Shown: piece after piece, positions 1 through 64,000 of the stretch | Layout: the number at the start of each line of letters is the position of its first letter | How positions within the stretch are numbered: position 1 is the first letter of the stretch | Assembly: GCA_009937505.1 (NCBI GenBank) | Contig: JAACFJ010000012.1 | Location: 1-64,000, forward strand | From: Gammaproteobacteria bacterium | GTDB lineage: Bacteria; Pseudomonadota; Gammaproteobacteria; Steroidobacterales; Woeseiaceae | Reading direction: 5' to 3' | Length of the DNA stretch: 64,000 nucleotides | Notes under the pieces: generated by a model | Seen by the model: only the letters and a program-made list of their open reading frames with translations | Databases searched by the model: none | What the model was told of the DNA's origin: nothing | Position numbers and translations under genes: made by a program

Positions 1-2
1 AA

Positions 3-293
3 TCGGAATCGGTCATCATCGACCCGGCCAAGGCCAGCTGCGCCCCGACGGCACGACAGCAACAGGTATTTGCCAGTCTCGACGCTATCGAGGATGCGAA
101 CCGGGATAAGGAAAACTGGAAGGCGCCGGAAATCAAAGATACCGGCACCGGCGTTACACTGGCCTCGCATCAGGAGCGGCTCGCGCGCCTGCCCGATTGC
201 GGTGAAGAAGGCGTCGTCGCGCCCTGCAAGGTCGGCGAGATCATCATCGAAGCTGGCGACACCGAGTCCGTCGACGTCTGGCGTCGCAACTGA
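3..293 (+). CDS. C-terminal fragment of an unknown protein (truncated by window edge)
   Basis: Open frame from base 3 to TGA at 291-293 (..EIIIEAGDTESVDVWRRN*), no start in window. Confidence 0.5.
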   Translation, partial: SESVIIDPAKASCAPTARQQQVFASLDAIEDANRDKENWKAPEIKDTGTGVTLASHQERLARLPDCGEEGVVAPCKVGEIIIEAGDTESVDVWRRN

Positions 294-440
294 GCCGGAA
301 ACGAAAAAGGCCTGCTTGGCGGGCCTTACTTGTCAGTTCGGACCTGGCCGGTTTCGAGCCGGGCAACTTCGGATTGCCGACGCGCGTCCGCGGAATCGTG
401 ACACGCAGCAAGCAGGTCGCCGATTGTCCGTGCGCCTGCT

Positions 441-1181
441 TCAGCCACGCCTGAACTCCTTCATCTGTATCTTGGTTTCGTGTCCTGCAAACGTGTTTCC
501 GGAGGTGTCCTCGCCCTTCATGTACGATCGTTGCCAACCCTTCTTCGCGGCGTCGGATCCGGAGACCTTCAGTTCTTCGTTGAATCGCAGGCGCTGCTCG
601 CGCCAGTCGACATACTGCCTGTAGAGCTTCGGGTTTTCATTCAGGTTCTTTATCGTGGCGTCGAACTTGCGGGCATAGTGCCGTGGGTAAGGAAGAATCG
701 TGCAGAACGGCTCACCTTCCTCGAAGGTTACCTTGTGGCGTTTTCGCGTGAACTGCCAGTTCATCGTGAACGAGTAGGGCGCCCAGTCGGTCTCTATCAG
801 ACCCTCGAGTGCGGCGATACCGTCTTTCGGCCTGTTGGCGGGACCCTTCACGTACAGGTTGTGTGACTTCGAGGTGCGGAAAAGGTAGCCGGGCGTGAAT
901 GTGAGTACCCCGTGTCCGAAATGGGAACCGATCAGCGGCGAAGGTTCGCCATGGAAGCGGATCTTGATGGCATCCAGGCCATCCTTGCCGTTCCAGCTTG
1001 CGGTGAACGGGACGGGGTTCAGCAGCTCCCATCCCACCTGGTTCGCGATTGCGAGCGGCAGGCATCGATAGCCGAATCGCTCGGGTAATTCCTCGATCCA
1101 GCTGCGCGCTCTCTGCGCGGTACGCAGCGAAACAGGCTGCTCGATAGCTTCGTAGGCTGTGATCTGGAGTTTGTCCTTCAA
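441..1181 (-). CDS. Conserved hypothetical protein, probably DUF6065-like
   Basis: 246 aa intact ORF; globular protein-like composition; family recognised from memory only. Confidence 0.7.
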   Translation of the reverse strand: MKDKLQITAYEAIEQPVSLRTAQRARSWIEELPERFGYRCLPLAIANQVGWELLNPVPFTASWNGKDGLDAIKIRFHGEPSPLIGSHFGHGVLTFTPGYLFRTSKSHNLYVKGPANRPKDGIAALEGLIETDWAPYSFTMNWQFTRKRHKVTFEEGEPFCTILPYPRHYARKFDATIKNLNENPKLYRQYVDWREQRLRFNEELKVSGSDAAKKGWQRSYMKGEDTSGNTFAGHETKIQMKEFRRG

Positions 1182-1288
1182 GTCTTGTCTCCGAGTGTCC
1201 GTCGAACCTTGCGACGTGTCCCGATTTCCGCTTTCGGCCGCAGATCGTCTGCATTCTGCGACAACAGGAGTGTGACGGGTTTCGCGTT

Positions 1289-2574
1289 TTGCAGTCTTCG
1301 AAACGATACCATCGGACGGCGGGTAAGGGAGCTTCCGGTTTCATGGATTTCGTTAAGGCACAAAATGTGATTTCGAGAGTGGCGCGGCTGCTGATGGTCG
1401 TCGTAGCTGCGGCGGCTGCCGTCACGGGCTGTGACGTCGAAACGTATGATGATGCCGTTTCTCGAATTCCCGAGACATCCGCTCCGCCGCCACCGGCCTC
1501 GCCGCCACCACCACCTCCGCCGCCTCCGCCGCCTCCGCCTCCTGCGGCGGGCTTTGGGCCGAATTTCTCGGAGATTCAGGAAAGTGTATTCGACCGGGAG
1601 TGTGTCGGCTGTCATTCCGGGGCGGGCGCCTCCGGCGGACTGAATCTGGAGGCCGCGAGCAGTTACGCGATGCTTGTCGATGTCCCCAGCAACGGCAACC
1701 CCGGAATCGATCGCGTAGAGCCCGGTCAGCCGAACAACAGCAGATGCCGCCCGGCGCGCCTCTGCCACCGTCCGAGATCGACGTGATCCGGCAGTGGATC
1801 ACGGACGGCGCCATCGACGATACCGTGGTCCCGCCGCAGGCGCCGATCACGGTTACGTCATTGTCACCGATGCCAAATGCGGCACTGACGGCGCCGCCCA
1901 CGACTATCGTGGCGGGCTTCAGTCGCGAGCTCGATCAGACCTCGATCGGGACCATGACGTTCACGTTGACCGGCAGCGGCGGTGACGGAGACTTTACCGA
2001 CGGGGACGAAGTTCCGATCATGCCGGCCGCCGTCACCATTGGCGCAAATCCGATGAGCGCGGTCATGGACCTGACCGGAGTCACAATGAACGACGATACC
2101 TATCGTGTGACACTGGTCGGCAGCGGCAGCCCTGCGATCATGGACCTCGATGGCAATCTCCTCGACGGCGAATACATGAACCGCTTCCCGACGGGCAACG
2201 GTATTGCCGGCGGCGACTTCATGGTGCAGTTCACGCTTACGACGCCGGTGGTGGTCGGCGCCACGCTGGACGAGATCCAGGCCGCCATATTCACACCGAC
2301 CTGCGCCACCTCGAACTGCCATACTGGCGCCAACCCTTCCGGTGGTCTGGATCTCAGCGACGCGGACACGAGCCACACGGCTCTCTTCAACGTCGCAAGC
2401 ATTGGGGACCCGACCATATTGAGGGTTGCGCCCGGCCTGCCAAACGACAGCTACCTGGTCCAGAAACTCGAGGGAACGGCTGGGGGAGCGCAAATGCCGC
2501 TTGGCGGAGCGCCACTCGACGCGACAGAGATCGCCGCCATCCGCCAGTGGATAACAAACGGAGCGGTTCGCTAG
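1289..2574 (+). pseudogene. Secreted/lipoprotein with poly-Pro linker, two cytochrome-like heme domains (CVGCH and CATSNCH) and a central Ig-like domain; frame disrupted near 1740
   Basis: ORFs 1289-1786 and 1600-2574 lie in different frames but give one continuous domain architecture; the first heme domain lacks the segment equivalent to YLVQKLEGTAGGA present in the second. Confidence 0.7.
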
Positions 2575-2582
2575 ACGAAATC

Positions 2583-3299
2583 TCAGTCGTCGAGATGAAT
2601 ATTGACCCGGCGGTTACGGCGGCCTTTCTTCTCGACTTTGCCGATCCTTACCTTGCCGACTTCCGCCGTCGATTTCAGGTGCGTTCCACCACAGGGCTGC
2701 AGGTCCACGCCTTCTATTTCGAGCAGGCGAACTTCGCCTTTGCCGCGTGGTGGCTGTACTGACATCGTGCGCACGAGTTCCGGGTTCGCGTCGAGTTCGG
2801 CATCGTTAATCCAGCGGCAGCTGATCGGGTGATCCGCCTCCACCAGTGCCTGCATCGCCACAGCGACGGCTTCCTTGTCGACCGAGTCCTCCATGTCGAA
2901 ATCGAGGCGGCTCTTTTCCGCGGAGATGTTGCCGCCCGTGACTCCGTACTTGAGGACCGCGCCCAGGAGGTGCATCGCGGTGTGCATGCGCATGTGGCGG
3001 TATCGCCGGTCCCAGTCGAGTTCAAGGTGTACAGTGTCACCGACCTCCGGCAATGGGCTGCCGTCCTCGACCAAATGGAGTATCTCGCCCGTCTCGCCGT
3101 AACGGGTGTCTACAATGCGGGCTTCGCCTGCCGGCCAGCTCATCGATCCCGTATCGCCGGGCTGGCCACCGCCCAGCGGGTAGAAAACGGTGCGATCGAC
3201 GGCCACCGCCTGGCCTTCGACCGCCGTGACGTCGGCGTCACATTCCTTCAGATAGGAATCCTTGCGAACATGATGCCGACAGTCCGGGCAATCTGACAT
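2583..3299 (-). CDS. Alanyl-tRNA editing protein (AlaX-like, AlaRS editing domain)
   Basis: HxxxH (MHTAMHLLGA) and CGGTH motifs; start chosen at MSDCPDC. Confidence 0.85.
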   Translation of the reverse strand: MSDCPDCRHHVRKDSYLKECDADVTAVEGQAVAVDRTVFYPLGGGQPGDTGSMSWPAGEARIVDTRYGETGEILHLVEDGSPLPEVGDTVHLELDWDRRYRHMRMHTAMHLLGAVLKYGVTGGNISAEKSRLDFDMEDSVDKEAVAVAMQALVEADHPISCRWINDAELDANPELVRTMSVQPPRGKGEVRLLEIEGVDLQPCGGTHLKSTAEVGKVRIGKVEKKGRRNRRVNIHLDD

Positions 3300-3433
3300 A
3301 ACGTCGTGAGGCGGGCAAGCCGGGCGGGAATTTCGCGAAGTCACGACGCCGCGCACAGAACTCGCTTGACGAATCCAGTAAAAGCGAGTGAATACCCCGG
3401 GCAGGTCTGCTGGCGCCGCCCGGAAGTCAGGAA

Positions 3434-4448
3434 TTGGAGAGGAACCGGGTGTACGGAAACGCCACTAAAATTACGGGCGCGCTGCGTCTTGCTACGGTGG
3501 CGGCACTGCTCCTGCTGCACGGTTGTGCGCTGCTCGGGCCGGAGCCGGAGCCTGTCGAGCCGGTACCCGAAGTCGTCGAAGCGCCGGAGCCGGTCGTCGA
3601 AGTTCCGGAACCCGAGCCCGAGCCCGAACCGCCTGTGGTCAAGCCCGCGCCGCCTCCGCGACAGGTCGCCGTAGTCCTGAGCAGTCGGCAGGAGGCGTAC
3701 GAGGCCGTCGCCAATGAACTGAGCGAGCGGCTCGACAACGTCGCCATCTACGACCTGGGCGATCGCAGCCAGCCTCCGGTGGTGGCATTTCGCCAGATAA
3801 ACGACTCCAGGACGGATGCAGTCGTTGGCGCAGGTGCCGGTTGTCTTCAGCCAGGTTTTCAACTACCAGGATCACGGTCTCATAACCGAGACCAGCCGCG
3901 GTGTCTCGGCTCTACCGCCGCTCGACGCCCACCTCGCCGCGTGGAAGAAACTCGATCCGACCCTCGCACGTGTGGGCCTGATCGTCGGTGCCGGGCACGA
4001 ATCGCTGCGGACGGAGGCTGAAATTGCCGCCCAGAATCACGGCGTGGAACTTCGCATCCAGGAGGCCGGATCTGACCAGGAGACCCTTTATCACTTCAAG
4101 CGCATAATTCACGAAATCGATGGTTTCTGGCTGTTTCCGGACAACCGGATACTCAGTCCGCGCGTGCTGACGGAGATTCTGCAGCAGGCAAACCGTCGGC
4201 ACGTGCCGGTAGCGGTATCGAACGAGGCGATGTTGCAGCTGGGCGCGGCGATCAGCGTGTCCACCATCCCGTCTGACATCGCGGCAACCATTGTGCAGGT
4301 CCTCGAGCGCATACGTGCGGGCGAGATCGACACGGTGCCGCCAATGACTCAACTATCGGAGGTGCGAGTCCTAACGAATGATGCCCTGATGAAGCCCGAG
4401 GTGGCGGCGGGCACTGCAGAGTCCGGCGGGAAGGGCGGATCGCAATGA
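3434..4448 (+). pseudogene. ABC-type substrate-binding lipoprotein (ABC_sub_bind-like) with Pro/Glu-rich spacer, frame disrupted near 3815-3840
   Basis: Signal/lipobox (LLLLHGCALLG); ORF 3434-4021 carries the N-terminal half and ORF 3816-4448 (..LAQVPVVFSQVFNYQDHG..) the C-terminal half in another frame. Confidence 0.65.
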
Positions 4449-6643
4449 AACAGGCGATGGTGATCATCACGGCATTCGTCGCAAGATTCCTGCAGCGGTT
4501 TCGACTGCCGAGCAGCAAGCGAGTCCTGGTCCATGAGATTCTCTGGATCCAGATTCTGAGCGCCGGCATTGTCGGCGCGTTCGCGATCGGTGCGCTTTAC
4601 TGGGGTGGGCAATGGGTATTGCAAGACAATTACAGTCGCTGGGCACTGCAGTGGACGGAGGAACTTAATGAACTCGGTTCTCCCCTGTACCTGAGCGATG
4701 ACAGTGAAGCGCTTTTGCGGCTGGAAAGCTTCGTTAAGAGATACCCGGAAATCGGCCGCGTCGCCTATTTCCGGCCGGATGGTGCGCCGCTGTTTTCGAT
4801 CGATGGCGACGCCAAGCTGGAGCCGCCAGGCCGTCTCTCAGAGTCAATGCTCGAGGAAGCCAGGGCGCTTGTCGGCAGCGATCAGCCGTACTTGCTACAA
4901 AGCAGTATCTTGAATCCACGGCAATTCGAGATCATGGCGCCGGTCTGGACCGAGTCGCTTGCCGACGATGGCCTGTTTGCATTCGACCCTGCTGTCGCGC
5001 TGACGGAAAGCAAGACCGAACTAATTGGTTTTGTCGGCATGCACCTCGACTTCATCATCTTTCACGACCGACTGCTCGCCAATATAAAAGTCGCGATTAT
5101 GATCTTGCTCGTGCTGTTGACCGCATTTGCTCTATACGGTCGGCGGGTTCTGCGGCGGGCGCTCGCGTCGATCTCGGATCTGCAGGATCCCATCCAGGAA
5201 CTCGCCCGCGGAAATCTGAAGGTCAAGTTCGAACCGGCGGAACACCGCGAAATTTCCGATATCGTGGAGGCATTGGAAACGACGGCCACTGCCTTGAGCG
5301 AGCGTGACGCAATGCTCATGGAGCTGGCGAATCACGACAACCTGACGGGACTCTTCAACCGGCGCCGCTTCATGGAGGAACTCAACGTTGAACTGGCCAA
5401 TATCGCAGTGCACGAGCACAGCAGCGCACTGTTCTTCATTGACCTCGACCAGTTCAAGTACGTCAACGACACCTGTGGCCATCACGCGGGAGACCGCCTG
5501 ATCCGCAAGGTCGCAGACGAGCTCATACGTAGCGTTAGCGAGAACGACATTGTCGCGCGCTTTGGCGGCGACGAGTTTGTCATTCTGCACTGCGGCACCG
5601 ATGAGAGATCCGTACGCGATATGGCCGAGAGCATACTTTCCAATATGCGGCGGCTTGCGCACGTCGAAGACGAGCGGGTATTCCACATTCACTGCAGCAT
5701 AGGCGTCACGATGATCGACCGGGCGAAGGCGAATCCCGACGAGATCATTGCAGAAGCCGATATTGCGTGTCGCGAGGCCAAGTCTGCGGGACGCAACCGC
5801 ATGCAGTTTTTCGAGAAGTCCTCGCATTTCGTCGAACGGGCATCGTCGGACGTGGGGTGGATGAACAGATTGCGCAATGCGGTTGATGCCGACAGTTTCG
5901 AACTGCGATTCCAGCCCATCAACCAGATTGATTCAGGCGCTACGAAACATCATGAAGTACTGCTGCGGCTGCGAGGCGATGACGGCAAGCTTTTGAGCCC
6001 CGATGCATTTCTGCCGTCAGCAGTTCGTTTCGGCCTGATGTCGGAGATCGACTTATGGGCTATCCGACATTCGGCCGAGGCGTATGCGGAGTACGTTGAG
6101 GAAAGTCCGCAACTCAGGCTGTCGATCAACCTGTCAGCAAACGCCTTTGAAAGCGACAACCTGTCGGAGTATGTCGCGTCGGTTTTCGCAGAGCATGGAG
6201 TTCCGGCGAACCGCATCATTTTCGAGATCACCGAGAGCCTGGCCGTAAGGCGGCCGCGGCACGTAGAACTGCAAATTGACGCTCTGCGGGAGATGGGCTG
6301 TAAGCTGGCGCTCGACGATTTCGGCACCGGATACAGCTCCTTCAGCTATCTGCAAAAGCTGCATTTCGATTTCATCAAGATCGACGGCTCGTTCGTCCAC
6401 GATATCCTGAACAACCCTGTTGACCAGAAGATGATCAAGCTCATCGCAGAGGTCGGGCGTGAGGCGAATATGCAGACCGTCGCCGAGTACGTGCAGGACG
6501 CAGAGTCGCTGGAGCTCCTTGGCGAACTCGGCGTCGATCTCGCACAGGGCTTTTTTGTCGGCCGGCCAACGAGGCGTCCGCTCTACAAGTCGACCCCGAT
6601 CTCGCTCAGTTCCCGGCGCAACCGGCGTACGTGGCAAAACTGA
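4445..6643 (+). CDS. Membrane-bound GGDEF/EAL domain protein
   Basis: RFGGDEFVIL, EVLLRL, DDFGTGYSSFSYL and KIDGSFV motifs; N-terminal TM/periplasmic region; ATGA overlap with upstream SBP. Confidence 0.92.
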   Translation: MKQAMVIITAFVARFLQRFRLPSSKRVLVHEILWIQILSAGIVGAFAIGALYWGGQWVLQDNYSRWALQWTEELNELGSPLYLSDDSEALLRLESFVKRYPEIGRVAYFRPDGAPLFSIDGDAKLEPPGRLSESMLEEARALVGSDQPYLLQSSILNPRQFEIMAPVWTESLADDGLFAFDPAVALTESKTELIGFVGMHLDFIIFHDRLLANIKVAIMILLVLLTAFALYGRRVLRRALASISDLQDPIQELARGNLKVKFEPAEHREISDIVEALETTATALSERDAMLMELANHDNLTGLFNRRRFMEELNVELANIAVHEHSSALFFIDLDQFKYVNDTCGHHAGDRLIRKVADELIRSVSENDIVARFGGDEFVILHCGTDERSVRDMAESILSNMRRLAHVEDERVFHIHCSIGVTMIDRAKANPDEIIAEADIACREAKSAGRNRMQFFEKSSHFVERASSDVGWMNRLRNAVDADSFELRFQPINQIDSGATKHHEVLLRLRGDDGKLLSPDAFLPSAVRFGLMSEIDLWAIRHSAEAYAEYVEESPQLRLSINLSANAFESDNLSEYVASVFAEHGVPANRIIFEITESLAVRRPRHVELQIDALREMGCKLALDDFGTGYSSFSYLQKLHFDFIKIDGSFVHDILNNPVDQKMIKLIAEVGREANMQTVAEYVQDAESLELLGELGVDLAQGFFVGRPTRRPLYKSTPISLSSRRNRRTWQN

Positions 6644-6902
6644 TATCGCGACGCAGAAATCCATAGACGTCGATCTTCCCGACGCATTGCGCAACCACTC
6701 CAGAGAGACGTCGGCATCGCCGACGCGCTTGCTACAACTGCCAGAGAACGGCAGATTCCCGAGAACGATCAGACGCCCGTAGCAGGAGTGTGGCAGCAGG
6801 TAACGTTCCGACGAACGGCCGGAATCGGCCGACGAATGACATTAACAGCGTCCGGCCGAGGATCTACTATGGTGTCGAAGGGAATCACAGCAGGACGAGA
6901 TT

Positions 6903-7106
6903 ATGACAATCGACAGAATTACGGCAGAGTCGGCCCCGAATGGAAACGCGCACAACCCCGATTCGGACGCCGGTGATACTCCGGCTATCCCGCGACAACA
7001 GTTAGACCTGCTGGCGCTCGAAATCGAGGATGACGATCTGGGTAGCGATCCGTATAACCGCACGGGACAGTTCTATCTGGCCGAGTTGAAAAAACGGGAC
7101 CAGTAA
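6903..7106 (+). CDS. Small hypothetical protein (67 aa)
   Basis: Plausible ORF with acidic composition; no family recognised. Confidence 0.4.
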   Translation: MTIDRITAESAPNGNAHNPDSDAGDTPAIPRQQLDLLALEIEDDDLGSDPYNRTGQFYLAELKKRDQ

Positions 7107-7213
7107 AAGATCCGCACTCTCGATCACGGCTACACACTGTTGAATCTATATGCGTTGGCTGTTGGTAAGGTAGTTAGGATCACGTATCGCGTCTTCCGTT
7201 TCGTTTCGAAAGA

Positions 7214-7627
7214 CTACCAGCGGGGACGCTCCTCACACTGAGCGTGTTGATGCAGGCGGGCGTCGTGCGTGCGAAAGTGCTCTGAAAACCAGTACTGCAA
7301 ATCGTCGGATAGCCGCTCTTCGGCGTAACGCCCTCCGGACCGAACCTGGTCCAGTATCTCTCGCAGGTCGTCCAGTAACACCTCATGGTCTTCTTTATGC
7401 TCGGCGTAAGCCATGTAGCGCGTTTCGCGCATGAACGCCTCCTCCCGATCGAAGTGCGTCGAGACGAGTGTGTAGATCTGGGTGATCCCCTCGACGATGT
7501 CCGCACGGCTGGCGCCGGCCAACATGGCTTCGTGCAGGGCATTTATTAATGCGACGAGATTTCGGTGCTCGATGTCGACTTCCTCGATACCGAGATTGAA
7601 TTCGTCCTTCCACTCGACCAGGCTCAT
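7214..7627 (-). CDS. Bacteriohemerythrin
   Basis: MSLVEWKDEFNLGIEEVDIEHRNLVALIN..HFDREEAFM..HKEDHEVLL..HD pattern of hemerythrin ligands. Confidence 0.92.
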   Translation of the reverse strand: MSLVEWKDEFNLGIEEVDIEHRNLVALINALHEAMLAGASRADIVEGITQIYTLVSTHFDREEAFMRETRYMAYAEHKEDHEVLLDDLREILDQVRSGGRYAEERLSDDLQYWFSEHFRTHDARLHQHAQCEERPRW

Positions 7628-7794
7628 TGCCCGTGCAGGTCCCGTACTATGTTTCGCGCTGCATTCGCGCAGAATAACAGGAGATGTCCCGCTACACACT
7701 TGCGAAAGTACTTTAACTTAATACGCCAACAGCAGAAACGAAAAACAGCTTGAAAAATCGAAGATACGGTTTCAAAAGAAAGAGTTGCAGCGCG

Positions 7795-8168
7795 CGAGAG
7801 AAGTTCTACAGTGAACCCTGAGGCGAAAGCCTCGAGTTAGCAAGTTCGCTTGTTGACGACCGCCCTGCTTGAAGAGGTCCGAGCCTCGTCCAGTGTCGGG
7901 GGCGGTGGACGCAAAAAAGGCGGAACCTGACGCGAAAGCGGTGAGTGAGAGCTCGCCAATGGAACGAAAGGAATGCGAAGGTGAAACTCGGAAATGAAAC
8001 CGGAGCGTTATGCCGGGTAGCCCGATATCAAGAACGTAGTCGGGTCTGAATTCGGGACGCGGGCCGCAAGGCCGGCAGACTGGGTGAAGAGTCGAGTACG
8101 CGACAAAGCAGATCTACCCACGCGTCCTCTTACGCCGAAAGCGGCCCATCGGGCCGCTTTCTTTTTTT
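7795..8168 (+). ncRNA. Candidate large structured non-coding RNA, possibly HEARO/omega-RNA-like
   Basis: No convincing ORF; many local stems (GAGGC-GAAA-GCCUC, GCAAG-UUCG-CUUGU, GGCC-GCAA-GGCC, CCCGA..UCGGG) and a long-range stem GGACGCG 8055-8061 / CGCGUCC 8121-8127, ending in a rho-independent terminator. Confidence 0.65.
8138..8168 (+). terminator. Rho-independent terminator
   Basis: AAAGCGGCCC-AT-CGGGCCGCTTTCTTTTTTT. Confidence 0.9.
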
Positions 8169-8246
8169 GCGTGTCGTAGCGGTTCTGGACAAGCTACGCA
8201 TGACCTGCGAGACTCGGCCGCCGGTACCCTGACGTGGAGTTAACCG

Positions 8247-9107
8247 ATGCTTCGATTCTGGTCCGTCATTCTCGCCCTGTTCGCGTTGTCGGGCGGCGCC
8301 CTTGCCGAATCTCCGACGCTAAAGCGTATTGCGGAAACCGGTACGATCCGCATCGGTTACGTGCCGGACGCGGCGCCACTGTCGTTCGAGGACGAGGACG
8401 GCAATGTCGTGGGCTACTCCGTTGATCTGTGTCGGCATATTGCGTCGGCGATCCGGTTCGATCTCGGCCTGGAGAAAATCGATATCGAATTCAAGCCGCT
8501 GGTCTCAATCGAAGAACGCATTAGCGCGATCGAGAAGGGCGAAGTCGATATTGAATGCGGCACGTCGACGGTCACTCTTTCTCGCCGTGAACGTGTGGAT
8601 TTCACATTGATGACCTTCATCACTGGCAGCGCCATACTTTCGCTCACGGACAAGCCTGTTAAGACGATTGACGAGCTCGACAAGAAGCGCATCGCTGTAG
8701 TGACCGGGACGACCACGGAGGACGTGGTGCGGCGCGTTGCCGAGGTTAACGATCTTCGCATCAAGCTGACGCCGATAAAGACTCACAATGAAGGCATGAA
8801 GCTTCTCAATAATGGCAAGGTGGATGGATACGCGTCTGATCGCGCCATGCTGATTGGCCAGGTGTTCCGCAATGCCAACGTGGCGAACGACTACTTCATG
8901 ACGCGCAGCGCACTGTCATTCGAACCCTACGCTTTCATGATCGCCCGCGGTGACACCGGGTTCAGGCTGGCCGCCGACCGCGCACTGGCGTCGCTGTACC
9001 GTACGGCCCGGATCCGTCGGATCTACCAGAACTGGTTCGGCCGTTACGGGGAACCGCTCTCACCGATCGTCGAGGCGATGTACCAGTTCCAGGCCGTCGG
9101 AGAGTAA
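8247..9107 (+). CDS. Amino-acid ABC transporter substrate-binding protein (SBP family 3)
   Basis: Signal peptide; IRIGYVPDAAPLSFEDEDGNVVGYSVDLCRHIA; C-terminal YQNWFGRYGEPLS. Confidence 0.92.
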   Translation: MLRFWSVILALFALSGGALAESPTLKRIAETGTIRIGYVPDAAPLSFEDEDGNVVGYSVDLCRHIASAIRFDLGLEKIDIEFKPLVSIEERISAIEKGEVDIECGTSTVTLSRRERVDFTLMTFITGSAILSLTDKPVKTIDELDKKRIAVVTGTTTEDVVRRVAEVNDLRIKLTPIKTHNEGMKLLNNGKVDGYASDRAMLIGQVFRNANVANDYFMTRSALSFEPYAFMIARGDTGFRLAADRALASLYRTARIRRIYQNWFGRYGEPLSPIVEAMYQFQAVGE

Positions 9108-9245
9108 GTCGAATTCCGGTCGGGCCGGAGCAGGTCGCTGATCGCCGATAATCAAGGCCTTGGCACGCCGGACGGACCTGTGTCACATTCAAACGCCGCC
9201 TGATGTGGCACAAATAGACCCTGACCCACCAAATGGGGAACGGTC

Positions 9246-10544
9246 GTGAAAACTGCGTTTGGGCAAATACTTTTGGGGGCGTTGGTTTTGGTGCAGCCAC
9301 TGCTGGCGGGCGCCGATCTTGTCGTCCCTGTCGACGAGGTGAGTTCCTACGTCAAGATCCGCAAGGCACCTGACGGCGAAGCCGAGATAGTCGGTCGCCT
9401 GCACAGGAGCAAGCCGCGGCAACATATCGAGACCGTGCCGGGCTGGCACGAAGTAGAACTCGACGACGGTTCGACCGGCTTCGTCAGTTCGGATTGGTCG
9501 GTCCTCATCACCGAAGCGGCAGGTGACTTGCCGATACAGCAACCGTCTGATGTTGAATCCACCAGCGAACATGTCGCATTCACGGACGATGCTGAAAGCG
9601 CGGAGGCGCAAGCCGAGCCGGCTGAAGTAACCGATGCAGAAGCTACCGTGTCGATGTCGCAGGAGACGAGTGTTCAGGGCGAGTCCGAACCGGTCGACGC
9701 GGCGCCTGTCCCGGTTGCCGAAGTGACTCCCGGACTCGACCCCGCGCGGGCGGCCTCCGCGCCCGGCGAGGAAAACCCGACGCCCGGGATGTCGGGACTG
9801 CGCGGTCCCGCGGGTCCACCGGGTCCACCAGGACCACCGGGACCACCGGGGCCGCCTGGACCGGCGGGATCGGGCGGGGCGCCCGAGGCTGCCGCCGATG
9901 TCGAGATAAAGGGCGACGAAAACTTCCTGGTCAAGTTCAAGAAACCGACGGTAGGCGGGATGTCGCAGGTCTGGGACGACGGGAACTTCGTGGGCATCGG
10001 CACTACCGAGCCGAAGCAACGGCTCGAGGTGAATGGCAGCATCCAGATTCACGAGCAGAACAGCAGCGTAGCCGGTCTGATGATTACCCAGTCATCCGGC
10101 GATACGGGCTATATCCTGCACAACCGAGCCAGCACGCTAACCATCGGCGCCGGTTCGATTGACCGAATTACGATCGACAGACTGGGTAACGTGGGCTACG
10201 GCGTCGAACGGCCCGAACATCCTATCGAAATGGCGAGCGGTGCCTATGTCTCCGCGGGTGGGGTGTGGACGAACAGTTCGTCCCGGGAGCGCAAGGAAAA
10301 CATCGAATCGCTTGGCATCGAAGACGCGCTCGCCGCCCTCGCGCAACTCGAACCGGTTCAGTTTAACTACAGGAACGATAGTTCCGAGACCTACGTCGGG
10401 TTTATTGCCGAAGACGTACCGGCCCTTGTTGCGAACGAGGATCGCGCGAGCCTCAGCCCAATGGATATTGTCGCGGTGCTCACGAAAGTCATTCAGGCGC
10501 AGCAGGCAAAGATCGAGGAACTCGAGCAGCGCATGGCCGACTAG
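9246..10544 (+). CDS. Secreted protein: SH3-like N-terminus, collagen-like GPP repeat, C-terminal S74-type intramolecular chaperone domain
   Basis: Signal peptide; GPAGPPGPPGPPGPPGPPGPAG; SSRERKENIESLGIEDALAALAQLEPVQFNYR..VGFIAEDVP. Confidence 0.88.
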   Translation: MKTAFGQILLGALVLVQPLLAGADLVVPVDEVSSYVKIRKAPDGEAEIVGRLHRSKPRQHIETVPGWHEVELDDGSTGFVSSDWSVLITEAAGDLPIQQPSDVESTSEHVAFTDDAESAEAQAEPAEVTDAEATVSMSQETSVQGESEPVDAAPVPVAEVTPGLDPARAASAPGEENPTPGMSGLRGPAGPPGPPGPPGPPGPPGPAGSGGAPEAAADVEIKGDENFLVKFKKPTVGGMSQVWDDGNFVGIGTTEPKQRLEVNGSIQIHEQNSSVAGLMITQSSGDTGYILHNRASTLTIGAGSIDRITIDRLGNVGYGVERPEHPIEMASGAYVSAGGVWTNSSSRERKENIESLGIEDALAALAQLEPVQFNYRNDSSETYVGFIAEDVPALVANEDRASLSPMDIVAVLTKVIQAQQAKIEELEQRMAD

Positions 10545-12373
10545 GGCGAGGTCTGTGCCTCTTCGATGTAGCGATCAACCACGTCGTCGAGTAGCGCCAG
10601 CGGCACGGCCCCGTTCGACAATAGCGCGCGATGAAATGCTCTCAAATCGAATTGCGGCCCGAGTGTGTCCATCGCACGCTGTCGTTGTTCCAGAATCGCG
10701 AGCATTCCGATCAGGTATGCCGTCGCCTGGCCGGGCCATACGCTGTAGCGGCCTGCTGCACCCTGTGATGACCCGAGCGACGCGCCGACATTTTCCCGGT
10801 TGAACTGCGCGGCCTCGTCAAACGACCATCCCAGGCTGTGGATACCAGTATCCATGACAAGACGCGCCGCTCGAAGCGCCTCGAACTGCAGGCGCCCGAG
10901 TTCGCCGTAAGGGTCGCCGTCGTACCAGTCCAGGTCGTGCGCCAGGCGCTCAGCATAAAGCGCCCATCCTTCCACAAAGCCAGTGAACCCGATGATCTTC
11001 CGGAACGAGGGCACGTCCTGTTCCATGGCGATTGCAATCTGCGTGTGATGCCCCGGGACGGACTCGTGGTAGGTCAGCGACCGCATGGGAAAATATGCCT
11101 GGTCGTTGTCGGTGCCTGCATAAAACGCACCGGGACGTTTTCCGTCGAACGAGGGACCGATGTAAAAACCGCCGGAGGGGTCAGGCAACACAATGACGTC
11201 CGCTGCCGGAAAAATATCAAAAGCCTCTGCAAGGCGGGATTCGGCTTCTGCGATGATAGCCTCGTATGTGGGCTTCACGTCGGCGGCGGGAATGATGCCC
11301 CCGTCTTGCGCGACACGACTATACAGCTGCTCCACCGTTTCATTCTGCGGATAGCCCAGTTGGTCAAAGACCAGGCGCATCTCGGCGTGGATGCGCGCGA
11401 GCTCGTCGAGTCCCAACTGATGCACCTGCGCCGGTGTCAGGTCTGTGGTCGAGTGGTGCCGCAACGCGTATGCATACCATTCGCTGCCGCGTGGATACTG
11501 ACCGACGCCTATGACGGGCGGCGCGTTATTCAACAGGTTTTGCAGCTGGTTCTGCAGACGTTGATAGGCGGGTGCGACGCTATTTGCGGTGGCTGTCCGG
11601 GCACGCTCCAGCAAGTCGCTGCGGTCGGTGTCGTCCAGACCCGGGATCTGTTGGACCTTTGCAGAGAAACTGGAGAAGTAGGGATTATTGTCCGTGCTGC
11701 TTGCCGCGATAGCCGCTACCTGGTTTAGAGCAACATTCATCGTCAGCGCCGGTTCGACAATGCCCGCGTCGCGTTGTCGGTTGAGGTGGCTGATGAGCTG
11801 ATCGAACTTCTCGTCAACCGCCTGCAGCCGCGTAATGTAATCCTCTGCATCCTGGCGCGTCTCCAGGGGATGAATATCCGTGAAAAAGCGCTGGGTCCTG
11901 CGCTGCACACTGAAGCTCATGTACGTCGCGCGAAAGTCGTGATAAATGAATTCCAGCTGGTTGACCGTATCCTGGAGGAAATACTCGTAGGTATCGTAAT
12001 CGAGCTGCTGGTCAGCGGTGAGAGCGGCTCGATCGTAGCTGCGCAGTATCTCGAGCACGACGCTGTACATCGAAAACGTCTCGCGCTGGTACTCGTCGGA
12101 AAGATCGTCAAGCTCGGCACCGTCCAGCGGAAAGACAGATTCCAGCGCCTCCCAGGTAACGGTTTCGGGGCTGCGCCTGATGAGCGCCTTGAACGATTCG
12201 AAGTAGAGCTGGTCGAGCGTGAGGCCTTGCAGGTCTTCGGCGAGCTGCTCCGAGGCGTCGGGTTGGGTCGATGCCGGTGGTGGAGTCGGCGGGTTCGGAG
12301 CATTACCTCCCCCATCTCCCCCGCAGGAAACGATGACGAGCACCAGGGAGCTCGCAAGCAGATTCTTCCTCAT
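10541..12373 (-). CDS. DUF885 family lipoprotein (putative metallopeptidase)
   Basis: Lipobox VIVSCGG; YHESVPGHHTQIA and GFVEGWALYAE motifs. Confidence 0.9.
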   Translation of the reverse strand: MRKNLLASSLVLVIVSCGGDGGGNAPNPPTPPPASTQPDASEQLAEDLQGLTLDQLYFESFKALIRRSPETVTWEALESVFPLDGAELDDLSDEYQRETFSMYSVVLEILRSYDRAALTADQQLDYDTYEYFLQDTVNQLEFIYHDFRATYMSFSVQRRTQRFFTDIHPLETRQDAEDYITRLQAVDEKFDQLISHLNRQRDAGIVEPALTMNVALNQVAAIAASSTDNNPYFSSFSAKVQQIPGLDDTDRSDLLERARTATANSVAPAYQRLQNQLQNLLNNAPPVIGVGQYPRGSEWYAYALRHHSTTDLTPAQVHQLGLDELARIHAEMRLVFDQLGYPQNETVEQLYSRVAQDGGIIPAADVKPTYEAIIAEAESRLAEAFDIFPAADVIVLPDPSGGFYIGPSFDGKRPGAFYAGTDNDQAYFPMRSLTYHESVPGHHTQIAIAMEQDVPSFRKIIGFTGFVEGWALYAERLAHDLDWYDGDPYGELGRLQFEALRAARLVMDTGIHSLGWSFDEAAQFNRENVGASLGSSQGAAGRYSVWPGQATAYLIGMLAILEQRQRAMDTLGPQFDLRAFHRALLSNGAVPLALLDDVVDRYIEEAQTSP

Positions 12374-12464
12374 CGACGGCCCCGTTTCTTGTTAGTTGTC
12401 TTGATTAGTCCGCTGCGCTTTCGCTAAGTTCGCGCGAATACGTCGGGATTTGCCGTGCAGATGA

Positions 12465-13157
12465 CTACCTGCCGATCGTCAGCGTGATTTCTCCTGCCGA
12501 TGCCACGCTGCCCGTAATGTGATCGCCGCGCCTGACGGGGCCGACACCATCAGGGGTGCCCGTGTAAATAAGATCGCCAGGCTCGAGCCGGTAAAACCGT
12601 GACAGGTGGGCGATGATTTCAGGTACGGACCAGATGAGGTTTTCGAGGTCGGAGTCCTGGCGCAGCTCGTCGTTGACGGACAACTGGATGCGCCCGCTGG
12701 CCGGGTGCCCGATTTCCTCCACGGTCCTGATCTGGCCGATGATGGCCGAGTTCTCGAAGTCCTTGCCGATATCCCAGGGCCCTTTGTTCTCGCGGGACGC
12801 AACCTGCAGGTCGCGTCGAGTCATGTCGAGCCCACAGGCGTAGCCATACACGACGGATAACGCTGCGTCGACCGGAAGCTCGAAACCCGCCCTGCCGATA
12901 GCGACGACCAGCTCAATCTCGTGATGATAGTTCTCCGTGCCCGGCGGGTAGGGTATTTCGCTCCCGGACGGCGCGAGGCACCGGGCAGACTTGGTGAAGT
13001 AACAGGGTTCCTCGCGGTCCGGGTCGAAGCCCATTTCCCGCACGTGCGCGGCGTAGTTGCGGCCGACGCAGAAAATCCGGTTGATCGGAAAGCGCACGTT
13101 GAGACCGGCGATCTCGACGGAGACCGGCGGCGGTGGCTCGAACAGGTACTTGCTCAC
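12465..13157 (-). CDS. Fumarylacetoacetate hydrolase family protein
   Basis: RIFCVGRNYAAHVREMG, HHEIELVVAIG, GDLIYTGTPDGVGPV. Confidence 0.93.
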   Translation of the reverse strand: MSKYLFEPPPPVSVEIAGLNVRFPINRIFCVGRNYAAHVREMGFDPDREEPCYFTKSARCLAPSGSEIPYPPGTENYHHEIELVVAIGRAGFELPVDAALSVVYGYACGLDMTRRDLQVASRENKGPWDIGKDFENSAIIGQIRTVEEIGHPASGRIQLSVNDELRQDSDLENLIWSVPEIIAHLSRFYRLEPGDLIYTGTPDGVGPVRRGDHITGSVASAGEITLTIGR

Positions 13158-13166
13158 TTTGTTCCG

Positions 13167-13751
13167 TCAGCGCACGGGACCTTGTTCAACGACGATGGAG
13201 ACGGAGGTCGTCACCGTGAATATCACAAGATCACCGACCTTGGCGCGCTTGAGATTTTCGGGGTTGCGCGCGACATACTCCTGCACACTGCCATCCGGCC
13301 CGCGTAGCTTGAAGGTATTCGCCTCGATATTGATCTCTTCCACCGTGGCGGTCGTAACCTGCGTATCGATGGCGGCAACGCCCGGCATTTCGCCTTCCTT
13401 GGTGCGTGCCATGGCCTGCAACTCGCCGGATTCGGGCTCGAATCCTTCGTTGGCCACTACCTCGATCGACAACGATTCCACGTATTCGGCGTTCACCACG
13501 TCGCCGACGGCAACCTGGCCGAGATTGCGGGCCTCCTCGCTCGCTATGAAAGACGCCGCGTCTCCCTCGGGCATGCGGAGCGTTACTTCGCGTGTTTGAT
13601 GATCGATTGCTTCGACCGTCGCCCTGACCGTCATTGACTGTGACGCATGGAAAGAGGGCCGCTCGAGTTCTTCGGGCTGTGCCGCAATAGCGGACGTAAG
13701 AGCTGCAGAGAGCAGCAGGGCCAGCGCGTGGCCCGGTGAAATTATCTTCAT
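13167..13751 (-). CDS. Hypothetical exported protein
   Basis: Signal peptide ending AIAAQ; duplicated VRATVEAID/TTATVEEIN-type modules. Confidence 0.75.
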   Translation of the reverse strand: MKIISPGHALALLLSAALTSAIAAQPEELERPSFHASQSMTVRATVEAIDHQTREVTLRMPEGDAASFIASEEARNLGQVAVGDVVNAEYVESLSIEVVANEGFEPESGELQAMARTKEGEMPGVAAIDTQVTTATVEEINIEANTFKLRGPDGSVQEYVARNPENLKRAKVGDLVIFTVTTSVSIVVEQGPVR

Positions 13752-13772
13752 TTGCGCGTTTCCCGTGTTTGG

Positions 13773-15011
13773 CTAAGGTAGGAATATCGTCGCCGGATGT
13801 TCCAGCATCTCCTTGATGCTTTGAATCATGGCCGCGGCATCATAGCCGTCTACGAAGCGGTGATCAAAAGACGACGACAGGTTCATCATGAGTCTCACCG
13901 CTACCTGGCCATCGACGACGACCGGCCGTTCCACGGCACGATTAACGCCGATGATCGCCACCTCCGGCTGGTTGATGACGGGGGTGGAAACGATGCCGCC
14001 GAGTTTGCCAAGGCTGGTAATGGTGATCGTCGAACCGCTCAGCTCTTCCTTCCTTGCGCTGTTGTCCTTGGCCGCTTGCGATACCCGTCTGATTTCCGCG
14101 GTGAGCGCGTCCATAGACAAGGCATGCGCGTTTTGCACGACCGGCACCTTCAGGCCGTCGGGCGTCTGCGTCGCGATGCCGAGGTGCACGGCTCCATGCC
14201 TGAGCAATACGTTGCGCGCCTTGTCGTAAGTCGTATTGCATTGCGGGAAGTCCCGCAGTGCGCGGATCAGCGCAAGGCCGAGAAACGGCAGCAAGGTCAA
14301 CCGTTCTGACGGATCGGTTTTCTTGCTGTTCAGATGCTTGCGCAGTGCCTCGAGTTCGGTGATGTCGATCTCTTCGACGTACGCAAAGTGCGGAATCTCG
14401 CGTTTCGCCTCGGACATGCGTTCGGCGATGATGCGTCGCAGCCCGATGACCTTGACTTCGGTGGCCCTTGCGGCGGGAGCCGCTGCGACGGGCGCCACTG
14501 CCGCTGCCTGCCGTTTGATGTACTGGTCGAAGTCGGTTCGCGTAATGCGTCCTCCGGGCCCTGAACCCGGCACGAGCGCGAGATCGACGCCCATGTCCTT
14601 TGCGCGGCGGCGTATCGCCGGCGATGTCATTATGCGCTTGCGGTCCAGCGTCGTGGTCTGCATTTGCGGAGCCGCCGGTGCCTGGGCCGGTACCGGAACC
14701 GGCTCGGGCTGCGGTTCTTCTGCAGCCTGTGGCGACGGCGCGGGTGGCGACGATTCCGCTGCAGCTGCCGCATCGGTTTCGAAGATCACGAGCGGCGCGC
14801 CGACAGCGACGATATCTCCCGGTTCGCCCGCGAGTTTGAGGACTTTCCCCGACACCGGCGATGACAATTCGACCGCCGCCTTGTCGGTCATCATGGTCCC
14901 GACCACGTCTTCTTCGTTGACCTGTTCGCCGACGGAAATGAACCACTCGGCTATCTCGGATTCGACAGTGCCTTCGCCCAGATCCGGAAGCTTGAAGATG
15001 TATTCGCTCAT
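13773..15011 (-). CDS. bkdB: Branched-chain alpha-keto acid dehydrogenase E2 (dihydrolipoamide acyltransferase)
   Basis: Lipoyl domain (MTDKAAVELSSP), E3-binding domain, catalytic SSSFDHRFVDGYDAA. Confidence 0.93.
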   Translation of the reverse strand: MSEYIFKLPDLGEGTVESEIAEWFISVGEQVNEEDVVGTMMTDKAAVELSSPVSGKVLKLAGEPGDIVAVGAPLVIFETDAAAAAESSPPAPSPQAAEEPQPEPVPVPAQAPAAPQMQTTTLDRKRIMTSPAIRRRAKDMGVDLALVPGSGPGGRITRTDFDQYIKRQAAAVAPVAAAPAARATEVKVIGLRRIIAERMSEAKREIPHFAYVEEIDITELEALRKHLNSKKTDPSERLTLLPFLGLALIRALRDFPQCNTTYDKARNVLLRHGAVHLGIATQTPDGLKVPVVQNAHALSMDALTAEIRRVSQAAKDNSARKEELSGSTITITSLGKLGGIVSTPVINQPEVAIIGVNRAVERPVVVDGQVAVRLMMNLSSSFDHRFVDGYDAAAMIQSIKEMLEHPATIFLP

Positions 15012-16023
15012 TCGATCTCCATCATGCTGCGGATGCCCGCGATCATGCGTTTCTTGCCCGGAAAGTACTGCCATTCGAACGCGTGCGGGTAGGGCGTGTC
15101 CCAGCCGGCTATGCGCCCGATCGGGGCTTCGAGGTGCCAGAAGCATTCCTTTTGGATGCGGGCGGCGAGTTCCGCCCCGTAACCGCCGAATCGCGTCGCT
15201 TCGTGCGCGACGATGCAGCGGCCGGTCTTGGTAACCGACTCGGCCAGCGTGTCGACGTCGAGCGGTGAAATCGAGCGCACATCGACGACTTCGGCGTCCA
15301 CGCCCGTAGCTTCCGCGGCAGCGACCGCGACATGCACGAGGGTGCCGTAGGTGACGATTGTCAGCTCGCTGCCCTCACGAACGATTTCGGCCTTACCGAG
15401 CGGTACCGTGTAATGGCCCTCAGGGACGTCGCCTTTCGGGTGCGAAGTCCATCCCACGGCCGGCTTTTCCGGGTCCCCGTCGAACGGGCCGTTATAGATA
15501 CGTTTCGGCTCGAAGAACAGTACCGGGTCGTCGGACTCAATCGAGGCAATCAGCAGGCCCTTCGCATCGTAGGGATTCGAGGGCATCACCGTTTTGATGC
15601 CGCTGACATGTGCGAAGATGGCCTCGGGGCTCTGGGAGTGCGTCTGACCGCCACGGATGCCGCCGCCGCAGGGGGTGCGGATCGTGACCGGCGAGAAGAA
15701 TTCACCGCAGGAGCGATAACGGATTCTCGCGAGTTCGCTCACCACCTGGTCGAAGCCCGGGTAGATGTAGTCGGCGAACTGGATCTCGGCAACAGGCCGG
15801 AGCCCGTTGAGGCCCATGCCGATCGCGGCGCCGATGATACCGCCTTCGGCGATAGGCGCGTCGATGACGCGGTACTCGCCGTATTTTCGTTGCAGACCGT
15901 CCGTGCAGCGGAACACACCGCCGAAATAGCCGACATCCTCGCCGAGAACGACGACGTTGGGGTCCTTGTCCATGACAATATCGAGGGCAGAACGAATGGC
16001 CTCGATCATGTTCATCTGCGCCA

Positions 16024-16024
<1 letters not shown>
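15008..16024 (-). CDS. bkdA2: Branched-chain alpha-keto acid dehydrogenase E1 beta
   Basis: Transketolase family motifs (LGEDVGYFGGVFRCTDGLQRKYG..); ATGA overlaps with both neighbours. Confidence 0.94.
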
Positions 16025-17331
<1,307 letters not shown>

Positions 17332-18426
17332 TTACGCGATAAGGCGGCCCGCTGTTGTCTGGTTTATGGCTAGTCCCGGAGCGCCGTGCGCGACGATCCG
17401 GCGCGCGAGTTCGTCGGCCACCACGTTGGTGGGCTGTGCGCTGCTTTCGGCTTCGGCGAAGATTTGCCGCAGCCGTTCCGGGATCCGGCAGACTTCGCTG
17501 CGAACGCGCTCTTCCGTACTTTTGCCCAGGTATTCGTGTGCAACGCTGATGACCCCGCCGGCATTGACGACGTAGTCGGGTGCGTAAAGGATGCCGCGTT
17601 CCGTTAGTCGCGCACCATCGTCGGCCGTTGCGAGCTGATTATTTGCCGCGCCGACCACCACCTTGGCACGAATGTGCGGAATCGTTTGAGAGTTCAGCAC
17701 GTTGCCGAGCGCGCAGGGCGCAAGTACGTCGGCGTCGCTGAAGAGTATGTCGCGGGGAGCGACTGTTTCGGCCGGAACCAGCGCACATGCGCCACGCAGG
17801 TTTTCCGCGTTCACGTCGGCCACGACCAGCTTTGCGCCCGCGGCATGCAGGAGCTCGCACAGATACACGCCGACATGGCCGACACCCTGTACCGCCACGG
17901 TGATGCCCTCGAGTGAATCGACGCCCAGCCGTGCTGCCACAGCCGCCTCGATGCCGTGAAACACTCCGAGTGCGGTCCAGGGAGACGGGTCGCCACCGGC
18001 GCTCGTGCCTGTTTGCGGCAGTCCGGATACAAATGCTGTGCTGCCGCGCACGGTGTGCATGTCGTCGACGGAGATTCCGACGTCCTCCGCCGTGATGTAT
18101 CGCCCGTTCAGCGAGTCCACGGCGCGGCCGAACGCTTCGAACAGGGCCCGAGATTTCGGCGCACGTTCCGCCGCAAGAATCACTGACTTGCCGCCGCCGA
18201 AGGGCAGTCCGGCGACCGCGTTCTTGTAGGTCATGCCGCGCGACAGGCGCAGCACGTCAGTGAGCGCGAGGTCTTCGCTTGCGTAGGTCCAGCGACGGCA
18301 GCCGCCGGCGGCGGGTCCGAGCGCCGTGGAATGGATCGCTATGATCGCCTTCAGGCCGGACCCGGGATCTTCGAAGTAGTGAACCGATTCGTGCCGATCG
18401 AACTCGGGATGGTTGAAAATGCCCAT
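17332..18426 (-). CDS. Leucine dehydrogenase-like Glu/Leu/Phe/Val dehydrogenase (copy 1)
   Basis: AAGGCRRWTYAS, GGGKSVI, VQGVGHVGVYL, GAANNQLA. Confidence 0.93.
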   Translation of the reverse strand: MGIFNHPEFDRHESVHYFEDPGSGLKAIIAIHSTALGPAAGGCRRWTYASEDLALTDVLRLSRGMTYKNAVAGLPFGGGKSVILAAERAPKSRALFEAFGRAVDSLNGRYITAEDVGISVDDMHTVRGSTAFVSGLPQTGTSAGGDPSPWTALGVFHGIEAAVAARLGVDSLEGITVAVQGVGHVGVYLCELLHAAGAKLVVADVNAENLRGACALVPAETVAPRDILFSDADVLAPCALGNVLNSQTIPHIRAKVVVGAANNQLATADDGARLTERGILYAPDYVVNAGGVISVAHEYLGKSTEERVRSEVCRIPERLRQIFAEAESSAQPTNVVADELARRIVAHGAPGLAINQTTAGRLIA

Positions 18427-18507
18427 GGATGCTTGCTCCCGATGCATATAAAGCTTCCGCTAATATATCCCTCTTAACGCCAATTTTCGTCTCTAATTCT
18501 TGTTCTA

Positions 18508-18526
18508 TATGCTTATATAGAGCATA
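18508..18526. promoter_or_regulatory. Dyad in divergent AT-rich spacer, candidate Lrp-type operator
   Basis: TATGCT-TATATAG-AGCATA between divergent dehydrogenase and Lrp-family genes. Confidence 0.4.
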
Positions 18527-18561
18527 ATTTATGCAAGATTATTCTATTAAGTGAAATATTC

Positions 18562-19029
18562 ATGCAGTCCGTTCATATCGATTCCGTCGACCGCAAGATC
18601 CTTCACCTGTTGCAGTCGGAGCCCGGCATCAATGCTGCAGCGATCGGGGAGCGGATCGGCCTTTCGCAGTCTGCGGTCTGGCGCCGCATGCAGGGCCTGC
18701 GCGACGAGGGAATCATTCGCGAACAGCCCGTCAAGATTGATCGCGAGAAGATCGGCCTCAACACGATGGTCTTCGCCCACGTAAAGCTGACCTCGCACGG
18801 CCGCAGCAATCTTGCGGCGTTCGCGGAATCGGTAAGGAGCTATCCCCAGGTACTCGACTGCTACGTGTTGCTCGGTAACGTCGATTTCCTCCTGCGTATC
18901 GTCACCGAAGACATCAAGGCCTACGAGCAGTTCTTTTTTGAAAAGCTTTCACAGCTGCCAGGAATTCAGGAGATCAATTCGAGCATCGCGCTCTCCGAGA
19001 TCAAGCATTCGACGGTGTTGCCAATCTAG
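18562..19029 (+). CDS. Lrp/AsnC family transcriptional regulator
   Basis: [40 protein letters not shown]-type C-terminus. Confidence 0.95.
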
Positions 19030-20132
19030 GCGCCCGGCCAGGTGTCGGAGACTCTGTAGCCCTCGGGCCAGGGATCGTCGGGATCGACGAAGATTTTCCG
19101 GGAACCCGTGCGCCAGGCACGGCCCTCGATACTGGGAATGATTGCTGCCCTGTCGCCGACGGACGTCTCGCCCTCTATGCGTCCCGTGAACCTGGAGCCG
19201 ATGATCGAATACGCGAGCAACGAGTCGCCGGGGGCAATGGCCTGACGGGCGTGCAGCAACGCGAGCCGCGCGGAGACACCCGTGCCGGTGGGAGACCGGT
19301 CGATCTTGCCGGGTCGAATCGCAACGGCATGCCGTGTTTCGAGCACGTCGCCACGCCTCCGGATCGGCGCGGCAAACAGACAGAACGAGATGTGCTTCCA
19401 GTCCGGGTTCTGCGGGTGGCTGAAGCCGAGTTGTTCGGTCGCGGCAGCAGAAATGCGCACGCCAAGTTCCGCAAGTTCCCGGGCCTCCCTCGACACGAGT
19501 TCGAATCCCAGGCCTTCGACGTCGACCACCACGAAACTGTCGCCGCCGTATGCGGTGTCGACCTTGAGCCGGCCCAGTCCGGGAACCTCGAGCGGCATGT
19601 CAAGCGCGCACGCGAATGAGGGCACGTTCCGGATCCTGACGGACCGGACCTTGCCGGCAGCGCAATGGGCCGTAACGTGGACCAGTCCGCCCGGGGCTTC
19701 GAGCACGAGCTGCGTCTCGGGTTCCTTCATTGCCACGATGCCGGTCTCGAGGACCACGGTCGCCACGCAGATCGAGTTCGATCCGGACATCGGCGGCGTG
19801 TCTTCCGGTTCCATGATGATGAATGCGACGTCCGCCCCGGGGTGCTTCGGCGGCACGAGGAGGTTGACGTGACGAAATACTCCTCCTCGCGGCTCATTGA
19901 GGACAAGCCGCCGCAGGCGGTCGTCTTGCGCTATCCAGCGCGACTGCTCCCAGACTGAATCGCCCGGTGGAGGCGTGGCGCCATCTACGATGACGTCGCC
20001 GACTTCGCCTTCGGCATGACACCCGACGATGTGTATGATGCTGTCTTTATGCACGGGCACTCCGTGTTGGAGGCGTGAGTGTAGATCACCCCGCTGCCGG
20101 AAATCGAACGTGTTCCCGATCCGAGACGACAA
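19026..20132 (-). CDS. Proline racemase family protein (possible 3-hydroxyproline dehydratase-like)
   Basis: [19 protein letters not shown] and [14 protein letters not shown]; true start may be GTG near 20054-20060. Confidence 0.88.
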
Positions 20133-20886
20133 CCCGCAAATCCTGGTTCCCTACGCGACGTTCGGCATTATCGCCGTCAACGCGCTGGTGTGGGTCTTCG
20201 TGCAGGGGCTGGGTTCGAATCCGCTGCTGGCAGGCTCCATCTGCCAACTCGGGCTGATACCCGGCGAGCTGCTCGGAACCGTACCCGTGGGCACGCAGGT
20301 TCAGCTTGGCGCAAATACCTGGTGCGAACTCGGCAGCACTTCGAGCTGGCCGACAATATTTACGTCGATGTTCATGCACGGCGGGTGGTTACACATCATC
20401 GGCAATATGTGGTTCCTGTGGATCTTCGGCGATAACGTCGAGGATGCGATGGGATCTGTACGCTTCGTGATCTTCTACGTCCTGTGCGGGATTGCCGCCG
20501 CAGCGTTGCAGGTCGGCGCAAATCCACAGTCGACGGTGCCCATGGTCGGCGCGTCGGGTGCAATCGGCGGTGTCATGGGAGCGTACATCCTGCTGTATCC
20601 GCGCGTGCACGTGCACCTGCTGATATTTCTCGGCTTCTTCATCACAACCATCGCCGTGCCGGCCGTGTTCATGCTCGGCTACTGGTTCCTGCTGCAGGTC
20701 ATCGGCGGTTTCGGGTCGGTCGGTGCGAAAGGCGGCGTGGCGTTCTGGGCGCACGTTGGCGGGTTCGCTGCAGGGGCGTTGCTGGTCCTGCTGTTCCGTA
20801 AACCGGAATTGCTGCGCCGCCATCCGTTCTACGGCTGGAAGAAACGTTCACCTACAAGCAATTGGCGCCGTATCGATCGCCGTTAG
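20110..20886 (+). CDS. Rhomboid family intramembrane serine protease
   Basis: [14 protein letters not shown] (GxSG), [33 protein letters not shown] start. Confidence 0.94.
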
Positions 20887-20961
20887 CCCGAATGAGAGCT
20901 GCGTTCTTGTTTCGCAACTGACGCTGTGTAGACTGCCTTGTCATTGCCGCCCGGGTGGTCG

Positions 20962-22659
20962 ATGTCAACCAGGACAAAAAGCCTTTTCGCCGCCGCGTAC
21001 ATACTGCACGTGCTGTGGATCATTCTGCTGGCCAGCGTACCCCCGGTCAGCCGGGATGCATTGACGCATCATCTGGCGGTGCCGAAGCTCTGGGTCGAGG
21101 GCGGCGGAATCCACGAGCGGCCGGACATACTGTTCTCGTACTATCCGCAACTACTCGATGTCCTGTACATGGCACCGGTCGCGCTCGGCCACGACATTGC
21201 GGCAAAGTACCTGCATTTCGCATTCGCGCTGCTCACCGCAGTGCTCATCTTTCTTTTCGTGCGGCGAAGGCTCGGTCCATCATGGGCGGCACTCAGCGGA
21301 CTGATGTTCCTGACATTGCCGTTGATAGTGAAGTTGTCGGTGACCGTGTACGTGGATCTCGGGCTCATTTTCTTCACGACTGCAGCACTGTTCAGCGTCG
21401 CGATCTGGCTCGAGGAGACGGGCAAGACCCGCTGGCTGGTACTCGCAGCCGTTTGCAGCGGACTTGCCCTGGGCACGAAATACAACGCGCTGGTCTCCTT
21501 CCTGTTGCTGAGCCTGTTGCTGCCGTTTTTCTACCTGTTCCGGTTCCGGCGCGACAACCCGCACGCCGAGCAGCTCAATGCCGTGAAGTTCGGAGTGCTG
21601 TTTGTCGCAATCTCTCTCCTGGTGTTCTCGCCCTGGCTGGCTCGAAACTACAGTCTGACCGGCAATCCGCTGTACCCCTTGGCGCAGGGGGTGTTCGCCG
21701 GGCAGGCAGAGCAACTACCGTCGCCGGATCAGACGGCGAATGCCGAGGCGCATGCACGCGCCGCAATCGGGGAGCAGGCAGGGAAAGGCGAAAAGCCGCT
21801 CGGCCCCTTGTTGACGCGGCGGCTCGTGCATGAAGAAAGTTTGCCGTATACGCTCCTGATTCCATTGCGCATATTCTTCGAAGGCGAGGACGACAACCCG
21901 AAATACTTCGACGGCCGCCTGAACCCCATGTTGCTCTTGCTGCCGCTGGCATTACTCGTACTCGCAAGACGGGCGGGTATCGGGCACAGGGAACACCTCC
22001 TGTTGGGTACATATGCGGTGTTGATGATCGTGCTGGTGTTCCTGCTGACGGACATGCGGCTGCGCTGGGTTGCGACGATCGTGCCGCCGCTCGTGGTGCT
22101 TACAACCTGCGGCCTCTGGGCAATTCACCGGCAGCTCGCAGAACGATCTTCCTCGACAGGCAAGGCTCGCGCCGTGACGGGGCTCCTCGTCATCGCATAT
22201 TTCGTGCCGAACCTGCTCTATGCCCATGCACTGTTCGGCAAGATCGATCCCGTGCCGTATGTCACCGGCCAGGTGGACTATGCGTCATACGTTGACAGTC
22301 ATCGGCCGGAGTATGCGGCCATTTCGCTGGCTAACCAGCTGGTTGCAACTGACAAGAAGGTCCTGGGCCTGTATCTCGGAAATCGCCGCTACTACTTTTC
22401 CGTCGACGCGATCGTGGTGAACGCGGTATTTACCAGTGTCGCGGAGCGGTCGGAATCCGGCGACGGGATCGCGGATCGCCTGCTCGGGCTCGGCTACAGC
22501 CATATTGTCGTTCACACGGGTCTGTTTCGGCAGTGGCTGGGTTCGACGGATGAACGCACAGCTGCCCGGGTCAACGCATTCGCGGACGAACGCCTGAAGC
22601 AGCTTCTCTTCGACGATGGCTTCGGACTTTACGAAATCATGCCGCAAACGCCGCCGTGA
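20962..22659 (+). CDS. Membrane glycosyltransferase-like protein (GT39/PMT-like)
   Basis: Multi-TM; RDALTHHLAVPKLWV early acidic loop. Confidence 0.75.
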   Translation: MSTRTKSLFAAAYILHVLWIILLASVPPVSRDALTHHLAVPKLWVEGGGIHERPDILFSYYPQLLDVLYMAPVALGHDIAAKYLHFAFALLTAVLIFLFVRRRLGPSWAALSGLMFLTLPLIVKLSVTVYVDLGLIFFTTAALFSVAIWLEETGKTRWLVLAAVCSGLALGTKYNALVSFLLLSLLLPFFYLFRFRRDNPHAEQLNAVKFGVLFVAISLLVFSPWLARNYSLTGNPLYPLAQGVFAGQAEQLPSPDQTANAEAHARAAIGEQAGKGEKPLGPLLTRRLVHEESLPYTLLIPLRIFFEGEDDNPKYFDGRLNPMLLLLPLALLVLARRAGIGHREHLLLGTYAVLMIVLVFLLTDMRLRWVATIVPPLVVLTTCGLWAIHRQLAERSSSTGKARAVTGLLVIAYFVPNLLYAHALFGKIDPVPYVTGQVDYASYVDSHRPEYAAISLANQLVATDKKVLGLYLGNRRYYFSVDAIVVNAVFTSVAERSESGDGIADRLLGLGYSHIVVHTGLFRQWLGSTDERTAARVNAFADERLKQLLFDDGFGLYEIMPQTPP

Positions 22660-22745
22660 GGTGGCACGTGCCAGCGCGAAATTGTGACGCGAGTCACCTG
22701 TTTGCTGGGCGTAAAACACCATACTTGGCTTTGCCCGGAGCCAAT

Positions 22746-23228
22746 ATGATCCGATCACTGTCCATACTGTCGCTGACCTTCGGCCTGATCCTCACGGCGC
22801 ATGCCGACGTCTGGAAATGGGTTGACGCAAACGGCAAGACCCATTTCGTCGATACGATGAAGGCGATCTATACGTGGGTCGACGAAAACGGCAAGCGCCA
22901 CTATGCCGATACGCCCGGTCATGAAGACGCGGTCGGCGTGCAGCTGGTCTGGCATTCCGGCGGCACTCTCGATGAAGTGGAGAGCCCTGATGGTGACGAT
23001 GCCGGCGACGACTACGCGTACCCGGGCGAAACCGCCGAGGAGCGCGCCGAGCGCGAGGCGGCCGACGCCTACTACTGCAAGCGAGCCACCGAGATCTTCG
23101 AGTCCTACCTCAACGCACCCCGCCTGTATCGAAGCAACGATGCCGGCGAGCGCGAGTACCTCAGCGAGAAGGATGCCGCCGCCACGATCGCCGAAACGAA
23201 GGCGAGAATGGACGAGCTCTGCCGGTAG
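22746..23228 (+). CDS. DUF4124-type exported protein with duplicated motif
   Basis: WKWVDANGKTHFVDT and YTWVDENGKRHYADTP after signal peptide. Confidence 0.8.
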   Translation: MIRSLSILSLTFGLILTAHADVWKWVDANGKTHFVDTMKAIYTWVDENGKRHYADTPGHEDAVGVQLVWHSGGTLDEVESPDGDDAGDDYAYPGETAEERAEREAADAYYCKRATEIFESYLNAPRLYRSNDAGEREYLSEKDAAATIAETKARMDELCR

Positions 23229-23254
23229 CCGCCGTAACGTGGCGGCCGTTACGT

Positions 23255-23755
23255 CTACGTAGTCGCCGATCTTACAAATATCGCCTTGTCGATCTTTTCG
23301 AACGTGTCCTGGTATAACGCAGGTTCCTGCACCGGCTGCGATTGCCGGGGTCCGCTCGAGAAATTCACGATGTTGTCAACGAAGTTCAGGCGAATCCTCA
23401 CGAGTCCCGACGGCATTTTTTCCACGAACGCCGTTGCCCGCCTGTGCGTCGCACCCCTCGTGTCGGTACCGGAAAATACTTGCGCCAGCAGGTCGCTCAT
23501 TTCCATTTCATGACGTTGCGTCGGACCGGTCGCAGTAATGAGCCCGGTGTCGAAGTCGCCGTCGTCAATAATGAAACCGAGGTCCTGGAACACGGACATC
23601 GTGGCCGAGAACGCGGCGCGTTTGCTCGTCTCGAATTCTCTTGCCTGGTAGGCCTGCAATTCGACCCCGCTTTTTGCGGCGGGCGGTGCCGATGCGCAAC
23701 CGCCCACGAGCAAAGCGAGGATCGTGATCAACGGAATGCTGGAGTAGGTTTTCAT
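23255..23755 (-). CDS. Hypothetical lipoprotein
   Basis: Lipobox LALLVGGCASA. Confidence 0.8.
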   Translation of the reverse strand: MKTYSSIPLITILALLVGGCASAPPAAKSGVELQAYQAREFETSKRAAFSATMSVFQDLGFIIDDGDFDTGLITATGPTQRHEMEMSDLLAQVFSGTDTRGATHRRATAFVEKMPSGLVRIRLNFVDNIVNFSSGPRQSQPVQEPALYQDTFEKIDKAIFVRSATT

Positions 23756-23777
23756 CTCGGCCTCCTCTGGTAGCTTG

Positions 23778-24215
23778 TCAGAAACTCGAGGTGCGGTAGG
23801 AGAAGTCACGCACGAGGCCGGCGTCGTCGAACTTGACGATCACCGTCAGGGTGCGCTGCGATGAGCTGCGGGCGCCGGCATTCTTGCTGCCGCCCCCCGC
23901 ACCGCCCCCGGAGCTGCCTATCACGAGCCCGGCGACGACACCGCTGCTGCGCGAGTACGAGACGTCGCTGGATATCTTGTCCCAGATCCAGACCTCGTTG
24001 CGGTCTGCGTCCGTGGACACGATGTTCGGTGCGCCGAGTATCGCGGCGACCTCGGCAGTCGGCATGCCGACCCTGATTTCGCGCTGCACCATACCGACGG
24101 TAACCCGGTCGACGTTATCGTCCTGTACCTCGGCGCGATGCTGCGTCGCGCTGCAACCCGGCAATGTGATCGCCGCGGCCGCAAGTAGCGACAACGAGAC
24201 AATACTGGTTTTCAT
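23778..24215 (-). CDS. Lipoprotein, SmpA/OmlA (BamE-like) fold
   Basis: Lipobox ITLPGCSA; IRVGMPTAEVAAILGAPNIV. Confidence 0.75.
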   Translation of the reverse strand: MKTSIVSLSLLAAAAITLPGCSATQHRAEVQDDNVDRVTVGMVQREIRVGMPTAEVAAILGAPNIVSTDADRNEVWIWDKISSDVSYSRSSGVVAGLVIGSSGGGAGGGSKNAGARSSSQRTLTVIVKFDDAGLVRDFSYRTSSF

Positions 24216-24321
24216 GGTGATCTCCTTTGCGTGCCGTTATTCGACGGGAATATCATCGAACATGGCGCCGACAAAGGCCTGCGGGACTGCTGATTGTTTA
24301 CTGAGGTTTTTGTGAGGCGGG

Positions 24322-26055
24322 CTAGAAGCTGCGTTTGGCTTCCAGCAGGATCTGCACGCTGTCGATCGACGGGTCGCCGTCCAGAGGAAACGCGAAATCC
24401 AGGTGGGCGACCTTGTTGGTGCTGAAACGGGTGGGCGCGAAGCGAAACCCGAAGCCGACGTCTTTTAGCCAGCCGTAATTCCGTTCGCCGATGGGGTTCT
24501 CTCCCCAGGTGCGTCCGACGTCGGCGAATATCGCGCCGCCGACGCGGAACAGGCGCCAGGGGTACCAGTCGGTGAAGTAGCGTTGCTCGATCGAGAACAG
24601 CATCTTCGAGTCGCCCGTCTGGTAGCGCAGCGGGTAGCCGCGGAGGCCGGATTTGCCACCGAGCTGCACCGGATTATCCAGGTCGAGGTCATGCCCAACG
24701 GCGCCTGAGAGTTTCATGAAGAACAGCCGCTTTTCCGACTGCCGGTGGTAGAAGCCCGCCCGGATCGACGTGATCGCATTCTTGCTGTTGCCGCCCTCGC
24801 GCCGGCCGCTCGTTGCGGCGGTGAGCAGCAACGCGGTCTTTTCCAGCGAGCCGAAACCGAGATTGAGCGCGGCGGATACGATCAGCGCGTCGCGATCGGC
24901 GCCAAAGCTCTCGTCCGCCCAGCCGACAGACGCCGAAAGGCGCGTGCCCATGTAGAAATCTTCGGTGCGACCGATCTGATTGGTGTTGCTCGTCGTGCTG
25001 AACTCGTCCTGCAGGACTTCGAGCCCCAGGAACGGGTATACCAGCTTGCGGTCCTCCGGGATAACGGCGGGCAGCGTGGGATCGACAGCTTCCGAGAACC
25101 GGTTGTCATCGAAGACATAGCCGGCGCTCCAGCGCCGCACCCAGCCGTCCCTGAGACCCGCCGACCAGCCGCCGAAGCCCGTCACGTAGTCGCGCTCGTG
25201 GCGGTACTCCGCAGTTTCGTCTCCCAGCCGGTAGAGCGCCGTGCGGCGGTCGTCGAACGAGACCCAGCCGCCACCCGACCAGCGTGCATCCAGCGCGTGA
25301 AATGGCCGGACGATGGATAGCAACTGGGTTTCGCCGTCGGAGTTGTCAGCAAGGCGCAGGAACATCGAGACCCAGCTGCTGCCCAGGTTCCTGTCCTCGA
25401 AATCGAACTGCGTGGACGTTCGATCAACATTGTCGATCCACTTCAGCCGCAGAAGCTGACCCCGGCCCAGGAGGTTGGTCTCCTCGATTCCGAGGGCCGT
25501 CCGGTTCTCGCCGCCGCTGCGGGAAAACGATACGTCGGGCGTCAGCGACCAGACATCCTGCGTCGTGACCTTCACATCGACAACGCCGTTCTCGTACCTG
25601 ATGGGCTCGATCCTTGCGTCGTAAATGAAGCGGTTAGACCGCACGATTCGCTCGGTTTCCTCGAGCAGGCGGCCGGAGTAGGCGTCGCCATCCTCGAACA
25701 GCAACTGGTTACGAATGACGCGGTCGCGGGTAATGATGTGCAGCCGGTTCGCCCAGCGGTAGAGCCACTTGTTCTCTTTCGGATCCGAAAGATCGAATAT
25801 GTTGCGTTTCTCGAGCACAATATTGCCGATGACGGCATCGGCCGCTTCGAGGTCTCCGTCTTTCGGCACGGGCGCCGCGACCATCACTTCCCGGCCTTCC
25901 AGGGTCGGTGCCTGCTGCGCACCCGATTGCGGCCCCCATGCGATGAGCAACAGCAAAAGGATGGAGCTGTGCCGGCCCAAACGAATATTGTCGGTAACGC
26001 GATGTCGCATGGCGAGATTCTTGAAGTTCACGGCTGCAGTTGCCGACGCAACCAT
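24322..26055 (-). CDS. Outer-membrane beta-barrel, BamA/TamA (D15 surface antigen)-like
   Basis: POTRA-like N-terminus; LGGKSGLRGYPLRYQTGDSK; C-terminal aromatic residue (KRSF). Confidence 0.85.
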   Translation of the reverse strand: MVASATAAVNFKNLAMRHRVTDNIRLGRHSSILLLLLIAWGPQSGAQQAPTLEGREVMVAAPVPKDGDLEAADAVIGNIVLEKRNIFDLSDPKENKWLYRWANRLHIITRDRVIRNQLLFEDGDAYSGRLLEETERIVRSNRFIYDARIEPIRYENGVVDVKVTTQDVWSLTPDVSFSRSGGENRTALGIEETNLLGRGQLLRLKWIDNVDRTSTQFDFEDRNLGSSWVSMFLRLADNSDGETQLLSIVRPFHALDARWSGGGWVSFDDRRTALYRLGDETAEYRHERDYVTGFGGWSAGLRDGWVRRWSAGYVFDDNRFSEAVDPTLPAVIPEDRKLVYPFLGLEVLQDEFSTTSNTNQIGRTEDFYMGTRLSASVGWADESFGADRDALIVSAALNLGFGSLEKTALLLTAATSGRREGGNSKNAITSIRAGFYHRQSEKRLFFMKLSGAVGHDLDLDNPVQLGGKSGLRGYPLRYQTGDSKMLFSIEQRYFTDWYPWRLFRVGGAIFADVGRTWGENPIGERNYGWLKDVGFGFRFAPTRFSTNKVAHLDFAFPLDGDPSIDSVQILLEAKRSF

Positions 26056-26135
26056 TTGCTCGGCGCGTTCAGCGCTACGTCAATCTTTCCGATCCAGTAT
26101 AATCGGCCATCCGCGCTTTGTAGACCTCGGATGTC

Positions 26136-26342
26136 ATGGAAGAAAGCCTGCTCGAACTAGGCACGATGCTCTTGATCGCCGGTATGGGAACGGTATTCGT
26201 GTTCCTGACCGTGCTGGTTGGGGCTATGTCTCTCATGGCGAACGTAGTAAGTAGACTCCAGCCCGCGGCGCCCGATGATCATGTTACTCATGAAGAGGTA
26301 GCTGCGATCGCCGCAGCCATTCGCCGGCACCGCCAATCCTGA
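26136..26342 (+). CDS. oadG: Oxaloacetate decarboxylase gamma subunit
   Basis: Single-TM small protein immediately upstream of oadA. Confidence 0.85.
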   Translation: MEESLLELGTMLLIAGMGTVFVFLTVLVGAMSLMANVVSRLQPAAPDDHVTHEEVAAIAAAIRRHRQS

Positions 26343-26362
26343 TTGACCTGATATAGAAACCT

Positions 26363-28138
26363 ATGAGCGAAAAGAAACCACTCGGTATCACCGAACTTGT
26401 GCTGCGTGACGCGCACCAGAGCTTGCTGGCGACGCGTATGCGGATCGACGATATGCTGCCCGTTGCCGGCAAGCTCGACAAGATCGGGTTCTGGTCGATC
26501 GAGTCGTGGGGCGGGGCGACATTCGACGCCTGCATTCGCTATCTCGGCGAGGACCCTTGGGAGCGCATCCGCCTTCTCAAAGCGGCCATGCCCAATACGC
26601 CGCAACAGATGTTATTTCGTGGCCAGAATATTCTCGGCTACCGGCATTACGCCGACGACCTGGTCGAGAAGTTCGTCGAGCGCTGTGCCGTCAACGGCGT
26701 CGATGTCTTCCGCATCTTCGATGCGCTGAATGACCTCAGGAACCTGGAGACGGCGGTCAAAGCCACGGTCGCGGTCGGTAAGCATGCCCAGGGCACCATC
26801 TCGTACACCGTGAGCCCCGTGCACACGATCGATTTGTGGGTCGATCTCGGCAAGCGTATCGAGGACATGGGTGCCCACTCGATCTGCATCAAGGATATGG
26901 CCGGGCTGTTGCGTCCGTATGTCGCGTTCGAACTCGTCAGCCGGCTCAAGGAAGCGGTCGACATCCCGATTCACATGCAGTGCCATGCAACGACCGGTTT
27001 GTCCACGGCAACCTGCGTGAAAGCGGCGGAGGCAGGCATCGACAACATCGATACGGCGATTTCGTCGATGAGCATGACTTACGGTCACTCACCAACAGAG
27101 TCCCTGGTATCGATACTGGAAGGCACGGATCGTGACACCGGTCTCGATCTGCAGGCGCTCGAGGAGGTTGCCGCCTATTTCCGCGAGGTACGCAAGAAAT
27201 ACGCGAAATTCGAAGGCGGGCTCAAGGGCGTCGATTCCCGAATACTGGTTGCCCAGGTCCCCGGCGGCATGCTGACGAACCTCGAGAACCAGCTACGCGA
27301 ACAGAATGCCGGCGACAAGCTCGATGCGGTACTTGAGGAGATCCCCCAGGTGCGCCGTGATCTCGGCATGCTGCCACTCGTAACGCCGACATCCCAGATC
27401 GTGGGAACCCAGGCGGTCATCAATGTTCTCTCCGGTTCCCGCTACACCACTATTACCAAGGAGACTGCGGGAGTCCTGAAGGGCGAGTACGGTGCGACAC
27501 CGGCCGAGGTGAACAAGGAGCTGCAGGCGCGGGTGCTCGAGGGTGCCGAGCCGGTAACCTGTCGCCCTGCCGACCTGCTCGAGCCGGAACTCGAGTTGCA
27601 GACCGAGAAACTCAGTCATATAGCGATCGAGAAAAAGATTAATCTCGCGTCCGACGTCATCGATGATGTCCTGACCTATGCGCTGTTTCCGCAGATCGGC
27701 ATCCGCTTCCTGCAGAACCGCGGCAAACCGGACGCCTTCGAGCCGCCGCCTGGCATCGAGGCGCCGCCGCCCCCCGCCGCGCCGGCCCCCGCTGCACAGG
27801 GACCGGCCGTTTACTCGGTCCGGGTGAACGGCAGGGAATTTACGGTCGAGGTGGCGGAGGACGGCCAACTCGCCGATCTCAGCCCGGCGCCGGCGGGGCC
27901 GAATGTTGCGCCCCGATCGTCTGGCGAAGCAGTGAAAGCAGTGCTCGCGGGCAATGTCTTCAAGGTGAATGTCGCGCCAGGTGACCGTGTCGAGAAAGGG
28001 CAGCCGCTACTCGTGGTCGAGGCGATGAAGATGGAGACCGCGGTAAGCGCGCCGAGCGCCGGGACGATCAGCGACGTGTTCGTCCGCGAAGGTGACGTCG
28101 TCGCCGTGGGTGACCCGCTCGTTGCCATCGCGGGCTGA
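26363..28138 (+). CDS. oadA: Oxaloacetate decarboxylase alpha subunit with C-terminal biotinyl domain
   Basis: [14 protein letters not shown]; biotin site [11 protein letters not shown]. Confidence 0.96.
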
Positions 28139-29268
28139 TGGAGCTGATCCTCGAAATCTGGCGCGGCTCAGGCCTATATCAGATCACGGGCGGGCAGGCC
28201 GCCATGCTTCTCATCTGCCTCGGCCTTCTGTACCTGGGTATCGTCAGGAAGTTCGAGCCGCTGCTGCTGGTCACCATCGGCTTCGGCGGGCTACTGAGCA
28301 ACATCCCGGGCGCCGGGATCGCCGAGCCTGGCGGATTGCTCTACCTGACTTACGAGGTAGGCATCAAGACGGGCGCGTTTCCGTTGATTATTTTCATGGG
28401 GGTCGGCGCGCTAACCGATTTCGGGCCTTTGCTCGCTAATCCACGCACCCTGTTCCTGGGCGCCGCGGCGCAGTTCGGCATCTTCGCAACGCTGCTCGGC
28501 GCGCTTGGCATGACAGAACTCGGCGTGATGGACTTCACCCTGAAGGAAGCGGCCGCTATCGGTATCATCGGAGGCGCGGACGGGCCGACGGCAATTTACG
28601 TATCGGGCATGCTCGCGCCGCAGCTGCTGGGCGCGATTGCCGTCGCGGCGTATTCCTACATGGCATTGGTCCCGATCATCCAGCCGCCGATAATGCGGCT
28701 GCTCACGACCGAAGACGAGCGCAAGATTCATATGGTGCAGCTGCGCGATGTGTCGAAGACCGAGCGCATCCTGTTTCCCATATTGTTGTTGCTGCTGGTT
28801 GCATTGTTGTTGCCGACGGCGGCGCCGCTGCTCGGCATGCTGGCATTCGGCAACCTGATGCGTGAATGCGGTGTCGTGGATCGACTGTCCGACACCACGC
28901 AGAATGCGCTCATCAATATCGTGACGATATTCCTCGGGCTCTCGGTGGGATCCAAGCTCAGCGCCGATCAGTTCCTGTCGGTCGAAACGTTGGGCATCCT
29001 CTTGCTCGGCGTCGTCGCATTCGCGATCGGTACGGCCAGCGGTGTGCTCATGGGCAAGGTCATGAACAAGGTTTCGCACAACCCGATCAACCCGCTGATC
29101 GGTGCCGCCGGCGTTTCGGCAGTACCGATGGCGGCCCGCGTCGCCAACAAGGTCGGCCTGGAAGCCAACCCGCACAATATCCTGCTGATGCATGCCATGG
29201 GGCCGAACGTCGCCGGCGTCATCGGCTCGGCTATAGCCGCCGGCATCATGATCATGTTCACCACGTAG
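28138..29268 (+). CDS. oadB: Oxaloacetate decarboxylase beta subunit (Na+ pump)
   Basis: [36 protein letters not shown]. Confidence 0.96.
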
Positions 29269-29389
29269 GAAAAACCTCAGCCAGCGTCATACGGCGTTGA
29301 AACCCACCTCGAAATGCTCATGTACGTGCCGGGTACACTGCGCTTCCTCGGTTGCTTTCGCCCCGCCGCAGTCTGGATCGCATTTCCCG

Positions 29390-30820
29390 TTAGGCGGCGG
29401 CTTTTACGCCAGTCTTGTGCACGTAGTGGTCGGCGAGTACCTGTGCGACGCAGCTCGTGACGCGCTTGCCGGTATCGATGTGCAGGAATTCGTTGGGACC
29501 GTGCGCATTCGAATTCGGCCCCAGCAGGCCCGTGATCAGGAACTGCGCTTCGGGAAATTTCTCGCCCAGCATGCCCATGAACGGGATCGTGCCCCCGGTG
29601 CCCATATACATCGACGGTTTGCTGAAGAACGCCTGTGAGGCTTTCTGCATGGACGCTTCGAGCCACTCTGCGACAGGCGGTGCGTTCCACCCGGCCATGG
29701 TCGATTCGACGTGGAACGACACCTTCGACAGCGGCGGCGTATCGGCTTCGAGAATTTCCTGCACGGTCTTTGCGGCATCGCCGGCGTCGCAGGTGGGCGG
29801 CAGGCGGAACGACAGTTTCAAGGTGTTGAACGGCAGCAGCGTGTTGCCCGCGTCGACAAGTGCGGGCAGGCCCGCAGCGCCGGTCACGCTCATGGTCGGC
29901 CGCCAGGTGTTGTTCAGCAACAGCTCGTACGGCGATTCGCTGGGGGCTGCATCTTCCAGCGCCCACGGGTACTTGCTGTAGACGCCTTTACCCAGCGTCC
30001 CGGCTGCAAGCTTCGCCTGCTCGATGCGCTGCTCCGGGATATCGGCGTGCAGGGCTTCCGGCTTGAGCTGGCCGCTGTCCTCGTCCTCGATGCGGCTCAA
30101 CAGCTTGCGCAGGATGCGGAAACTCGACGGCACGATGCCGCCGGCGCTGCCGGAGTGTACGCCCTCGGTGAGCACATCGGCGCGCAGGGTGCCCGTCAGG
30201 TTGCCGCGCAACGAGGTCGTGCACCACAGCTGCTCGTAGTTGCCGCACTCGGCATCGAGACAGACCACCAGGTCCGGCGAACCGATGCGGTCCTCGAGTT
30301 TCTCGATGTAGTAGGGCAGGTCGAAGCTGCCCGACTCCTCGCAGCCCTCGATCAACACGACGCAGCGTGCATGCGGGATGCCCTGTTCCTGCAGGGCACG
30401 AATGGCGGTCAGCGAGCCGAACACGGCGTAGCCGTCGTCTGCGCCGCCGCGGCCATAGAGTTTGCCGTCCCGGATCGTCGGCTCCCAGGGATCGAGATCC
30501 TCGGCCCAGCCGCTGAACTCAGGTTGCTTGTCGTAATGGCCGTACAGGAGCACCACGTCGTCCGAGTCCCCGGGGATCTCGGCAAAGAGCACGGGCGTGC
30601 GCCCCTCGATCCGCACGATCTCGACCGACATGCCCTTGACAGGTTGGGTCTTGCACCAGGCCTCGAGCTGCTGCACCGCCTTCTCCATATGGCCGTGCTT
30701 CTCCCAGTCGGGATCGAAGTGCGGGGATTTGTTCGGTAGTTTGATGTAGTCGCAGAGCTCGGGAATGATCGAGCTGTCCCACATGTCGTTTACGAAATTT
30801 TCGGTTTTCCTGTTGTCCAT
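29390..30820 (-). CDS. M20 family metallopeptidase/dipeptidase
   Basis: LLYGHYDKQPE, GRGGADDGYA, EGCEESGS. Confidence 0.94.
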   Translation of the reverse strand: MDNRKTENFVNDMWDSSIIPELCDYIKLPNKSPHFDPDWEKHGHMEKAVQQLEAWCKTQPVKGMSVEIVRIEGRTPVLFAEIPGDSDDVVLLYGHYDKQPEFSGWAEDLDPWEPTIRDGKLYGRGGADDGYAVFGSLTAIRALQEQGIPHARCVVLIEGCEESGSFDLPYYIEKLEDRIGSPDLVVCLDAECGNYEQLWCTTSLRGNLTGTLRADVLTEGVHSGSAGGIVPSSFRILRKLLSRIEDEDSGQLKPEALHADIPEQRIEQAKLAAGTLGKGVYSKYPWALEDAAPSESPYELLLNNTWRPTMSVTGAAGLPALVDAGNTLLPFNTLKLSFRLPPTCDAGDAAKTVQEILEADTPPLSKVSFHVESTMAGWNAPPVAEWLEASMQKASQAFFSKPSMYMGTGGTIPFMGMLGEKFPEAQFLITGLLGPNSNAHGPNEFLHIDTGKRVTSCVAQVLADHYVHKTGVKAAA

Positions 30821-30824
30821 TTTT

Positions 30825-31706
30825 CTATTCCGATGTCAGGTCGCGGTAGTGAGTTTGTGTCATCCGCTCCGTCGTGATGAAGCTCCAGTTGTAATCGTCG
30901 TGGTAGTCGGCGAGGGGATTGGCAGCCAGGATCTCCTCCTCTGACATGCCCTGGTCGACGAGCGCCTTGACGCGTTTGCGACCGTCCACGAGAACGGCGA
31001 GGTTGCGTTCGACGTCGGCCTTGGTCGCCACAGGATCGCCGTGACCCGCGAGTACCAACGTGTCGTCGTCGGCCATGTCGATGAGCTGCTGTTGTGCAGC
31101 GATAAAGCCTGCGATGCTGCCACCACCATCGAGATCGACGTACGGGAAGATGCCGTTGAAGAGCACGTCGCCCGCGTGGATGACGTTGGCTTCGGGAAAG
31201 TGAATGGCGCCGTCACCGTCCGTGTGTGCATGCGGTAAATGAAAGACTTTCGCAATCTTGCCGTTGACGTGGAACGTTACCGTCTCGGAAAAGGTGAGCA
31301 CCGGTATTCCAGCAGCCCCACCGGCATCCCCGGGTTTCTCGAGGAGCCGCTTGCGCAGGTTGTCATGGGCAACGACGAGCGTGCCGTCTTTCGCCAGCTG
31401 CGCGTTGCCACCCGTGTGGTCACCGTGATAATGCGTGTTGATCACGAAATCGACGGGTTTGCCCGCGATCGCGGCGACAGCATCAATAAGAGCCGGTGCT
31501 GTCGGCACCATGGCGTCATCGATGAGCACGACATGCTCGTCACCAACCATGACGCTCACGTTGCCACCGACGAATTTCTCGCCCGCGCCGTAAATCACAT
31601 GGATGCCCGGAGACACCTCTTTGCTGGTGAAGGGATTCGCGGCTTCCTGTGCGTGTGCCGATATGGCGAACACGAGACAGCAAATCGCAAGGGTACGCTT
31701 TGTCAT
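30825..31706 (-). CDS. MBL-fold metallo-hydrolase (exported)
   Basis: Signal peptide; NTHYHGDHTGGNAQL, LAGHGDP. Confidence 0.93.
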   Translation of the reverse strand: MTKRTLAICCLVFAISAHAQEAANPFTSKEVSPGIHVIYGAGEKFVGGNVSVMVGDEHVVLIDDAMVPTAPALIDAVAAIAGKPVDFVINTHYHGDHTGGNAQLAKDGTLVVAHDNLRKRLLEKPGDAGGAAGIPVLTFSETVTFHVNGKIAKVFHLPHAHTDGDGAIHFPEANVIHAGDVLFNGIFPYVDLDGGGSIAGFIAAQQQLIDMADDDTLVLAGHGDPVATKADVERNLAVLVDGRKRVKALVDQGMSEEEILAANPLADYHDDYNWSFITTERMTQTHYRDLTSE

Positions 31707-31779
31707 CGACGCTCTCCGGAGCTGATTCGGGAACCACATAGTGTTCACGAATCGCGCCTGATTCTCCACCCCCGCAGGC

Positions 31780-33309
31780 TCACTGGTTGCTCGGGAAGGT
31801 GTACTGCGCCTTTTCGCGGACGCCGCCCGAGGGCCAGCGCTGCGTGATGGTCTTGCGGCGCGTATAAAACCTCACGCTGTCGGGCCCATAGGCGTAAAGA
31901 TCGCCGAACAGGGAACGCTTCCAGCCGCCGAAGCTCTGGTAGGCCACCGGTACCGGCAGCGGCACGTTGATGCCGACCATGCCGACCTTGATCCTGTCTG
32001 CGAAGTAACGCGCCGCCTCGCCGTCGCGGGTGAAAATGCACGTGCCGTTGCCGTACTCGTGTTCGTCGATCAGCCGCATCGCTTCTTCTTCCGACTTCGT
32101 GCGAACGACGCATAGCACAGGCCCGAAGATTTCCTCGTTGTAGATGCGCATGTCGCGCGTCACGCGGTCGAAAAGGCACGGGCCCAGGAAGAACCCGTCT
32201 TCGTGATCCGGGACGATGAGTTCGCGGCCATCGATAACGAGATCGGCGCCTTCCTCGACGCCGAGGTCGACGTAAGAGCGGACCTTGTCGTAATGCGCTT
32301 TCGTTACCAGCGGGCCCATGTCGTTGCCGGTATCGGTGCCGTTGCCAACCTTGAGTTCGGCGATGCGTTCCTGGAACTTGCTGACCACGGTATCCGCGGT
32401 CTCGTCCCCGACGCACACCGCGACGGAAATCGCCATGCAGCGCTCGCCGCAGGATCCGTAGGCTGCACCCATCAGCGCGCTCACGGCGTTGTCGATGTCT
32501 GCGTCTGGCATGACCACGGCGTGGTTCTTCGCGCCACCGAGCGCCTGCACGCGTTTACCGTTGGCCGTGCCCGTCGTGTAGATGTACTCAGCGACGGACG
32601 TAGAGCCGACAAAACTGACGGCCTGCACGCGTTCGTCGCTCAGCAGCGTATCGACAGCCTCCTTGTCGCCGTTGACGAGATTGAAGACGCCGTCCGGCAG
32701 GCCGGCTTCGCTCAAGAGCCTGGCACAAAGCAAGGGCGCCGTCGGGTCCTTTTCCGAGGGCTTCAATACGAACGTGTTGCCGCAGGCGATCGCCATCGGG
32801 TACATCCACATCGGCACCATCGCCGGGAAATTGAAGGGCGTGATGCCGGCGACGACGCCCAGCGGTTGATGCTCGGCCCAGCTGTCGATGTTCGGGCCGA
32901 CGTTCTTGGAGTGCTCGCCCTTCAGCAGTTCCGGGATTCCGCAGGCGTATTCGACGACCTCCACGCCGCGGATGAATTCGCCCATTGCGTCGTCGAGGAC
33001 CTTGCCGTGCTCATCCGTTATCGCGGCAACGATTTCGTCCGCATGCTCCTCGAGCAGCTGCTTGAAGCGGAACATGATGCGTGCGCGCTTGATCGGTGGC
33101 GTATCGCGCCACGCAGGGAAGGCAGCGTCGGCCGCGGCGATTGCCTCTTCCGCGGTCTGCCGCGACGCCATTGCGACGTGGCGGGTGACCTCGCCTGTGG
33201 CGGGGTTCGTGACCGGTTCGGGCCGGTTTGAATCGGCAACGTCGCAGCCGTCGATGAAATGGCCGACGATGTTTGCTGCGTCGATATCTTGTGCGGGGCG
33301 GGCGCTCAT
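31780..33309 (-). CDS. mmsA: CoA-acylating methylmalonate-semialdehyde dehydrogenase
   Basis: ALDH fold; [15 protein letters not shown] active site; [29 protein letters not shown]. Confidence 0.95.
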
Positions 33310-33330
33310 GAGCTCTCCTGTCGTGTTCGC

Positions 33331-34618
33331 TTAGTCGATGGTGTCAATCACGTGACGTACGCTGTCAAACGCCTTGTTCCAGTCGTCGACCTTCGAATTC
33401 AGGAACGGCGAGAAACTGAGGATGTCCATGCCGTTGCGCACCATCAGCTTCTCTTCCCAGAAACAACGTTTGTGGGTCTCGAGACCCCGCGCGCCCGGTG
33501 CGCCGTGCCGCGGCGCCATTTCAATGGCACCCATGAGGCCGAAGTTGCGCACGTCGATGACCTTGTCGTGGTCGGCGAACGAGTGCAGCAGATCCTCGAA
33601 CGGCTGCTCGAGCGATTTCGCCTGCTCGAAGATGCCTTCCTCCTCGTAGACATCCATCGCGGCGAGCCCTGCGGCCGCGGCAACCGGATGTCCCGAATAC
33701 GTATAGCCGTGGAAAAGCTCGATCATGAAGTCGGGCCCCTGCATGAAGGCGTCGTAAACATGATCGCGCACCAGTACGGCGCCCATCGGGATTACGCCGT
33801 TGGTGAGGCCCTTCGCCGTCGTGATGATGTCCGGCATCACGTCGAACCGCTCGGCGCCAAACGCCTTGCCGACGCGCCCGAAGGCGGTAATGACCTCATC
33901 GAAGATCAGCAGGATACCGTGCTTGTCGCAGATCTCGCGAAGGCGCTCGAGGTAGCCGACGGGCGGCGGCAGCACGCCTGCCGACCCGGCAACCGGTTCA
34001 ACGATGACCGCGGCGATATTGCTGCCGTCGTGCAGCGCAGCCAGTCGCTCCAGGTCGTCGGCAAGATGCGCACCCCATTCGGGCTGGCCGCGTGAAAACG
34101 CGGTGTGCTCGATATCCATCGTCGCGCGGATATGGTCCACGCCCGGTATAAGGTTGGGGCTGAATACCTTGCGGTTCGGCACCATGCCACCGACCGACAT
34201 GCCGCCGAAATTGACGCCGTGATAACCGCGCTCGCGGCCGATCAGGCGCGTGCGGTTACCCTCGCCGCGGGCGCGGTGATAACCGAGCGCGATCTTGAGG
34301 GCCGTGTCCACGGATTCGGATCCGGAGTTCGTAAAGAACGCGTGATTGAAGCCTTCGGGCGCCATGTCGGTGACCCGCTCGGCCAGCGCAAACGACTTTT
34401 CGTTGCCCGACTGGAAGGTCATCGAGTAATCGAGCTGCGCAACCTGTTCCGATGCCCGTGGTCCACAGGCCCGCGAACAGATCGTAGATCTTGTCACCGT
34501 CGATGGTCGTGTAGTGGTGGCCGCTTCCCGAGGTGATGATGCGGGGCTTCTTCTTGAAATCACGATTGGCCGTGAACGGCATCCAGAATGCGTCGAGTTT
34601 CTTGGCGGGTGCGCTCAT
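33331..34618 (-). pseudogene. Class III (omega) aminotransferase, frame disrupted near 34450
   Basis: N-terminal MSAPAKKLDAFWMPFTANRDFKKKPR..FAGLWTTG and downstream EQVAQLDYSMTFQ.. are in different frames; PLP-site IITTAKGLTNG intact. Confidence 0.8.
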
Positions 34619-34775
34619 GCTATGGCTGCTCCAGGCTATCCAGGCAATTGAGAAGGGAGTGTACGCCCGAGCAGCTATGTTAAACAATTAGTTAGTTGAG
34701 GTTTATTAAGCGCTTGATTTAAAAGGCGCATCCCCACAAAATGTTCAGTAAGCTAAACAATCCTGGAGCCGAACG

Positions 34776-35324
34776 ATGGAGCAGCCGATCGGTCCCCGCC
34801 TGCGGCAGATTCGCCTGCGGCACCGGCTTTCGCAACGTAAGCTGGCGCGGCAATCCGGCGTTGCCAATGCGACGATCTCCCAGATCGAGGCCGGAAAACT
34901 GAACCCTACCGTAAGCATGCTGAAAAAAGTGCTGGACGGTATCCCGGTGCGGCTCTCGGAGTTCTTCAGCGACGAGCCCGAAACCCCGGATCGCGTCTTT
35001 TTTCGTGCTGACGAGCTGACCGAGATCGCGGACGGTGGCGTCTCATTCCTGCAGGTCGGTGCCAATCTGAACGACAAGGCCATTCAATTCATCAAGGAGT
35101 GCTACCAGCCCGGCGCGGGCACCGGAAAACACGCCATCACCCACGAGGGTGAGGAGTGCGGTCTTGTTCTGAAGGGGAGGTTGCAGGTGACGGTCGGCGA
35201 ACAGTCGGCGATCCTGCGTGCCGGTGACGCGTACTACTTCAGGAGTAACCAGCCGCACAGTTTCCTGAATCCGGGCAGCGAAGCCTGTGAGCTCATATCA
35301 GCCTGCACACCGCCGAGCTTCTAG
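34776..35324 (+). CDS. XRE family regulator with C-terminal cupin domain (PuuR-like)
   Basis: RLRQIRLRHRLSQRKLARQSGVANATISQIEAGKLNPTVS; cupin HEGEECGLVLKGRLQV. Confidence 0.94.
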   Translation: MEQPIGPRLRQIRLRHRLSQRKLARQSGVANATISQIEAGKLNPTVSMLKKVLDGIPVRLSEFFSDEPETPDRVFFRADELTEIADGGVSFLQVGANLNDKAIQFIKECYQPGAGTGKHAITHEGEECGLVLKGRLQVTVGEQSAILRAGDAYYFRSNQPHSFLNPGSEACELISACTPPSF

Positions 35325-35413
35325 AAACCGCTACCCGTTTGCCGGGCTGGCCAACGGTGGTCGTTTAATGGCACAGTTACCGCCCCTGGTTTTTAATCCA
35401 AATTAGAATTCTC

Positions 35414-36406
35414 ATGGCTCAATTCGGCACCGTATTCTGCGATCACATGTCGATCGCGCGGTTTGAAAACGGCCGCTGGGGCGAGGCGGCGATTGAACCG
35501 CTCGCGCCGCTGCCCCTGCACCCGGCATCACACGTTTTTCATTACGCGAGCACCTGCTTCGAGGGCTTCAAGGCCTACCGCTGGCCGGACGGCAAGGCGC
35601 GTATCTTCCGCCTTCATGACCACGTCGCGCGCATGCAACGCAGCGCAAAATCGTTGCACCTGCCGGTTCCGGACGCCGACCTGCTGGCTGAAATGGTCGA
35701 AAGCCTTGTCAGGCGGCAACTCGACGACATACCGGAACCGCCCAGTTCTCTATACCTCCGTCCGACGCTGATCGGCACCTTGCCCAACATCGGCGCGGCA
35801 GCCGCGCCGTCGACAGAAGCGACGCTGTTCGTTCTCGCGTCCCCGGTCGGCGATTACTTTGCAGGTGGTGCGAGGCCGCTCAAGTTGCTCGTCGCGGATA
35901 CGTTCGCGCGTTCCACGGAACAGCTCGGCAGCACCAAGACGGGCGGCAACTACGCGGCGGCACTCGGGCCGACGCTGGACGCAAAGGAAAAATACGGCGT
36001 TGACCAGGTGCTGTTCTGTCCGGACGGCGACGTGCAGGAGACGGGCGCAGCCAACTTCCTGCTGATCAGCGACGACGAAATTATTACCAAGCCGCTGAAT
36101 ACTTCGTTCCTGCACGGTATGACCCGTGCCTCGATCCTTGCGATTGCGAAAGACCTCGGCTACCGGGTCAACGAAAGGGACTTCACGGTGAAAGAATTGC
36201 TGGAATGGGTTGCTACCTGCGAAGCTGCGCTTTCAGGTACGGCGGCCACGCTGACCCCGGTCGGCACCCTCGTTTATGACGACAACGAGATCCCCGTTCG
36301 CGATGGTGGCGCAGGACCCAATACCGAGAAGCTGCGCAAAGCGCTACAGGCCATCCAGTACGGCAACGCGCCGGATACCCACGGCTGGCTGACCGAGGTG
36401 AGCTGA
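35414..36406 (+). CDS. ilvE: Branched-chain amino acid aminotransferase
   Basis: FHYASTCFEGFKAYR, KTGGNYAAAL, ETGAANFLLI. Confidence 0.93.
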   Translation: MAQFGTVFCDHMSIARFENGRWGEAAIEPLAPLPLHPASHVFHYASTCFEGFKAYRWPDGKARIFRLHDHVARMQRSAKSLHLPVPDADLLAEMVESLVRRQLDDIPEPPSSLYLRPTLIGTLPNIGAAAAPSTEATLFVLASPVGDYFAGGARPLKLLVADTFARSTEQLGSTKTGGNYAAALGPTLDAKEKYGVDQVLFCPDGDVQETGAANFLLISDDEIITKPLNTSFLHGMTRASILAIAKDLGYRVNERDFTVKELLEWVATCEAALSGTAATLTPVGTLVYDDNEIPVRDGGAGPNTEKLRKALQAIQYGNAPDTHGWLTEVS

Positions 36407-36420
36407 CCAGCGATTGCGTT

Positions 36421-36512
36421 CGTAGGAGCGGTTCTCGACCCGCTATCGCGCCCAGGCGCACTCCTGCAGCAATCGTGGGATCCTGTAGGAGCGCTTGTCG
36501 AAGTGCGACCTT
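36421..36512. repeat. Two REP-like GTAGGAGCG palindromic units
   Basis: GTAGGAGCG at 36422-36430 (AGCGG..CCGCT hairpin) and 36485-36493 (GCGCTT-GTCG-AAGTGC). Confidence 0.6.
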
Positions 36513-36515
36513 TGC

Positions 36516-37928
36516 TCAGATCGCCCTGGAAAAGCGTTTGTTGGTATCGACCTCGGCCATGTGACGGTCGAACACCATCGCGATACAGCGAAGCAGCAGC
36601 CTGCCTTTTGCCGTAATGCTGATGCCGTCGGGGTCGAGTTCGATCAGTTCGTCTTCGGCCAGCGGCTTCAGCCGCTCGAGTTCCGACTTGAAATAGTCCC
36701 GGAAATCGAGGTCGTGGCTGGCGTCGAAGTCATCGAAATCGAGCCGGTCGTAGCACATCAGCGCCTGGATCACGTCTGCGCGCAGCAGGTCGTCGTCATC
36801 CACGGCGATGCCCTTCTTGACGGGAAGGTGACCGTCTTCGATCAGCGTCTCGTATTCCATGGTCGTGACGGCGTTTTGTGCGTAGACATTGCCAATGCTC
36901 GAGATCGAGCTTACGCCCAGGCCGATCAGGTCACACCCGCCATGCGTCGAGTAGCCCTGGAAATTCCGCTGCAGCGTGCCGTCGCCGCGAGCCTGCACGA
37001 GGTCGTCGTCGGGTAGCCCGAAATGATCCATGCCGATATAGAGGTAACCGCTTTCGGAGAGCCGGTCGATCGTGTGGTGCAGGATGTCGAGCTTGGTCGA
37101 GGGCAAGGGAATGTCGTCCGCGTTGATCATGCGCTGGCCCTTGAACCGCTCAGGCAGGTGCGCGTAGTTGTAGACCGCGAGCCGGTCCGGGCGCAGCCCG
37201 ATGACCCGGTCGAGCGTCGCATCGAAACTCGCGACATTCTGGTGGGGCAGGCCGTAGATGAGATCGAAGGAGATTGACTTGAAATCCGCAGCTCTCGCAG
37301 CCTTGACGAGCCCCGATACCTCCTCGAAAGACTGCATGCGGTTTACCGCTTCCTGCACGGTGGGATCGAAATCCTGGATGCCGAGGCTCAGGCGATTGAA
37401 GCCCAGGTCGGTCAGGTACTTGATGCCTTCGACGTCCACCGTCCTCGGGTCTACCTCGATGGAGAATTCCCGTGCGTCGCTTTCGTCGAAGTTGAACGCG
37501 CCGCGCAGCGCAGCCATCAGCGCGTCCATCTGGTCGTTGTCGAGGTAGGTGGGCGTGCCGCCGCCGAAATGCAGTTGACGGGTCTCGCGAGACCGGTCGA
37601 AGAGCTCCGACTGCATAAGGATCTCCTTGTGCAGCATCTCCATGTAGCGCTCGACCCGTACCTGGTTGCGGGTGACGATCTTGTTGCAGCCGCAGTAGTA
37701 GCAGAGCGAGTGACAGAAGGGGATGTGCACGTAGAGCGACAGTGGCGCCCCGCCCGCGTTGCTGTTCAGGGCGTTGGCGCGGTACTCCGACTCTCCGAGG
37801 CGCTCACTGAACTGCAGCGCGGTCGGGTAAGACGTGTAACGGGGGCCGCGCCCATCGTAGCGTTCGATCAATTCCTGGTCGAAGCAGATGGCGGGCGGCG
37901 CAGAATGGGTTGCAGGTACGTTTTTCAT
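36516..37928 (-). CDS. hemN: Oxygen-independent coproporphyrinogen III oxidase
   Basis: SLYVHIPFCHSLCYYCGCNK radical SAM motif; HFGGGTPTYL. Confidence 0.97.
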   Translation of the reverse strand: MKNVPATHSAPPAICFDQELIERYDGRGPRYTSYPTALQFSERLGESEYRANALNSNAGGAPLSLYVHIPFCHSLCYYCGCNKIVTRNQVRVERYMEMLHKEILMQSELFDRSRETRQLHFGGGTPTYLDNDQMDALMAALRGAFNFDESDAREFSIEVDPRTVDVEGIKYLTDLGFNRLSLGIQDFDPTVQEAVNRMQSFEEVSGLVKAARAADFKSISFDLIYGLPHQNVASFDATLDRVIGLRPDRLAVYNYAHLPERFKGQRMINADDIPLPSTKLDILHHTIDRLSESGYLYIGMDHFGLPDDDLVQARGDGTLQRNFQGYSTHGGCDLIGLGVSSISSIGNVYAQNAVTTMEYETLIEDGHLPVKKGIAVDDDDLLRADVIQALMCYDRLDFDDFDASHDLDFRDYFKSELERLKPLAEDELIELDPDGISITAKGRLLLRCIAMVFDRHMAEVDTNKRFSRAI

Positions 37929-37991
37929 GTCGCAGATACTCGCCGAAGCAATAGGCCGATTATATGGGTATTTGCACCTATGACGCAGCGG

Positions 37992-39023
37992 TCAGTCGCG
38001 TCTCAGGCCGTGCAAAAGGTACAGGACCGACGTCAGCAACAGCAGTGCGGTTGCCTGGTGGCTGACTGCCGGCAAGGTCGGTACCGCCAGCACCACGGTC
38101 GAGATTCCGAGTAACACCTGCAGCACCGCCGTCACGAGCAGCGCGTTCGCGCCGCTGCGCGCGCGCTGGGGCAGTTCCGCGCCTCTCGCCCGGAACCAGT
38201 AAATTACGATCAGCGCGAACGTAGTCAGAGCGAGCAGCCGGTGATCGAACTGCACTGTGGTCAGGTTATCGAAGAAGTTGCGCCACACAGGGTCGAGCGC
38301 AAGCAGGCCGGGTGGAATCCAGTAGTCCCCCATCTTCGGGAACGTGTTGTAGATCAATCCGGCATCGAGACCCGCGACGAATCCGCCCGAAAAAATCGTG
38401 ACCGCGATCAGTGCGGTGAGCGCTACTGTCCATCGACGCCACGGGTGGGGTGCCCCGGAAGACGCGCCGTGCAGCAGTGACTGGGCACGCCAGAACATCA
38501 ACGCGTATACAAGGAAGGCGGCCGAGAGGTGCGCGGTCAACCGGTAATGACTCACCTGCGGCGCGTCCACCTGGCCGCTTGCGACCATGATCTTGCCGAT
38601 AACGGCCTGGACGCCGCCCAGCGCCAGCATCAGCAGGTACCACGGCAGCTGGCGTAAATTGATGTAGCGGCGGTAAACGAAGTACACGAGCGGCAGCAGG
38701 AAGACGAAGCCGAGCAGCCGGCCCAGCAGGCGGTGCAGATACTCGAGCCAGAAGATGCCCTTGAAATCGTGCACATCCATGTGCGAATTGACTTGCTGGA
38801 ACTCCGGCGTCTGCCTGTAGATTTCGAAAACCCGTTGCCACTCCGCGTCGCTTAGCGGCGGCAGCGTTCCCATGATCGGCCGCCATTCCGCGATGGACAG
38901 GCCCGATCCCGTGAGGCGTGTAAAGCCGCCGAGGACGACCATCGCAAATACGAATCCACAACAGACAAGAAGCCAGGCTGCAATCGCCCTGTTGCGGGTC
39001 CTTGTGTCCGGCAGTTGGTTCAT
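37992..39023 (-). CDS. ctaA: Heme A synthase (COX15/CtaA)
   Basis: GGFTRLTGSGLSIAEWRPIMGTLPPL; FWLEYLHRLLGRLLG. Confidence 0.96.
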   Translation of the reverse strand: MNQLPDTRTRNRAIAAWLLVCCGFVFAMVVLGGFTRLTGSGLSIAEWRPIMGTLPPLSDAEWQRVFEIYRQTPEFQQVNSHMDVHDFKGIFWLEYLHRLLGRLLGFVFLLPLVYFVYRRYINLRQLPWYLLMLALGGVQAVIGKIMVASGQVDAPQVSHYRLTAHLSAAFLVYALMFWRAQSLLHGASSGAPHPWRRWTVALTALIAVTIFSGGFVAGLDAGLIYNTFPKMGDYWIPPGLLALDPVWRNFFDNLTTVQFDHRLLALTTFALIVIYWFRARGAELPQRARSGANALLVTAVLQVLLGISTVVLAVPTLPAVSHQATALLLLTSVLYLLHGLRRD

Positions 39024-39110
39024 GATGTGCGCAAGCGTCCGTTTCAGGCTGGCGCGCAATCATAGCAGCAGCAGCCCTTACTTTGTGGAGCCGCGTGCTA
39101 TTCTCGCCCC

Positions 39111-40262
39111 GTGAATATCGCCAAATGCAACAACGTCATGGACTTTCGCCGCGTTGCGAAACGCCGCTTGCCTGCGCCGGTATTCCATTACCTTGATGGC
39201 GGCGCGGATGACGAACTGACGCTGGCGCGAAACACCGAAGCATTCGGCGACTACGAGCTGCTGCCGTCGCAATTGTCGGACGTCAGCAACGTCGACCTGC
39301 GCTCGACAATTTTCGGGCAAGAGGTCGATTGGCCTGTGATGATTGCGCCGACCGGCGCGTCGAAGCTGTTTCACGGTGCGGGCGAGCCGGCAGTGGCGCG
39401 TGCCGCCGAGAAATTCGGCATGGTCTACAGCCTGTCCACGCTGAGCACGGCGACCATCGAGGACGTCGCGGCCGCGACCGGTGGGCCCAAAGCCTTTCAA
39501 CTCTATATCTTCAAGGATCGCGGCCTGACCGATGAATGGCTCAATCGTTGCAGTGAAGCCGGCTACAGTGCGCTGCAGCTGACCGTCGATACGCCGGTCG
39601 CGGGAAACCGGGAGCGTGACTTCGTTTACGGCTTCGGCGCCCCGCCGCGGTCACGGCTTCGCCAGGTCGCGAGTTTCGCGCGCTATCCCGGATGGCTTTA
39701 CCGGGCACTGCTCCGCAATGACCTGGAGATGGTCAATATCACGAGTGGCAGCGAGGCCGCGCGTAACTGGAAGGGCGGGATCCGCAAGTACATCGACGAG
39801 CAGCTCGAACGGTCGCTCACCTGGAAAGACGTCGAGTGGCTCGCGGGGCGCTGGCCGGGTGCGCTCGTCATCAAAGGGGTGCAGACCGTCGAGGATTGCC
39901 GCAAGGCGGCCGAGTCGGGCGCTACCGCCGTCATGCTGTCGAATCACGGCGGCCGGCAGCTGGAATCGGCGCCGGCGCCGGTTGACTGTATCGCCGCGGT
40001 GGCGGACGCGCTGCGTGATCGCCTGGAAATAATCTGCGACGGCGGAATCCGCCGCGGTAACCACGTCGTCAAGGCGCTGGCACTGGGCGCGCATGCCTGC
40101 AGTATCGGCCGCGGATACCTGTTTGCGCTGGCCGCCGGCGGCCAGGCCGGCGTTGAGCGTGCGCTCATGCTGCTGCGCGCCGAAGTGGAACGCACGATGG
40201 CGCTTGCCGGCTGCGATTCCGTGCGCAAGCTCGGCCGCAGCCATGTCAGGCGCAGGGGCTGA
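39111..40262 (+). CDS. FMN-dependent alpha-hydroxy acid oxidase/dehydrogenase
   Basis: FHYLDGGADDE; SNHGGRQLESAPAPVD; GGIRRGNHVVKALALGA; GTG start. Confidence 0.94.
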   Translation: MNIAKCNNVMDFRRVAKRRLPAPVFHYLDGGADDELTLARNTEAFGDYELLPSQLSDVSNVDLRSTIFGQEVDWPVMIAPTGASKLFHGAGEPAVARAAEKFGMVYSLSTLSTATIEDVAAATGGPKAFQLYIFKDRGLTDEWLNRCSEAGYSALQLTVDTPVAGNRERDFVYGFGAPPRSRLRQVASFARYPGWLYRALLRNDLEMVNITSGSEAARNWKGGIRKYIDEQLERSLTWKDVEWLAGRWPGALVIKGVQTVEDCRKAAESGATAVMLSNHGGRQLESAPAPVDCIAAVADALRDRLEIICDGGIRRGNHVVKALALGAHACSIGRGYLFALAAGGQAGVERALMLLRAEVERTMALAGCDSVRKLGRSHVRRRG

Positions 40263-40511
40263 CGTACCATAATTTGCGCAAAGCTGCGCAATTCCATTCC
40301 GATGTTGCCGCAAGCGGAAGTTCTGCTGCATTGCGGCAAGCAGAAAAAAGCTCTTTAAAAAAAAGGATCTTATTTATTGCTGTAATATTTTGACCGCATA
40401 ATTCCGTTCCGTAAACTTGCGTCCACGGCGGGAATTGCGGTTAGGATTGGGAAGCTGCACCGTTGCGGCGAAATCGTGCCGAGCGGGCAGGCGGGTTGTA
40501 TTGAGGTTACT

Positions 40512-40724
40512 ATGTCAGAAGATAGAGTTTCAGGAACCGTCAAATGGTTCAACGACGATAAGGGATTCGGCTTCATCGAGCGCGAAGATGGTAAGGACGT
40601 CTTTGTTCACCACAGCGCGATCGTTTCGGAAGGATTCAGAACACTGAAAGAAGGCCAGAAGGTTACGATGGAAGTAACCGAGGGCCAGAAAGGACCGCAG
40701 GCGGAAAACGTCATCCCGGAATAA
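40512..40724 (+). CDS. Cold-shock protein (CspA family)
   Basis: [30 protein letters not shown]. Confidence 0.97.
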
Positions 40725-40782
40725 GGGATGCCATGTCGGTCCGCTGTGCGAGTTACCGGCAACCCCCGAGCGTTATCCTCAT

Positions 40783-40809
40783 CAGGCAGGTCATGACAGG
40801 ACCTGCCTG
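40783..40809. other. Perfect 10-bp inverted repeat between csp and TauE genes (hairpin, no T-tract)
   Basis: CAGGCAGGTC-ATGACAG-GACCTGCCTG. Confidence 0.6.
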
Positions 40810-40860
40810 AATAATTGTGTTCGTGACTGTGCCGAGGCTGCGTGAGACGCCGGCTGCCGT

Positions 40861-41622
40861 TCAGTACATTGCTGTCATGCCGTCGTAAAGCAATTTGCAG
40901 CCGACGACGAACAGCACCACGTACATAAGGCGGAAAAAGAAGCGGTCCGAGACACGCCGGTGCAGCCACACGCCTGCGTACACGCCGACCGGCGCCAGGG
41001 GCGCAAGCATGAGCGACGTCAAGAGGTTTTCGGCGGACAACTGGCCCAGCCAGCCGTAGGGCAACAGTTTGACGTAGTTGATCGCTGCGAATAGCAGTAC
41101 CGTCGTCGCGACGAAATCCGTCCTGTCCATTGGCCGCCTTAGCAGGTAAATGCTGATCGGCGGCCCGCCGGCATGGGCAATGAAACTCGTAAAGCCTCCG
41201 GCCGCGCCGGCGGCGAACCCCACAGCCGGCGGGAAATGCGGTAACGCGGAGTTCGGCCTGTGGCGTGTCGAGTAGATGTAATGCGCGGTGAAAGTGATTG
41301 CGACGACACCGACGATGATTCTTACGGTTGCCGCACTCATGAAGCCGAACATCAGCGTACCTGTGGCGATGCCGACCATCGAGGCGGGGATCAGGATTCG
41401 CAGTTCCGGCCACAGCCACTTGCCGCGATATGCCCAAAGCCCTACGAGGTCCATGAGACAAAGAATCGGCAGCAGCACGGCGGCCGCCTGCACTGGCGAT
41501 ACGACCAGTGCCATGAGCGGCACGGCCAGCACACCGAGTCCCCCGCCAAAGCCACCCTTCGCAATGCCGAATATCAGCACGGCCGGAACGGCAGCCGCGT
41601 AGAACCAGGGATCAGTGATCAA
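40861..41622 (-). CDS. Sulfite exporter TauE/SafE family membrane protein
   Basis: AKGGFGGGLGVLAVPLMAL; ATGAAGGFTSF-like AAGAAGGFTSFIAHAGGPP. Confidence 0.93.
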   Translation of the reverse strand: MITDPWFYAAAVPAVLIFGIAKGGFGGGLGVLAVPLMALVVSPVQAAAVLLPILCLMDLVGLWAYRGKWLWPELRILIPASMVGIATGTLMFGFMSAATVRIIVGVVAITFTAHYIYSTRHRPNSALPHFPPAVGFAAGAAGGFTSFIAHAGGPPISIYLLRRPMDRTDFVATTVLLFAAINYVKLLPYGWLGQLSAENLLTSLMLAPLAPVGVYAGVWLHRRVSDRFFFRLMYVVLFVVGCKLLYDGMTAMY

Positions 41623-41701
41623 GGGCAGCTCCTGCCGGGCGGACTTACCGGCCTCGAGGATTCATGCTTTAATCGGGTCCGGCGGACAATCATAAACAAT
41701 A

Positions 41702-42052
41702 GTGAAACTCAGAATCCGTGACAATTCCGTGGGACTGCGCCTGACGCAAGACGAAGTCGAGGTCCTGCGGAAGCAAGGCGTGGTGTCGGCGCGTACCGGT
41801 TTTCCCGGAGGGCGCGAATTACGCTACGAACTCGAGAGCAGCCCGGCCAGCGTCGCACCGGCCGCGTTCTTTTCCGACAACGTGCTCACCGTGCGCCTGC
41901 CCGAGACTACCGTCATTGCGTGGGCCGCGACCGAGCAGGTCGCTATCGAGGGCGAGCAGGTACTCGTGGACGGTGAAAAGCTCGCGATCGTCGTCGAGAA
42001 GGATTTTGATGGTTGTACCCGGCACGAAGAACATGGTGAAGGGCGTAGCTAG
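41702..42052 (+). CDS. Conserved hypothetical protein (DUF7009-like)
   Basis: MKLRIRDNSVGLRLTQDEVEVL; overlaps next start. Confidence 0.7.
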   Translation: MKLRIRDNSVGLRLTQDEVEVLRKQGVVSARTGFPGGRELRYELESSPASVAPAAFFSDNVLTVRLPETTVIAWAATEQVAIEGEQVLVDGEKLAIVVEKDFDGCTRHEEHGEGRS

Positions 42053-42747
42053 TGGCCATCCCTCGTTACGCCGGCTTCGAGAAGGCGTCGATCGAATTCC
42101 TCGAGCAGCTCTCGGCCAACAACAATCGCGAGTGGTTCAACGAAAACAAGGTTTGCTACGAGGAGCAAGTGCTCGATGTGGCGTTGAGATTCATCCAGTC
42201 AATGCAGGAACCGCTCGCGCAACTCGCACCACATTTCACCGCGATTCCACAGCGTGTAGGCGGCTCGTTGATGCGGGTGTACCGGGATACCCGCTTTTCG
42301 AAGAACAAGCTGCCGTACAAGACCAATATCGGCATCCAGTTTCGTCACGAGCAGGCGAAGGACGTTCACTCTCCGGGTTACTACGTGCATATCGATCCCG
42401 AGCAGGTATTTCTCGGCGTGGGCATGTGGCGGCCTGAATCAGATGCGCTGCACGCAATCAGGCAGCGCATCGCCGCAAGGCCGTCTGAATGGAAAATTGC
42501 GCTCGGCGACCCGAAGTTTCGCCGCCATTTCGAACTCGGGGGTGAGTCGCTGAGTCGCGCACCCCGCGGATTCGACAAGAACCACGAGCTGATAGAGGAC
42601 ATCAAGCGAAAGAGTTTCATCGCGGTCAGAAATCTAGACGTAGGGGATAGCCTAAACCCCCGGTTTCAGCGTAAGGTGGAAACGACTTTCACCGCGGCGG
42701 CGCCGTTCATGAGATTTCTGTGCAAAGCGGTTGGTGTGCCCTTCTAA
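42052..42747 (+). CDS. DUF2461/TIGR02453 family protein
   Basis: FLEQLSANNNREWFNENK; RDTRFSKNKLPYKTNIGIQF. Confidence 0.92.
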   Translation: MAIPRYAGFEKASIEFLEQLSANNNREWFNENKVCYEEQVLDVALRFIQSMQEPLAQLAPHFTAIPQRVGGSLMRVYRDTRFSKNKLPYKTNIGIQFRHEQAKDVHSPGYYVHIDPEQVFLGVGMWRPESDALHAIRQRIAARPSEWKIALGDPKFRRHFELGGESLSRAPRGFDKNHELIEDIKRKSFIAVRNLDVGDSLNPRFQRKVETTFTAAAPFMRFLCKAVGVPF

Positions 42748-42758
42748 GGAATGAAGCG

Positions 42759-43808
42759 ATGACAGTCTTCAGTAACCCGGCGTTCGATAATCATGAGCGT
42801 GTGCTTTTTTGCCGTGATGAACCTACCGGCCTTTGCGCGATCATCGCGATTCATTCGACCGCCCTGGGTCCTGCCGCGGGAGGGACCCGCTTGTGGACCT
42901 ATGCCAACGACGACGATGCGCTTTATGACGTACTGCGGTTGTCGCAGGGCATGAGCTACAAAAATGCAATGGCGGGTTTGAAGTTCGGCGGCGGCAAGGC
43001 CGTAATCATAAAAACGCCCGACTTCGACGCAAGCGATGCTTTGTTCGAGCGCTTCGGCGAATTCGTGGACACTCTCGGCGGCGACTACATTACGGCCGAG
43101 GACGTCGGCATGAGCGTGGAAATCATGGAAACCATCGCGCGCAGGACACGTTATGTGTCCGGCTTGCCACTGCAATCGGGCAAGGCCGGTGGCGATCCCT
43201 CGCCAAAGACCGCGTACGGTCTCTATTGCGGCATCCAGGCCGCGGCGAAGGCCAGGCTGGGCCGAGATGACCTGGAAGGCATGCGCGTTGCCGTTCAGGG
43301 CGTCGGACACGTGGGTTATCACCTTTGCAAATTGCTGCATGAAGCGGGTGCGACCCTCGTGGTATCGGATCTCGACGAGACCCGGGTCGACAGGGTGTGC
43401 GACGAGTTCTCTGCGGAACGTGTCGGGAACACGGAGATACTCGGAGCTGATGTCGACGTACTCGCCCCCTGTGCGCTCGGCGCCATCCTCCATGAGGAAT
43501 CGATCCCCGGGCTCAAGGCCCGAATCATCGCTGGCGGCGCGAACAATCAGCTGCGCAGCCCGGAAGACGGGCAGCGCCTGGCGGACGCGGGCATCCTCTA
43601 TGCGCCCGATTACGTGATCAACGCCGGCGGCATTATCAATGTGGCGTGTGAATATTTTGGCGACGTGGACGACGACGGCGTGACGGAGCTCGTCGCGCAG
43701 ATCGGCTCGAGACTTGCAGATATATTTGAAGAAGCGTCGCGCACAGGCGAACCGACGAACGTCATCGCCGACCGTCGGGCGCGGAAAATAATCTCGGGTG
43801 ACGTCTGA
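42759..43808 (+). CDS. Leucine dehydrogenase-like Glu/Leu/Phe/Val dehydrogenase (copy 2)
   Basis: AAGGTRLWTYANDDDAL, GGGKAVI, VQGVGHVGYHL; paralogue of 17332-18426. Confidence 0.93.
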   Translation: MTVFSNPAFDNHERVLFCRDEPTGLCAIIAIHSTALGPAAGGTRLWTYANDDDALYDVLRLSQGMSYKNAMAGLKFGGGKAVIIKTPDFDASDALFERFGEFVDTLGGDYITAEDVGMSVEIMETIARRTRYVSGLPLQSGKAGGDPSPKTAYGLYCGIQAAAKARLGRDDLEGMRVAVQGVGHVGYHLCKLLHEAGATLVVSDLDETRVDRVCDEFSAERVGNTEILGADVDVLAPCALGAILHEESIPGLKARIIAGGANNQLRSPEDGQRLADAGILYAPDYVINAGGIINVACEYFGDVDDDGVTELVAQIGSRLADIFEEASRTGEPTNVIADRRARKIISGDV

Positions 43809-43815
43809 TCCGGAT

Positions 43816-44403
43816 TCAGGCGTCGATGGCCTTTTGCAGTTCTCGCAGGAGCGTCTTCGGGTTCGGCCGGTCGATGATATGTTTCGATAGCTCGACGTAT
43901 CGAATGATTCCGTCTGCACCAATGACCAGCGATGTCGGCCAGATGGTGTCGCTGCCGTATTCGGTGTAATAGTCCTTGGGAACGCCGGACTCGAGCAGCA
44001 GCCCGAGCTGGCGCGTAGCCGCCAGCGATTCGTCGAGCCAGAACTCGAATTCCACGTCAAAGAACCCGGCGACGCGTCGCGTCGTCTCCAACGGCTTGGG
44101 CGTGACGAATATGAGCTTCGCGCCCAGGTCGACAATATTCTTGTAAGAAGCGGTGAGGTTCTTGACCTGCCGGCTGCAGAATGGGCACCAGTTCCCGCGG
44201 ACGAATATCATCACCACCGGCGTTCCCCGCAACTGTTCTGAATTCAGGCTGTTGCCAGCCTCGTCCAGCGCCACAAACTCCGGCAGTGGCTTTCCCTCGC
44301 GCAGCTGCTCGGGCACCGGCCGCGCGCTGCGCTTGCGATAGTAAAGGTAGGCGGCGCCGGCGATCAGCAGCAAGACGGCCAGGCCCGTGAATGCTTCAGT
44401 CAT
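43816..44403 (-). CDS. Membrane-anchored peroxiredoxin/redoxin family protein
   Basis: N-terminal TM; FVRGNWCPFCSRQVKNL. Confidence 0.88.
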   Translation of the reverse strand: MTEAFTGLAVLLLIAGAAYLYYRKRSARPVPEQLREGKPLPEFVALDEAGNSLNSEQLRGTPVVMIFVRGNWCPFCSRQVKNLTASYKNIVDLGAKLIFVTPKPLETTRRVAGFFDVEFEFWLDESLAATRQLGLLLESGVPKDYYTEYGSDTIWPTSLVIGADGIIRYVELSKHIIDRPNPKTLLRELQKAIDA

Positions 44404-45409
44404 GCTTGGCGACCTCCGTCACATCGTCACTCGTCGTAAGTACGATCTTGCCCATGTGGCGGCTGCTCTCCATCAGTTCGTGCGCCGCCGCTGCGGCGCC
44501 CAGGGAAAACGCCTGGTGGACAATAGGCCTGACGCGGCCGGATTCAAGCAGCGGCAGCACATTGTGCTCGAGGTCAGCGGCAATGCGGGCTTTTTCCGCC
44601 ACGGTCTGAGGTCTTAACGTCGACCCCGTGATGGTCAGGCGCTGCGCGAGCACGACGCGCAGGTCCAGCTCCGCGCTCGGTCCCTGGAGGAAGGCGATGA
44701 TGGAGCAGCGGCCGTCGCGCGCCATGGACTCGAGATTCTTCTGCGTGTACGGGCCCGCAACCATGTCGAGCAACACGTCGACGCCACGCCCGCCGGTCGC
44801 ATCCCGGACTCCGGCTTGCCAGTCCTCGGTGCGGTAATTGAACGCTTTGTCCGCACCGAGTTTTTCGCAGAAATTGCATTTCTCATCGCTGCCGGCCGTC
44901 GTCAGCACGAAACATCCGTGAGCTTTGGCGAGCTGGATAGCGGTCGTGCCGATGCCGCTCGAGCCGCCATGCACCATGAAAGTCTCGCCATCCGCAAGCC
45001 GGCAGCGCGTAAAAACGTTGTACCAGACCGTGAAATACGTCTCGGGGATCGCGGCCGCTTCGATAAATGAAAGGCCCGACGGAACAGGCAGGCAATGCGC
45101 ACCTTCGACGGCGCAGAATTCCGCATAGCCGCCACCGTGCGTGAGTGCCATGACCCGGTCACCGGATTGCCAGCGTTCGACGCCGTTACCAACAGCCACG
45201 ATCTCACCGGCGACCTCCAGTCCTGGCAACGGACTCGCACCCGGCGGCACGGGATACTTGCCAAGGCGCTGCAGCACGTCGGGCCGGTTGACGCCGGCCG
45301 CAAGGACACGAATCAGTACCTCGGACGCTCCAGGATGGGGAACCGGGTAATCGATCTCGCGCAGTACGGCAGGACCGCCAGGTTCGACAATGGAAATCGC
45401 CTTCATCAT
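44396..45409 (-). CDS. Zinc-type NAD(P)H-quinone oxidoreductase
   Basis: VHGGSSGIGTTAIQLAKAHG; VLIRVLAAGVNRPDVLQRLGKYPVPPGA. Confidence 0.93.
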   Translation of the reverse strand: MMKAISIVEPGGPAVLREIDYPVPHPGASEVLIRVLAAGVNRPDVLQRLGKYPVPPGASPLPGLEVAGEIVAVGNGVERWQSGDRVMALTHGGGYAEFCAVEGAHCLPVPSGLSFIEAAAIPETYFTVWYNVFTRCRLADGETFMVHGGSSGIGTTAIQLAKAHGCFVLTTAGSDEKCNFCEKLGADKAFNYRTEDWQAGVRDATGGRGVDVLLDMVAGPYTQKNLESMARDGRCSIIAFLQGPSAELDLRVVLAQRLTITGSTLRPQTVAEKARIAADLEHNVLPLLESGRVRPIVHQAFSLGAAAAAHELMESSRHMGKIVLTTSDDVTEVAKHD

Positions 45410-45507
45410 TGCAGGAAATTTGTCGGGCACCGTGAACCTCGTCGGGCGTGGACAGAGATGATCTTATGTGCATACTGACACGCCCGGCAAATCAAAAGAC
45501 GATAGTG

Positions 45508-47445
45508 ATGGGCGACAACCCGATCTTGTGGGAGCCGAGTACCGAGAGACGCAGGTCGTCGGCAATGTACCGGTTCATGCGGCAGCAGGGATTCGACGAC
45601 TACGAAACTCTGTATGAGTGGTCTATCGACGATTCGGCGGCATTCTGGGAAGCGCTGTGCAGGTTCTGCGACATACACTTCGCCAAGCCGCCCGAAACAG
45701 TACTGAAGCGTCCCGACAACATCATGAATGCCGGCTGGTTCGATGGCGGCGAGCTGAATTACGCCGAGCACCTTCTGCGCCACGAGGGGGAGCGTGAGGC
45801 ACTGGTGTTCTCGGGGGAAAACGGCGAGCGGCGTTCGCTCAGTTTCGACGAGCTGCGCGATGCGGTTGCCGGTGTTGCAGCCGGCCTGAAACGCGCCGGC
45901 GTGGTCAAGGGCGACCGCGTTGGCGGTTACCTGCCGAATTGTCCAGAGGCGATTATCGCGATGCTGGCAACGACCAGCATCGGTGCAATCTGGTCGTCGT
46001 GTTCACCGGACTTCGGCGTGACCGGTGTTGTCGATCGTTTCGGGCAGATCGAACCGAAGGTCCTGTTCACTGCCAATGCCTATTTCTATAACGGCAAGCG
46101 CTTCGACTGCCTGGATACAGTGGCGCAAATCGTCAAAGCGATACCCGCAATCGAGCGAACCGTCGTGGTGTCGTTTGCCGGCGCTGCGGTGGATCTGGCG
46201 GGAACAGGCAACGCGGTAACGCTCGAGGAGTTTGCAAAACCGGGTGCCGGGCTGACGTTCGAGCCTGTTGCATTCGATCATCCCCTGTTCATCATGTACT
46301 CGTCGGGCACCACCGGTGTTCCCAAGTGCATTGTGCACGGCCATGGCGGCACCCTGCTGCAAATCGTCAAGGAGCACGTGCTGCACTGTGATACCGGGCC
46401 TGGAGATCGCCTGTTCTATTTCACGACCTGCGGCTGGATGATGTGGAACTGGCTCGTTACCGGTCTCGCAACCGGTGCGACGCTCGTGCTGTTCGACGGC
46501 TCGCCCTTCTATGACGACGGACGCGTCCTCTGGCAGATGGCAGAACGCGAAAAGCTCACCGTGTTCGGCACCAGCGCGAAATACATCTCCGCCCTGCAGA
46601 AGGCTGGTGTGCGGCCGCGGGACGAGTTCGATCTCCCGGACTTGCGTGCGGTGCTGTCGACGGGTTCTCCGCTGGCGCCCGAGAGTTTCGACTACGTCTA
46701 CGACGCCATCGGCAGCGATTTGCAGTTGTCGTCGATTGCAGGTGGGACCGATATCATCAGCTGTTTCGTCCTCGGCAATCCGACGCTGCCGGTGCGCCGC
46801 GGCGAGATCCAGTGCAGGGGGCTCGGCATGGCAGTGGCATTTTTCGACGACGAGGGTAATGCCCTGCTCGAAGAACGCGGCGAATTGGTATGCACTCGGC
46901 CATTTCCGTCGGCGCCCGTCGGTTTCTGGAACGATCCCGATGACGCGCGATACAGATTCGCGTACTTCGAGAAATATCCCGGCATCTGGGCACACGGCGA
47001 TTTTGCCGAGCTGCGCAGGACCGGCGGCGTCGTCATCCATGGACGGTCCGACTCGGTACTGAATCCCGGCGGCGTTCGCATCGGCACTGCGGAGATTTAT
47101 CGGCAGGTAGAAAAGCTCGACGATGTCGTCGAGAGCATCGCGGTCGGCCAGGATTGGGACGACGACGTCAGGGTCGTGCTGTTCGTCGTACTGCGGCCGG
47201 GCGTCGACCTCGATGATGCGCTGTGCGACAGGATCAGGCGGGTGATCAGGGAGAACACGACACCTCGGCACGTGCCCGCGAAGATCGTTGCCGTGCCCGA
47301 GATTCCGCGGACCAAGAGCGGCAAGATCGTGGAGATCGCAGTGCGTTCCGTCGTCCACGGCGAAGACGTAAAAAATACCGAAGCGCTTGCCAATCCCGGG
47401 GCGCTGCAGCACTTTCGAAACATCCCGGAACTGGGAACCGACTAA
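45508..47445 (+). CDS. Acetoacetate-CoA ligase
   Basis: AMP-binding YSSGTTGVPKCIVHGHGG; IWSSCSPDFG; PRTKSGKIVEIAV. Confidence 0.93.
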   Translation: MGDNPILWEPSTERRRSSAMYRFMRQQGFDDYETLYEWSIDDSAAFWEALCRFCDIHFAKPPETVLKRPDNIMNAGWFDGGELNYAEHLLRHEGEREALVFSGENGERRSLSFDELRDAVAGVAAGLKRAGVVKGDRVGGYLPNCPEAIIAMLATTSIGAIWSSCSPDFGVTGVVDRFGQIEPKVLFTANAYFYNGKRFDCLDTVAQIVKAIPAIERTVVVSFAGAAVDLAGTGNAVTLEEFAKPGAGLTFEPVAFDHPLFIMYSSGTTGVPKCIVHGHGGTLLQIVKEHVLHCDTGPGDRLFYFTTCGWMMWNWLVTGLATGATLVLFDGSPFYDDGRVLWQMAEREKLTVFGTSAKYISALQKAGVRPRDEFDLPDLRAVLSTGSPLAPESFDYVYDAIGSDLQLSSIAGGTDIISCFVLGNPTLPVRRGEIQCRGLGMAVAFFDDEGNALLEERGELVCTRPFPSAPVGFWNDPDDARYRFAYFEKYPGIWAHGDFAELRRTGGVVIHGRSDSVLNPGGVRIGTAEIYRQVEKLDDVVESIAVGQDWDDDVRVVLFVVLRPGVDLDDALCDRIRRVIRENTTPRHVPAKIVAVPEIPRTKSGKIVEIAVRSVVHGEDVKNTEALANPGALQHFRNIPELGTD

Positions 47446-47489
47446 ATGTGCCGGATGAGTTTCTTTTCCGTTGACGGAGTGACACTGAC

Positions 47490-48977
47490 GTGACGAAGCA
47501 ATTCCTGCTGGCGATAGACCAGGGTACGAGCAGCAGCCGTACCGTTATTTATGATGATCGGGCAAACGTCGTTGCGAGTGCGCAGCAGGAGTTTCGGCAG
47601 ATCTACCCGGAGTCGGGCTGGGTGGAACATGACCCCGAAGAGATATGGGCTTCAGTCAGGCAGGTTACGCGAGAAGCGCTCGCCAAGGCCGGTATCACGA
47701 TACGCGATATCGCCGGAATCGGTATCACCAATCAGCGCGAGACGACGGTGGTGTGGGATCGGCGCAGCGGAGAGTGCATCTACAACGCGATTGTCTGGCA
47801 GGATCGGCGCACGGCGGCTTACTGCCGCGACCTCAGGGAGCGCTGTGCAGACGAGGTGGTCGCCGGCAAGACCGGGTTGCGCCTCGACCCGTATTTTTCG
47901 GCGACCAAGGTCGCCTGGATCCTCAATAACGTGGACGGAGCCCGGCGTCTGGCGGATGACGGCCACCTTGCTTTTGGCACCATCGACAGCTTTTTGTTGT
48001 GGCGCCTTACCGGAGGCGCCGTGCACGCGACCGACGCGACCAATGCGTCCCGCACGATGTTGTTCAACATCCACGCACAAGCCTGGGACGATGAAATGCT
48101 GGAACTCCTGGAGATACCGGCGTCCATGCTGCCCGAGGTACTCGACTGCGCGGCAGAGTTCGGCAGCACAAGTGAAGACGCCGTCGACGGCGCGGTTCCG
48201 ATTTGCGGTATTGCCGGCGACCAGCAGGCCGCGTTGATAGGGCAGGCCGGATTCGAGTACGGAATGACCAAGAGCACTTACGGCACGGGCTGTTTTGCAA
48301 TCGCCAACACGGGCAACACGGCGTTGACGTCGCACAACCAGCTCCTGACGACGGTCGCCAGTCGTATCGGTGGCGAAGTGACATACGGCCTCGAAGGCAG
48401 CGTGTTCGTGGCGGGATCGGCACTGCAGTGGCTGCGCGACGAATTGCGCATTATCGATTCGGCGCCCGAGTCGGAGCAGGTCGCCGCGCGCACCGGTGTT
48501 GTTGACGACGTCTACGTGGTACCCGCATTCGCCGGGCTCGGCGCTCCGTACTGGGATCCGGATGCCCGCGGCGCGATCGTCGGCCTGAGCCGCGGAAGCG
48601 GACGCGACCAGATCGTGACTGCGACCCTGCAGGCGGTCGCCTACCAGACGCGGGACCTCATCGACGCGATGGCGGACGATGGGATCTCGCCGAGCGTGAT
48701 TCGTGTCGACGGCGGCATGGCCGGTAATGAGTGGTTTCTGCAGTTTCTTGCCGACATCCTCGATATCCGCGTGGAGCGGCCCGCCAATGTCGAGTCCACC
48801 GTGCTCGGTGCGGCGTATCTTGCGGCGCTGCAGTGCGGGCTGATCGATAACCTGCAGCAAGCCACGCGGCTGTGGCGTTGCGACGCCGTGTTCGAACCGC
48901 GCATGACGGGCGACCAGCGGGACGCGCTGTTGGCTGGCTGGGCGACCGCAGTAGCCCGGGTCCGCGGCGCAAGCTAG
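47490..48977 (+). CDS. glpK: Glycerol kinase
   Basis: [60 protein letters not shown]. Confidence 0.97.
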
Positions 48978-49117
48978 CTCTCGAACAGGGTGACATCCTA
49001 AACGTCGCGTTGCGGTTTGGTGACGAAGATGTTGCTCTTGACTGCACCCGATTCTGCCCCAATGATTGCTGACCTGATCTGCACCACCGCCCGGCGCCAC
49101 AGACAGCGTAACCAGAC

Positions 49118-50404
49118 TTGCTAAGAGCCCGCCAGAAAATCGGAAAATACCGGATCGTGGGACGTATCGCGTCCGGACCCCTCGCCGACGTCTACCGTGC
49201 CTATGACACGATCCAGAAGCGGCGCGTGGCGCTCAAGATACCCAAGGCAGACGCGCATACCGGGCACGACGAATTCCTGCACGAAGTCCAGGTTGCAACG
49301 AAGCTGCAGCACCCGAATATCTTGTCCGTTCTCAACGCGAGCTATATTGACGATAATTTCGTGATTGCCATGGAGCTCGGCGAAGAATCACTCGCCGACC
49401 GCATCGAGCGCCGCATATCGACGGCGCGCGCGCTGGACCTCACCGGCCAGGCAATTGCAGCGTTGGCCCACGCTCATGAACACAGGATCATCCATTGCGA
49501 TATCAAGCCGGAGAATTACATCCTGTTTCCGGGAAACCAGTTGAAGCTCTGCGACTTCGGGTTTGCAAAGATCAGCCTCCGTACATTGAAAGCGTCCGGC
49601 TCCGGCACCATCGATTACATTGCGCCTGAACAGGCCATGGGCCGGCCCAAATTCCAATCCGACGTGTTCTCACTCGGGCTGGTGCTTTACCGCCTGTTGT
49701 CGGGCAAGCTGCCGGAATGGCCGTTTGCCTGGCCGCTGGTCGGGCACGAGCGGTTGACCACGAAGGTACGCCCGGAGGTCGTCGAGATGCTCAGGAAAGC
49801 GATCCAGCTGGATCCGGCGAATCGCTATCGCGACGCGGTACAAATGATGTCCGCCTTCGAACAGTTGCAGAGCCATGCCCGGCGGCAGAAGCGCTCCAGG
49901 TCGCGCGGCGACCGCAAGCTCGGAACGACCTGGCGGCGCATGCAATGGCGCGAGTTTCAGCGGCAGTACAGGAAGGCTCTCGATACCCGGCATCAGTGCA
50001 GGCACTGCGAGGGGCCCGTGTCGGAGAGCATGCAGGCGTGTCCGTGGTGCGGCTTCGACAACCCGGCGCGGAGTTCGGAATCGTCCATGCCGTCGAGTTG
50101 CCCGCGCTGCGAACGCGGCGTCAAGAACGACTGGGATTACTGCCCGTGGTGCTACGGACCTGGCTTCGTCGAGGAAACGGCACGCCGCTACCCTGACAAG
50201 CGATACTCTGCCCGCTGCAATAACAAGCGCTGCCGCGGACAGCTGATGCCGTTCATGCGCTACTGCCCATGGTGCCGCATGAAGGTACGCAGGCCATGGA
50301 AACTGCAGGGCAGCCGGCATTGCTGCAAGGCCTGCGGCTGGGGTATCGCGCGGGAGTTCTGGAATTACTGCGCCTGGTGCAGGGAGCCCGTGAAGCGCGC
50401 GTAA
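49118..50404 (+). CDS. Ser/Thr protein kinase with four C-terminal zinc ribbons (kinase 1)
   Basis: VALKIPK, HCDIKPENYIL, CDFGFAK, GTIDYIAPEQ; four CxxC..C(P/A)WC modules from 49997; TTG start. Confidence 0.92.
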   Translation: MLRARQKIGKYRIVGRIASGPLADVYRAYDTIQKRRVALKIPKADAHTGHDEFLHEVQVATKLQHPNILSVLNASYIDDNFVIAMELGEESLADRIERRISTARALDLTGQAIAALAHAHEHRIIHCDIKPENYILFPGNQLKLCDFGFAKISLRTLKASGSGTIDYIAPEQAMGRPKFQSDVFSLGLVLYRLLSGKLPEWPFAWPLVGHERLTTKVRPEVVEMLRKAIQLDPANRYRDAVQMMSAFEQLQSHARRQKRSRSRGDRKLGTTWRRMQWREFQRQYRKALDTRHQCRHCEGPVSESMQACPWCGFDNPARSSESSMPSSCPRCERGVKNDWDYCPWCYGPGFVEETARRYPDKRYSARCNNKRCRGQLMPFMRYCPWCRMKVRRPWKLQGSRHCCKACGWGIAREFWNYCAWCREPVKRA

Positions 50405-50424
50405 CGGCGCTTCAGGGTAACGTC

Positions 50425-51273
50425 GTGTCGAAAATTATAGACGGTCTGCTCGTGCTGGACGGCGCATTCCAGCCGGACAGCCAGGTCGCGCAAGTCGGTG
50501 GCGGTTCGGTGGTGGCTTTCACGGAGCGTGCGCCGGACAAGGACACGGAGAACGAGGACACGGTCGCCGTGATTCCCTGGGGGCCAGAGTCGGTCGTCCT
50601 GGTCGTTGCGGACGGTGCCGGAGGGCTGCCGGCGGGTAAACGAGCTTCGATGACGGCCGTGTCGTCGCTGGCCGAGGCGCTGTCGGTCGCCATGTCCGAA
50701 ACGGTGGTGCTGCGTACCGCGATTCTCGACGGCATAGAAGCGGCGAACGAGGCCGTCAAACGGCTTTCGAATGGTTCCGCGACGACACTGACCGTAGTCA
50801 CGATAGAAGGGCAGATAGCACGCGCTTACCAGATCGGCGATTCGGAAGCGCTGGTCGTCGGTCAGCGCGGCCGGGTCAAGCTGCAGACGACGGCGCATTC
50901 GCCCACGGGTTTTGCGGTCGAGGCGGGCTTTCTCGATGAACGCGAGGCACTCCACCATGCCGAGCGACACCTGGTTTCGAATTTTCTTGGCACCAGCGAT
51001 ATGAGTATCGATATCGGCGCACCCGCCAAACTTCGGCCCAGGGACACGGTTCTCCTGGCGAGCGACGGTTTGACAGACAACGTGCATCTCGACGAAATCA
51101 TCGAGCACATCCGCAAGGGACCGGCCGATGTCGCGGTGGATGCCGTCGTCGAACTCGCACGAAAGAGGATGCAGTCGAACAACGGCAAAGAGCCGTCGAA
51201 ACCCGACGATCTGTCCCTGATCGTTTACCGGAAACGTCCGGAAGCGCGGCGCAAATCCCCCGGCAAGCCGTAA
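50425..51273 (+). CDS. PP2C-family protein phosphatase
   Basis: NEDTVAVI, VVADGAGG, YQIGDSEALV, LASDGLTDNV, PDDLSLIVYRK; GTG start. Confidence 0.92.
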   Translation: MSKIIDGLLVLDGAFQPDSQVAQVGGGSVVAFTERAPDKDTENEDTVAVIPWGPESVVLVVADGAGGLPAGKRASMTAVSSLAEALSVAMSETVVLRTAILDGIEAANEAVKRLSNGSATTLTVVTIEGQIARAYQIGDSEALVVGQRGRVKLQTTAHSPTGFAVEAGFLDEREALHHAERHLVSNFLGTSDMSIDIGAPAKLRPRDTVLLASDGLTDNVHLDEIIEHIRKGPADVAVDAVVELARKRMQSNNGKEPSKPDDLSLIVYRKRPEARRKSPGKP

Positions 51274-51396
51274 TAGCGAGTCGCGCGCGGGCATAAAATC
51301 CCTTTAAATCATGCGCTTGTAGAACTGCCCTGCGCCAGATCCAAGCACCCGACAGGGCTATTGATTGACCAATGGCAGCGTATTATCGTCACAGGG

Positions 51397-51520
51397 TGCC
51401 GGCAAGACGTTTGCCGGCCCGGCGAGTGCCGGGATTCCGATGGAACTCAGGCATACGTTTGGTGCTCAAAACAAGGAATACCGGTCGTTCCGGGTCGTTA
51501 CGAAGTAACAGGCCGGGCCT
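51397..51520 (+). other. Train of short perfect hairpins in a 276-bp gap inside the kinase/VWA cluster (leader or ncRNA candidate)
   Basis: GCCGGCAA/TTGCCGGC, CCCGGC/GCCGGG, TTCC/GGAA, GTTAC/GTAAC. Confidence 0.45.
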
Positions 51521-51549
51521 CCACACTCGCCATCGAGAGGCACGAGCAA

Positions 51550-52755
51550 ATGAACCGCAACCAGTCAAGCAGATCGATTTCCGGCCTGGCCAAAACCGGC
51601 CTGGTTATCTTGGCCGCGACGCTTCTCGTCGCCGGCTGCAAATCGTCGGTTATCCAGCCGCCCAGTAGCGGTATTCCGCAACCACCGTCAGGTGGCGCGC
51701 CCCCGTCCGGAGGTGGCTCGCAAAGTGGCGAGCAGCAGGGCGGCGAACAGGGGGGTGGCCAGCAGGGTGGCGGCTCTTCCGGTGGTGGTGAACAGGGCGG
51801 TGGTGAACAGGGCGGTGGTTCCTCCGGTGGCGGTTCTCAAGGTGGCGGCTCTCAAGGTGGTGGCCAGCAGGGCGGCGGTGCCTCCGGTGGCGGTGCCTCC
51901 GGTGGTGGCGCCTCACCGAGCGGCAGTTCGTCCGGCGGCGGCGCCGGCCAGTCCGGCGGAGTCGGCAGCGTGCCACAGATCGAACTTCCGATGCCGGGTG
52001 GCGTACCGGGCATGAGCGGCGGCGCAGGCGATGAGGGTACCGAGGGCGACGGTGGTGAAGCTGGTGACGGCGATGGCGACGGCCAGAGCAGTAGTGACTG
52101 CGGTGACACCGGTCCGCTACCTGGTGGCGTAGGCGGCATGGGTCAGGCAGGTGAATGCCTGGGTGGTGGCGCATCTGCGAGCGACTCCGCCGAGTCGGCC
52201 GGAGGCGGTGCTGAAGCCGCGATGGAAGGCGGTGGCGGTGGCGGTGGCGGTCAAGACGCCGAGGGTGGCGCTGCTGGTGGCGCTGCAGGCGGAACCGGAA
52301 CGGGAGGTGCAGGCAGCGCCGGTCAGTTCCCCGCCGAATCGGACGCGGAGCGTGCCGAGCGACTCGGACGCGAACTCGACGAGTCGGTCGGCGGTTTCGA
52401 CGAGGTTTTGAGCGAAGAACAGCGCGAGGTCGCTTCCGTTGGCCGCAACATGGAAGGATTTGGCGGCAACGGTAGTTCCGGTGGCGGGGACGGCGGCATC
52501 AGCCTGGGCGAGCAGGCGGGTGGCGGCTCGGGCGCCGGATCGGTGACCGTGGCGAACCAGCCGCAGGCGCAGCGCGAATCGCCGGTCGCCGGGCTCAGTC
52601 AGGAGGAGGTTCGCGAACGGACGCCAGACGATATTCCGATGATGGTTGATGATGACATCATCGCGCGGCAGCTTCGTGAGGCGGCCCTCGCTGAGGAAGA
52701 TCCGGAACTGCGCGAACGGCTTTGGGAAGAGTACCGGAAGTACAACGGGATTTAA
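51550..52755 (+). CDS. Gly/Ser/Gln-rich lipoprotein
   Basis: Lipobox LLVAGCKSS; long low-complexity GGGEQGGGSSGGG region; conserved-looking C-terminus. Confidence 0.85.
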   Translation: MNRNQSSRSISGLAKTGLVILAATLLVAGCKSSVIQPPSSGIPQPPSGGAPPSGGGSQSGEQQGGEQGGGQQGGGSSGGGEQGGGEQGGGSSGGGSQGGGSQGGGQQGGGASGGGASGGGASPSGSSSGGGAGQSGGVGSVPQIELPMPGGVPGMSGGAGDEGTEGDGGEAGDGDGDGQSSSDCGDTGPLPGGVGGMGQAGECLGGGASASDSAESAGGGAEAAMEGGGGGGGGQDAEGGAAGGAAGGTGTGGAGSAGQFPAESDAERAERLGRELDESVGGFDEVLSEEQREVASVGRNMEGFGGNGSSGGGDGGISLGEQAGGGSGAGSVTVANQPQAQRESPVAGLSQEEVRERTPDDIPMMVDDDIIARQLREAALAEEDPELRERLWEEYRKYNGI

Positions 52756-52764
52756 GGAGACGGT

Positions 52765-54006
52765 TTGCAAAACATGAGGAAACTATCGCCGCTTATCGCT
52801 ATGGCCCTGTTCGCGGTTCAGGGCTGCACCGTCAACGAAGTCATTACTGCCGAAGAATCCGAGCTCGTCGTCGCGGATGAGACTGTCGACGAATCTCTGC
52901 TTCTCGATATCGGCATCGTCGAGTTCGAAGACGGGGTGCCCGAAAACAACGACTCTGCGGATACGCGAGTTTACGAAGAAATACGAGGCGCCGAGGCACG
53001 ATACCTGCCATACCACCTGAAGACGACACTGCAGGGGACCGGTCACTGGGGCGCGGTGCGGGTGATACCGTCGCGCGAAGCATTCACGGACGTCATCATC
53101 AGCGGCCGCATCGAGAAATCGGACGGCGAGTACGTGAAGCTCGAGATATCCGTTGACGACGCGAGTGGCCGGCACTGGTACTCGGAGAAATACAGCGCAC
53201 AGACGGGCGTCTCATCGTATTCCGAGAGGCGCGACCGGCGCGAGGATCCGTACCAGAAAGTCTTCAACGACATTGCAAACGATTTGCAGGCGTTTGTTGC
53301 CGGGATGCCGCCCCAGGAGGTCAAGCGGGTCCGCCAGGTTTCCGAATTGCAGTTCTTCGGCGACATGTCGCCGGCACAATTCGGCGAACACCTTGCGACT
53401 GACGAGGACGACATCGTGCAGGTAATGCGCCTGCCTGCGGAAAACGACCCGGCGGTGGCTCGCCTGCGGCAAATCCGCGAGCGCGACCGGCTCGTCGTCG
53501 ACACGCTTAACGAGCACTACGCCAACTTCTATTACGGTATTGCGATCCCCTATAGCGCGTGGCGCAAGACATCACGCGAGGAGGCTATCAACTACCGCCA
53601 GGTGAAGCGTTCAGCAACGCTGCAGACGCTGATGGGCGTCGTCGTCCTCGCCGGTTCCCTTGCAGTCGATACGAATAGCTCCAGTTCGTCGACGCGCCGC
53701 ATGCAGCGAAGCCTGCAGAGCATCGGCATCTCGCAGGGCATAGACCAGATATTTGCGGGCTTTTCACGGCGTTCCGAGGCAACGCTTCACGTCGAAGCGA
53801 TCAAGGAACTGTCGGAGTCGTTCGGCTCGGAGGCTGCGCCCATGGTGATCGACGTCGAGGGCCAGACGCGCCGCCTTACCGGGACGGCTGCAGCCCAGTA
53901 TGAAAGCTGGCGCCGTTTGCTTCGTGAAATCTACGAGGCGGAAACCGGGTTCCCGACGCCGATCGAAGTCGGTTCACCTGCTCGCGAGGCTGAACCGACT
54001 GGATGA
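52765..54006 (+). CDS. Hypothetical lipoprotein
   Basis: Lipobox LFAVQGCTV; long intact ORF, ATGA overlap with next kinase. Confidence 0.88.
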   Translation: MQNMRKLSPLIAMALFAVQGCTVNEVITAEESELVVADETVDESLLLDIGIVEFEDGVPENNDSADTRVYEEIRGAEARYLPYHLKTTLQGTGHWGAVRVIPSREAFTDVIISGRIEKSDGEYVKLEISVDDASGRHWYSEKYSAQTGVSSYSERRDRREDPYQKVFNDIANDLQAFVAGMPPQEVKRVRQVSELQFFGDMSPAQFGEHLATDEDDIVQVMRLPAENDPAVARLRQIRERDRLVVDTLNEHYANFYYGIAIPYSAWRKTSREEAINYRQVKRSATLQTLMGVVVLAGSLAVDTNSSSSSTRRMQRSLQSIGISQGIDQIFAGFSRRSEATLHVEAIKELSESFGSEAAPMVIDVEGQTRRLTGTAAAQYESWRRLLREIYEAETGFPTPIEVGSPAREAEPTG

Positions 54007-56378
54007 GCGATCGAAAACCGACGCGAGACCTGAGCGAAGGGGTCCGGCTCGCTAATCGGTATACCTTAGCCCGGCGATTAGGCAGAGGGGGCGCGGCCGA
54101 GACCTGGCTCGCGACGGACCGGATCACCCGCGCGTCGGTCGCGCTCAAGATCCTCGTGGACGATCGCATCGATGACGATGCATTGCGACGCGAGTGGCAA
54201 CTCGCGATTCGCCTGATGCACGCACATATCGTGCGCGCGTTCGAATTCCACGAGGACGACGGGGCTTTCTACAGCCTGCAGTACATCGACGGACCGGATA
54301 TTGGCGTGCTCGCCGGCGCGTCTCCGGCAGAATCGCTGCCGCCGGTCGCGCTGGTCGCGGATGCCCTGCGATATGCACATGCAAAAGGCGTCGTACACCG
54401 AGACGTCAAAGCCTCGAACATCCTTCTCGATCACAACGGTGCGCCGTACCTGATCGACTTCGGCATTGCGGCGACTCCCGGCCAGGATCCGGGCGGCGGT
54501 TCGCTGATTGCCGCCAGTCCTCAGCAACTCTCGGGCGACGCGCCTGATCCGACCGACGACATTTTCGCGCTCGGTGGTGTGATCCATGAACTGGTGAGCG
54601 GTCGTTCGCCCTGGAGATCAGAGGATACGGCGGGCGACATTCTCCACAGAGAACCGCCACCGCTCGAGGCGGCAGACGGCTCGGCAGTGTCCGCCGGTCT
54701 TCAGGAGTTGGTCGCCCGAATGCTGGACAAGGACGCATCGCGCAGGCCGGACGCGGAGTCCGTTGCCGGCCGTCTGGCGGAGCTGGGTTATGCTCCTGCA
54801 CCCGCCGCGAAGCGCTTCGTCGCCGCGACGGGGGGTGCGCACGACGAGATTATCCGGACGCAGGAAGCCGTCCGCCCGGTCAGTCGCGAACCGCACCCTG
54901 CTGCTGCGGCGAGTAGCACGACATCCAGCGGCATGAGCCCGCGGACCCTCGGCATCAGTTTTGCCGCATTGCTGGTCTTGCTGCTTGGCGTCGTATTCCT
55001 GTTGCCAAGGGCGGTCGAAAAACCTGCAGCCGTGCCGGCGGCGGACACGACAGCACAGGATGAAGGGCCGCAGGCGGAGACAGGAGTCGAAAAGAAGCCC
55101 AGCGTCGAGTTTAACGAGAACCTCGACGACCTCAGCGGCCGCGATCAGCGCGTCCAGGACCGGGCATCTACCGAGGAGGTACTCGGGGAGTTACTGGCCA
55201 AGATGGATACGCTGGAAAGCCGTGCCGTGCAGCGTTGGGGCGGGTTGCGATTTGCCCGGGCGCAGGCGGTCTACGCCGAGGGCGACGAGGCCTACCTGGC
55301 GCGGGACTATGCCGCTGCATCGCAGAAATACCGTGAGGCCATCGAAATCGTCGAACCGCTGCTGGATGAAGTCGACAAGGTGTTCGAATCGACCTATGCG
55401 GAGGCTCGCGCGGCTCTGGAGGCTGCCGATCCCGTGGAGGCCCTGCGCCTTTTCGATCTCGCCGCAGCGATCAGTCCGGGACACCGGGGCGCGCAGCAGG
55501 GACTGGCGCGGGCACGAAATCTCGAAACCGTCCTTTCATTGATGGACCAGGGCCTCGCGCATGAAAAGGACCTCGCGCTGCAGGCAGCCCGGCAAAGCTT
55601 CGAACAAGCCGTCGAGCTCGACCCGGCATGGGAGCCCGCGCAGCTTGCGCTGGACCGAGTACGCGGCACGATCCGGCAAATGGAGTTCGACATGCGCATG
55701 ACGGAGGGCCTGACCGCACTGGCCGATGGCGATTTCCTGGCGGCTCGCGCGGCATTTCGCATGGCGGAGAAGCTTAAGCCCGGGTCACCCGAGCCGGCTG
55801 ACGGCGTGTTGCAGGTAGACCAGGGTATCCGGTTGCAGGAGATCACGTCGCTGGAGCAAAAGGCCCTGCAGTACGAGCAGGCGGAAGAATGGAGTGACGC
55901 GACCGAGACCTACGGGCGTATCCTCGAGCTGGATTCCAACCTGGCGTTTGCGCAGGACGGCATCGTCCGGACGCGGCAGATGGAAGCCCTGTTCGAGATG
56001 CTCGACGGGTTCATCGAGGAACCCGATAGCCTGAGCCGGCAGTCGAAAATGCAGTCCGCCACCAAGCTGCTCCTCGACATCACACGCATGGAAGAAATCG
56101 GCCCACGCCTCGCGGATCGGCGCGACGAGCTGTCGAGACTGCTGAAGCGGGCGGCAACGCCGCTCACAGTCAGGCTCGTTTCCGACAACCAGACCGACGT
56201 TTCGATCTACAAAGTTGGTAAACTCGGCAGCTTCGACCAGCATGAACTCAATCTGCGGCCAGGCACCTACGTTGCGGTCGGCGTACGCCCCGGATACCGC
56301 GACGTACGCCTGGAGTTTCGCGTGGGACCGGAAATTGACATGCAGCCCATTGTCGTTCGCTGCGAGGAACCAATTTGA
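54003..56378 (+). CDS. Transmembrane Ser/Thr protein kinase with TPR-like and PEGA-like extracytoplasmic region (kinase 2)
   Basis: LGRGGAAETWLA, VALKIL, HRDVKASNILL, DFGIA; TM LGISFAALLVLLLGVVFLLP; C-terminal repeats. Confidence 0.93.
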   Translation: MSDRKPTRDLSEGVRLANRYTLARRLGRGGAAETWLATDRITRASVALKILVDDRIDDDALRREWQLAIRLMHAHIVRAFEFHEDDGAFYSLQYIDGPDIGVLAGASPAESLPPVALVADALRYAHAKGVVHRDVKASNILLDHNGAPYLIDFGIAATPGQDPGGGSLIAASPQQLSGDAPDPTDDIFALGGVIHELVSGRSPWRSEDTAGDILHREPPPLEAADGSAVSAGLQELVARMLDKDASRRPDAESVAGRLAELGYAPAPAAKRFVAATGGAHDEIIRTQEAVRPVSREPHPAAAASSTTSSGMSPRTLGISFAALLVLLLGVVFLLPRAVEKPAAVPAADTTAQDEGPQAETGVEKKPSVEFNENLDDLSGRDQRVQDRASTEEVLGELLAKMDTLESRAVQRWGGLRFARAQAVYAEGDEAYLARDYAAASQKYREAIEIVEPLLDEVDKVFESTYAEARAALEAADPVEALRLFDLAAAISPGHRGAQQGLARARNLETVLSLMDQGLAHEKDLALQAARQSFEQAVELDPAWEPAQLALDRVRGTIRQMEFDMRMTEGLTALADGDFLAARAAFRMAEKLKPGSPEPADGVLQVDQGIRLQEITSLEQKALQYEQAEEWSDATETYGRILELDSNLAFAQDGIVRTRQMEALFEMLDGFIEEPDSLSRQSKMQSATKLLLDITRMEEIGPRLADRRDELSRLLKRAATPLTVRLVSDNQTDVSIYKVGKLGSFDQHELNLRPGTYVAVGVRPGYRDVRLEFRVGPEIDMQPIVVRCEEPI

Positions 56379-58801
56379 GTCTGAACCTTTTCATCAGGGA
56401 TGTTGAAGGCGAACGACGAATAGAGGCGGAGCGTTTGCCGCTGCGCGTCGGTACCGGCAGCGACTGCGACCTCCGTCTGCCAGGCCCCGGCGGCGGGCCG
56501 GTCATGATGCTCGATGTGCTCGACGACGTGCCTTTCGTGCAGCCCGTCGGTCGTGACGCGTCGATGGCGATTAACGGCGAATCGCTCCTTGCCAGCCGAC
56601 GTTTGCAGGACGGCGACGAGCTGCGCTACTTCGGCAGCCGCATCGTCGTCCATCTCGGCGAGGCGCGCCTGACGCTGGAAGTCCGGCTCGAGGACAGCGC
56701 CTATGTGACGAAGCCGCCCGAACTCGGCGATGCCGGCGAACAGCCGGCCGAGGAGACCATCGCGCCGACGGCTTTCCGGCGCGCTGCGGAGACACCCCAG
56801 GCGCCAGGGGACAGCGCGGGCCACGGCACTCTGCGCTGGATCATTGGTATTGCCCTGACGGTACTGGTGCTCGCGTCTTATCTGTTGTTCACGGCGAAGT
56901 CGGTCAAGTTCGAGGTTACGCCGGGCGAGCCCGATTCGTTCTCGGTCAGCGGTGGCTGGTTCCGCATGCCGCTTGGCGATCGCGTGCTGTTGCGCAAGGG
57001 CAGTTACACGGTGCAGGTGTCGCAGCAGGGGTATTTCGACGTTAGTCAGAACTTCGAAGTGGGAGACGAGCAGAACGTCATTATCGACATCGAGATGCGC
57101 AAGCTGCCAGGGCACGTGACGGTCGTCACGAATCCCCCGACGGAAGCAGTTGTCGGGATCAACGAGAGCGAGATCGGGCCGGCACCGTTCGGACCGATCG
57201 AGTTGTTGCCCGGGGAGCACAGCGTCAACGTGCGCGCCGAGCGGTTTCTCCCATACACGGGCGTTATCAGCGTCCCGGGACTCGGCAGGCACGAACAGCT
57301 CAGCGTGCAGCTCGTGCCGCGCTGGGCGGACATCGAGATCAGCTCGGAACCGCCGGGTGCAAGCATATTTGCGGGCGAACATCAGGTTGGCGAGACCCCG
57401 GCGACCATCGAACTGATGGAGGGCACACACCAGATCAGCGTCGTGCGGGACGGCTACAGCGCCTGGGACGGCACGGTGGTCGCGGAGCCGAACACCGACA
57501 CGGCGCTGCCGCTGATCCGGCTGCAGCCGGCGAACGCCAGGCTGCTCGTCAACTCTATTCCGCGCGGCGCCAACGTCACCGTGAACGGCCGTTACCGCGG
57601 GCAGTCACCGATATCGCTCGATCTCGCGCCGGACGTCAACTACGAGATCGGACTGTCGAAGGCCGGTTACGGCATGACGAGCCGTAAAGTTCGGCTCGAA
57701 GCGGCGGCCAGCGACTCGATCACGGTCGATCTTACGGCCAGGACCGGCACCCTGACCGTCAACGTTCAGCCTGCCGACGCCACGGTCTACGTGGATGGTC
57801 AGGCACGCGGAACGGGCAATGCGACGTTACGTCTGAGTTCGGCCCCGCACCGCATCGAGGTGCGCAAGGCCGGCTACGAATCCTGGTCGCGAACTGTAAC
57901 GCCGCGGCCGGGCTATCCGCAGACGCTGTCGGCTCGCCTGCGTTCGCTTGAAGAGATAGAGCGTGCGTCGGTTGCGCTCGAGCGCAAGACGGCTGCCGGC
58001 CAGGTATTGCGCCTGGTCGAGCCCGGCACCTTCACCCTGGGCTCGTCGCGCAGCGAGCAGGGCCGGCGGGCAAACGAAGTCATTGTGCCTGTCAAGCTGA
58101 CGAAACCGTTTCTGATCGGCGTGAAGGAAGTGACCAACCGGGAGTTTGCGCAGTTCCGGGAGAATCACGATTCCGGCGCCGATATCCACCCGTCGATGGC
58201 CGGCGACAACAACCCCGTGGCCAACGTGACCTGGGCGGATGCCGTACAGTACTGCAACTGGCTCAGCGCACGCGAAGGCCTGACGCCGGTTTACAAGGAG
58301 GAGTTCGGCGAGTGGGTTGCCATACGGCCGTTCCCGGATGGGTACCGCCTGCCGACCGAGGCGGAGTGGGTGTGGGCTATTCGTTACCAGGGCGGCAACG
58401 GCGCACTGAAATTTTCCTGGGGCAGGGAATGGCCGCCCCGGCGCGACGCGGGCAACTATGCCGACAAGTCCGCGGCCGATCTCGTGCCCACGATCATTCC
58501 CGGCTATGACGACGGCTTCGCATCGACCGCGGAAGGCGGCAAGTTTCCAGCGAACGCCATAGGGGTTTTCGACGGCGCCGGAAACCTGGCCGAATGGGTG
58601 AATGATTTCTACACGGTACCGGCCCCCGGCGTTACCTCACCGCTGGTCGACCCCCTGGGCCCCGAGCGCGGACAGTCCTACGTGATCAGGGGTTCCGGCT
58701 GGCGGCATGCATCGACGACCGAACTGCGACTGTCCTACCGGGATTACGGCAATGAACCGAGGTCGGACGTCGGTTTCCGCGTAGCGCGAAATGCCGACTG
58801 A
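56375..58801 (+). CDS. FHA-like N-terminus, TM, tandem PEGA repeats and C-terminal SUMF1/FGE-like domain
   Basis: PEGA repeats (e.g. LLVNSIPRGANVTVNGRYRGQSPISLDL); SUMF1 signatures GYRLPTEAEWVWAIRY, GNLAEWVNDFY, IRGSGWRH. Confidence 0.9.
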   Translation: MSLNLFIRDVEGERRIEAERLPLRVGTGSDCDLRLPGPGGGPVMMLDVLDDVPFVQPVGRDASMAINGESLLASRRLQDGDELRYFGSRIVVHLGEARLTLEVRLEDSAYVTKPPELGDAGEQPAEETIAPTAFRRAAETPQAPGDSAGHGTLRWIIGIALTVLVLASYLLFTAKSVKFEVTPGEPDSFSVSGGWFRMPLGDRVLLRKGSYTVQVSQQGYFDVSQNFEVGDEQNVIIDIEMRKLPGHVTVVTNPPTEAVVGINESEIGPAPFGPIELLPGEHSVNVRAERFLPYTGVISVPGLGRHEQLSVQLVPRWADIEISSEPPGASIFAGEHQVGETPATIELMEGTHQISVVRDGYSAWDGTVVAEPNTDTALPLIRLQPANARLLVNSIPRGANVTVNGRYRGQSPISLDLAPDVNYEIGLSKAGYGMTSRKVRLEAAASDSITVDLTARTGTLTVNVQPADATVYVDGQARGTGNATLRLSSAPHRIEVRKAGYESWSRTVTPRPGYPQTLSARLRSLEEIERASVALERKTAAGQVLRLVEPGTFTLGSSRSEQGRRANEVIVPVKLTKPFLIGVKEVTNREFAQFRENHDSGADIHPSMAGDNNPVANVTWADAVQYCNWLSAREGLTPVYKEEFGEWVAIRPFPDGYRLPTEAEWVWAIRYQGGNGALKFSWGREWPPRRDAGNYADKSAADLVPTIIPGYDDGFASTAEGGKFPANAIGVFDGAGNLAEWVNDFYTVPAPGVTSPLVDPLGPERGQSYVIRGSGWRHASTTELRLSYRDYGNEPRSDVGFRVARNAD

Positions 58802-58860
58802 AATTCGTGCGACAATTGCCGCCTGCGGCGGTCAAATAACGTGGTAATGACAAGAGACCA

Positions 58861-59109
58861 ATGATGCATCGTTATTTATTGACCGTTTTATTGCTGCTCG
58901 CGGGCGCGGGCACCTGGGCCCAGGAGAGTGCCCCGGCCGACGAGGCCGATGCGCCGGATGCGCAGGACACGGCGGAAGAAGCGCCCGATGAACAGGAAGA
59001 CGATCTCGACCTCGATGAAGAAAGCTACCGGGATGCCGAGGAAGAGGATTTCGTGCCGACCGAGGACATACCGGCCGACCAGGCGATCCCTTTCCCGACC
59101 GACATCTAA
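58861..59109 (+). CDS. Small exported acidic protein (82 aa)
   Basis: Signal peptide to TWAQ, then strongly acidic (DEEDDLDLDEESYRDAEEED-type) tail. Confidence 0.7.
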   Translation: MMHRYLLTVLLLLAGAGTWAQESAPADEADAPDAQDTAEEAPDEQEDDLDLDEESYRDAEEEDFVPTEDIPADQAIPFPTDI

Positions 59110-59144
59110 GCCCGACCCATTTTCAAAGCTGACGTTGCTGATCT

Positions 59145-59945
59145 ATGAACAAGAAAAACATTCCTGTTGAGTTCGTATTCCAGATGTTTGCACTGATCAT
59201 CGCGATCATTGTCGTGCACGCGTTCTACGTGTCCGTTGTGCGGCCGAACGCGGCGCAAATCATCGAGGAACAAAACGCTGCGGCCGCCGCCGACCCCAAC
59301 TACGTCCGCGAGCGCCGCGTCGCCGTGCTGATCAAGGACCTCGAACAGGAAGCCTGTTTCATCCTCATGATCTGGGCGCTCGCGATCATGGGGTACAAGG
59401 CAGTCAGTATCACGCGCGAGCGCCGCCTGCTCGACGTCGACCTCGTTCCGGTCGCGGAAGGGATGCGAATATTGCCCGAGGATACCCGCGAATTCGCCCG
59501 CCAGGTGCAGCAGCTGCCCAACGAGCAGCAACAGATGCTGCTGCCACGCGCCCTGCTGAACGCGCTCCGGCGATTCAATTCGACGCACAATATTCAGGAC
59601 GTCTCCAGTAGCACGAACACCATCTGCGAGTCCGAGGCTGAGCGGCTGGAATCGGAGCTGTCGATGATCCGCTACATCTCCTGGGCGATTCCCTCGATTG
59701 GATTTATCGGCACCGTGCGCGGTATCGGTGAGGCGCTCGCGCAGGCGGACAAAGCGGTTCAGGGCGACATCGCGGGTGTTACCCAGAGCCTGGGCGTCGC
59801 GTTCAACTCGACCTTCATCGCGCTCCTGATCAGCATATTCCTGATGTTCCTGGTGTATCAGCTGCAGCTCTTGCAGGAGCGCCTCGTGTTCGATGCGCAG
59901 GCGTACTGTGACGACAAGCTGATCCGCCACATGAGAGCGGACTGA
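59145..59945 (+). CDS. MotA/TolQ/ExbB-like proton channel protein
   Basis: IPSIGFIGTVRGIGEAL and LGVAFNSTFIALLISIFLMFL match TM3/TM4 signatures of the family. Confidence 0.88.
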   Translation: MNKKNIPVEFVFQMFALIIAIIVVHAFYVSVVRPNAAQIIEEQNAAAAADPNYVRERRVAVLIKDLEQEACFILMIWALAIMGYKAVSITRERRLLDVDLVPVAEGMRILPEDTREFARQVQQLPNEQQQMLLPRALLNALRRFNSTHNIQDVSSSTNTICESEAERLESELSMIRYISWAIPSIGFIGTVRGIGEALAQADKAVQGDIAGVTQSLGVAFNSTFIALLISIFLMFLVYQLQLLQERLVFDAQAYCDDKLIRHMRAD

Positions 59946-59964
59946 CCGCCGCGCGGAGCGACGG

Positions 59965-61329
59965 ATGTCCCTGCTTGCAGCCCATATCAATGATGCCGGG
60001 ATCTCGGTACTCAGTGCCGAGCGCATGCTTTACCGGGAACCCGGTTTCGCACTTCTCGACGACGAGCTGACAACGGGCTCGAAGGCGTTCGAAAACGCCC
60101 GCATAAAACCGCGGAGGATCCAGAATCGATTTTGGTTGGAGCTGACGACAAACGCACTGCCCGACCGCCGATTCCAGCACCTGAGTGCCGCGGATCTCGT
60201 CAGCCGGCAGCTCGAACAAATCTGGCATGGCGCTGCGGCCTCCGGCGACCGGCTGGTCGTCGCCGTGCCGGCCTATATGACGGGCGAGAATCTCGGCCTG
60301 TTTCTCGGCATTGCAAGCGAACTCGACGTCCCGATCGTCGGCCTGGTCGACGCTGCCGTCGCGGCGACGCGTCGCGAATACCAGGGGGCAGTTCCCGCGC
60401 ACGTGGATTTGGGTCTGCACGTCACGACCCTGTCGCGTCTGAAGCAGAATGGCCAGGTACAGCTCGACCGCAGCGAGGTAATCGAAAACAGCGGAATGCT
60501 GGCGCTGTACGAAGCCTGGATACGGGTGATCTCCGACGCATTTGTGAAGCAGTCGAGATTCGACCCGCTGCATACCGCAGAAACCGAGCAGCTGTTGCTC
60601 GACCGGCTTGGCGAGTGGCTGGCAAGCGCGTCGGCCAATGCGAAAGTGGCGCTCGAAATCGAGTACCGGGGTATCGTGCACAGTGCCGAACTCGAATCCC
60701 TGCACCTGATATCAGCGGCGGCGCCTGTTTACCAGCGCATCGCAAGCCAGCTTAGAGCCATTTTCCGGGCCGAGGAAACGCCTGCAATTCAACTTAGCGA
60801 TCGCGCCGCACGTATGCCGGGCCTTGCCGACATGCTCGCCGCGCGCGTCGGTGGCGAAATATTCCTGCTCGAGCCCGGCGCCACGGCGCGTGGACTCTTG
60901 ACCCGCTGCCGGGACATGCAGCGCGGCGATGGCGGCGTGACGCTGATCAGGCAGCTGCCATGGGACCAGACGCCGGTGACGATCGCGCAAGACGAAACGC
61001 CCGTCGCGGCCGGGCAGCCGACGCACCTGCTTTTCGAAAATACGGCCTATCCGATCGATGCCCGTGCACTACTGATGGGCTCGCAGCCCGCGGCCGGCGA
61101 GCGCTGGATCGACCTGAGAGGCGAAATGCCGGGCGTATCCCGGCGGCACTGCTCCATCGAACGCAAGAACGGCCAATGCATCGTGCAGGACTACAGTCGC
61201 TACGGCACGTTTCTCAATGGCCACAAGATCGACGGCTCAGCCGTCCTCCAGGTAGGGGACCTCATTCGCCTGGGCAGCCCCGGCTACGAATTTCGGCTGA
61301 TCATGACGGAGCCTGACGATGGCTCGTAA
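59965..61329 (+). CDS. ASKHA (Hsp70/actin)-like domain fused to C-terminal FHA domain
   Basis: MPGVSRRHCSIERKNGQCIVQDYSRYGTFLNGHKIDGSAVLQVGDLIRLG; N-terminal VVAVPAYMTGENLG..VGLVDAAVAA. Confidence 0.82.
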   Translation: MSLLAAHINDAGISVLSAERMLYREPGFALLDDELTTGSKAFENARIKPRRIQNRFWLELTTNALPDRRFQHLSAADLVSRQLEQIWHGAAASGDRLVVAVPAYMTGENLGLFLGIASELDVPIVGLVDAAVAATRREYQGAVPAHVDLGLHVTTLSRLKQNGQVQLDRSEVIENSGMLALYEAWIRVISDAFVKQSRFDPLHTAETEQLLLDRLGEWLASASANAKVALEIEYRGIVHSAELESLHLISAAAPVYQRIASQLRAIFRAEETPAIQLSDRAARMPGLADMLAARVGGEIFLLEPGATARGLLTRCRDMQRGDGGVTLIRQLPWDQTPVTIAQDETPVAAGQPTHLLFENTAYPIDARALLMGSQPAAGERWIDLRGEMPGVSRRHCSIERKNGQCIVQDYSRYGTFLNGHKIDGSAVLQVGDLIRLGSPGYEFRLIMTEPDDGS

Positions 61330-62416
61330 GCGCCGGCAATTCGAGGTCTTCAGCATGTCGTTTCTCGACTGCATGAGTTGCGGTTTCGGTGCCGTGATCC
61401 TGTTCTTCATGATCATCAATGCGCAGGTGAAGGAGTCCACGGAAGAGGATCCGACCGAGCTGATGGCCGAGACGAAGCGCCTGGAGGTCGAGATACTCGA
61501 AGGTCGCAAGGATCTCGTGCTTGCGAAGAATACGACCGAGACACTGGAGGAAGAGAAACAGACCGCCGAGGGCAAGATCGCCGAGATCATCGCCCTGATA
61601 AAGGAATTGCGTGAGGAACTCGCCGAGTACGACGACGAAACACTCGCCAAAATCGAGCGTATCGAGAAGCTGCAGAGCGATATCAAATCACTCGAGGAAG
61701 AAGTGAAGCGCCTGCTGGCGCTGAAGGCCGAAGAGGAAAACCAGGGCGCGAGGATTCGGGAATTCAAGGGCGAAGGCGACCGCCAGTACCTGACGGGGCT
61801 CAAGCTGGGCGGCGACCGCACACTGATACTCGTCGATCGTTCGGCGAGCATGCTGGACGACACGATCGTCAATATCATCCGCCGTCGCAACATGGCGGAA
61901 GCGGACAAACTGCGCGCCGTCAAGTGGCGCCAGGTCGTGGCCAGCGTCGACTGGCTCACGTCGCAGTTCAAGCCGGGCAGCAAGTTCCAGATCTACATGT
62001 TCAACAACGAGGTCCAGCCGGTGATCAAGGGCAGTGGCGGCACCTGGCTCGAAGCGGACGATGCGACCAAGCTGGACGAGGCCATACGGGTGCTGCGGCG
62101 CACGCCGCCCGAGAACGGTACCAATTTACGTGCCGCCTACGAGATCGCGGCCGAGCTTACGCCGCGGCCCGACAATATCATCCTGCTGGTCGATGGTTTG
62201 CCGACGATGATGGAGTCCACCACTAACCGCAGGATGGTCACCGGCCGCGATCGCATGAGTATGCACGGCCGCTCGGTCCGTGAACTGCCCAGCGGCATAC
62301 CGGTCAATATATTATTGTTCCCGATGGAGGGCGACTACGATGCCGCCATCGCGTACTGGACACTGGCATACGGCAGCGGCGGGTCATTCATGGCCGTCAG
62401 CCGGGACTGGCCGTAG
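61319..62416 (+). CDS. Membrane-anchored coiled-coil VWA protein 1 with ExbD/TolR-like TM helix
   Basis: SMSFLDCMSCGFGAVILFFMI; LILVDRSASM (MIDAS); coiled coil between. Confidence 0.88.
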   Translation: MARKRRQFEVFSMSFLDCMSCGFGAVILFFMIINAQVKESTEEDPTELMAETKRLEVEILEGRKDLVLAKNTTETLEEEKQTAEGKIAEIIALIKELREELAEYDDETLAKIERIEKLQSDIKSLEEEVKRLLALKAEEENQGARIREFKGEGDRQYLTGLKLGGDRTLILVDRSASMLDDTIVNIIRRRNMAEADKLRAVKWRQVVASVDWLTSQFKPGSKFQIYMFNNEVQPVIKGSGGTWLEADDATKLDEAIRVLRRTPPENGTNLRAAYEIAAELTPRPDNIILLVDGLPTMMESTTNRRMVTGRDRMSMHGRSVRELPSGIPVNILLFPMEGDYDAAIAYWTLAYGSGGSFMAVSRDWP

Positions 62417-62431
62417 CACGTTGGAGCACGC

Positions 62432-63430
62432 ATGAGTAAACGACGTCGCAACGTAGATGCATTCAGTCTCTCGTTCCTCGACTGCATTTGCTGCGGGTTC
62501 GGCGCGATTATCCTGTTGCTCGTGTTGTCGAAGATTTACGAGCCGATGATCATCGAGAAGACCCAGGACGACCTGGAGTCCCTGATCGCGTTGCTGCAGC
62601 AGGAACTCTTCGATATCCGCGGCGAGGCGGCAATACTGAATCGCGAACTCACGGACGTGCGCGAGCAGACCTCCGACACCAAGATCCAGCTCGCCCGCCT
62701 GCAGCAGGAACTCAGCACGGTAAAGGGTCAGTACGAAGCGTCGCAGGAAGAATCGGATTCGACGATCGACGAGGGTGCACTGGCCTCGGCGAAACAGCGC
62801 CTCACCGCGGAGATGCGCCGCCTGCAGCCGTATTACAAGCGTGCCAATGACGATGCGGTTGCGGGCATCCCCGTCGACAGCGAATACATCATCTTCATTA
62901 TCGACACGTCCGGAAGCATGCAGCAGTACAACTGGGACAGGGTGCAACAAAAACTGGACGAGACGCTGGACGTCTATCCGCAGGTCAAGGGCCTGCAGAT
63001 CATGAACGACAACGGCAACTACATGTTTTCGCAGTATGCGGGCAAGTGGATTCCCGACACGCCCGGCCGCCGCGAAGCGATCAAGAACACGATGCGCCTG
63101 TGGCGCCCGTTCAGCGACAGTAACCCGGTTGACGGCATCATCTACGCGATCAGTACCTACTGGTCGCCGGACAAGAAGATCAGCATCTACGTTTTTGGCG
63201 ACGAGTTCAGCGGCCGTTCGGTCGAGAATGTGGTTCGGCAGGTCGACACGGTCAATCGCGCGGACGCCGAAGGCAACAGGATGGTACGGATACACGCGGT
63301 CGGCTTTCCGTTCCTGTTCCGTGGCGGCGGCAATATCCCGCCGACTGCCCATAAGTTCTCACAGCTCATGCGTGTGCTGTGCGAACGCAACGGCGGTACT
63401 TTCGTCGCCCTGACTCATTGGGACCGCTGA
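62432..63430 (+). CDS. Membrane-anchored coiled-coil VWA protein 2 with ExbD/TolR-like TM helix
   Basis: SLSFLDCICCGFGAIILLLVL; IFIIDTSGSM (MIDAS). Confidence 0.9.
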   Translation: MSKRRRNVDAFSLSFLDCICCGFGAIILLLVLSKIYEPMIIEKTQDDLESLIALLQQELFDIRGEAAILNRELTDVREQTSDTKIQLARLQQELSTVKGQYEASQEESDSTIDEGALASAKQRLTAEMRRLQPYYKRANDDAVAGIPVDSEYIIFIIDTSGSMQQYNWDRVQQKLDETLDVYPQVKGLQIMNDNGNYMFSQYAGKWIPDTPGRREAIKNTMRLWRPFSDSNPVDGIIYAISTYWSPDKKISIYVFGDEFSGRSVENVVRQVDTVNRADAEGNRMVRIHAVGFPFLFRGGGNIPPTAHKFSQLMRVLCERNGGTFVALTHWDR

Positions 63431-63564
63431 CCTCGACCAGCGCACTTTTCGCCATATTTGATCGCCGGTTTTCCACGAGGCAGTCCCGCGCCTACCGGTT
63501 TTGCGCGTTGTAATCATCCCGTCGATGGCCACACGGGTGGCCTCAATACACGGAGGAGATTTCA

Positions 63565-64000
63565 ATGCGTAAGACGATTACAGCAATCACGGCTCTGGCC
63601 CTCATCACCGTGCCGCCGCTGGCTGCGCAGGCGGCCGCGTCCAAAAAGGAAACTATCGGCGTCGGCGCCGGCGCGATCGTCGGGGCAGCCGCCGGCGGCC
63701 CGGTTGGGCTTATCGTTGGTGCAGCGGTAGGTGCATACCTCGGCGATAACATTCACCAGAAGGACGGCGAAATCCAGACGCTTACGGTGGAGCTCGCGGC
63801 CTCCAGGTCCGAGGTTGTGGGGCTGGAAGGCGATATCGGCAGGATGGACCGCGATATAGATACGCTGAGCGCCGAACTGCAGCGTATGCAGCGTTACTCG
63901 AGCCAGGAGATGATCAGCTTGCTGGAGGCGGGCATCGTCATGGAGCTGCTTTTTCGAACGGACGAGGCGGTGCTTGCCGATAGCACCGGAAGTCGACTGC
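63565..64000 (+). CDS. Exported glycine-zipper/coiled-coil protein, possibly PdsO-like (sortase-associated OmpA-like), truncated by window end
   Basis: Signal peptide; IGVGAGAIVGAAAGGPVGLIVGAAVGAYLGDNIHQKD; later MELLFRTDEAVL. Confidence 0.6.
   Translation, partial: MRKTITAITALALITVPPLAAQAAASKKETIGVGAGAIVGAAAGGPVGLIVGAAVGAYLGDNIHQKDGEIQTLTVELAASRSEVVGLEGDIGRMDRDIDTLSAELQRMQRYSSQEMISLLEAGIVMELLFRTDEAVLADSTGSRL

Follow-up and report, generated by a model that had tools for sequence, protein, structure and literature searches.

A predicted stand-alone, highly structured RNA gene of a previously undescribed family in Woeseiales

What is encoded by the roughly 370 nt that lie between two ordinary genes of a marine-sediment bacterium of the Woeseiaceae? 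The window analyzed here is the whole 64,000-nt stretch of DNA, and all coordinates refer to it. A sequence-only reading had proposed that positions 7795 to 8168 form a highly structured orphan noncoding RNA without a good ORF, ending in a strong T-rich terminator and possibly belonging to the HEARO/omega RNAs, the guide RNAs of IscB. Positions 7795 to 8168 overlap no ORF of 60 aa or longer. The + strand folds at -159 kcal/mol, compared with -133.8 ± 5.4 kcal/mol for dinucleotide-shuffled sequences (z score of -4.70, with none of 100 shuffles as good), and the - strand reaches a z score of only -1.16, so that the strong structure first seen by eye is borne out. The sole + strand terminator found between 7000 and 8500 closes the region; a terminator is present in almost all homologues, but the sequence of its stem varies. 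The proposed extent was right at this 3′ end but too long at the 5′ end, as the transcript is expected to begin near 7819, downstream of a predicted promoter at 7785 to 7812. The predicted gene thus occupies 7819 to 8168 and would yield an RNA of approximately 345 nt that stands alone between its neighbors. We regard it as almost certain that this region is a genuine structured RNA gene.

7819 to 8168, + strand: predicted RNA, with its start deduced from promoter spacing and its end at the terminator (fold z score of -4.7; homologues present)
8137 to 8168, + strand: strong intrinsic terminator, an 11-bp stem (8137 to 8161) followed by a T-run

A search of the window with all 4,227 Rfam families (Rfam 15, RF02033 included) by cmscan returned nothing at the gathering score for this region, and a permissive search (E ≤ 10) of the stretch and ten homologues gave only terminator-like or chance matches, none of them relevant. 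The open-access literature searched for Woeseia and Woeseiaceae yielded no description of such an RNA. Judged by these comparisons, the RNA is a member of an uncatalogued, previously undescribed family.

The earlier suggestion of an ORF-less HEARO/omega RNA deserves separate consideration. The RNA resembles HEARO in size class and style, is patchily distributed and has no adjoining nuclease ORF in the window, as ORF-less copies of HEARO would. However, no RF02033 match was obtained in the window, in the homologues or in 73 genomes of the genus (0/73, with control genomes also silent), and the IscB N-terminal domain PF14239 was likewise detected in 0 of the 73 genomes, control genomes again being silent, which leaves these absences provisional. 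In HEARO RNAs, the 5′ end holds a spacer that can be reprogrammed (PMC9755519). The RNA described here differs in that its 5′ end is a conserved hairpin (P1) in the aligned homologues rather than a variable guide and its 3′ end is its own terminator, which leaves no room for a guide at either end. It also differs in its copy number, since each carrier genome has exactly one copy. We consider the HEARO identity unsupported and extremely improbable.

We then asked how widely the family occurs. BLAST searches of 60 relatives yielded 13 further copies, all inside the genus; the named carriers are assemblies from metagenomes that bear the label Woeseiaceae or Gammaproteobacteria, which makes Woeseiales the most likely order of the host. 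An exact core pattern was present in 25 stretches of genome contigs: a Phycisphaerae bin and Micromonospora each contributed one, and the other 23 belong to Woeseiaceae or to Gammaproteobacteria without further classification. The Micromonospora match (L052) was dismissed as a chance hit because the rest of the RNA is absent there. The contig binned as Phycisphaerae (L034, JANQNU010000041.1) contains a full copy, for which misbinning is likelier than transfer between phyla. With R1, a covariance model built on the 5′ core (102 positions), matches were obtained in 26 of 73 genomes of the genus and in 34 of 297 genomes of the order, the latter spread over two families and 6 of 68 genera; every carrier in both genome sets has a single copy. 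Among 369 genomes sampled across the class, R1 gave only two matches, both in this genus. Even among well-assembled genomes many lack the RNA, which is carried by only 13 of 31 good genomes of the genus. No match to the RNA was found in viral contigs (searched with the core pattern), phages or plasmids, and an origin from a phage or plasmid is thus not supported. On present evidence, the family appears confined to one order of Gammaproteobacteria, Woeseiales, which includes Woeseiaceae.

The structure was modeled from an alignment of 32 distinct homologues, which span 306 to 319 nt from P1 to P4 and share 53 to 96% pairwise identity. In the model, the 5′ hairpins P1 and P2 are followed by the P3 domain with its internal hairpin P3b, then by the outer helix P4, which encloses P5 to P11, and finally by the terminator.

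7820 to 7833, + strand: P1, a GAAA-capped 5′ hairpin (95% of cells paired, with an AU/GC change)
7838 to 7855, + strand: P2, a UUCG-capped hairpin (98.7% paired, double changes at 6 of 7 pairs)
7859 to 7906, + strand: P3 domain, ACCGCCC (7859 to 7865) with GGGCGGU (7900 to 7906)
7874 to 7877 with 7884 to 7887, + strand: P3b, a hairpin inside the P3 domain (GC/AU/CG exchanges)
7907 to 7912 with 8122 to 8127, + strand: P4, GGACGC with GCGUCC, closing the 3′ domain (100% paired, CG to UA double changes)
7919 to 7922 with 8011 to 8014, + strand: P5 (GGC/GCC, GGU/ACC and GAC/GUC exchanges)
7945 to 7952, + strand: P6, a GNRA-capped hairpin (double changes at both pairs)
7973 to 7976 with 8005 to 8008, and 7979 to 7981 with 8000 to 8002, + strand: P7 and P8 (all 7 pairs double-changed; the P8 loop carries CUCGGA)
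8015 to 8020 with 8114 to 8119, + strand: P9, GGGUAG with CUACCC (95% paired)
8021 to 8025 with 8040 to 8044, + strand: P10, CCCGA with UCGGG (92% paired)
8059 to 8076, + strand: P11, a GCAA-capped hairpin (recurs with covariation; amplified in G281)
8035 to 8038 with 8097 to 8100, + strand: P12 candidate, pairing from a loop (57% paired)
7878 to 7883 with 7987 to 7992, + strand: PK1 kissing loop, UCCGAG (P3b loop) with CUCGGA (P8 loop), with compensatory changes
7866 to 7869 with 8107 to 8110, + strand: PK2, a candidate long-range pairing, UGCU with AGCA (invariant in 23 sequences, no covariation)

Across the 32 homologues, 90.9% of the cells in the proposed helices are paired. Double-sided changes affect 37 of 69 proposed pairs, compared with 19.1 ± 2.3 in shuffled alignments and 8 to 17 when the partner strand was slid; an earlier set of 23 sequences had given 27 such pairs versus 10.8 ± 2.0 after shuffling. 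The slid control somewhat favors the proposed helices because these were chosen partly from the same alignments, and the double changes represent the stronger argument for the predicted fold. The GNRA- and UUCG-capped stems that had been noticed in the window, P1, P2 and P11, recur in the homologues with covariation, and the compensatory changes that the sequence-only reading had named as its own test were found both in helices and in the kissing loop. Two other stems of that reading proved to be decoys specific to the window. The long-range stem between 8055-8061 and 8121-8127 is paired in just 57% of the cells across homologues, where the conserved pairing of GCGUCC is with GGACGC, in P4. 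Similarly, the stem between TGGGT (8081 to 8085) and ACCCA (8116 to 8120) pairs in only 44% of cells, CUACCC having GGGUAG as its conserved partner, in P9. In one homologue (G281; L090, 9771 to 9953), the P11 hairpin arm has been expanded into a tandem array of five 36-nt copies, and the RNA is approximately 150 nt longer.

The loops of P3b and P8 are predicted to kiss. PK1 is invariant in nearly all copies, and two compensatory changes, UCUGAG/CUCAGA in G087 and GCCGAG/CUCGGC in L054, represent independent events that support the interaction. Exceptions are a C·A mismatch at the first pair in G012 and three more copies with A at that position. The pairing of PK1 is understated in the count for the 32 homologues, as ten alignment rows are shifted at the loop. 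The contact could equally well be intramolecular. PK2, whose core CUGC/GCAG is retained in more distant homologues, remains a candidate since it is invariant and shows no covariation. The P12 pseudoknot was rejected as a family-wide feature, being kept in the commoner RNA subtype only.

Such a body might also be the stability scaffold of a base-pairing regulatory sRNA whose conserved single-stranded segments pair with target mRNAs. A promoter of its own and a strong terminator with a U-run would suit an sRNA, and the model leaves some near-invariant segments unpaired, for instance 7893 to 7899 and 8030 to 8033. However, 86 of the 121 near-invariant positions are paired, the unpaired runs are short, and a rigid fold of more than 300 nt with several pseudoknots would be unusual for sRNAs, which makes this reading doubtful.

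Two sets of elements precede the RNA, a promoter and a more distal module.

7785 to 7790, + strand: predicted promoter -35 box, TTGCAG (TTG at the same place in 29 of 33 homologues)
7807 to 7812, + strand: predicted promoter -10 box, TACAGT (in 32 of 33 homologues, TANNNT stands exactly 7 nt upstream of P1)
7664 to 7671, + strand: upstream element A, TTCGCGCA in the window, consensus TTTGCGCA (at -153 to -156 from P1 in 29 of 33 loci)
7709 to 7716, + strand: upstream element B, TACTTTAA in the window, consensus TACTTNAA (at -111 to -113 in 23 of 33 loci)

Comparison of the loci supports a sigma70-like promoter belonging to the RNA itself, with a spacer of 16 nt in the window and in most homologues. 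The match is weak in the window (7 of 12 positions), a generic promoter scan of the window did not find this -10/-35 pair by itself, and promoters scored singly are often no better than shuffles; the evidence for the promoter thus comes from its constant position and not from the score of any single sequence.

The distal module, TTTGCGCA-N38-TACTTNAA, lies at a fixed distance from the promoter, and the sequence between its elements is mostly not conserved. The count for element B was obtained with a strict pattern, the element being degenerate in several other loci. When 30 whole genomes were scanned for the A-N38-B arrangement, it was present at the RNA loci in 11 genomes, and there were three other matches, with different spacing. 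A general A-N38-B regulon was rejected, as three matches away from the RNA represent background relative to seven matches of a reversed-pattern control in the same genomes. We infer that the A/B module is a predicted regulator-binding region, the alternative being a role as the end of an element. The copies of G008, G156 and G081 lack the module. In G156 (L092) and G081 (L093), a common alternative upstream sequence around AATAAGTA..ATCACGATTG replaces elements A and B, which suggests a swapped control region. At the end of a G079 contig (L050/L099), the copy of the RNA passes into a palindrome formed by its own promoter region, which is probably an assembly artifact.

The genes next to the RNA differ between clades and code for a solute-binding protein, a Peptidase_S74 protein, an aldo/keto reductase, a kdsB-like cytidylyltransferase, glycosyltransferases and others. 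A riboswitch or other leader RNA was rejected because no downstream gene is constant across clades. More specifically, a riboswitch of the downstream solute-binding-protein gene was set aside, as neighbors vary and the gene seems to keep its own promoter-like sequence in genomes that lack the RNA. The RNA is unlikely to serve as a guide, as the leader of a messenger or as a coding sequence for protein. No integrase or transposase was recognized near the RNA among the 25 commonest families listed for the nearest genes.

One recurrent neighbor raises the idea of an accessory defense RNA that works with an RNA-cutting protein. Genes for NYN-domain nucleases, some with a LOTUS domain, are immediate neighbors of the RNA at 4 of 34 loci (L093, L097, L098 and L099), representing about two independent settings, and the RNA resembles many defense genes in its patchiness, its transfer and its single copy. 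However, 30 loci have no adjoining NYN gene, and no defense gene was recognized beside the window copy. We consider the NYN adjacency a lead only and a defense partnership of this type very improbable.

The phylogeny of the RNA does not follow that of its hosts. The RNA tree conflicts with the RNase E and RNase E+G trees, and 11 gains or losses are needed to explain its presence on the species-marker tree. In one pair, the RNAs of G068 and G071 are sisters (support 100/98) in hosts from different RNase E+G clades, the G068 host grouping with G023, which has no RNA (100/97 in the RNase E+G tree). These two loci have in common a block of 500 bp with 81.6% identity, which starts at element A, ends at the terminator and stops there. 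Comparisons of this kind support horizontal movement of the RNA between lineages as an RNA-only cassette of approximately 500 bp, the edges of which were defined from this one pair; transfer is the simplest reading of the conflict between RNA and host trees. Both the patchiness and the apparent transfer could be inflated, as nearly all genomes seem to be metagenome assemblies, with contigs possibly misbinned. At another site, in close relatives, G036 has the RNA inside an extra stretch of approximately 600 bp between the kdsB-like gene and a phosphatase-like gene, whereas G030 has no copy of the RNA and its kdsB-like gene lies immediately beside the phosphatase-like gene, presumably that of a low-molecular-weight phosphatase. 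Either an insertion or a deletion can account for this difference.

These observations also bear on the possibility of a selfish non-autonomous element, RNA or DNA, mobilized in trans, of which TTTGCGCA would form the left end and the terminator the right end. The bounded unit of G068 and G071 (one pair), the presence or absence of the RNA at the kdsB operon (one site) and the 11 gains or losses would all agree with such an element. Nevertheless, there is never more than one copy per genome, no conserved right end exists past the terminator, and the three copies without element A (G156, G081 and G008) would lack its left end. We consider a selfish element improbable.

We favor the view that the locus holds a stand-alone RNA gene from a new family, most likely regulated and trans-acting, whose product is an accessory RNA that forms a ribonucleoprotein or an oligomer. 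A regulator would bind the upstream A/B module and turn the RNA gene on, and the transcript of approximately 345 nt would then act in trans, either at the heart of a small ribonucleoprotein or in the form of a homo-oligomer joined through kissing loops, to fulfill an accessory function. We assign this proposal as a whole a probability of about 0.6. Its components that are supported by comparative analysis are the RNA gene, its fold, the promoter geometry, the single copy, the restriction to one order, the lack of a fixed partner and the cassette transfer. A bolder reading, less likely than not, is a protein-free cassette passed on horizontally, whose single gene makes only a pseudoknotted RNA and carries its own distal control module; it might spread singly between lineages because of an accessory RNA-based function (defense, stress or RNA-only assembly) for which the known RNA families offer no example.

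Bacterial RNAs of comparable complexity are scarce, and a number of them still have no assigned function. The family described here occurs in a group common in marine sediments and has many divergent homologues, strong covariation and a seemingly partner-less spread, which make the structure and role of a mobile RNA-only gene directly testable.

The RNA can be compared with several known systems. It resembles class A RNase P RNA (RF00010) in its long-range helices, pseudoknot-rich fold and similar length, but the genuine RF00010 RNA was found at other loci in all five genomes tested (G000, G027, G095, G005 and G156), and the RNA is thus not their RNase P RNA. 6S RNA (RF00013) is also a stand-alone structured gammaproteobacterial RNA, but a separate, normal 6S RNA is present in 53 of 61 genomes of the genus, including most carriers of the new RNA, which argues against replacement of one by the other. 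RF00013 was not detected in G000, the genome of the window, or in G003 and G035, which are close relatives; there, 6S RNA may have diverged or may be lost through incomplete assembly. CsrB/RsmZ-type sponges of CsrA are likewise stand-alone gammaproteobacterial RNAs with a terminator and upstream activator-like sites. In contrast with them, the new RNA has no Rfam match and is not clearly enriched in GGA (a mean of 10.3 versus 8.9 in shuffled sequences for 34 loci, and 7 versus 9.0 in the window), and we rejected a role as a CsrA/RsmA sponge. OLE, ROOL and GOLLD are similarly stand-alone, highly structured and patchy, with kissing loops and a largely unsettled function; by cryo-EM, they form RNA-only homo-oligomers in which kissing loops are used (PMC12286853). 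The new RNA is clearly smaller, known only from Woeseiales and, the Rfam search being negative, without sequence or covariance relation to them. A kissing loop is the only one of their assembly features supported in the new RNA, and by analogy OLE, ROOL and GOLLD would be its nearest counterparts in kind.
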